Source: Flavobacteriales bacterium (lineage in GTDB: Bacteria > Bacteroidota > Bacteroidia > Flavobacteriales_C > GCA-002722245). Taken from it: a DNA stretch of 34,883 nucleotides. The notes below the pieces were generated by a model. The model worked only from the letters and a program-made list of their open reading frames with translations, was not told the DNA's origin and did no database searches. Location: assembly GCA_023251075.1 (NCBI GenBank), contig JAHEZM010000031.1:1-34883 (forward strand). Reading direction: 5' to 3'. The translations under genes and the position numbers were made by a program. Shown piece by piece: positions 1-34,883 of this stretch. Each line of letters opens with the position of its first letter. Position 1 is the stretch's first letter.

Positions 1-2485
1 TGTTACCTGCACTTAAGTTTTGAGATGCAGAATAAACTACTCTTCCAGTTAAGTCATAAACAGTAATGGTAGCCATGCCCACTTTAGTTGCAGAAACAGT
101 AACGTTTACGTTTTCTGAAGATGGGTTAGGATACAAGCTCACTGCATTAACTACAGAAACTTCATTTACGCCTACACCTGAAGTAACAGTAAAGTTAACA
201 GATGCATTAGATGGATTGGCATTGTTATCAGTAGCCAACACTTTTAAAGTGTAAGTATGAGAAGAATACCAGGTTGTAGCTGTCCAAGAACCAGTGTAAG
301 TGTTACCACTTGCATTTGGAGTAATAGTAGCTAATTTATTACCACCATCCCAGATTTCGAATGACACAGAGGCAACAGATCCTTCGTCAGTAACAGTTGC
401 TTCTAAAGCAATAGGGCTACCATCAAAAGGGAAATCCTGGTTAGTTGTTGGTTTAGTAATGGTAATTACAGGAGGTCCGCAAGTTACTGTAGTTACAGTA
501 GCAGCAGTTCTTCCGCAAGATGCATTCGCACCAGTTTCAATTTCGTATTTGTATAACTGACCAGCATTTACATAGCTAACATTGTCAGAAGTTTCTGTTT
601 TTAAGAAACCACTTCCGTAGTTAGTATGACAGTGAGCACCGATAGTATAAACACCAGGTTCGTTAGTTGCAGTAGAAGGAGTTGGACCGTATTTCATTGC
701 CAAAGAACCAGCAGTTAAAGCTGCAGTGATGAAATATTCACCAGGAGTTAATTGGAAGTTAACAGTAACATCTTGTAAAGTGTATTCCCAAGCTTGTTTT
801 GTTCCATCAGGATTTACGGTAATAACAGCACTTTCAGCAACCAATGTATTGTCAGAAGCTTTTAGAGCTCTGATTTTGAAAGTAGCTCCACCAGGACCAT
901 TAGCAAATACACGAACTGATTTAATTTTCAAGTCAGCTAAAACAGTCATGAAGTCAGCTCTAGGAAGGTCTGTGTAAGCATTCCATGCGTAGTTAGCAGG
1001 AACAACAGTAGTTGAAGAAGTGTAGTTAACAACACCGGCAGCTTTTTCTTCTACATAATAGGTAGTAGTATTGTTAAATACCTGAGCTAAGGTTGTACCT
1101 GAACCCACTTTAGTTCCACCTACAGCTTGATCATACCAGTCGTAAGTTTTACCTTGAGTAGGATTGTTTACAGTCATTGTTAAGTTAGTACCAGAACATC
1201 CATTAGAACCAGCGGTTGTGAATGGAGATCCAGCAACTACAATAATTTGATCTTCTTTAGTACAGCCTTGGCCTTGAGAAATAACTACTTTGTAGGTACC
1301 TGCAGTGGTTACATCGGTTGTTAGGCCCGTTTGACCATTAATTACAACAGCATCTTTGTACCAGGTAAATGTTCTGCCGTTAGCAGCAGCTACACCAGGA
1401 TTTAAAGTCAATGAATTTGGAGCACATACCCCTTTATCAGGACCAAGGTTTGGTTTTGGGATATTACAAAGTGTTAATACATAAGCATCAATTCCACCTA
1501 GTAAAGAATATTGAGCTGATGGAGCAAAATCTTGTCCTAAATCCCAAATCAAAATACCCAAAGAAGCCTTATTAACCGCTAGGTCAATTTTAGCTTTTAA
1601 AGTATTGATACCATTGTAACCCTGTCCGTTGTATGTATCAGAAGTATAGTTTGTGTTGTTAGCAGGGTAGCCGTTGTACATAGATTCAGTAGATCTGTCA
1701 GAAACCCCTCTACCGTAGAAAGGTACACCTAAAACCATTTTAGAGTAAGGTACGCCTTTTCCAAACCATCCATCCATACAGCCAGTTGCACTAGCTAAAG
1801 AAGAGTGATTGTTAGCGTCATAACTCGTTGGAAAGTCATAAGCCATTAAATGCCATTCGTCCACCAAACTTGCATTGGTAGAGAAAAATGAAGGATCAAG
1901 ATATTGTGTATGATTAACATTTCCATAAGTTTCACCACCTACTGTCATAGCTACTTTCAAATTAGGATTTGCTGAAGCAGCAATTTTAGTTTTTAGCGCT
2001 TGCATTAAGGCCAAATGCCCAGCTTTTGCTGTATTGTCGGTTGGGAATTCCCAGTCAATAGCAATTCCATAACAAGAAGTGTTACCGGTAGTAGCCATAT
2101 TAACAAGATCAGTCGCTAAATTATTCCTATATGTAGCGTTGCTACAAACAGAGCTTAATCTTGCTGCCCTTAATCCTGGTTTGTCGGCTCCACCCAGAGC
2201 AAACCACAAGTTAGTACCTGCATTTCCAGCAGCATCTCTAACGATAGTGTATTTATTAGCATCAAAACCGAAAGTAGCATCAGTATTGGTCATAATTAAA
2301 TGACCATCAGTTCCGGGATTGATAAATGAGAAAATGATGTCGGTAAGCTTTCCGCATTGAGCAGCAACGTTATCGGTAACTCGGTACGACGGGAAGTAGC
2401 CGATTACCCTTACGTTACCTGCATTTACACCCAGTGTTGCGAAAAACACAAGGCACAGTGTGAGGTAGTAATTGATTTTTTTCAT
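1..2485 (-). CDS. GH18 chitinase with Ig-like domains and T9SS sorting domain (3' partial)
   Basis: Secreted family 18 glycoside hydrolase, probably acting on chitin outside the cell. The ATG at 2485 is followed by a signal peptide (about residues 1-22). The GH18 domain spans about residues 23-340: it has GGADKPG, a catalytic stretch ending in DWEF (D144, E146), the MAYDFP motif, GVPFYGRG and a closing GILIWDLGQD. After it come two Ig/PKD-like domains (about 345-480), a beta-rich region of unknown type (about 485-640), a Big_7-like domain (about 660-755) and the start of a T9SS C-terminal domain with SLYPNPSS. The frame is still open at base 1, so only the last few tens of residues seem to be missing. 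Odd point: two acidic positions of the DxxDxDxE motif are replaced (Y139, A142). The gene is divergent from mgsA. GH18 and secretion route are clear; the exact substrate is inferred. Confidence 0.93.
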   Translation of the reverse strand, partial: MKKINYYLTLCLVFFATLGVNAGNVRVIGYFPSYRVTDNVAAQCGKLTDIIFSFINPGTDGHLIMTNTDATFGFDANKYTIVRDAAGNAGTNLWFALGGADKPGLRAARLSSVCSNATYRNNLATDLVNMATTGNTSCYGIAIDWEFPTDNTAKAGHLALMQALKTKIAASANPNLKVAMTVGGETYGNVNHTQYLDPSFFSTNASLVDEWHLMAYDFPTSYDANNHSSLASATGCMDGWFGKGVPYSKMVLGVPFYGRGVSDRSTESMYNGYPANNTNYTSDTYNGQGYNGINTLKAKIDLAVNKASLGILIWDLGQDFAPSAQYSLLGGIDAYVLTLCNIPKPNLGPDKGVCAPNSLTLNPGVAAANGRTFTWYKDAVVINGQTGLTTDVTTAGTYKVVISQGQGCTKEDQIIVVAGSPFTTAGSNGCSGTNLTMTVNNPTQGKTYDWYDQAVGGTKVGSGTTLAQVFNNTTTYYVEEKAAGVVNYTSSTTVVPANYAWNAYTDLPRADFMTVLADLKIKSVRVFANGPGGATFKIRALKASDNTLVAESAVITVNPDGTKQAWEYTLQDVTVNFQLTPGEYFITAALTAGSLAMKYGPTPSTATNEPGVYTIGAHCHTNYGSGFLKTETSDNVSYVNAGQLYKYEIETGANASCGRTAATVTTVTCGPPVITITKPTTNQDFPFDGSPIALEATVTDEGSVASVSFEIWDGGNKLATITPNASGNTYTGSWTATTWYSSHTYTLKVLATDNNANPSNASVNFTVTSGVGVNEVSVVNAVSLYPNPSSENVNVTVSATKVGMATITVYDLTGRVVYSASQNLSAGN

Positions 2486-2549
2486 AGGTTTTAAATAATG
2501 GTTAATTAATAGTTCCCCCTCTTAAAAGGGAGACCCAAGATTAGAAAAA

Positions 2550-2581
2550 TTGTGTAATTATCAAAATTTATTTTTACACAA
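2550..2581. repeat. Short inverted repeat in the chitinase/mgsA divergent spacer
   Basis: TTGTGTAA and TTACACAA form perfect 8-base arms around a 16-base AT-rich centre. It sits between two divergent starts (2485 and 2644), where an operator would be expected. Arms this short can arise by chance in AT-rich DNA, so a regulatory role is only a guess. Confidence 0.25.
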
Positions 2582-2643
2582 AAACCACTTTTTTTTTACT
2601 AAATTTAGGAAAGAGAAGTGTCGTTATTATAGCAGTAAAAAGC

Positions 2644-3027
2644 ATGGAAAAGGCAATAAAAACAGAGCAAATGATAGGGTTGATCGCCCATGATAATATG
2701 AAACCAATAATTATTGAATGGGTTTTGAAGCATGTCAAAAAATTAAAAAACTATCGATTGGTAGCTACCGGAACTACTGGTAAAAAGATAGAGGAGGCCA
2801 CCGGTTTAAGGGTTAAAAAGTACAAAAGTGGTCCTTTAGGAGGGGATCAGCAAATAGGGGCCTTGATTGCCGAGGGGAAATTGGATGTCCTCTTTTTTTT
2901 CTGGGATCCTTTGGAACCTATGCCTCATGATCCAGATGTGAAGGCCTTATTGCGTTTATGTAGTGTGTATAATGTGCCAGTGGCGTGTAATCCGGCTACA
3001 GCAGAATTTATAATAGCGGGACTTTAA
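2644..3027 (+). CDS. mgsA: Methylglyoxal synthase
   Basis: Converts dihydroxyacetone phosphate to methylglyoxal and phosphate, a cytosolic bypass of lower glycolysis that relieves sugar-phosphate build-up. The 127-residue protein is close to the family core: HD at 16-17, ATGTTG at 41-46 for phosphate binding, SGPLGGDQQIG at 62-72 with the catalytic Asp at 68, and PHDPD at 94-98 with the equivalents of the active-site His and second Asp of the E. coli enzyme (H95, D98). It is shorter than the E. coli protein at both ends but lacks nothing catalytic. Its stop codon overlaps that of the convergent stress-protein gene by four bases. No cognate glyoxalase is seen in the window. Confidence 0.95.
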   Translation: MEKAIKTEQMIGLIAHDNMKPIIIEWVLKHVKKLKNYRLVATGTTGKKIEEATGLRVKKYKSGPLGGDQQIGALIAEGKLDVLFFFWDPLEPMPHDPDVKALLRLCSVYNVPVACNPATAEFIIAGL

Positions 3028-3911
3028 GCTTTCTTCTTCACTTTTTTCTTTTCCAACACATTTAATGAATCTTCATTAAATCCTAAAACAGGAATGCTGA
3101 TTTTAGCCAAGGTATTTTTTACTGTGCTGGCTTTTAAAAATCTGTTGAATATATTGGTGGAGTGTGAAGTAATACAAAGTAAATCGGTAGGATGTGTATC
3201 AATATATTCTTTTATACCGTCGGAAATACTTAAACTGGGTTCAATTTCAGCAGAAATATTTTTGTAATTGAAATGTAATGCTTTGCGTTGAAATTGTACT
3301 AAATCCTTAGCGTTGATCACATGTTTTCCATCGTCAATATGCAATAGCGTTAAATGTGCTTCAAAAAGCTCAGCAAACCACGCTAAATAGTGCTCAATAG
3401 CTTTGTCTTTGTTGCTTATTTCGGTAGAGTATAAGATGTGTTCAATGCGAACATCTTTATAATCGTGAGGAACAATGAGTACCGGACAAACAGAATTTCT
3501 TAAAATTTTAAGGGCATTTGATCCGAAAATACGATCCTCGATAGAGTTAATACCTTGCGAAGCCATAACTACCAAATCAATATGCTCTTTTTCAATAAAG
3601 TCAAAAACAATATCCTGAAATGAACCATCAACAATATGCTCGTGCAGAGTTGATTTAACCCGCATTCTTAAATCGGCAGAATATCTTCTTAAAAGAAAAG
3701 AAGCAGCATCTCTGAAATCGGTGATTTCACCGTATATCATTTTGTTTTGATCGAGATCATCCATTTTTTTCTGAATGTGCTCTTCATATTTCGGTTTATA
3801 ACAATAAAGGAGATGTAAATCAGCACCAGTTTTATTGGCTAAATAAACGGCAAAGTCGGCGGCATTTGCTGCTGCGCCTGATAAGTCGGTAGTTAAAAGA
3901 ATTTTTCTCAT
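3024..3911 (-). CDS. Universal stress protein with two Usp domains
   Basis: Tandem UspA-type protein of 295 residues, cytosolic. Domain 1 (about residues 1-150) starts MRKILLTTDLSG and ends with a nucleotide-binding-like stretch, FGSNALKILRNSVCPVLIVP. Domain 2 (about 155-283) is more divergent but keeps the end VKNTLAKISIPVLGF. The last residues are very basic (KKKVKKKA). Tandem Usp proteins of this size are common in Bacteroidota and often bind ATP, but the role of this one cannot be read from sequence. It is a separate unit from lptG upstream (70-base gap containing a promoter-like pair) and converges on mgsA. Confidence 0.9.
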   Translation of the reverse strand: MRKILLTTDLSGAAANAADFAVYLANKTGADLHLLYCYKPKYEEHIQKKMDDLDQNKMIYGEITDFRDAASFLLRRYSADLRMRVKSTLHEHIVDGSFQDIVFDFIEKEHIDLVVMASQGINSIEDRIFGSNALKILRNSVCPVLIVPHDYKDVRIEHILYSTEISNKDKAIEHYLAWFAELFEAHLTLLHIDDGKHVINAKDLVQFQRKALHFNYKNISAEIEPSLSISDGIKEYIDTHPTDLLCITSHSTNIFNRFLKASTVKNTLAKISIPVLGFNEDSLNVLEKKKVKKKA

Positions 3912-3936
3912 ACTATACTTTGCCTGAAATTTTAGT

Positions 3937-3968
3937 CAAAAGTACACTAAAAACCGACTTCCATCCAA
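3937..3968 (-). promoter_or_regulatory. Putative Bacteroidota-type promoter for the Usp gene
   Basis: On the minus strand TACTTTTG (3937-3944) fits the TAnnTTTG -7 consensus, with a TTG (3966-3968) 21 bases upstream as a possible -33 element. It lies in the short gap between lptG and the Usp start. The -7 fit is exact; the -33 element is minimal. Confidence 0.45.
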
Positions 3969-3981
3969 TAAAACAGCATTA

Positions 3982-5064
3982 TTATTTGGGTGCTCTTTTG
4001 TAAATAATAAAGCTAATTGCTGTAAAGAAAATATTAGGGAGCCAAACGGCAAAAACAGGAGATAATCCGCTATTGGTAGCGAATACTTCACCCACTCTTG
4101 ACAGAAATACATATACCAGTCCGAGACTAATGCCGTAAACGATATGCATACCTAATCCGCCCTTTACTTTTCTTGAGGAAATACAGGCACCTATTACTGT
4201 TAGAATTAAGATTGAAAAGGGTATTGCTGTTCGTTTATGCAATTCTAATTTGAAGCGCTTCACTAGATTTGATCCCTTTTTTTCTTCTTCTTCGATGAAT
4301 CGACTAATTTCAAAATAATTCATTGTTTGAATACTATTGGGTTTATCGTCGAAATCTTCAGGTAAAAAAGGCAATAAAGTATCCTTGCTTTCTCCTTTTA
4401 ATTCCTTTTCAAAAACACCATTAAAAGTCTTTATTCGCCATATTTTAGCACTCCATTTTCCTTTTAAAGAATCCCAAACGATGCGATCGGCAGAAAATAT
4501 TTTTTTTAAGGTTTCACCTTCCATTTCCTGAATGCTGAAATTGTAGCCTGTGTTGGTATGACTACCATAATTGCTGATATATAAGTTTACCCCCGGTTTA
4601 ATAATTCTATGAATGTTTGAGCCAATTTCGATATGTAAATCATCTCTGTAATAACGTTTTTCAAATTCCAGCTTGGTTTTATTGGTAATAGGAATAATAA
4701 AATGGTTGGTGAATATGGATACAAGAAATAAAAACCCTGCGGCTATCATATACGGACGAAGCATTCTGTTAAAGCTTGTTCCTGAACTTAAAATAGCTAC
4801 AATTTCATTGTTGCTTGCCATTTTAGAGGTGAAAAATATTACGCCTAAGAATATGATTAAAGCACTTAGAATGCTATAAAGCCAAGGAATAAAAGTACAG
4901 TAGTAATCAAATATAATGGCTGAAACAGGAGCTTCATTTCCTAAGAAATCATCGATTTTCTCGCTTACGTCAAATACAATAGTGATCAGAATAAAAATCG
5001 CAATGATAAAAAAGAAGGTTCCTAAGAATTTCTTTATAATAAATATGTCGAGCTTCTTCAGCAA
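3982..5064 (-). CDS. lptG: LptF/LptG-family lipopolysaccharide export permease
   Basis: Inner-membrane YjgP/YjgQ-family permease of 360 residues. It is the membrane part of the Lpt machine that extracts lipopolysaccharide from the inner membrane. Visible layout: a transmembrane segment at about 10-30, two more at about 60-80 and 100-122, a large periplasmic domain (about 125-270), then three C-terminal transmembrane segments (about 280-357). The start is a TTG at 5064, one base after the tgt stop. No ATG exists in this frame between the upstream stop and the first helix, and the family N-terminus (KKLDxxIIKxF) begins right there, so a TTG start is well supported. The gene is almost certainly co-transcribed and perhaps translationally coupled with tgt. 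LptF and LptG cannot be told apart safely here. Confidence 0.88.
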   Translation of the reverse strand: MLKKLDIFIIKKFLGTFFFIIAIFILITIVFDVSEKIDDFLGNEAPVSAIIFDYYCTFIPWLYSILSALIIFLGVIFFTSKMASNNEIVAILSSGTSFNRMLRPYMIAAGFLFLVSIFTNHFIIPITNKTKLEFEKRYYRDDLHIEIGSNIHRIIKPGVNLYISNYGSHTNTGYNFSIQEMEGETLKKIFSADRIVWDSLKGKWSAKIWRIKTFNGVFEKELKGESKDTLLPFLPEDFDDKPNSIQTMNYFEISRFIEEEEKKGSNLVKRFKLELHKRTAIPFSILILTVIGACISSRKVKGGLGMHIVYGISLGLVYVFLSRVGEVFATNSGLSPVFAVWLPNIFFTAISFIIYKRAPK

Positions 5065-5065
5065 T

Positions 5066-6196
5066 TTATAAACGTGTTGCTACTTGTTTAACCATCTTTA
5101 CTTTCCAGTTGTGAAAGTTATCGTTCAAAATTTGTTTTCTTGCTTCTTGAACCAACCAAACGTAAAAAGCCAAATTATGAATGCTCGCTATTTGTTTTCC
5201 AAGAATTTCGTCGCTCACGAATAAATGACGCAAATAAGCTTTGCTGTATTCCTTGTCTACATAACTGGTTCCATATTCATCTAGCGGACTAAAATCGCTT
5301 TCCCATTTTTTATTTTTGATGTTGATGATACCTTGGCTGGTAAATAACATACCATTTCTGGCATTTCTGGTAGGCATCACACAATCGAACATATCTATTC
5401 CTAAGGCAATATTTTCCAAAATATTTACAGGTGTTCCAACCCCCATTAAATAACGAGGTTTACTAACGGGTAGAATATTGCAAACCAATTCCGACATGGC
5501 ATACATGTCTTCATGAGGTTCCCCAACAGATAAACCACCAATAGCATTGCCTTCAGCGTTGAAAGAAGCAATTACTTCTGCTGATTTCTCTCTTAAATCT
5601 TTGTAAACACTTCCCTGAACAATAGGGAAGAGGGCCTGTGAATATCCATACAATGGTTCAGTAGAATTGAATCTATCGAAGCATCTTTTTAACCAACGGT
5701 GAGTTAAGTCTAAGCTTTTCGTAGCGTAGCTATATTCGCAGGGATAAGGAGTACATTCATCAAAAGCCATGATGATGTCGGCTCCAATTACTCTTTGAAT
5801 ATCCATTACATTTTCGGGCGTAAATAAATGGTAAGAACCATCGATATGCGATTGAAATTTCGCTCCCTCTTCATTTATTTTACGCTTGTCGGCCAATGAA
5901 TATACCTGATAACCTCCGCTATCTGTTAGAATGGGCTTATCCCAACCATTGAATTTATGTAAACCGCCCGCACCTTTAATCACCTCTAATCCCGGGCGCA
6001 AGTATAAATGATAAGTATTGCCTAATATGATTTGTGCTTTTATATCGTCTTTCAACTCTCTTTGGTGAACAGTTTTAACCGTTGCCGCGGTGCCTACAGG
6101 CATGAAAATAGGCGTTTCAATTATTCCGTGATCAGTTTCTATTGTTCCTGCGCGAGCTTTAGAGTGCGCATCTTTATGATTTAAGGTAAAATTCAT
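5066..6196 (-). CDS. tgt: tRNA-guanine transglycosylase
   Basis: Exchanges guanine 34 of GUN-anticodon tRNAs for the queuosine precursor. 376 residues from the ATG at 6196; a TTG three codons upstream (6205) is also possible but lies inside a likely -7 box. Motifs: TDSGGYQ with the catalytic Asp at 92, MAFDECTPYP, GGLSVGEP, YLMGVGTP, and DCVMPTRNARNG with the nucleophilic Asp region. The C-terminal zinc site is unusual: the three cysteines of the canonical CxCxxC are G309, S311 and D314, while the fourth ligand is kept as H340 in SIHNLAFY. The surrounding structure (SPLD before, YSKAYLRHLF after) is intact, so this is a real variant and not a frameshift. First gene of the tgt-lptG unit. Confidence 0.95.
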   Translation of the reverse strand: MNFTLNHKDAHSKARAGTIETDHGIIETPIFMPVGTAATVKTVHQRELKDDIKAQIILGNTYHLYLRPGLEVIKGAGGLHKFNGWDKPILTDSGGYQVYSLADKRKINEEGAKFQSHIDGSYHLFTPENVMDIQRVIGADIIMAFDECTPYPCEYSYATKSLDLTHRWLKRCFDRFNSTEPLYGYSQALFPIVQGSVYKDLREKSAEVIASFNAEGNAIGGLSVGEPHEDMYAMSELVCNILPVSKPRYLMGVGTPVNILENIALGIDMFDCVMPTRNARNGMLFTSQGIINIKNKKWESDFSPLDEYGTSYVDKEYSKAYLRHLFVSDEILGKQIASIHNLAFYVWLVQEARKQILNDNFHNWKVKMVKQVATRL

Positions 6197-6202
6197 TTGG
6201 GG

Positions 6203-6210
6203 CAAATATA
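6203..6210 (-). promoter_or_regulatory. Putative -7 box (TATATTTG) for tgt-lptG
   Basis: TATATTTG on the minus strand is an exact match to TAnnTTTG. It ends only six bases before the ATG at 6196, which would put the transcription start almost at the start codon. No clear -33 TTG is seen. Confidence 0.42.
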
Positions 6211-6289
6211 AACAGAAAATGCACTTTTCGGTTCATTGGTTTACAGGCTTTGATTAAAGTATGAATAAGATTTCTATTTTTACTTCATC

Positions 6290-7399
6290 ATGACTCTTTT
6301 GCAGAACATCCTTTTTTATCTTTTGATTTTATGCAGTTTGTCGATGCTTTATTTTCTTGTTTTTTATGTTTTAAAATTGGCACGCTATCAATCCGCCAAA
6401 ATAAATGAAGTAAAATATCCTGTTTCAGTTGTTATTTGTGCTAAAAACGAAGCTTTAAATCTTAAGAAAAATCTACCCTTTTTTCTGGAGCAAGATTATC
6501 CTGATTTTGAAGTCATTGTGGTTAATGATTCCTCTATAGATGGCACTGCGGATATTTTAGCGGTGTATGCAACGCAATATTCCAATCTTAAGGTGATTCA
6601 AATTACGGCTGAACAAAAAGAAGGCATTGGTAAAAAATATCCTTTATCGGTAGGAGTAGAAAATGCAATGCATGAACATTTGTTATTAAGTGATGCCGAT
6701 TGCAGGCCATGCAGTAAAAACTGGATATCAGGAATGATGAATGGATTTACTCAAAACATTGAAATTGTGTTGGGGTTTGGTAAATATGAAAAGCGATCAG
6801 GATGGGTAAACAAGCTTATTCAGTTCGATACTTTTTTTGTGGCTCTCCAATATTTTTCTTTTGCTATAAAAGGTGAGCCGTATATGGGAGTGGGAAGAAA
6901 TTTAGCTTATAAAAAATCAGTTTATGACAAAGTGGGGGGATTTAATAATCATCAAAATATTGCATCGGGTGATGATGATTTGTTTGTGATGGAAGCAGCG
7001 AATGAAAAAAACGTAGCCATTGTTACCAATGCTGATGCACATACTATTTCGATCTCTAAAAACACTTTTGGTGATTATTTTAACCAGAAAAAACGGCATC
7101 TTTCCACAGGTAAGCTATACCGACCAGATATTTTATTCCACTTGTCGGTAATCAATCTTTCATTTCTCTATTTCCCTTTGTTGCTATGGTTAAATATCCT
7201 TTTAAACAATTCATTGTTGGTAGTTTTGATCCTATGGATGTTTACTTTGTGGATTAGGTACTATACTTTTAATTTCGCATTAAGGAAGCTTACATCAGGA
7301 GTAAATTTAATTTTATCGATTATTTTTGGCAATACGCTAATGTTGCTTAATTTAATGGCAGCGAGTAAGAATTTGAAAACTAAAAACGACAGATGGTAG
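6290..7399 (+). CDS. Membrane-anchored family 2 glycosyltransferase
   Basis: GT-A fold glycosyltransferase of 369 residues on the cytoplasmic face of the inner membrane. An N-terminal transmembrane segment (about 5-27) is followed by the GT2 core: VSVVICAKNEALNLKKNL, VIVVNDSSIDGTADIL, the DxD motif in LLSDADCRP (about 135-143), and GDDDLFVMEAA (about 226-236). Two to three C-terminal transmembrane segments follow (about 280-355). It resembles processive polysaccharide or glycolipid GT2 enzymes, but no QxxRW motif is obvious (QKKRH at about 266-270 may stand in its place). Sugar and acceptor are unknown. It overlaps the next gene by seven bases, so the two are co-transcribed. Confidence 0.88.
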   Translation: MTLLQNILFYLLILCSLSMLYFLVFYVLKLARYQSAKINEVKYPVSVVICAKNEALNLKKNLPFFLEQDYPDFEVIVVNDSSIDGTADILAVYATQYSNLKVIQITAEQKEGIGKKYPLSVGVENAMHEHLLLSDADCRPCSKNWISGMMNGFTQNIEIVLGFGKYEKRSGWVNKLIQFDTFFVALQYFSFAIKGEPYMGVGRNLAYKKSVYDKVGGFNNHQNIASGDDDLFVMEAANEKNVAIVTNADAHTISISKNTFGDYFNQKKRHLSTGKLYRPDILFHLSVINLSFLYFPLLLWLNILLNNSLLVVLILWMFTLWIRYYTFNFALRKLTSGVNLILSIIFGNTLMLLNLMAASKNLKTKNDRW

Positions 7400-8001
7400 T
7401 ACCCGGTCCAAATCTTTCCGACAAGGCGATGCACGATTATCGCTTGGTGCAGGAGGCAATAAATAATAAGTCTGAGAAAGCTTATGCTGAATTGATGGAT
7501 CGTTATCGTGATTCTATCTATTTCATGCTTCTGAAGATGGTGAATAGTAAAGATGATGCAGATGATTTAACTATTGAAGCCTTTGGTAAAGCATTTAGAA
7601 AATTACACCAGTACACTCCCAATTATGCATTTAGTACCTGGTTATTCAAAATAGCATCTAACAATTGTATCGATTTCATAAGAAAGAAAAAGAAGAACAC
7701 TTTTTCTTTGAACAGAAGCATGGATGATAGTGATGGTGAGATGGAAATCGATGTTAAAGCAGATGTTTTAAATCCTGAAGAAACTTTTATTAAAGATCAA
7801 AAAATTCAATTGATGCAAGATGTGGTGAAAAAATTAAAACCACGTTACAGAACATTGGTTGAACTAAGATATTTTAAAGAACTTTCCTACGAGGAAATCG
7901 CTGAACAATTAGATTTACCATTAGGTACAGTGAAAGCTCAGTTGTTTAGAGCAAGAGAATTCCTGTTTCAAATAATGAAAAATACAGAAGGAAGTATTTA
8001 A
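7393..8001 (+). CDS. ECF-type RNA polymerase sigma factor
   Basis: Sigma-70 family, extracytoplasmic-function group, 202 residues. Region 2 lies at about 28-100 (ELMDRYRDSIYFMLLKMV, DADDLTIEAFGKAF, FSTWLFKIASNNCIDFIRKKKK). Region 4 lies at about 140-195 (LKPRYRTLVELRYFKELSYEEIAEQLDLP, GTVKAQLFRAREFL, a clear helix-turn-helix). No anti-sigma gene is adjacent: the flanking genes are a glycosyltransferase and rsmG. The ATG at 7393 lies inside the last codons of the glycosyltransferase; M13 (7429) is an alternative start. Which promoters it serves cannot be told. Confidence 0.93.
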   Translation: MVVPGPNLSDKAMHDYRLVQEAINNKSEKAYAELMDRYRDSIYFMLLKMVNSKDDADDLTIEAFGKAFRKLHQYTPNYAFSTWLFKIASNNCIDFIRKKKKNTFSLNRSMDDSDGEMEIDVKADVLNPEETFIKDQKIQLMQDVVKKLKPRYRTLVELRYFKELSYEEIAEQLDLPLGTVKAQLFRAREFLFQIMKNTEGSI

Positions 8002-8006
8002 TCGAG

Positions 8007-8035
8007 TTCAAAGTTTCAGGTTAGCAAACTTTGAA
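8007..8035. repeat. Hairpin between the sigma factor gene and rsmG
   Basis: Perfect 10-base arms TTCAAAGTTT and AAACTTTGAA with a nine-base loop, right after the sigma-gene stop. There is no T-run after it, so it is a weak candidate for termination; it could be an mRNA processing or stability structure. Confidence 0.5.
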
Positions 8036-8052
8036 TGTTGAACTAATTTTCA

Positions 8053-8676
8053 ATGGAGCAAATTCTTAAATACTTCCCAGATCTTACTCCTCTTCAAAAA
8101 AAACAGTTTGAGCAATGTTTGCCTCTTTACAAACATTGGAATGAACAAATCAATGTTATTTCCAGAAAAGATATAGATCAGCTTTTTGAACGCCACCTCT
8201 TACATTCTTTAGCAATAGCCAAAGTAATTTCCTTTAAAAAAGGAACTAAAGTGATGGATGTGGGTACAGGAGGTGGTTTTCCGGGTATTCCACTAGCCAT
8301 TCTATTTCCCGAAACAGAATTTTTACTGGTTGATTCTATTGGAAAAAAGATTAAAGTGGTGAATGAAGTAGCGGCAGCTTTAGAACTTAAAAATGTTAAG
8401 GGTATTCATAGCAGAGCAGAAGCAATAGAGGGGAAGTTTGATTTTGTGGTAAGTAGGGCAGTGACTTCTTTACCTGAGTTCTTGAATTGGGTTAAAGATA
8501 AATATCTGGTGAATAGCTTTAATTCGTTATCCAACGGATTATTGTATCTTAAGGGAGGCAACCTTGATGAAGAAATTGCATCTGTAAGAGGTAAAACAAC
8601 TTTATATAGCCTCTCCGACTACTTTAAAGAAGAGTTTTTCGAGACAAAGAAAGTTGTGTATGTGAAAAGATTTTAA
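8053..8676 (+). CDS. rsmG: 16S rRNA (guanine-527-N7)-methyltransferase
   Basis: Methylates N7 of G527 in 16S rRNA using S-adenosylmethionine. 207 residues, normal for the family. Evidence: ISRKDIDQLFERHLLHSLAI (about 37-56), the SAM-binding glycine motif MDVGTGGGFPGIPLAILFP (about 73-91), LLVDSIGKKIKVV (about 96-108), and FVVSRAVTSL (about 135-144). The gene follows the sigma factor by 51 bases that contain a hairpin, and may be in the same unit. Loss of this enzyme gives low-level streptomycin resistance in other bacteria. Confidence 0.95.
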   Translation: MEQILKYFPDLTPLQKKQFEQCLPLYKHWNEQINVISRKDIDQLFERHLLHSLAIAKVISFKKGTKVMDVGTGGGFPGIPLAILFPETEFLLVDSIGKKIKVVNEVAAALELKNVKGIHSRAEAIEGKFDFVVSRAVTSLPEFLNWVKDKYLVNSFNSLSNGLLYLKGGNLDEEIASVRGKTTLYSLSDYFKEEFFETKKVVYVKRF

Positions 8677-8689
8677 TTACTTGAATTTC

Positions 8690-8697
8690 TAAATTTG
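8690..8697 (+). promoter_or_regulatory. Possible -7 box (TAAATTTG) before the small lipoprotein gene
   Basis: Exact TAnnTTTG match ending five bases before the ATG at 8703. There is no -33 element, and a match of this kind can occur by chance in AT-rich DNA. Confidence 0.28.
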
Positions 8698-8702
8698 TTT
8701 CT

Positions 8703-9122
8703 ATGAAAATATTTTTTGCCATCCTGATAATATCATTTTCATTTGTATTGCTTGATTCATGTAATCAAAAAGTTGATTCATGTACAGATGATATCATTTG
8801 CACACAAGAATTTGCTTCCGTAGCAATGCAGGTGACCGATACACTAAATAAGCCTTATATATTGGATAGCTTTAAAGTAATTAATGCTGTTACATCAACA
8901 GTTATTATTGATGTTAAACCCAATAAATTAGTTGATACTACCGGTTATTACACTATTTTCAGTGATACTTATATGGATAAAGTGGAAAAAGATGGAACAG
9001 TATTTAATTTTCATGGTTGGGGTGGGGCTAATTTAAAAGTGAATGAAGAATTTAAAATCGGACACAATTGCTGTCACATCGTTCAAAAAAATGGTAAAGC
9101 TAAAATAGTCGTTCAGCCCTAA
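8703..9122 (+). CDS. Small predicted lipoprotein, function unknown
   Basis: 139 residues. A hydrophobic signal sequence of about 18 residues ends in the lipobox-like VLLDSC (Cys at about 20), so it is likely lipid-anchored. The mature part is short, contains further cysteines (CTDDIICTQEF near the N-terminus, GHNCCHIV near the C-terminus) and looks beta-rich. I do not recognise a family. It sits 26 bases after rsmG and ends just before a strong terminator. Confidence 0.72.
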   Translation: MKIFFAILIISFSFVLLDSCNQKVDSCTDDIICTQEFASVAMQVTDTLNKPYILDSFKVINAVTSTVIIDVKPNKLVDTTGYYTIFSDTYMDKVEKDGTVFNFHGWGGANLKVNEEFKIGHNCCHIVQKNGKAKIVVQP

Positions 9123-9140
9123 AAAAAATTAAATGAATAA

Positions 9141-9173
9141 AAAAGGGTCCCGAAATTTTCGGGACCCTTTTTT
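9141..9173. terminator. Bidirectional Rho-independent terminator
   Basis: A near-perfect palindrome: arms AAAAGGGTCCCGAAA and TTTCGGGACCCTTTT, with A-runs and T-runs on either side so that it reads as a terminator on both strands. It lies between the convergent lipoprotein gene (ends 9122) and dabB (ends 9175) and would end both units. Confidence 0.9.
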
Positions 9174-9174
9174 A

Positions 9175-11055
9175 TTATGATGATTTGTAAGGTGTGTCGT
9201 GATATGTTTTTACGTGAGGTCCTAAGAAAATTCTTCCGTATAATTTTACAAGAGATAAACCACAAGTGATGAAACTCATGGAAATAATACAAGCCAGAAT
9301 AATTTGATCTTCATGAATATGAGTGAAAATAAGATCCTCTCCTATGAACGATGGAGTAATAGGGAAACCTGCCAAACACAAACATGAAATAAGGAAGACC
9401 AATCCAATTTTCGGATGTTCAAAAGAGTGACCGGAAAATTGATTTAAGTCTAGTTTTTCATATCTGCTCAATCTCACCAAACATCTGTAACCAACAAAAC
9501 CTCCCGCTACAATTCCACTTAAGTATAGCATAGAATGTGCGTAAGTAAAATGTTCGTTAAATGAAACGGCCAAGGCAATCCAGAAATGATTCATGATAAT
9601 TAAAATCCAGCTCATTTTAGGATTTGTTCTTTCTGAAAAGGCTTTCGCTGCCATAAATAATCCAAAAATTGCAAATAGGGAAGGAAGATATTGGTGTACT
9701 GTTTGTGGAATCATTTCTTCATTTAATAAAGCTACAACTCCTAGTAAAAAAGCGGGAATAAAGTATACAAATACGCTTTTAACAGAAATGAAATTTAGTG
9801 CACTTCCAGCACGATGCATTGGTCCCCATACCAATCTTTGCATTAATGAATCCAAATTGAATTCTTTCAAGCTCAAGATGTAAATAGAGTATTCAATTTT
9901 CTTAGGTAAGGAATCCTCAATAGAATGCTCTCTTGGTTTGAAGTTGTAAAATTGTTCTCTGATTAAGTAGCTCACTACTGAAGGAGAAACCAATAACTGG
10001 TAGGTTCTTAAGAATGCATTTCCAGCAAAATGGATTAATGCTAAATCATCGAAACCTAAAGCAACTTCAATAAAAATTAAACCTATTTGAGCAATGGACG
10101 AATAAGCAATTTGACTTTTCACCGAAGATTGCACACGAGCAATTAATGTAGCAATAATGCTTGTGCTTAAACCTAACACACCTATCATGATTCTTACCGA
10201 TGTTTGATGTTCCCAAAAATGAGAAGTTCTCAATAATAAAAATACACCGATATGTACCGATAAGGAACCGTAGAAAATTGCACTTGAAGGAGTGGGCCCT
10301 TCCATTGCTCTTGGTAACCATGATGAGAAAGGAAGTTGAGCAGATTTTGCTGCTGCCGATACCAATAGCATAAAAGAGATAAATATTCCAATGAAGCTGT
10401 GTGATTCTAAATGATGACTCACCAATACTTCATTTGATAATTCAGAGAAAGTGATATTTTGATGAAACAAATGATGCGTCATCCACATAGCCAAAATAAT
10501 TCCTACGTCGCCAATTCTATAAATTGAAAATACTTTAATCGCATTTTTAACCGGTAAATAACGCTCTCTGTAAAAAGCAATCAATAAAAAAGAAGAGATT
10601 CCTAATATTTCCCACCCAATAAAAAGGGTTTCTAAATTACCTGAAAAAATGGCGATGTTGTATCCGGTAAAAAAGAATTGAATGGTAAGAAAAAATCTTT
10701 TGTATCCAGCTTCTCGGTGCAGATAAGAACGACAATAAGCCGTTACCAGAAAAGTTAATACACAACCTACCAATAAATAAACAGCAGTGATTTTATCGAA
10801 ACAAAAATCGATAAAAAACTCATAAGGGTTTGCTTCGTGACTATCTGTTTGGTACAAAACAAAATCCTTAAAGTCGATGTGAGGATGATCATTAAATAAC
10901 CAATATGCCACAAAAACAAGAGCACACACTAAGTGAACTCCAGAAGAGAAAAATGCAATTTTTGAAATTACAGTTTCATTTTTGCCCGGTACAATTAAGG
11001 TGAATAAAAACCCTAGTACTGGCAATAAAACAAAAAGATGAAGATATTTTTCCAT
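9175..11055 (-). CDS. dabB: DabB: membrane subunit of the DAB inorganic-carbon pump
   Basis: Polytopic inner-membrane protein of 626 residues from the NuoL/MrpA proton-transporting family, about 15 transmembrane segments. Residues matching the proton channel of complex I antiporter subunits are present: E149 in GWEILG and K237 in AAAKSAQLPFSSWLP. The stretch after MEGPTP reads SSAIFYGSLSVHIGVFLLLR, which differs from true NuoL (typically VSALIHAAT) and is the form I associate with DabB. It lies three bases downstream of dabA. In characterised DAB systems DabB is thought to use the cation gradient to drive hydration of CO2 by DabA. Being alone with dabA and away from other nuo or mrp genes argues against complex I or Mrp. 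Confidence 0.93.
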   Translation of the reverse strand: MEKYLHLFVLLPVLGFLFTLIVPGKNETVISKIAFFSSGVHLVCALVFVAYWLFNDHPHIDFKDFVLYQTDSHEANPYEFFIDFCFDKITAVYLLVGCVLTFLVTAYCRSYLHREAGYKRFFLTIQFFFTGYNIAIFSGNLETLFIGWEILGISSFLLIAFYRERYLPVKNAIKVFSIYRIGDVGIILAMWMTHHLFHQNITFSELSNEVLVSHHLESHSFIGIFISFMLLVSAAAKSAQLPFSSWLPRAMEGPTPSSAIFYGSLSVHIGVFLLLRTSHFWEHQTSVRIMIGVLGLSTSIIATLIARVQSSVKSQIAYSSIAQIGLIFIEVALGFDDLALIHFAGNAFLRTYQLLVSPSVVSYLIREQFYNFKPREHSIEDSLPKKIEYSIYILSLKEFNLDSLMQRLVWGPMHRAGSALNFISVKSVFVYFIPAFLLGVVALLNEEMIPQTVHQYLPSLFAIFGLFMAAKAFSERTNPKMSWILIIMNHFWIALAVSFNEHFTYAHSMLYLSGIVAGGFVGYRCLVRLSRYEKLDLNQFSGHSFEHPKIGLVFLISCLCLAGFPITPSFIGEDLIFTHIHEDQIILACIISMSFITCGLSLVKLYGRIFLGPHVKTYHDTPYKSS

Positions 11056-11058
11056 GAA

Positions 11059-13548
11059 TTAATCAATTAAATAAACTGGTATATTTTCCGAATTGTTTTC
11101 CAATACAGGGGTTAATTTTACTTTCTCTGTTTTTTCTTTTAAAGGTTCATATTTCGTAAATGAACCTTCTTTGAAATAAGAGAATTCTTTTGTTTCAGGA
11201 TGAACTGTAACTAAGTGTACCCATTCATTGATAAACCACTCGTATGTTTCAGAGTTTTTTTGAATGGTAGATAAAACAACATCATTGTAGTGTTCAACAA
11301 TAATCATTAAACGAATTGGATCGTGTACTTCAATCATCTGACTAGGTAAGCCTGGTCGCAAGTCTCCATCAATTCCATTGGCTACGCCAAATAATCCCAT
11401 TACGTTATGTGGTAATTTTGTTCCAGCGCCTAGTTTCTGATTATCGACTCTCGAGAAAAAATATTCCAGGTTAATTCCACCACAAACAGGAGCCGCAGCT
11501 TTTAAAATATTGAATAAAAAATTTCCTTCAGGATCGATTTTATAATCGTATGAATTCATGAAAGATCTTCTGTCTAAAAACAATCCTTCGGTTAATTCTC
11601 GTTTACCTACAATACATAAAGCATTGGTGGCGTGATTCAGTTCCGGTCGAGGTTCAAATAAGGATACCGAACGAGTTTTAATTTTACGGTGGATTTCTAC
11701 AGGAGATAAATGACTATCGATAGATTCAAATCTTCTTGATCTTTCTTTTGAATTCAAATCCAAAGCTTTTTCAAAATGAATAACATTATTTTCATGCAAT
11801 TGTTTATTGCTTGGTGATAAATTTTCAATGTCGTAAAAAGCAATTTCATCTCTTGTAGTATCGTGAAGTGCTCCAACAAACTGTGTAGTTACAGGAATTT
11901 CAATTCCCTTTGATACCAGTATTTCTCGTACTTTAGGATGATTGATCATGAAGGCCATAACGCGAGCATTTACAGATCCCGGTCGTCCTGAGCACGCCCC
12001 ACAATCATAGGCCGAGAAATGTGGATTGTTCACACTGCTTGAACCGTGCCCGGTAATGTAAACCAAAGGGGCAAAGTTTTTTATTAGTCCAATACTTTTC
12101 AATAAGCTTTCAGCTCTCGCGGCCATTTCATCAATAGTAAATCCTATTTGCAAACCATTTTCCGTATCACTTGTGGTTTTGTTTTCAATAGTTAATGCCG
12201 ATTCTTTATCCATGTGGCGAAAAGAACTAGCTGCCGACGGACTCATTGATGGCTTGAAAATGTTAAAGAATAATTTTATTGCAGCCCAAAATCCTAAGGT
12301 TTGCGAAATTAACCAGCCTTGTATTAAAGAGTGTGAGCGGTCATTGAAATGCAATTCTTTTTTTCTTTTTTCAGTACTCCCTATTTCTTTGATGAGATAT
12401 TTAGGATTTACGGGTGCCGGACAAAGTTTGGTGTAGAATTTACCATGTTCTGGCTGGTAATAAAACTCAACGCTGAAAAATCCTGGGGTACCAAAAGTTT
12501 CACATTTTGGATCTTCGTATTCAAGATATCTTCTCAACGAACATTCCCTGTCATCAATGCAAAACATTGCCTGAAAACTTTTACTGCCTTCTTTTTTTAC
12601 TCCTTTATTAGATTTAATACCTGCTAAAACTTCGTCGTAATAACTCCATTCAAAGGCTTGTTGCCAAAGCGTTATTACTTCAGATAAGTCGGTTGAATTT
12701 ACTTCAGAAAACAACTCTACCGGAACTTGTTTTACCCTAACGTTTAAAGGTGCCCACGTTTTTCCAAATTTGAAATCAAGAGCATCAATCTCAAGTAGCA
12801 ATTCAAAAACAATCAAATCGTGAAGTGAAATATTTTTTCTATCAAGCAGTGTTTGTGGTTGATCTTCTATTGCAGAGATCATTCCCGACCAGCCCTGGTG
12901 AGCAAATTGCTGATCGTACAAATACAAAGTATACAGGCTTTCATCACCAGTAACAATCTTCAATAAACTTTCAATAGAACAATGGTCTTCAATAAGTAGT
13001 TTTTTTGCTCTTTCTGTGGTGAAAAAACTAGTGTAACTGTTTTTTTCAATTTCTCTCAATGTTTCCAAAAAACCTTTGTTCATGGAAGGGAAATTCCAAA
13101 TAGCAATACCTTGATCTAAAAAACTGCATAAAGTTCTATATAGAATTGGATGTACTAAGGCGTCCATGTCTATGTGGTATTCATTTTTCCAGTAGGAGCG
13201 CAATCTTCCAACTCTAGGATGAATGGCATCATCAAACTTACAATGAATCATTTTCTCCAACCAGGTATTTAAGTTTTCACTTCCTTTTTGGTCGATGATG
13301 GTTTTGGTAAGTATATCTTTTCTGATTTTTCCTTTTTCGTAAAGCTCTCTATATTCATTCAATCGCAACGATACTTTGTATCCAAACATTTCAGAAGCCT
13401 TTTGAATGGCAGGAAAGAACTTTATTTTTTGAAAAGCATGCAAAGTATTGTGGTGAATAAAATCCTTTAGAGGCGCTTGTGCTGGCAGATAGTGCTTCAA
13501 TTCGTGAAGTACATCATGCTCGTTAAAAGTGCTGTGATCTGTTGTCAT
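11059..13548 (-). CDS. dabA: DabA: zinc-dependent CO2-hydrating subunit of the DAB pump (DUF2309)
   Basis: 829 residues, membrane-associated on the cytoplasmic side, beta-carbonic-anhydrase-like. All four zinc ligands are visible: C330 and D332 in MFCIDDREC, H501 in YITGHGSS, C516 in DCGACSG. Their spacing (2 and 15 residues) equals that of C351/D353 and H524/C539 in the Halothiobacillus protein. Other family signatures are ALHDTTRD, the N-terminal LKHYLPAQAPLKDFIHHNTLHAFQ pattern, and GLPSQMIEVHDPIRL. With DabB it forms a CO2-to-bicarbonate pump. The ATG at 13548 is 12 bases after the porin stop, so the genes are one unit. No frameshift or lost ligand, so the enzyme is expected to be active. 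Confidence 0.96.
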   Translation of the reverse strand: MTTDHSTFNEHDVLHELKHYLPAQAPLKDFIHHNTLHAFQKIKFFPAIQKASEMFGYKVSLRLNEYRELYEKGKIRKDILTKTIIDQKGSENLNTWLEKMIHCKFDDAIHPRVGRLRSYWKNEYHIDMDALVHPILYRTLCSFLDQGIAIWNFPSMNKGFLETLREIEKNSYTSFFTTERAKKLLIEDHCSIESLLKIVTGDESLYTLYLYDQQFAHQGWSGMISAIEDQPQTLLDRKNISLHDLIVFELLLEIDALDFKFGKTWAPLNVRVKQVPVELFSEVNSTDLSEVITLWQQAFEWSYYDEVLAGIKSNKGVKKEGSKSFQAMFCIDDRECSLRRYLEYEDPKCETFGTPGFFSVEFYYQPEHGKFYTKLCPAPVNPKYLIKEIGSTEKRKKELHFNDRSHSLIQGWLISQTLGFWAAIKLFFNIFKPSMSPSAASSFRHMDKESALTIENKTTSDTENGLQIGFTIDEMAARAESLLKSIGLIKNFAPLVYITGHGSSSVNNPHFSAYDCGACSGRPGSVNARVMAFMINHPKVREILVSKGIEIPVTTQFVGALHDTTRDEIAFYDIENLSPSNKQLHENNVIHFEKALDLNSKERSRRFESIDSHLSPVEIHRKIKTRSVSLFEPRPELNHATNALCIVGKRELTEGLFLDRRSFMNSYDYKIDPEGNFLFNILKAAAPVCGGINLEYFFSRVDNQKLGAGTKLPHNVMGLFGVANGIDGDLRPGLPSQMIEVHDPIRLMIIVEHYNDVVLSTIQKNSETYEWFINEWVHLVTVHPETKEFSYFKEGSFTKYEPLKEKTEKVKLTPVLENNSENIPVYLID

Positions 13549-13560
13549 TCTTTTTATTTA

Positions 13561-14913
13561 TCAGATTGAAATTTGATACTGTAATACAAACATACCTTTT
13601 CTATCACTTTGAATATTTTGTCCGTTGCTAATACTATAAACAGGTCGGTTTTGGTAAGTGAAACTAACCTTGTTGTTTTTATGCAAGAAAACATTAAAAC
13701 CTGCTTCATACATCAACATCGGATTTTTTAAGCGGTAGTAAGAAGCGTATTGGATTCCTGAAACCACTTGTATTTTACTTTTTCCTTTCGTTAAGAAGTT
13801 GGTTGGAAATAAATATCCTGCCTGAGCATAATAAACATTACCACTACCCACCATTGGAAATGCATCACCACCACCGTTGAAATTTACTGCGCTATTAGAA
13901 ACTCCATTGGCAGGATTCATTACACCTATATTTCTAATGTAATTATTTCCAAAATTTAAATTGTGGTAAGCGGCATAAAATGTAATGGCATCTCCTTTTT
14001 CTTTTCTTAGAGGTGCATCATAAAAAATATCTGCTGCAAAGCATTGCATAGGAGATGAAACGGTATCGGTATTTACAGCGCCTAATTGCCACATGGCATC
14101 TTTTTGATAGATAAAACCTGCACCTATATTAAATACTTTTTTGGTACCCACATAGGTTCCAACGGTGTAAGGGATGGTATTGTCTTCTTTGTCTAAAAAC
14201 TGATACATCAAATAGCCCTGATATTGTAAATTAGAAGGACGAAGAGAAAAATCAGTATGTGTAGCGGAAATAGCTTTTGGAGCGGTTGGAGCATTTAAAG
14301 GATCAAAAGGTTTTGATACGGCAACACGATAATCTAATCCACCCAATTTACCTTTTGCATATACACTTAGTTTTCTTAAGAACTGATCATTTACACCATT
14401 AGTTGTTTGTTGGTATAAAGGAGCATCTAAAGTTAGAGTACTTGCAATACCGGGAGATGAATAACGAGATAACCCGGTCCAGCCGGTTAGTCCAGCACCT
14501 AAAGAACAATAACCTTTAGCCACTTTGTATTCACCTATTACATCGTGAAAAAAAGCAGCCGCATACTGTTTGTTTAAAGAAAGGTAGCTGAAATTATTCA
14601 TTCCAAATTGCGAGTAAAAAAATACTCTATCTGTTATTTGTCCAAAAAATTGAGCTCTGGTTCTGCGCAAACCTATGTCAAATAAATCCCCTTGTGATCT
14701 TCCATCAACCAGTGAACCTGGGTTTACTTGCGTGTAGCGCAACCATACTTGATTTACAAAAGTTGCCTTTAAATAATGCGAACCATCTTCGTTTAAATTG
14801 AATTTAATTTGTCCGTTCAAATTAGGTGGAGAGGGTGCTTTATCATTGGTTGACTGTGCATTTATATTTGCAGCAACAAACGATAAAAAAAAACCTGCGA
14901 TAATTTTTTTCAT
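13561..14913 (-). CDS. Outer-membrane porin, phosphate-selective-porin-like
   Basis: 450 residues with a signal peptide ending at NINAQS (about 20). The rest is an even run of amphipathic beta strands with aromatic girdle residues, ending in a strand FVLQYQISI typical of outer-membrane barrels. Features such as LRYTQVNPGS, LRRTRAQFFGQITDRVFFYSQFG and TYQNRPVYS resemble the OprO/OprP and DUF-type porins of Bacteroidota. It lies between sulP and dabA in the same orientation with short gaps, so it is inferred to supply an anion, perhaps bicarbonate, to the periplasm. Substrate specificity cannot be read from sequence. Confidence 0.8.
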   Translation of the reverse strand: MKKIIAGFFLSFVAANINAQSTNDKAPSPPNLNGQIKFNLNEDGSHYLKATFVNQVWLRYTQVNPGSLVDGRSQGDLFDIGLRRTRAQFFGQITDRVFFYSQFGMNNFSYLSLNKQYAAAFFHDVIGEYKVAKGYCSLGAGLTGWTGLSRYSSPGIASTLTLDAPLYQQTTNGVNDQFLRKLSVYAKGKLGGLDYRVAVSKPFDPLNAPTAPKAISATHTDFSLRPSNLQYQGYLMYQFLDKEDNTIPYTVGTYVGTKKVFNIGAGFIYQKDAMWQLGAVNTDTVSSPMQCFAADIFYDAPLRKEKGDAITFYAAYHNLNFGNNYIRNIGVMNPANGVSNSAVNFNGGGDAFPMVGSGNVYYAQAGYLFPTNFLTKGKSKIQVVSGIQYASYYRLKNPMLMYEAGFNVFLHKNNKVSFTYQNRPVYSISNGQNIQSDRKGMFVLQYQISI

Positions 14914-14930
14914 AATAATGAAATTATTTT

Positions 14931-14962
14931 CTGTTCTATCAAAGTGAGCTTTGATAGAACAG
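14931..14962. repeat. Perfect 14-base-pair hairpin between sulP and porin genes
   Basis: Arms CTGTTCTATCAAAG and CTTTGATAGAACAG are exact complements around a four-base loop (TGAG on the plus strand). On the coding (minus) strand it lies in the 64 bases between the SulP stop and the porin start. What follows is A-rich rather than a clean T-run, so it is more likely an mRNA processing, stability or partial-termination structure that sets expression of porin-dabAB relative to sulP. Confidence 0.85.
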
Positions 14963-14977
14963 AAGTTTATTAATATT

Positions 14978-16660
14978 TTATTTTGCTAATTTTCTCGCCG
15001 ACAAAGAGTCGTGCGCAAAAGGTTTATGATTTTCTAAACCTACCATACCAAATTTTCCTCCTTCATCATTATAGTCTTTCATAAACTGTGTTACATTTTT
15101 CATAACACTATGATCCACTAAATGGCAATTAGAAAAATCAATGATCACTTTTTTGTTTCTAGGTAATTTATTTAATCCTTTTTTCAAACCTAAATAGTTA
15201 CTGAAAATAGCTGATTTCTCTACGTTCATTACGTATTCTTCAGTAGATTTTTGAATGATAGAGTAGTTCGCTTTAAACAAGCTATTTATCGACACTCCAT
15301 TAATGATGTGAATAATGAATTTAAGTAGAATACCAGCCCCGATACCAATTAATAAGTCGGTAGCTAAAGTGGCCACAATGGTAACTATGAAAATAGCTAA
15401 CTGTTCTTTTCCTACGTGCCATGTATGTGCAAATTCTCTAGGATGTGCTAAACGGAAACCAACAAAAATCAAGATAGCAGAAAGTGCTGCGTTAGGAACC
15501 ATTTTAATTAAAGGCACCAAAGCCACTACAAACAACAGTAAAAACAAACCGTGGAAGAAGTTAGCCCATCTTGTTTTTCCTTCGTTACCAATATTTGCAG
15601 AGCTACGTGCAACCTCTGAAATCATCGGTAATCCACCTAAAATACCAGAAACGGCATTACCAATACCCACACCTGTTAAGTCTTTACTTAAATCAGATTT
15701 TCTTTGGTATGGATCAAGTAAATCAATAGCTTTTCCTGTTAACAATGATTCTAAACTACCAATCAAGGCAAACATTAAAAGGTATTTCAAGGCAATGCTC
15801 AAAAGTTCTGAATTGGTAAACGCGTCAAAAACAACATTCCAGTGCAGGGCAAAAGTACCAGGATCTACTAATGGTTTTAAACTTTTAAAAGTTTCATCAC
15901 CTAAATTGAAAGCTTTTCCTAATACAACAGCTGTGATTAATACGATCAATGCAGGTGGAATTTTTTTAACGATTTTATTTTTAATCATTGGCATACCAAA
16001 CATAATAACCAAGCTCACCAAACCTATAATGGCAATATCTACATTCATATTAGCAATGCTTTCAGGAATCATTTGTAACAACTCCAGAGGTGCTTTGCCT
16101 TTTAATTCAGCGGGATTGATACCTAAGGCTGTATGAATTTGTTTGCTCATAATAATAATACCAATTGCAGCCAACATACCGTGTACAGCAGATAGAGGAA
16201 AGAAATCGGCTAGTTTGGCAACCTTCAAAACTCCAAATAAAATTTGAATTAACGCGGCTACAACCACTACACCTAAAGCCAAATGCCAACCAATAAATTG
16301 TTCTGCTTTCATTCCCATCGCTTCTGCAGCACTTGTTAAGGTTTGAAGAGAATCGTATCCTAAGGTTAATCCTAGTTTCATACCAGCAGCACCGAGGTCA
16401 TCAACTGCTCCAGCACAAATAACAATTAATCCGGCAGCCGGCCCTTTAATTGTTAATTCAGAACCTGCGAAAAATGCTACAATTATACCTCCAACAATGG
16501 CTGTTAAAACGCCCATAATAGGAGGGAAATTACTTGCTTTGGCAATTCCTAAGGAAAGAGGAAGTGCAATTAGGGAAACTAATAGTCCGGATAGTAAATC
16601 TGATTTCCAGTTTTCTTTGAATCCGGCAAATCCGGTTTTAGGGATGCTTAATTTGTTCAT
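14978..16660 (-). CDS. SulP-family anion permease with STAS domain
   Basis: 560-residue inner-membrane transporter of the SLC26/SulP family. The N-terminal signature SDLLSGLLVSLIALPLSLGIAKAS (about 15-38), GSELTIKGPAAGL (about 67-79) and GIGNAVSGILGGLPMISEVARSSANIGNEGKTRWAN (about 332-367) mark the UraA-like fold of 14 helices. A C-terminal STAS domain follows (about 465-550: VIIDFSNCHLVDHSVMKNV). The family carries sulfate, bicarbonate and other anions. No sulfate-assimilation gene is nearby, whereas dabA and dabB lie downstream in the same direction, so bicarbonate is the better guess. Start ATG at 16660. Confidence 0.9.
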   Translation of the reverse strand: MNKLSIPKTGFAGFKENWKSDLLSGLLVSLIALPLSLGIAKASNFPPIMGVLTAIVGGIIVAFFAGSELTIKGPAAGLIVICAGAVDDLGAAGMKLGLTLGYDSLQTLTSAAEAMGMKAEQFIGWHLALGVVVVAALIQILFGVLKVAKLADFFPLSAVHGMLAAIGIIIMSKQIHTALGINPAELKGKAPLELLQMIPESIANMNVDIAIIGLVSLVIMFGMPMIKNKIVKKIPPALIVLITAVVLGKAFNLGDETFKSLKPLVDPGTFALHWNVVFDAFTNSELLSIALKYLLMFALIGSLESLLTGKAIDLLDPYQRKSDLSKDLTGVGIGNAVSGILGGLPMISEVARSSANIGNEGKTRWANFFHGLFLLLFVVALVPLIKMVPNAALSAILIFVGFRLAHPREFAHTWHVGKEQLAIFIVTIVATLATDLLIGIGAGILLKFIIHIINGVSINSLFKANYSIIQKSTEEYVMNVEKSAIFSNYLGLKKGLNKLPRNKKVIIDFSNCHLVDHSVMKNVTQFMKDYNDEGGKFGMVGLENHKPFAHDSLSARKLAK

Positions 16661-16742
16661 GAGATTTATTTAAAGAGTTAAAGAATTAAAATGATAGGGC
16701 ACAACGGGGCATTGTTGCGCTTTGAGTTTTAATTTCTTTTCT

Positions 16743-17141
16743 TTAAATGAGCAGGATTCTATTTTTTAAAAATAGATGATTGGAAAAAAGAGTAGGTTGG
16801 TTTTTGTATAAAGCAGAACTTTTAGAATCTACAGCATTTCTTACACAAAGAATCTGCACCAAAGCCAAATTGAAATCAGGCTGTACTTGAAAATCATGAT
16901 GATCATCTTCAGATTCTTCAGTCTCTTCAATTTCGGTGAATATATTTTGGTGATGAAAATCTTCAGAATCTTTAGAAACACGAAGTTTATGTAGTGGATT
17001 AGAGAATTTTTCTGTGTGTGCTACAGAGGTGTTATCGCTGCCATTGGCTAAAATGAAGTTAGAAGATGTAATCAATAACAAAAGCACTGCAGTTAAGAGC
17101 AGCACTGTATTATTTAAATATTTTCTTCCCCTTGGTTGCAT
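16743..17141 (-). CDS. Small exported protein with His pairs, unrecognised
   Basis: 132 residues. A basic start (MQPRGRKYL) and a hydrophobic segment (about 11-33, VLLLTAVLLLLITSSNFILA) make a signal peptide or signal anchor. The middle is highly acidic with two His pairs (FHHQ at about 62-65, EDDHHDF at about 78-84), and the C-terminus is more hydrophobic and basic (LFSNHLFLKNRILLI). The acidic and His-rich centre could bind a metal ion, but this is only a composition argument. It starts one base after the transporter stop and is followed by sulP 82 bases on, so it belongs to the same transcription unit. I do not recognise a family. Confidence 0.65.
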   Translation of the reverse strand: MQPRGRKYLNNTVLLLTAVLLLLITSSNFILANGSDNTSVAHTEKFSNPLHKLRVSKDSEDFHHQNIFTEIEETEESEDDHHDFQVQPDFNLALVQILCVRNAVDSKSSALYKNQPTLFSNHLFLKNRILLI

Positions 17142-17142
17142 T

Positions 17143-20100
17143 TTATTTCTTGAATTTCAATGAAATATTCCCAATTCCATCAATAATTTTTCTGAATACA
17201 TCGAAGTACAAAGTAACATAAAGAAACATTGCCATGGAAATAATCACAAAAATATTGACCCAAAAAGTGTTAAACTGTTTGCCAAATAATTTTTTTGAAG
17301 GAGCAAAAAAGTGGGCTCTGAATGATTCTGAGTCGCGATAAATAGGATTGTCTTTTTGAACAAACTGTTCTTCTGATACAATAATTTTCTCTGTTTCAGC
17401 ACTGTTTTTTATCAAGTTATTCAAACTTTCGTTTTCAAATTGATCTCTGAAAACGAGAAATTCTTTCATTTTTTCAGCAGAGTCATTCAATTTGTTGATA
17501 GTATCATTTTTCAATTTGTCGTAACCTCTATAGTAAAAGATATAATCTTCTTTTAGTTTAGGAAGATCGATCATTATTTTCTTAATCAGGTCACCGGTAA
17601 TCTGTTCAGGTTTTTCAGGCAATACAAAGCTGAATTTAAAAGTATTGTCTTTTCTATTCATTTCTTGTTTTAGTTCATGATGAATCAGAGCCAAATTCTT
17701 TGATAAATTTCCTTTATTTACAGGCTTATTGAAATAATCTAAGGTACTGGCTAAACTATCTTGGAGGCCCACTAACCAATGATCTTTTTTATAACTATAA
17801 AAGGCAATTTGTTTTTCTTGTTTGTAGAATATTCTTTCAAATTCATTGTCTTTAAATTGATTTACAGCCAAGGCCTCAAAGGCCCATCTTGAAGTCATTA
17901 ACTCTCCGGCCATTGGCACATGGGTTTGAGAGGCAAGTGTTGGGTTTAATTTATCAAACTTCACAATCACCCCACTTAACAACAATTGAGGAATCAATAA
18001 AATTGGAATTAAAATATAAATGGTAACTACTGAATCAAAAGCCGATGAAATATTTAGTCCTAATAAATTGGCGAAGCAAGACGTAACAAACAATACCAAC
18101 CAATAATCCATAGTTAAACCTTGAATATCAAGAATGGTATTTCCAATAATTACATAAGTGAAGGTTTGAATAGCGGAAATCAATATCATAATTCCTACTT
18201 TACTTAGTAAATAACTTGATCGACTAAGATTTAAGAAAGATTCTCTTTTCAATATTTTTTGATCGCGAATGATTTCTTCGGCACTTACTGTTAATCCTAA
18301 GAACAAAGCTACCACCACACTCATGAATAAGTAAGCCGTTAAGTTTTCGTTGTATCTGAAGATATATTCTGCATCGGCCGCTTCAGTACTGTAATATCTT
18401 ACCATATATGATAAGATGATGGCCAGCAAAGGAGCTTCCAGGAAATTGATCAGCATATATTGTGTGTTCGCCAGTTTCGATAAAACATCGCGAACAAAAA
18501 ACACTTTAAATTGGTTGAGCTTTTTAGGAATTCTATAAACACCAGCAGGAATATCGTTTACAGCACTTTTATCTTTGGCTACTTTGTCGATTAACTGCTG
18601 TTCTAATTCTGTTTTGAAATAATCATTCCATTGTTTTGGCGAAACTTTTCGGGTAGGAGTGATGTTACCATATTCATCCACCACCTTTGTTTCAATGATA
18701 TTGAAAATTTGTTCAGGATTAACATTACCGCATTCATGGCATTCGCTCTCATTTGCGTTAACGTGGTTAATGGCTTTTTTAAAATAAATAACGGCATCTA
18801 CCGGATTTCCATAGTAAATTGGAAAACCACCAGTATCTAAAATGAAAAGATTATCGAACATTTTAAATATATCGGAGGAAGGTTGATGGATCACCACAAA
18901 CACCAATTTCCCTTTTAAAGCCAATTCTTTTAAAAGATCCATAATGTTTTCAGAATCTCTCGATGATAAACCAGAGGTTGGCTCATCCACGAAAAGAACC
19001 TGAGGTTCACGAATCAATTCCAAGGCAATATTCAAACGTTTTCTTTGTCCGCCCGATATTTTCTTATTTAAAGGATTACCAACTTTTAAATGACGAATTT
19101 CATACAAGCCAATATCTTTTAATAAGCCAGATACTTTTTTTGTTATTGCCTCATTGCTTAATGAATCATAACAAAGTTTAGTATTAAAATATAAGTTTTG
19201 AAAAACGGTTAAGTCTTCCAATAATAAGTCGTCTTGAGAAATATGACCGATCACACCTTCCAGCTTTTCGGTTTCTTTATGAATATCGACACCATTAATT
19301 TTAATGCTACCGCTTGTTGGAGCAGTAGTTCCATTTAAAACGTTTAATAAGGTTGATTTACCAGCACCGCTGGCACCCATTACCCCAATTAAATGACCAC
19401 TTTCTTCCGATAAATTAAGGTTATGCAAGCCAATTTGTTTTTCATTGAATTGAAAAACAACATTGTCAATTGTAAAATGAATTGTTTGTAAATCACTAAC
19501 ATTTCTGAAATTACTAGTGATATCACTATAATAGATGGGAAGTACCTTTTGGTTTCTAAGCGACGAACCGTGTGATAAAAAATAAACTCTGCTTTCTTCT
19601 ATAACCTGTCCGTTCAAGTACATTGCCTGCATTCCAAAGTAGCGAATAACATACATTCCCACGCTTTGAACTTGTAAAACTATAATAGGAGAGGGAAGTG
19701 CTTCCGAGAAAATATGTTTGGTTTGATCGACCACAAAATCTTTTTGATTGTTTACCACCAAAAAGTTTGCTGCCTGCGGAATGGAAGTAGCTGAAGCTTT
19801 AACAAATTCAGTACATTCTTTAAACTCTTGTTCACCAATATTAAATGTTGAAGCAACGGTTTCAACAAATTCAATTTCTTGTTCACCAATTTCCTTATCA
19901 GAATAAATAAATTCTAATAATCTTAGCAATACAACGATTTTTTGATTTTGGGTTAATTCAGAATTGATCTCTGTACAAATCACCAGTACTTTCACTGAAT
20001 TTACAGAAGTTCTTTTTTTCTTTCTTTCGCCTTCTTTTGAAAGTTTCTGATGTTTTTCAAGATATTCTTCAAAGATGACCAGGTAATTTTCAACCTGATC

Positions 20101-20220
20101 GATACTTAATTGTTGTTTCAAGAATGCTTTAACCACCGATCTACCATCGTGATTCAAGCTATCTACCTTCGCGATGATGGCAAACAGCTGCATTAATGCT
20201 CTTAATATTCTTTCACTCAT
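17143..20220 (-). CDS. ABCG-type transporter with N-terminal TerB-like domain
   Basis: 1025-residue fused ABC transporter. Residues about 1-150 form a TerB-like helical domain (LLRLLEFIYSDKEIGEQEIEF, VETVASTFNIGEQEFKECTE). About 165-245 is a small beta-rich segment. The ATPase domain spans about 250-480: Walker A GASGAGKST (about 280), signature ISGGQRKRLN (about 390), Walker B VLFVDEPTSG (about 408), and VIHQPSSD for the H-loop. ATPase first, membrane domain last is the order of the ABCG/WHITE group. An ABC2-type membrane domain follows with about six helices (about 590-785), then a long extracytoplasmic region (about 790-985) and a last helix (about 995-1012). Substrate unknown. First gene of the run that leads to dabB. 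Confidence 0.88.
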   Translation of the reverse strand: MSERILRALMQLFAIIAKVDSLNHDGRSVVKAFLKQQLSIDQVENYLVIFEEYLEKHQKLSKEGERKKKRTSVNSVKVLVICTEINSELTQNQKIVVLLRLLEFIYSDKEIGEQEIEFVETVASTFNIGEQEFKECTEFVKASATSIPQAANFLVVNNQKDFVVDQTKHIFSEALPSPIIVLQVQSVGMYVIRYFGMQAMYLNGQVIEESRVYFLSHGSSLRNQKVLPIYYSDITSNFRNVSDLQTIHFTIDNVVFQFNEKQIGLHNLNLSEESGHLIGVMGASGAGKSTLLNVLNGTTAPTSGSIKINGVDIHKETEKLEGVIGHISQDDLLLEDLTVFQNLYFNTKLCYDSLSNEAITKKVSGLLKDIGLYEIRHLKVGNPLNKKISGGQRKRLNIALELIREPQVLFVDEPTSGLSSRDSENIMDLLKELALKGKLVFVVIHQPSSDIFKMFDNLFILDTGGFPIYYGNPVDAVIYFKKAINHVNANESECHECGNVNPEQIFNIIETKVVDEYGNITPTRKVSPKQWNDYFKTELEQQLIDKVAKDKSAVNDIPAGVYRIPKKLNQFKVFFVRDVLSKLANTQYMLINFLEAPLLAIILSYMVRYYSTEAADAEYIFRYNENLTAYLFMSVVVALFLGLTVSAEEIIRDQKILKRESFLNLSRSSYLLSKVGIMILISAIQTFTYVIIGNTILDIQGLTMDYWLVLFVTSCFANLLGLNISSAFDSVVTIYILIPILLIPQLLLSGVIVKFDKLNPTLASQTHVPMAGELMTSRWAFEALAVNQFKDNEFERIFYKQEKQIAFYSYKKDHWLVGLQDSLASTLDYFNKPVNKGNLSKNLALIHHELKQEMNRKDNTFKFSFVLPEKPEQITGDLIKKIMIDLPKLKEDYIFYYRGYDKLKNDTINKLNDSAEKMKEFLVFRDQFENESLNNLIKNSAETEKIIVSEEQFVQKDNPIYRDSESFRAHFFAPSKKLFGKQFNTFWVNIFVIISMAMFLYVTLYFDVFRKIIDGIGNISLKFKK

Positions 20221-20233
20221 TCTTTTGCGCTGC

Positions 20234-20274
20234 GATAAAAATAAAAAAAGGCACCGATAAAAACCAGTGCCTTT
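20234..20274 (-). terminator. Rho-independent terminator after the secreted-protein pair
   Basis: On the minus strand, arms AAAGGCAC and GTGCCTTT with a 12-base loop are followed by a T-rich run (TTTTTATTTTT). It lies between the stop at 20293 and the transporter start at 20220, so it separates the two transcription units. Confidence 0.8.
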
Positions 20275-20292
20275 CTATATTTATTATTCTCA

Positions 20293-20718
20293 TTATTGCT
20301 GTTTGAAACCAATTAAAACAACTGCACAACCCGACTTGGTATAAGTCTGATCCAAATTGGCTTCAATAGTACATTCAATAGTTGATTCTACTTTAAAATC
20401 CCAGTATGGAGTATTGCCGTGAGAGGCGCTATTGAAAATTTCATTTTTTTCAGAATCAAATAGTTTAAAAACCAAGGCTCCTTCACCAAATCCGCTACAA
20501 GCAGAAATTCGATATTGGGTTCCACCGTAAAAAGTAGTTTCAAATGAAGCGATATCTTCATTGGCTAGTAAAGCACGGTACGACTGTCCATCAGAAACGT
20601 AAGCCGACGTAAAGAATTTGCCACAGAAATCAGCGATAGTATCACACATTTGCGCCTTTGCATTGAATGATATTGCTGAAAATCCTGTTATTAGAGCTGC
20701 GATAAATAGCTTTTTCAT
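20293..20718 (-). CDS. Small secreted protein, unrecognised
   Basis: 141 residues with a clear signal peptide (MKKLFIAALITGFSAISFNAKA, cleavage near residue 22). The mature part begins QMCDTIADFCGKFF, holds five or six cysteines that could form disulfides, and looks like a compact beta sandwich (TQYRISACSGFGEGALVFKLFD ...). Such folds can resemble PPC or carbohydrate-binding modules, but I do not recognise a family. It starts 13 bases after the lipoprotein gene at 20732, so the two are co-transcribed. Confidence 0.78.
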   Translation of the reverse strand: MKKLFIAALITGFSAISFNAKAQMCDTIADFCGKFFTSAYVSDGQSYRALLANEDIASFETTFYGGTQYRISACSGFGEGALVFKLFDSEKNEIFNSASHGNTPYWDFKVESTIECTIEANLDQTYTKSGCAVVLIGFKQQ

Positions 20719-20731
20719 GTCTGACCAAAAA

Positions 20732-21640
20732 TTAGTTTTGAACGATAGTATTTCTTAATGCAATTATTTTCTCAGTAATTGATTTGTAAATTTCATCGCT
20801 CATCTGAGGTGTTGAAGTTGATTTGATAGTAGTGATTTTATTCGCCTTGTCGGTAACCGGAGGAATGTATTTATAAACGAAAGTTACTTGATCGTACAAT
20901 TCTTTAATTTCCGATAATTTATTGGTAACAACAGACACATCTTCTTGAGCACCACCATGTAAACTTAACATTTCAATCAGGTTGTCGATAGATAATTTTT
21001 GTTCGGCAATTCTTTTAAGAACATCAGCATGAGGTTTTTTACCCGCTGAGTTAACTGCTAAATACATACTTTCTATCCATCCTCCCGTTACTATCAAAGC
21101 CCCCACATCTTCCATATGGTTGTTTTTTAAGTAATGATCGCAATCTCTATAAGTACTGGATACCAAGAAAAGAAGAGAATCTCTGTTGGTCACATTTTTT
21201 TGAATTCTTTCTAAGGTAGCTTTGTCGAAAGCTTGAGATAAACCTAATCCATCAGAAAGCTTTTTAACACTTTTCATATACTTCAAGGCATCATCAGAGT
21301 GATCGTAGATAGAAGTGTACCCTAAATCAGCTCCGTAAATACCAAGGTTTAATGCCTTAGAATATTGAGTAGTGTACTGATCAACCTTATCGTTTTTATT
21401 TAAAATAGCAGCATTGTAAGAGGCCCCGGTTTGTTTAATTAACAAGGATAACTGCAAAGGTGATGGTATGCTAAAATTCTTGCCGTTTAAAGTCGCAATT
21501 GGAGGAAGGCCAGGTAAAGTTCCTTTTCCATCTCCGTTATCGTCTTTAGGATCATCGCCATCCGGACAAGCAGTCAAAAGCGTAATACTTACTGCTGCTA
21601 AAGCAAATCCTTTGAAAAATGTTCTAATGTTCATACACAT
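20732..21640 (-). CDS. Predicted lipoprotein, unrecognised
   Basis: 302 residues. The signal sequence ends in the lipobox LLTAC (Cys at about 25), followed by an acidic linker rich in Asp and Gly (PDGDDPKDDNGDGKG), a common spacer in surface lipoproteins of Bacteroidota. The rest (about 60-300) is mostly alpha-helical. No enzymatic motif is seen. Two in-frame ATGs are possible: 21640 (MCMN...) and 21634 (MNIRTFFKG...); the second gives the more typical signal peptide. First gene of a two-gene unit that ends at the terminator near 20250. Confidence 0.78.
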   Translation of the reverse strand: MCMNIRTFFKGFALAAVSITLLTACPDGDDPKDDNGDGKGTLPGLPPIATLNGKNFSIPSPLQLSLLIKQTGASYNAAILNKNDKVDQYTTQYSKALNLGIYGADLGYTSIYDHSDDALKYMKSVKKLSDGLGLSQAFDKATLERIQKNVTNRDSLLFLVSSTYRDCDHYLKNNHMEDVGALIVTGGWIESMYLAVNSAGKKPHADVLKRIAEQKLSIDNLIEMLSLHGGAQEDVSVVTNKLSEIKELYDQVTFVYKYIPPVTDKANKITTIKSTSTPQMSDEIYKSITEKIIALRNTIVQN

Positions 21641-21811
21641 CAGTTTATCTATAATTTAGTGTAAAAGTCTTTTGAAATTCCCTTGTTTAAAACAAATTGT
21701 TTGTTCTCCCGCAAGATTTCAATATGCAATAATAAAAAAACCTTCTTAATTCTATCACTTTTCTTGAAATTAATTTATGGATAATCTTTTAAAAACAAAA
21801 GAATGTTTATC

Positions 21812-21819
21812 TATATTTG
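21812..21819 (+). promoter_or_regulatory. Putative -7 box (TATATTTG) for pfkA
   Basis: Exact TAnnTTTG match 30 bases before the pfkA ATG, with a T-run (21787-21790) about 21 bases upstream as a poor -33 element. It lies in the divergent spacer between the lipoprotein gene and pfkA. Confidence 0.5.
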
Positions 21820-21849
21820 CGAGTTGGAAGATAATTATAATGTTTTGAA

Positions 21850-22821
21850 ATGAAGAAAATAGGAGTTTTAACATCAGGAGGCGATTCTCCGGGAATGAAT
21901 GCAGCAATTAGAGCAGTAGTAAGAACAGCTATATTTAATAAGTATGAAGTAGTGGGGGTTAGAAGGGGATATGATGGGTTGATTGATGCTGATTTTATAG
22001 ATATGCCAAGTTCATCGGTAGCCAATATCATTCAAAGAGGGGGTACTATTTTAAAAACAATGAGAAGTGCTCGCTTTATGACTAAAGAAGGTCGTCAGCA
22101 AGCTTTCGATAATTTAAAGAAACACAATATTGAAGCTTTGGTGGTGATTGGTGGTGACGGAACCTTCACGGGGGCTGCGGTTTTTAACTCTGAACATGAT
22201 TTTCCAATAGTTGGTTTACCGGGTACTATTGATAATGATTTAATTGGTACTGATTTTACCATTGGTTATGATACTGCATTAAATACTGTAATTGAAGCGG
22301 TAGATAAAATTCGCGATACAGCCGATTCTCACAATCGTTTATTTATTGTAGAGGTAATGGGCAAAGATGCGGGGTATATTGCCTTGCGTTCAGGTATTGG
22401 TGCCGGTGCAGAAGCTATTTTATATCCTGAATCTAAAGATCATTACATTGATCATTTGATCAAAAAACTGGAAGATGGCAAACGTCGTCAAAAACAAAGC
22501 AGTATCATCATTGTTGCTGAAGGTAGTAAAGAAGGCGGAGCAGCTGAAGTAGCAGCAAAAGTGAAAGAAAGATTTGATTACGATACAAGAGTAGTGGTGT
22601 TGGGGCACGTTCAGCGTGGTGGCTCTCCAAGTTGCATGGAGCGTGTTCGTGCTTCTCAAATGGGAATGGCTGCCGTAGAGGCTTTAGTGAGCGGAAAGAA
22701 AAATGTGATGATTGGTATTGTAGATAAAAAAATTGCCTATACACCATTCGAAAAAGCAATTAAACATACGGGTAGTATGAATGCCGACTTGCTAAGACTA
22801 GCAGAGGTATTGTCGCTTTAA
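21850..22821 (+). CDS. pfkA: ATP-dependent 6-phosphofructokinase
   Basis: Phosphorylates fructose 6-phosphate to fructose 1,6-bisphosphate, the committed step of glycolysis. 323 residues, like the bacterial PfkA group. N-terminal GVLTSGGDSPGMNAAIRAVVR binds nucleotide. GGDG at 101-104 has Gly at the position that is Asp in pyrophosphate-dependent enzymes, and PGTIDND (124-130) has Gly where those have Lys, so ATP is the expected donor. D128 is the catalytic base. Arginines of the allosteric region are present (about 155-215). Followed by a hairpin and priA; the pair may or may not be one transcript. Confidence 0.96.
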   Translation: MKKIGVLTSGGDSPGMNAAIRAVVRTAIFNKYEVVGVRRGYDGLIDADFIDMPSSSVANIIQRGGTILKTMRSARFMTKEGRQQAFDNLKKHNIEALVVIGGDGTFTGAAVFNSEHDFPIVGLPGTIDNDLIGTDFTIGYDTALNTVIEAVDKIRDTADSHNRLFIVEVMGKDAGYIALRSGIGAGAEAILYPESKDHYIDHLIKKLEDGKRRQKQSSIIIVAEGSKEGGAAEVAAKVKERFDYDTRVVVLGHVQRGGSPSCMERVRASQMGMAAVEALVSGKKNVMIGIVDKKIAYTPFEKAIKHTGSMNADLLRLAEVLSL

Positions 22822-22826
22822 AATTT

Positions 22827-22858
22827 AGATCTTTTCAAGTGTAAAACTTGAAAGATCT
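22827..22858 (+). terminator. Hairpin after pfkA, probable weak terminator
   Basis: Arms AGATCTTTTCAAGT and ACTTGAAAGATCT pair with one bulged T around a GTAAA loop, followed by the imperfect T-run TATTTCAAATTTTATT. It lies in the 55-base gap between pfkA and priA and could reduce read-through. Confidence 0.6.
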
Positions 22859-22876
22859 TATTTCAAATTTTATTAC

Positions 22877-25330
22877 ATGAAGAAATTCGCCGATGTATTA
22901 TTGCCCATTCCCATCAAAGGCAGTTTTACTTATCGGGTTCCTTTTGAAATCATTGATTTTATTAATGTTGGTAAAAGAGTAGTGGTTCCTTTTGGGAAGT
23001 CGAAATTCTACACCGGTATTGTGAAAAAATTGCACGATACCACTCCCGAAAAATATGAAGCAAAGGATATTGCCGCTGTTTTGGATGAACATCCTATCGT
23101 TAGAGATTTTCAAATACAGTTGTGGGAATGGATAGCGGAATATTATATGTGTACTCCTGGCGAAGTGATGCAATGTGCCATGCCATCCGCCTTTTTAATT
23201 TCCAGCGAAACAAAAGTGGTTCTTCAGGATGGCTTTTCAGTGGAAGGGGAGTTGTCGCAAAGAGAAGAGGTTTTAGTAGAAGCTCTTCAAAACAGAAAAA
23301 TTTTGAGTTATAAAGAGATTTCTGAATTGCTAGGCATCAAAACTATTCATCCTATTTTGAAATCATTATTTGATCGTAAAGTGATTTCTTTTTTTGAGGA
23401 ACTTCAGGATACATACAAACCTAAACTAGAAAGTTTTTTATCTCTCGCCCAAGAATATCGCAATGAAATTAATTTGAACGATTTGTTTAAATCTCTTTCC
23501 AGATCACCCAAGCAGGAAGATGTGTTGTTGAAATTTATTTCTTTGGCTCAACCTCAATTGGTTTCGTTTAGCATTTCGAAAAAGAAGTTTTTATTGCATG
23601 ATGGTATTTCTGTTTCCGGTTTACAATCATTGATGAAACGAGGTGTTTTTGTGGAGGAAGAGAGAGAAGCAGGAAGATTGAATGCTGTAGAAAGTGAATT
23701 GTTATTGTCGAAAGAATTGAATGATTTTCAATTACAAGCTTTATCTGAAATAAAGCAATCGTTTAAAAAGTATGATGTAACCTTACTTCATGGAATTACA
23801 GGTTCTGGAAAAACGGAAATATATATCAACTTAATAGAGGAGCAAATTCAACAAGGAAAACAAGTGTTGTATTTGTTACCTGAAATTGCATTAACTACAC
23901 AAATCATTTCCCGATTGCAAAAGGTTTTAGGTAATCAGGTAGGAGTATATCATTCTCGGTACAACAATAGCGAACGATTAGAAGTTTGGAATAAGGTATT
24001 GAACAATGAATATAAAGTGGTGTTGGGCGCTCGTTCCTCTATGTTTATGCCTTTTAATAATTTAGGTTTGGTGATTGTGGATGAGGAGCATGAAGCTAGT
24101 TTTAAGCAACAAGATCCTGCTCCACGTTATAATGCCAGAGATGTATCGGTGGTTTTAGCTTCTTATTTTAAGGCCAAGGTTTTGATGGGTTCAGCAACCC
24201 CTTCTATTGAAAGTTATCATAATGCAGTACAGGGAAAATATGCTTTGGTGAAATTAGATAAACGTCATGGTGGAATTCTTTTACCCGAAATTCAATGTGC
24301 AGATGTACAAGAGGAAAAGAAAAAGAAATTAATGACTTCTATCTTTTCATCGCTTTTGATCAAAAATATGACAGAAGCATTGGAAAATAGAGAGCAGATT
24401 ATATTGTTTCAAAACAGAAGAGGATTTGCACCGGTGATAGAATGTAGTACGTGCGGACATATACCGAAATGCAACAAATGTGATGTGAGTTTAACCTATC
24501 ATAAATTCACTAATTTATTGAAGTGTCATTATTGTGGTTACTCTGAAAAGAAAAGTATTTCTTGTGTAGCTTGTGGAAGTATTGAATTGGAAATGGTAGG
24601 CTTTGGTACGCAAAAAATTGAAGAGGGAATCAAGCAGTTTTTTCCAAAAGCAAAAATTGGAAGAATGGATTGGGATACTACCCGAACTAAAAATTCATAT
24701 CAACAAATCATTGCCGATTTCGAAGATAGAAATATTGATATATTGGTGGGAACACAAATGGTTTCTAAAGGTTTGGATTTCGATAATGTTGCTTTAGTGG
24801 GAATTTTGAATGCTGATCAAATGCTCAATTTTCCTGATTTCCGTGCGCACGAACGAGCTTATCAAATGATGTTGCAGGTGAGTGGTAGAGCAGGAAGAAA
24901 AAATAAAAGAGGTAAAGTAATAGTTCAAACTTACAATCCTCATCACAACATTATTCAATATGTGATGGAGAACAATTATGAGGCATTGTATCATTCCGAA
25001 ATTTTGCAACGTCGAAATTTGAATTATCCTCCCTTTTATCGTTTTATTACTTTAACGGTTAAACATGTAAGTGCAGAATTACTCAATGCTTCAGCTGAAT
25101 TTTTAGCCGAAAAATTGAGGGTTTTATCAACAGAGGTGGAAGTGGTGGGTCCTGAGTTTCCTGTGATTGCTCGAATAAGAGGTGAATATATTAAAGAAAT
25201 ACTGATTAAAATTCCAAGAACTTTACCCGTAAATACAGTGAAAAATTTGATTCATGAAAAGGTAAATCTTTTCAATGTTACCGACCCATTTAAAAAATGT
25301 AGAGTGATCGTAGATGTAGATCCATATTAG
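22877..25330 (+). CDS. priA: Primosomal replication-restart helicase
   Basis: PriA reloads the replisome at collapsed forks. 817 residues. An N-terminal 3'-DNA-binding domain (about 1-105, FADVLLPIPIKGSFTYRVP) is followed by a winged-helix region, then the helicase lobes: Walker A GITGSGKT (306-313, K312), DEEH (402-405), GSATPS, and QMVSKGLDFDNV with GRAGR in lobe 2. The zinc-binding insertion has paired cysteines at C523/C526 and C532/C535 plus a second set (KCHYCGY, SCVACGS), giving the usual eight ligands. Its stop overlaps that of the convergent NUDIX gene by three bases. Confidence 0.96.
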   Translation: MKKFADVLLPIPIKGSFTYRVPFEIIDFINVGKRVVVPFGKSKFYTGIVKKLHDTTPEKYEAKDIAAVLDEHPIVRDFQIQLWEWIAEYYMCTPGEVMQCAMPSAFLISSETKVVLQDGFSVEGELSQREEVLVEALQNRKILSYKEISELLGIKTIHPILKSLFDRKVISFFEELQDTYKPKLESFLSLAQEYRNEINLNDLFKSLSRSPKQEDVLLKFISLAQPQLVSFSISKKKFLLHDGISVSGLQSLMKRGVFVEEEREAGRLNAVESELLLSKELNDFQLQALSEIKQSFKKYDVTLLHGITGSGKTEIYINLIEEQIQQGKQVLYLLPEIALTTQIISRLQKVLGNQVGVYHSRYNNSERLEVWNKVLNNEYKVVLGARSSMFMPFNNLGLVIVDEEHEASFKQQDPAPRYNARDVSVVLASYFKAKVLMGSATPSIESYHNAVQGKYALVKLDKRHGGILLPEIQCADVQEEKKKKLMTSIFSSLLIKNMTEALENREQIILFQNRRGFAPVIECSTCGHIPKCNKCDVSLTYHKFTNLLKCHYCGYSEKKSISCVACGSIELEMVGFGTQKIEEGIKQFFPKAKIGRMDWDTTRTKNSYQQIIADFEDRNIDILVGTQMVSKGLDFDNVALVGILNADQMLNFPDFRAHERAYQMMLQVSGRAGRKNKRGKVIVQTYNPHHNIIQYVMENNYEALYHSEILQRRNLNYPPFYRFITLTVKHVSAELLNASAEFLAEKLRVLSTEVEVVGPEFPVIARIRGEYIKEILIKIPRTLPVNTVKNLIHEKVNLFNVTDPFKKCRVIVDVDPY

Positions 25331-25884
25331 ATTTCTCCCTTGTCTATCAAATATTTTGTTTTATGAACTGCAATGATAGTCATGCTATCGGTAATCTCCC
25401 CGTTCAACACCATTTCGTAAACTTTTGAGAAAGGTAGTTTTCTAAGTGCTAATTGCTCATCTTCATCAGGGTGAGATTCGTGGAAGGTTAAATCTTGAGC
25501 AACATATAAAATAGCATATTCATCACTCACGCAATTGCTCATGTGAAATTCTTGAATTTTAGTCCAGTTTTTCGCTTTAATTCCTGTTTCTTCTGAAAGT
25601 TCTCTTTTCGCAGACTCTAATGGCTCCACACCTTTTTTTCCACCACCTTCGGGTATTTCCCAACTATAAGCTCCAACAGGAAAACGCCATTGTCCCACCA
25701 GCCAGGTATTGTATTCTTCATCCAAAGGAAGAATACCAATAGCCAAATTTTTAAAATTAACAGTGCTGTAATTGGCTGGTTTACCCGCTGGATTTAAAAC
25801 ATCGTATTTTTTTATCTTAATCCATGGTGTATCATGCACTTCTTCTTCACTCAATATAGTCCATGGGTTTTTATGTTCCGACAT
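25327..25884 (-). CDS. NUDIX hydrolase, ADP-sugar pyrophosphatase type
   Basis: 185-residue cytosolic hydrolase of nucleoside diphosphates linked to another group. The Nudix box runs at about 79-101 (GGGKKGVEPLESAKREL then SEETGI): the metal-binding REL-x-EE-x-G core is intact, although the spacing between the upstream Glu and the core is one residue shorter than the textbook G-x5-E-x7-REU. WEIPEGGG before it and the VSDEYAILYVAQDL segment after it resemble ADP-ribose pyrophosphatases. Divergent from the Smr gene. Confidence 0.88.
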   Translation of the reverse strand: MSEHKNPWTILSEEEVHDTPWIKIKKYDVLNPAGKPANYSTVNFKNLAIGILPLDEEYNTWLVGQWRFPVGAYSWEIPEGGGKKGVEPLESAKRELSEETGIKAKNWTKIQEFHMSNCVSDEYAILYVAQDLTFHESHPDEDEQLALRKLPFSKVYEMVLNGEITDSMTIIAVHKTKYLIDKGEI

Positions 25885-25926
25885 TTTTTCCTTTTTTTGG
25901 TAAAAATAGGGCTTTATTTAAAAGTT

Positions 25927-26496
25927 GTGAAGTTTAAGAAAGGAGATATTGTTTTATTTCTCAATGAGAAAATGGAAGGCGTTGTGCAATCGATTGATGC
26001 TCGCGGAAATGTGCTTATACTTACTACCGACGGATTTGAAATTCCCGCTCTTCCTAAAAATATTGTGCACAAGCTTACCGAAGAACAAATGAGAGAAGAA
26101 CGATCTAAAGAAATCCCCAAGCCTTTGGTGGTTGAAGATGATTTTTCCGACATGATTTTCATGAAAGAAGAAAATCAAAAAAATATTTCAAAACCACACT
26201 CGCATCGAAGAGATGATGTGGAAATAGAGATTGATATTCATATAGAAAGACTCACGAGCAATTATCGCACATTATCGAATGCGCAGATTGTAACTATGCA
26301 ATTGCAGTTTACAGAGCAAACCATGCGACAAGCTTTTGCAACAGGAATGCACAGAGTAGTGATTATTCATGGAGTGGGTAATGGTACCCTCAAACAGGAG
26401 GTGCGGAAATTTTTAAAGAGATATGAAGGTATAAAAGTTGATGATGCCAGTTTTAGAAAATATGGAAACGGAGCAACTGTAGTTTATTTGAAATGA
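25927..26496 (+). CDS. Short Smr-domain protein (MutS2-like Smr)
   Basis: 190 residues from a GTG at 25927. The N-terminal 50 residues (VKFKKGDIVLFLNEKMEGVVQSIDARGNVLI) resemble the KOW-like start of Bacteroidota DUF2027/Smr proteins. A linker leads to a C-terminal Smr domain (about 98-190) with the pattern IDIHIERL, QLQFTEQTMRQAF, VVIIHGVGNGTLKQEVRKFL and GATVVYLK. HGxGxG is the Smr signature, linked to nicking or RNA endonuclease activity. It lacks the central region of the longer family members. An earlier start (25834) is possible in frame but would overlap the divergent NUDIX gene and encode a stretch with no family match. Its cellular role is not known. Confidence 0.82.
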   Translation: MKFKKGDIVLFLNEKMEGVVQSIDARGNVLILTTDGFEIPALPKNIVHKLTEEQMREERSKEIPKPLVVEDDFSDMIFMKEENQKNISKPHSHRRDDVEIEIDIHIERLTSNYRTLSNAQIVTMQLQFTEQTMRQAFATGMHRVVIIHGVGNGTLKQEVRKFLKRYEGIKVDDASFRKYGNGATVVYLK

Positions 26497-26561
26497 ATAC
26501 AAAAATGAAATGTGAATTCAAGTTTGGTTTGTAGTTCACATTCATATGTTTTAGAAACGAA

Positions 26562-26587
26562 GTTATTAAAATAAAATATTTAATAAC
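26562..26587. repeat. AT-rich hairpin in the Smr/T9SS-cargo spacer
   Basis: Perfect nine-base arms GTTATTAAA and TTTAATAAC. It lies in a 241-base spacer (26497-26737) that also holds a weaker inverted repeat (AATGTGAA / TTCACATT, about 26506-26544). No gene is seen there. The hairpin has no GC core, so it is a poor terminator. Confidence 0.4.
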
Positions 26588-26737
26588 TACAATTAAATCA
26601 CTCTGTTTCTCTTTATTTTCTAGTGTTGTGTTGATTTTGGTGGGTTTTGAGTTGCTGACTAAATACGCCGTAAGGTGGTGGATCGATTGACAATAATAAA
26701 CCTTTGTGCTAAATTGCGCCTTAATTAATCACTTTCT

Positions 26738-28222
26738 ATGAGATATTTGTTACTTTTTTTCACCCTTCTATTTACTAATTCCATTACTTACGCTGCTTCA
26801 TGTGTGTATGCTTATGGTAATTACATTGGAAATGGAAATGCAACCAAAGCCATTACAGGAATCTCCTTTACTCCGGAAGCCATATTGGTAAAACCTGTTG
26901 GAAATTACGGTGCCTGGATAACCACCAATACAATGGCCGCTGGTTATGCTAAATTATTAAGTTCAACAGCTGCTGTAACTACCGGTTATATTAGCTCAAT
27001 TGATGCGGGTGGATTTACTGTAGGTACCTCAGCAAATGTAAATAATGTGCTCTATCAGTATGTGGTATTTGATGAAACTACTGATTTTAATATTGGTTCT
27101 TTTACAGGGAATGCTGTAACTGCAACAGATCATTCAGGTTTAACATCAGGACAGCCAGAGGTGCTTTGGATTTTTCCGGAAAATGCAACCGGATCAACTT
27201 TTACTCAAGCAAATAGAAGTCCACTGGATGGTTATTGGACAGACGGTTCCGACGGTAGCCAGCACGCTATGTGGGCATGGAGTGGTACTGGGTTTACTGC
27301 AGGTACTGTTCAAAATGCCAATACAATTGTTTATCATTTTATAGCTATGGATGCGAGTGCTGATGCTAACATAGAAGAAGGAATTTATGTGGGTGATGGA
27401 ACAGATGATAAGAGCGTTACTCCATTGGGTGGAGGTTTTACTCCTACAGTGGCGTTGACCTTTACTCATGCAACGGCTGGGCCACCTTCCCTTAAAACGG
27501 CAGCAATGACAAGCAATAATGCATTTAAATTAGGAAGCGCCACAGGTGTAGAAACAGATTTAATAAAAACGTTTGTGGCAGGAGGTGTCACCTTAGGCAC
27601 CGATGGGGCTACTAATCCCTCTGCCAACTTCAATAGCTTATTAGGTTTTTCAAATGGTACCTCTCTTCCGGTTGAATTAACTTCTTTTGAGGCACATAAA
27701 TATGAATCTGATGTTAGTTTAACTTGGGAAACAGCTACTGAAGTGAATAGTGATCATTTTGAAATTATGCATTCAACAGATGGTGAGAATTTCTCTTCAA
27801 TTGGCACAGTGGCGGCACAAGGTAATTCTAATCATTTTATCAGGTATGATTTCACCCATGAAAAACCAGGGAATGGAATTCACTATTATCAATTGGTGGA
27901 ATATGATGCAGATGGTGCTTTTGAAAAGTTTAAAACGATTATTGTTAATATGAACGATGATTTAGAAATGATTACTCAATTGTTTCCCAATCCAACAAAA
28001 AGCTATACATCGCTCTACTTTAATTCTTCAGTGGGGGGTTGTTATTTCATTACAATTAATGATTTGTCGGGAAAGGAAGTTTATTCAGCAAAAATAGGAA
28101 CCATGATTGGTGAAAATTTATTTAAAATATCTATGGTGGAATTTGCCGAGGGAACTTATAATGTGAATTTGCGAGCACCCGGAGGTAGTGTATCGAGTAT
28201 CAAAGTAGTGAAGATAAATTAA
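26738..28222 (+). CDS. T9SS-secreted protein with three tandem beta repeats
   Basis: 494 residues. A signal peptide (about 1-19) is followed by three degenerate repeats of about 88 residues (26-112, 117-204, 213-304). Each begins IG/VG-x-G, has an FTPEAILVKP-like strand pair, and ends with a GFTxGT ... N-rich ... YxFxxxD pattern. Next is the LPVELTSFEA ... LTWETATEVNSDHFEIMHS region (about 309-400), common before T9SS domains, and a C-terminal sorting domain (about 413-494) with QLFPNPT and ISMVEFAEGTYNV. So it is predicted to cross the outer membrane by T9SS and be anchored or released at the surface. No enzymatic residues are recognised; the repeats recall phage-tail-like or surface-repeat domains. 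Confidence 0.85.
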   Translation: MRYLLLFFTLLFTNSITYAASCVYAYGNYIGNGNATKAITGISFTPEAILVKPVGNYGAWITTNTMAAGYAKLLSSTAAVTTGYISSIDAGGFTVGTSANVNNVLYQYVVFDETTDFNIGSFTGNAVTATDHSGLTSGQPEVLWIFPENATGSTFTQANRSPLDGYWTDGSDGSQHAMWAWSGTGFTAGTVQNANTIVYHFIAMDASADANIEEGIYVGDGTDDKSVTPLGGGFTPTVALTFTHATAGPPSLKTAAMTSNNAFKLGSATGVETDLIKTFVAGGVTLGTDGATNPSANFNSLLGFSNGTSLPVELTSFEAHKYESDVSLTWETATEVNSDHFEIMHSTDGENFSSIGTVAAQGNSNHFIRYDFTHEKPGNGIHYYQLVEYDADGAFEKFKTIIVNMNDDLEMITQLFPNPTKSYTSLYFNSSVGGCYFITINDLSGKEVYSAKIGTMIGENLFKISMVEFAEGTYNVNLRAPGGSVSSIKVVKIN

Positions 28223-28240
28223 GAGATAATCTTATATAAT

Positions 28241-28272
28241 AAAAATGCACGGTTAAACACCGTGCATTTTTT
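28241..28272. terminator. Bidirectional Rho-independent terminator
   Basis: Arms AAAAATGCACGGT and ACCGTGCATTTTT around a five-base loop, with A and T runs at the two ends. It lies between the convergent T9SS-cargo gene and acs and serves both strands. Confidence 0.9.
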
Positions 28273-28292
28273 ATTTAATTATACCTGAAAAA

Positions 28293-30203
28293 TTAGGCTT
28301 TCACTGGAACCAAAGCTCCTTTGATAATTCCATCAACAACAGATGGATCAAGCAATGTAGAAGTGTCTCCTAAATTAGAAACATCACCTTCGGCTACTTT
28401 TCTTAAGATTCTTCTCATGATTTTTCCAGAACGTGTTTTAGGTAGACCCGGTACAATTTGAATTTTATCTGGTTTGGCAATCGGACCAATAATTTTAGTC
28501 ACGATATCCAATACTTCTTTACGGAAAGCATCCTCGTTTTCAATTTTCTCTTCGCAAATTACATAAGCGTAGATTCCTTGTCCTTTAATCTCATGAGGAT
28601 AGCCTACCACTGCAGATTCAATGATTTTCGGATGTTCGTTCAAAGCGTTTTCCACTTCGGCAGTTCCCATACGGTGACCGCTTACATTGATAACGTCGTC
28701 TACTCGTCCGGTAATTCTATAATATCCATTTTCATCCCTCTTACAACCATCGCCAGTGAAATATTTGTTTTCGTAAGTAGAGAAATAAGTTGTTCTGCAT
28801 CTTTCGTGATCACCGTAAGTAGTACGAATGATCGAAGGCCAAGGGAATTTAATACATAAGTTACCTTCAACATCATTCCCCACGATTTCTTTTCCTTCAG
28901 CATCCACCAAAATCGGTTGAATACCTGGCATTGGTAAAGTTGCGTAAGTTGCTTTTTCTTTGGTTACTCCAGCCATTGGTGAAATCATAAATCCACCGGT
29001 TTCTGTTTGCCAGTAGGTATCTACAATCGGACATTTTTCATGTCCGATATTTTTAAAGTACCATTCCCACGCTTCTAAGTTGATGGGTTCACCCACAGAG
29101 CCTAAAGCTCTCAATGAACTTAAATCGTATTTTTTAGGAATATCATCACCGTAAGCCATCAACGCACGAATAGCAGTTGGCGCGGTATAGAAAATATTTA
29201 CTTTGTGTTTTTGGCAAACTTCCCAGAATCGTCCGGCATCAGGATAAGTAGGAACACCTTCAAACATAACAGAAGTTGCTCCGGCCAATAGCGGACCGTA
29301 AACGATATATGAGTGACCAGTAATCCAACCTATATCGGCAGTACACCAGTAAATTTCACCTTCTTCGTATTGAAATGCATTACGGAAAGTATAGTCGGTA
29401 TATACCATGTACCCACCTGTAGTATGCACTACACCTTTTGGTTGTCCGGTTGAACCCGATGTATATAAAATAAACAAGGGATCTTCAGAATCTACTTCAA
29501 CAGCTTCGCAAGAAGTGCTTTGTTTTGGCATTTCTTCATGCCACCAGAAATCACGTCCACTTACCATCTCCACAGGAGTATTCGTTCTTTTGAAAACGAT
29601 TTGAGAAGTGATGCTCGGGCAAGTTTTTAAGGCTTCGTCCACCACGGATTTTACTGCAATAGCTTTAGCTCCACGAGGATTTCCATCAGAGGTAATTACC
29701 ACTTTCGCTTTAGCATCGTTAATTCTATCGGCCAAGGCATTAGAAGAAAAACCGGCAAATACTACAGAGTGAATTGCGCCCAAACGAGCAGTAGCCAAAC
29801 AAGCAACGGCTAACTCAGGAACCATTGGCATATACAAACAAACTCTGTCGCCTTTTTGAACACCGTGTGCTTTAAGTACATTGGCGAACTGACAAACTTT
29901 TTCGTGTAATTCTTTATAAGTTATTTTAACTGCGGCTTCGCTAGGTTCATTAGGTTCCCAAAGAATAGCCACTTGGTTGGCTCGGGTGGCAAGGTGACGG
30001 TCGAGAGCATTTTCGGTAATGTTTAATTTTCCATTTACAAACCATTCTACTTTAGGCTCTTTAAAGTTCCAGTTTAAAACCTTATCCCATTTCTTTTTCC
30101 AAACAAATGATTCCGCTTGTTCAGCCCAGAAAGCTTCAGGTTGATCAACACTTTTTTTGTATTCTCTTTGGTAATCTTCGAAAGTTCTAATTCTTGTGGC
30201 CAT
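28293..30203 (-). CDS. acs: Acetyl-CoA synthetase (AMP-forming)
   Basis: Activates acetate to acetyl-CoA through acetyl-AMP. 636 residues from the ATG at 30203 (MATRIRTF), the usual family length. Motifs: YTSGSTGQPKGVVHTTGG (P-loop, about 265), TYWQTETGG (about 412), YFTGDGCKRDENGYYRITGRVDD (about 500) and the C-terminal SGKIMRRILRK whose Lys is acetylated in many species. An in-frame TTG at 30329 would add 42 residues, but that extension runs into a repeat element and has no family match, so it is rejected. Downstream is a strong terminator; upstream is the repeat element, so acs is likely transcribed alone. Confidence 0.96.
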   Translation of the reverse strand: MATRIRTFEDYQREYKKSVDQPEAFWAEQAESFVWKKKWDKVLNWNFKEPKVEWFVNGKLNITENALDRHLATRANQVAILWEPNEPSEAAVKITYKELHEKVCQFANVLKAHGVQKGDRVCLYMPMVPELAVACLATARLGAIHSVVFAGFSSNALADRINDAKAKVVITSDGNPRGAKAIAVKSVVDEALKTCPSITSQIVFKRTNTPVEMVSGRDFWWHEEMPKQSTSCEAVEVDSEDPLFILYTSGSTGQPKGVVHTTGGYMVYTDYTFRNAFQYEEGEIYWCTADIGWITGHSYIVYGPLLAGATSVMFEGVPTYPDAGRFWEVCQKHKVNIFYTAPTAIRALMAYGDDIPKKYDLSSLRALGSVGEPINLEAWEWYFKNIGHEKCPIVDTYWQTETGGFMISPMAGVTKEKATYATLPMPGIQPILVDAEGKEIVGNDVEGNLCIKFPWPSIIRTTYGDHERCRTTYFSTYENKYFTGDGCKRDENGYYRITGRVDDVINVSGHRMGTAEVENALNEHPKIIESAVVGYPHEIKGQGIYAYVICEEKIENEDAFRKEVLDIVTKIIGPIAKPDKIQIVPGLPKTRSGKIMRRILRKVAEGDVSNLGDTSTLLDPSVVDGIIKGALVPVKA

Positions 30204-30300
30204 GCAGTTAAAATTTAAATTCTTTAATTGGGGTTCTAAGATAGAAAAATGTTTGTGGTTTCTGACTTGATATTTTAAGTTTTTTTTGAAATTATCTCTA

Positions 30301-30532
30301 TTCATCATTGCGAGATTTTTTGTACTCAAAAATGAAGCAATTATATTTAATTGCCGTTGGTTTTAACCAACGGAAAAAGAATGCCCATAGAAGGCTTTAG
30401 CCAAAAAAAATGTTTCGGCTAAAGCCAATTATAAAAACAATCAAATCCATCGGTTAAAACCGACGGCAATTGAAATTAAAAACATTATAAGATTGCTTCA
30501 TTTTCGGGTACAAAAAATATCGCAATGACGAA
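30301..30532. repeat. Composite nested inverted-repeat element (MITE- or REP-like)
   Basis: About 232 bases that fold back on themselves in three layers. Outer arms (30301-30343 and about 30490-30532) are about 43 bases with only a few mismatches; they carry TCATTGCGA and ATGAAGCAAT. Middle blocks (30350-30373 and 30447-30470) complement each other and each is itself a palindrome (CCGTTGGTTTTAACCAACGG and its CCATCGGTTAAAACCGACGG form). The inner hairpin (30393-30402 and 30417-30426) pairs GGCTTTAGCC with GGCTAAAGCC. There is no coding frame. Layout fits a non-autonomous mobile repeat; the short palindromes resemble REP units mobilised by RAYT transposases in Bacteroidota. It fills most of the 341-base gap between the heptose kinase stop and the acs start. 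Confidence 0.88.
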
Positions 30533-30544
30533 ATAGGGGGGGAT

Positions 30545-31528
30545 TTACTTTATAGACTCACTCAATAACTGTAATTTATTTATGGGCACAACACCCACCT
30601 TTTCGCAAACCAAACCACCAGCCAAATTTGATATTCGAACAATATCTTCATCGTTTAAACCTGCTGCTAAAGCCAATGATGCAACAGCGATAACAGTATC
30701 ACCTGCGCCACTAACATCGGCGATGTTACGTATTTCAGCAGGAACATGAACTTCTTTTTCACCGCATATTAAGGCACCTTTTTCAGATAAGGTGATAAGC
30801 AGTTTATCGATGTTCAATTCGGCTTTAAATTTTTTAGCTTTCTCTTTAAGAGTATCTAAATTGAATACTTCCCAATCTATTTTAGTGCCCTCTACAAATT
30901 CTTTTAAATTGGGTTTAAATAGAGTAGCACCTTTGTAGAGAAAGAAATTAGATTTTTTAGGATCAACAGTAACAGGAATGTTTTTGACTTTCGCCATAGC
31001 AATGGTTTCTCTAATTACTTTCTCGGTTAAAACTCCTTTGTTGTAATCTTCTAAAATGATGACATCTATTTTTTTAGTGTTTAACAAAGAAGAAATTTTT
31101 TCAATAAAGTTTTTTTCTGAAGTTGAATCTAAATATTCTGTAGTTTCTTCATCTACACGTAACATATGATGTGCAGAACTAATGATGCGGGTTTTAGAAG
31201 TTGTTTTACGGGATTTATCGATCACCATTCCTTCCGCAGAAAGGTTGCTTTCTTTCAATAATTCTAAAAAAGAATCTCCTTTACTATCGTTGCCAATTAC
31301 TCCGCAAAGTATAGGTGTAGCGCCTAAGGCAACAATATTTAAAGCCACGTTGGCAGCACCCCCCAAACGGTTTTCACGTTTGCTGATAGACACTACAGGA
31401 ACCGGAGCTTCGGGAGAGATTCGGGAAACGTGTCCCCATAAATAAGCATCTACCATTGAATCTCCAACAATCAAAACTGTTTGATTGTTGAAGGATTCAA
31501 AGGCTTTTTCTATAGATGCTTTTGACAT
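30545..31528 (-). CDS. rfaE1: D-glycero-beta-D-manno-heptose-7-phosphate kinase
   Basis: PfkB/ribokinase-fold sugar kinase of 327 residues matching the N-terminal half of E. coli HldE: LIVGDSMVDAYLWGHVSRISPEAPVPVV (about 18-45), RLGGAANVALNIVALG (about 54-69), ILEDYNKGVLTE, and the catalytic DVSGAGDTVIAVASLALAAG (about 269-288). It makes heptose 1,7-bisphosphate for lipopolysaccharide core heptose. The adenylyltransferase half of HldE is absent here and, as in many species, would be a separate gene elsewhere. It starts six bases after the aminotransferase stop, so the two are co-transcribed. Confidence 0.88.
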   Translation of the reverse strand: MSKASIEKAFESFNNQTVLIVGDSMVDAYLWGHVSRISPEAPVPVVSISKRENRLGGAANVALNIVALGATPILCGVIGNDSKGDSFLELLKESNLSAEGMVIDKSRKTTSKTRIISSAHHMLRVDEETTEYLDSTSEKNFIEKISSLLNTKKIDVIILEDYNKGVLTEKVIRETIAMAKVKNIPVTVDPKKSNFFLYKGATLFKPNLKEFVEGTKIDWEVFNLDTLKEKAKKFKAELNIDKLLITLSEKGALICGEKEVHVPAEIRNIADVSGAGDTVIAVASLALAAGLNDEDIVRISNLAGGLVCEKVGVVPINKLQLLSESIK

Positions 31529-31534
31529 TTTATA

Positions 31535-32731
31535 TTATTTCAATTTAGCCAAAGAAGCTTTAATTCTTCCGATAGCTTTTACCAAAACATCATCAGAGGT
31601 AGCGTAAGAAATACGAATACATTCAGGAGAACCGAATGAATCGCCACCTACGCAAGCCACCAGTGCATCTTCCAATAAGAAGTTGGCTAAATCGTCGCCT
31701 GTTTTAATTGCTTTTCCGTTGAAGCTGGTACCCAAATAGTAAGAAGCATCAGGGAAAATATAAAATGCTCCGGCAGGAACGTTGGTTTTCAATCCCGGAA
31801 TTTCTTTCAATAAACCTAATACTAAATCTCTTCTTCTTAAGAAAGCGGTTTTCATTTCGCCTGTTAAGTTTACGCCACCGTTTACGGCAGCAATGGTAGC
31901 TTGTTGAGCGATGGTACAAGCGCCTGAAGTGATTTGTCCTTGTAATTTTGTACAAGCTTTAGCAATCCAGTCTGGCCCAGCTAAATAACCAATTCTCCAA
32001 CCTGTCATTGCAGCACCTTTAGCCACACCATTTACAGTGAAAACACGGTCTTTAACGAAATCGAAAGAAGCCATGCTTGCAGTTGGTTCACCTGTGAAGT
32101 TGATGTATTCATAAATTTCATCAGCCAATACATACAATTCATCATGCTTAACAATTACTTTGGCCAATGCTTCCAACTCAGCTTTAGAATAAACTGAACC
32201 TGAAGGATTACAAGGAGAAGAATAAACTACCAATCTTGTTTTTGGAGTGATAGCTGCTTCCAATTCAGCAGGAGTGATTTTGAAATCGTTCTCAATTGTA
32301 GCTTTAACTTCAACCACGATACCGCCAGCCAATTTCACTAAATCAGCATAGCTCACCCAGTAAGGAGCAGGTAAAATAACTTCGTCGCCCGGATTGATAC
32401 AAGCCAGCATCACATTCGCGATAGAATGTTTAGCACCTGTAGAAACCACAATTTGATTGGGTTTGTATTCAATGTTGTTTTCTCTTTTTAATTTGGTAGC
32501 AATAGCCTGTTGCAATTCAGGATAACCTGGAACAGGAGGATATTTACTAAAGTTTTTATCGATAGCTGTTTTGGCAGCTTCCTTAACGACATCAGGAGTG
32601 TTAAAATCGGGTTCACCGATACTTAAACTGATAACATCTAATCCTTGTGCTTTCAACTCGCGGCTTTTCGCAGTCATAGCGATAGTAGCCGATTCGATAA
32701 GGTCTTGTACTCTTTGTGAAACGTGAGCCAT
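31535..32731 (-). CDS. Aspartate-type PLP-dependent aminotransferase
   Basis: Fold-type I, class I/II aminotransferase of 398 residues, likely moving the amino group from aspartate to 2-oxoglutarate. Motifs: SLSIGEPDFNTP (about 34-45), YSSPCNPSGSVY (about 168-179), LADEIYEYI (about 199-207), VNGVAKGAAMTGWRIGYLAG with the PLP-binding Lys (about 230-249), and ECIRISYATSDD with the substrate-binding Arg near the end. The ATG at 32731 starts the family-typical MAHVSQRVQDLIES; an upstream in-frame start would add 29 residues with no family match. Lead gene of a unit with the heptose kinase. Exact substrate not proven. Confidence 0.93.
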   Translation of the reverse strand: MAHVSQRVQDLIESATIAMTAKSRELKAQGLDVISLSIGEPDFNTPDVVKEAAKTAIDKNFSKYPPVPGYPELQQAIATKLKRENNIEYKPNQIVVSTGAKHSIANVMLACINPGDEVILPAPYWVSYADLVKLAGGIVVEVKATIENDFKITPAELEAAITPKTRLVVYSSPCNPSGSVYSKAELEALAKVIVKHDELYVLADEIYEYINFTGEPTASMASFDFVKDRVFTVNGVAKGAAMTGWRIGYLAGPDWIAKACTKLQGQITSGACTIAQQATIAAVNGGVNLTGEMKTAFLRRRDLVLGLLKEIPGLKTNVPAGAFYIFPDASYYLGTSFNGKAIKTGDDLANFLLEDALVACVGGDSFGSPECIRISYATSDDVLVKAIGRIKASLAKLK

Positions 32732-32756
32732 TGTTTTTGATTTTAAATTTGTGGGG

Positions 32757-32764
32757 CAAAAATA
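32757..32764 (-). promoter_or_regulatory. Possible -7 box (TATTTTTG) for the aminotransferase-kinase unit
   Basis: Exact TAnnTTTG match on the minus strand, 25 bases before the ATG at 32731, in the 58-base divergent spacer with the HD-domain gene. No clear -33 element. Confidence 0.35.
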
Positions 32765-32789
32765 GTAAATTAATTTACCTTTACACTTC

Positions 32790-34883
32790 ATGCAGAAATT
32801 TGTAGAAAACATACGCAATCGTCACGATGCCATTTATAAGGTGCTCTTGTTTTTGGGAACCGTTGTTTTTATTGTGTTTTTATTGCCCCGAGAGGTGTCG
32901 TTTAAGTACGAATTTCAAAAAAATATGCCTTGGCAGTATGGCGATTTGTACGCCCCTTATGAAATTCCAATACAAAAGAATGCCGATGAATTGCGTCAGG
33001 ATAGAATCAATGTTACTGCCAAACAGAAGTTGTATTACAAATACGATGAGGATAAGGCAGAACAAAAAGCAGTAGAGTTTGAGTTGGAGATCAGTAAATT
33101 ATTAACTGATGAGCTGAAAAATACTGGTGCAAATTTGTCGAGTACTGAACTAGACAAGATGGAATTAGTAAGAGAAAAATTTGTGCGTATTGGGATGCCT
33201 GTGGTAAACGATATCTACAAAAAAGGAATGATGGATTTCACGCAACAGGGAGAGGTTATTTCCGATACATCGGTTTTTTATGTGGTTAAACATAATGTTG
33301 CCGGCGAATATACTAAAGACGATATTTTTACTTTGCGAACAGCAATTGAATTTGCTGAAGGAATGTGGAAAAGAAATTACGAGGAAAAAGAAATTCTTTT
33401 AAAAGCTTTAGAAAATATTTTGCAGAAAGATGCTGCCAACGTTTTATATGATTCGCGAAAAACTAAGTTGGTACTCGAAGAAGAGTTATCGAAATTAGAA
33501 ACAGAAGCAGGAACATGGAAAGCCGGACAATTAATTGTTAAAAAAGGAGAGATTGTAAATAAAGAAAGATTTGAAATTTTAACCTCTTACAAGTTTAAAT
33601 ACGAATCGCAAATTTTAGAGAAAAACAAGAGAGTAGTAGTAACGATGGCTCAAGTTGTTTTGGTGGCAGTAGCTTTAGGATGTTTTTTCTTGTTCTTATT
33701 CTATTTCAGAAAAGAAATTTTCTATAACAATCGCCACATTGTTTTTTTACTAATGGCCATTAATTTTTTTGTATTGGCAACTTTGGTTTCCTTAAAAGTA
33801 AGTTGGTTGCAAGTGTATGTGGTTCCTTTTTGTTTGGTGCCGGTTATAGTGCGTTCTTTTTTTGATACACGTACCGCATTTTTCACACACTTAATTACAC
33901 TGATGATAGTGGGCTTCATGGTTTCCGATAGTTTCTCTTTTGTGTTTTATCAGTTTGTAGCAGGGATTGTAGCTATTTTTGGCTTTGCGAATTTCCGCCG
34001 TCGCTCACAATTGCTTATTACTTCAGCAATGGTGTTTTTGGCCTACAGCATTACTTTTTTCGCTCTCACTTTATTGCAAGAAGGAGATTTTAGTAAAATT
34101 CTTTTGCGCAACTATATGTGGTTTGCAGTGAGCTCTGCATTGATCATGTTTGCTTATCCATTGATTTTTGCCTTTGAGAAAATATTTGGATTTATCTCTG
34201 ATTTAACCTTGTTGGAATTGGCTGATACCAATAATAAGTTACTGCGAGAGTTGTCGCTGAAAGCACCCGGAACATTTCAACATTCACTACAAGTAGCGAA
34301 TTTGGCTGAAGCGGCAATTTATAAAGTAGGAGGGAACTCTTTACTTATTAGAACTGCTGCTTTGTACCACGACATTGGTAAAATGGAGCGCCCGATGTAT
34401 TTCATCGAAAATCAGGCAGGCGTTAATCCTCATCATGAATTATCGAGTGAAGAAAGTGCACGTATTATTATCGACCATGTACTTCATGGAATTGAAATAG
34501 CTAAGAAAAATCGTTTACCTGAACAAGTAATTGATTTTATTAGAACGCATCACGGAACTACCCGTGCTGAATATTTTTACAGAAAAGCCAAAGAAGATTT
34601 TCCTGAAGAAAGTCCTGAAGAAAGTTTATATACTTATCCCGGACCAATACCTTTTTCCAAAGAAACAGCAGTATTGATGATGGCCGATTCTGTGGAAGCG
34701 GCATCGAGAAGTATTAAGGATATCAACTCTGAAAAAATTGAGCAGCTGATCGAAAAAATAATCAACAAACAAATTGAAGAAGGTCAGTTTGCCAATGCCG
34801 ATATTACCTTAAAAGAGATTTCTCAAATCAAAAAGATTTTGAAAAAAATGTTGATGAACATTTATCATGTGAGGATTGAATAT
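32790..34883 (+). CDS. 7TM-HD phosphodiesterase, PgpH/YqfF-like (3' partial)
   Basis: Membrane protein with a cytoplasmic HD hydrolase domain; characterised members (PgpH) cleave the second messenger c-di-AMP. 698 codons are visible, with no stop before the window edge. An N-terminal helix (about 17-33) precedes a long extracytoplasmic region (about 35-285) ending in AGQLIVKKGEIVNKERFEIL. About seven helices follow (about 290-465, from VVVTMAQVVLVAVALGC), then a linker with TLLELADTNNKLLRELS. The HD domain holds GTFQHSLQVANLAEAA, the metal-binding LYHDIGKM (H527, D528), HHELS, IRTHHGT and MMADSVEAASR. All metal ligands are visible. Start ATG at 32790, divergent from the aminotransferase. Little seems to be missing at the C-terminus. 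Confidence 0.93.
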   Translation, partial: MQKFVENIRNRHDAIYKVLLFLGTVVFIVFLLPREVSFKYEFQKNMPWQYGDLYAPYEIPIQKNADELRQDRINVTAKQKLYYKYDEDKAEQKAVEFELEISKLLTDELKNTGANLSSTELDKMELVREKFVRIGMPVVNDIYKKGMMDFTQQGEVISDTSVFYVVKHNVAGEYTKDDIFTLRTAIEFAEGMWKRNYEEKEILLKALENILQKDAANVLYDSRKTKLVLEEELSKLETEAGTWKAGQLIVKKGEIVNKERFEILTSYKFKYESQILEKNKRVVVTMAQVVLVAVALGCFFLFLFYFRKEIFYNNRHIVFLLMAINFFVLATLVSLKVSWLQVYVVPFCLVPVIVRSFFDTRTAFFTHLITLMIVGFMVSDSFSFVFYQFVAGIVAIFGFANFRRRSQLLITSAMVFLAYSITFFALTLLQEGDFSKILLRNYMWFAVSSALIMFAYPLIFAFEKIFGFISDLTLLELADTNNKLLRELSLKAPGTFQHSLQVANLAEAAIYKVGGNSLLIRTAALYHDIGKMERPMYFIENQAGVNPHHELSSEESARIIIDHVLHGIEIAKKNRLPEQVIDFIRTHHGTTRAEYFYRKAKEDFPEESPEESLYTYPGPIPFSKETAVLMMADSVEAASRSIKDINSEKIEQLIEKIINKQIEEGQFANADITLKEISQIKKILKKMLMNIYHVRIEY

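Follow-up and report, generated by a model that had tools for sequence, protein, structure and literature searches.

What is the nested palindrome that lies between the rfaE1-like and acs genes, and which enzymes could have spread it? In the window, the whole 34,883 nt stretch of DNA analysed, the structure covers 232 bp. Outer arms of 46 nt (30301–30346 and 30487–30532, 87% complementary), middle arms of 34 nt (30341–30374 and 30446–30479, 82% complementary) and an inner hairpin (30393–30406 and 30413–30426, 93% complementary) have one common centre. The features of the locus are as follows.

28293–30203, minus strand: acetyl-CoA synthetase gene (acs), the neighbour on the other side from the kinase gene
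30301–30346, plus strand: left outer arm, a putative CGTC-type REP with the core CATTGCGAG..ATTTTTTGTACTCAAAAAT..GAAGCAAT
30351–30469, no strand assigned: whole inner module, a putative four-hairpin MITE (TTGCC...GGCAA) resembling the two ends of a subclass-1.2 tnpA element joined together, with the gene absent
30351–30373, plus strand: left middle hairpin, a TTG tag followed by CCGTTGGT-TTTA-ACCAACGG
30393–30402, plus strand: left inner hairpin, GGC-TTTA-GCC, found upstream of tnpA in the complete element
30417–30426, plus strand: right inner hairpin, GGC-TAAA-GCC, which often contains the tnpA stop codon in complete elements
30447–30469, plus strand: right middle hairpin, CCATCGGT-TAAA-ACCGACGG followed by a CAA tag
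30470–30490, plus strand: linker A (TTGAAATTAAAAACATTATAA), a CGTC-dimer interior common to the composite copies and resembling the MITE-less dimers of a relative
30487–30532, minus strand: right outer arm, a putative CGTC-type REP in inverted orientation with its tag intact
30545–31528, minus strand: PfkB carbohydrate kinase gene (rfaE1-like), a neighbour, with the nested element after its 3' end

The inner pair of hairpins corresponds to GGCTTTAGCC and GGCTAAAGCC. The left outer arm can form a hairpin of its own or pair with the right outer arm. Computed folds of 30301–30532 give one long stem on both strands, with –115 kcal/mol on the minus strand (shuffle mean –45, z –16) and –106 kcal/mol on the plus strand (shuffle mean –43, z –14.5); none of 200 shuffles equalled the real sequence. 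The sequence-only reading had described three nested layers about one centre between rfaE1 and acs, able to form one long stem from a single strand, and the coordinates of all layers and the computed folds bear this out. All three layers are present, but the middle and inner ones belong to one element, not two.

The draft genome that contains the window (3.28 Mb, 45 contigs; G000) was searched for copies of the nested element. About 16–19 relatives of the module, some with the whole structure and others with large parts of it, were found together with dozens of lone outer arms. The copies fall into three classes: composites of arms, linkers and module; modules with one arm or none (no arms at C7:26488 and C25:5778); and arm dimers with other interiors (no module at C44:164897–165032, C10:93394–93529 and C25:463–597). 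Many module-less outer-arm dimers are also present in genomes of the same genus. The nine composite copies that were aligned have a mean column identity of 85%, and 19 base pairs have changed on both sides with pairing kept. In most composites two non-palindromic linkers are held in common, one on each side of the module, which indicates that the composite was copied as one unit. The copy on C26 has its module inverted relative to the linkers, and that on C29 has two different arm types. Solitary 'double-foot' hairpins (AATTGCC-hairpin-GGCAATT), of the form expected from a central deletion of the module, occur at loci L041, L044 and L045. Several contigs (C41 and C17 at the start, C25 at the end, C38 at the start) end inside module copies or beside tnpA, and the copy numbers are therefore lower bounds. 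An Rfam search with the element returned chance-level matches only, far below gathering scores.

The element is thus multicopy and modular, neither single nor without relatives. The proposal that one repeat family had inserted into or merged with another gains support, since each layer is found without the other. That unrelated palindromes came to share a centre by chance has little in its favour beyond the abundance of palindromes and several short chance pairs. Set against the nine full composites and the fold z of –16, its probability is close to nil, and the multicopy composites already refute it.

A RAYT or other transposase had been proposed as a possible partner, and two Y1 transposase genes were found in the genome of the window, on contigs C38 and C36. 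The C38 gene is flanked by the middle and inner layers, and a half-module directly adjoins it. The C36 gene (C36:23746–24291) encodes a REP-associated tyrosine transposase with the motif YIHQNP, subclass 2.6-like, and was rejected as a partner of any layer, as its ends are an unrelated 61-nt inverted repeat (97%). Copies of this 61-nt repeat lie inside a CGTC dimer in a second genome of the genus (G001:C1, L181). None of the layers carries a GTAG tag, and the element is thus not assigned to the RAYT/REPIN (GTAG REP) group.

Subclass 1.2 of TnpA_Y1 is defined by the protein motifs DH[IV]H, WQ and YxxxQxxHH in about 148 aa (PMC6006769). The predicted product of the C38 gene, legible for 142 aa up to the contig end, has a Y1_Tnp domain and the motifs DHIH, WQ and YIYNQESHH, and can be placed in this subclass on its motifs. 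Beside this gene there is a degenerate tandem array of GGCAATTGA/GGCATTTGAT units between two half-modules (C38:545–880, L050).

Homologues of tnpA were found in 153 of 295 genomes of the class. Just upstream of tnpA, hairpins with TTTA/TTCA loops were present at 24 of 30 loci and in none of 28 distant windows of the same loci; downstream, mirror-form hairpins were present at 18 of 30 loci and in one of 26 distant windows. By a strict test, one hairpin end or both are missing at about 20–40% of tnpA loci. At 11 of the 30 loci the tnpA stop codon is overlapped by the inner motif or directly adjoins it, for example as CAT GGC TAA AGCC. The stem sequences of these flanking hairpins vary between genera, and the loops and layout are conserved. 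A joined-ends pattern, GGCTTTAGCC-N5-35-GGCTAAAGCC, occurs in 24 of the 295 genomes, and all 24 have tnpA (background 153/295, p = 5.6e-8 with shared ancestry ignored). Within the genus, tnpA and module matches were found only in G000 and G001, and G002 and G003 have arms alone.

The matching ends beside tnpA, together with a pattern that tracks the presence of the gene, suggest that the inner module (30351–30469) is best read as a non-autonomous MITE of an IS200-like Y1/HUH element of subclass 1.2. Its ends are those of the autonomous element, and it has no coding capacity. In the literature, subclass 1.2 is tabulated as having no REP, and typical terminal structures are described in the text as generally absent (PMC6006769). 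The hairpins found here upstream and downstream of tnpA contradict this reported trait, which is not the basis of the class. An HUH transposase subclass that had been reported without a DNA partner thereby gains well-defined ends and non-autonomous copies.

The outer arms differ from the module in kind. The CGTC REP superfamily, which includes Neisseria dRS3 and Rickettsia RPE and is also found in the Bacteroidetes, was described as having a CGTC tag, a stem of 8–9 bp that starts with AT, a loop of 4–5 nt and a mostly head-to-head dimeric arrangement, with no dedicated transposase; a short unpaired tail, CCA, is present in most members but not all (Di Nocera et al., 2013; PMC3733652). The outer arms fit a head-to-head dimer of such a REP. 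The tag is intact in the right arm (GACG at 30527–30530, CGTC on the minus strand), degenerate in the left (CATC at 30303–30306) and CGTC in other copies. The stem starts ATTGC/GCAAT, with a secondary hairpin in place of the loop that is longer than the 4–5 nt described, and the arms continue into CTTAT-like linkers, with no CCA tail seen. In paired copies of G000 and G002 the tags point outward, and the arms are multicopy and extragenic.

Many CGTC dimers are present in G002 and G003, in which neither tnpA nor module matches were found. The interiors of the G002 dimers, such as TTTTTAATTTCAAATTACTTAA, align with a G000 composite from which TTGCC...GGCAA has been removed (TTTTTAATTTCAATTTACTGG). 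This alignment sets different species and different members of a repeat family side by side, and is not one of a single orthologous site. It appears that the MITE inserted into a CGTC dimer without target duplication. These MITE-less dimers with a matching interior, and the linkers common to the composites, further strengthen the proposal of an insertion or merger. At rfaE1–acs itself, relatives offered no empty site at base resolution, since the genes next to rfaE1 are not the same in them. Elsewhere in the genus, CGTC arms about 430–470 bp apart bracket other sequence (G003:C75:1837–2303, L193; G001:C13:21038–21516, L063/L055). The interior of L193 includes a short ORF (MKTFEKTTLPKTIYLYPHQDF...), and these interiors may hold further cargo genes.

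A small gene for a GIY-YIG nuclease lies inside some of the CGTC dimers of genus mates. Six genes of the MERGGWVYIL type in this genus have identical arms on both sides or on one, and uvrC genes, which also encode a GIY-YIG domain, are not bracketed by arms. Repeats of the GTCATCCTGAGGAACGAAGGA type bracket the genes of a second subfamily (MDHNYFVYIL). A third kind is found beside tRNA genes: at L198, L199, L210 (C5:636 in the genome of the window) and L225, a small GIY-YIG gene follows immediately after a tRNA gene and has partial copies of the tRNA beyond it, an arrangement that resembles insertion of a tRNA-targeting homing nuclease. Tandem GIY-YIG arrays with a spacing of about 320–350 bp were also seen (G217:C1:2899250–2900416 and 2314355–2314917; L358, L362, L367, L370, L372, L373).

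The pattern extends beyond the genus and across several phyla. Amongst 27 further GIY-YIG loci across the class, taken as the best matches to one query protein, a CGTC repeat lies within 200 bp on both sides in 17 and on one side in three, and the arms closely abut the gene on both sides; both-sided CGTC repeats were present in 0/29 tnpA loci and 2/72 distant windows. In plasmid and chromid records from alpha-, beta- and gammaproteobacteria, one cyanobacterium and Spirosoma, 11 of 14 GIY-YIG genes have GTC-tagged palindromes on either side, and these differ in sequence (e.g. CGTCATCCCCGCGAAGGCGGGGATCC and CGTCATTCCCGCGCAGGCGGGAATC). The flanked genes come from Azospirillum, Sinorhizobium, Rhizobium, Novosphingobium, Shinella, Sphingobium, Neorhizobium, Neisseria, Aeromonas, Planktothrix and Spirosoma. 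A bacterial scan of 80 loci gave a strict tagged hairpin on both sides at 31/76 loci, as against 0/70 windows 650–900 bp away, and on at least one side at 49/76 as against 3/70 such windows; 27 of the 76 had no strict CGTC hairpin.

Presence of the nuclease family also follows repeat abundance. It was found in 45 of 53 CGTCATTGCGAG-rich genomes and in 68 of 242 others (p = 1.6e-14, shared ancestry ignored). The query found no match in eight CGTCATTGCGAG-rich genomes, of which two are incomplete and some carry GIY-YIG genes of other kinds. One complete genome (G048) has 588 CGTCATTGCGAG sites and only long, uvrC-like GIY-YIG genes, with none standalone, which points to amplification or persistence in the absence of the candidate enzyme; the repeats can thus be maintained without the nuclease. 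In the draft genome of the window, no cognate CATTGCGAG-flanked GIY-YIG gene was found, and those GIY-YIG genes that stand alone have different flanking sequences. The outer enzyme may therefore have been lost or may lie in an assembly gap, and the copy in the window may now be immobile.

The association between GIY-YIG genes and CGTC REPs is well supported. The tags point outward, and distinct subfamilies have distinct flanking palindromes. The solved relatives of the bracketed nuclease are UPF0213 proteins (PDB 1zg2 and 1ywl), a family that has been grouped with Slx1 (PMC1564403). In the open-access literature, GIY-YIG was not found combined with CGTC REPs, dRS3 or RAYT in the sense proposed here; of the open-access REP papers, one contains GGCTTTAGCC, and there it lies solely within a GTAG REP of Haemophilus. 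The outer arms probably have a GIY-YIG nuclease as their partner and not a RAYT, and this nuclease is a strong candidate for the enzyme that CGTC REPs have been said to lack.

These associations could be read in other ways. CGTC dimers might be passive, an intergenic safe harbour into which small selfish GIY-YIG genes, MITEs and other repeats insert, so that bracketing would reflect target choice. The dimers of this genus do hold varied cargo (the MITE, copies of the terminal repeats of the C36 RAYT and other small ORFs), and some GIY-YIG genes lie beside tRNA genes instead. We nevertheless consider this rather unlikely, as the bracketing repeats differ between phyla yet retain the CGTC-AT hairpin form, different subfamilies have different palindromes, repeat abundance tracks the gene, and the arms are tight against it on both sides. 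Spread of the composite by TnpA alone, with the CGTC arms as passengers, would account for the presence of tnpA in the genome of the window, where full composites occur, and for the lack of composites found in tnpA-less genus mates. This is unlikely in view of the common unit, which runs beyond TTGCC...GGCAA to take in both linkers and the arms, and of the separate occurrence of MITEs without arms and arms without MITEs.

Host selection for a functional RNA or DNA structure, such as a bidirectional terminator or a stabilizer of mRNA 3' ends, would fit the very stable RNA fold, the covariation of the arms and the genomic position of the copies, 12 of 17 scorable ones lying between convergent genes and none between divergent genes. 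Avoidance of promoters alone would, however, account for these positions. Copy number and position vary amongst species of the one genus, the genes beside rfaE1 differ in relatives, with no such element after rfaE1, and the conservation of structure and loops reaches the ends of the transposase gene. Selection of this kind is accordingly quite improbable as the main explanation, and a pure terminator reading was ranked lower; given the mostly convergent positions, transcript ends may be affected as a by-product.

The explanation we favour, and regard as likely, is that a MITE lies within a CGTC dimer, that the composite has multiplied, and that the bracketing GIY-YIG nuclease is a candidate for the outer enzyme. 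From the observed anatomy, copy structure, gene associations and MITE-less dimers, the following route may be proposed. TnpA would bind the hairpins in single-stranded DNA and move the MITE in trans, and the MITE would enter a CGTC dimer with no target duplication. The composite of arms, linkers and MITE could then multiply as a unit, the outer system carrying the inner as cargo; that linkers and arms travel with the module suggests spread through the outer system. Slx1 cuts branched DNA, so hairpins or cruciforms would be a fitting substrate for its relatives. A structure-selective GIY-YIG nuclease may cut the extruded REP hairpins or cruciform, after which repair would copy the CGTC dimer elsewhere.

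On balance, we lean towards the wider view that CGTC REPs form a second, RAYT-independent REP system, in which an Slx1-like GIY-YIG nuclease spreads its own CGTC hairpins and their cargo by cutting branched DNA, and that the subclass 1.2 Y1 transposases with their four-hairpin MITEs form a third. CGTC REPs are known from five phyla or more, with Neisseria, Rickettsia and rhizobia among their hosts. If the proposal is true, a consistent enzyme partner makes the question of which enzyme serves them biochemically testable, a widespread 'hypothetical' GIY-YIG family gains a function, and a non-HUH route to short palindromic repeats is added.

Amongst known systems, the C38 TnpA is nearest to the Y1 transposases of IS200 type (NF033573), with ISHp608 as one of the solved relatives, and the element shares with IS200/IS605 and their MITEs the subterminal hairpins and the apparent insertion without target duplication. 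It differs in having no typical IS200 ends but two hairpins per end, mirrored inverted-repeat ends and conserved TTTA/TTCA loops. As in RAYT/REPIN systems and REPtrons, short inverted palindromes flank a small endonuclease gene, and non-autonomous dimers are scattered; here, however, the outer system has a GIY-YIG nuclease as its partner in place of a tyrosine transposase, and the inner is paired with subclass 1.2, reported to have no REP (PMC6006769). The bracketed nucleases share the minimal domain and the conserved Tyr, Arg and Glu of Slx1-like standalone GIY-YIG proteins, but are bracketed by CGTC REPs; a term search of PMC1564403 gave no mention of palindromes. With the CGTC-tagged REPs the outer arms have in common the tag, the AT-initial stem, the head-to-head dimers and the occurrence in Bacteroidetes, and they differ in that the CCA is not seen, a longer extra hairpin serves as the loop, a MITE lies inside the dimer and a GIY-YIG nuclease is associated with the repeats.
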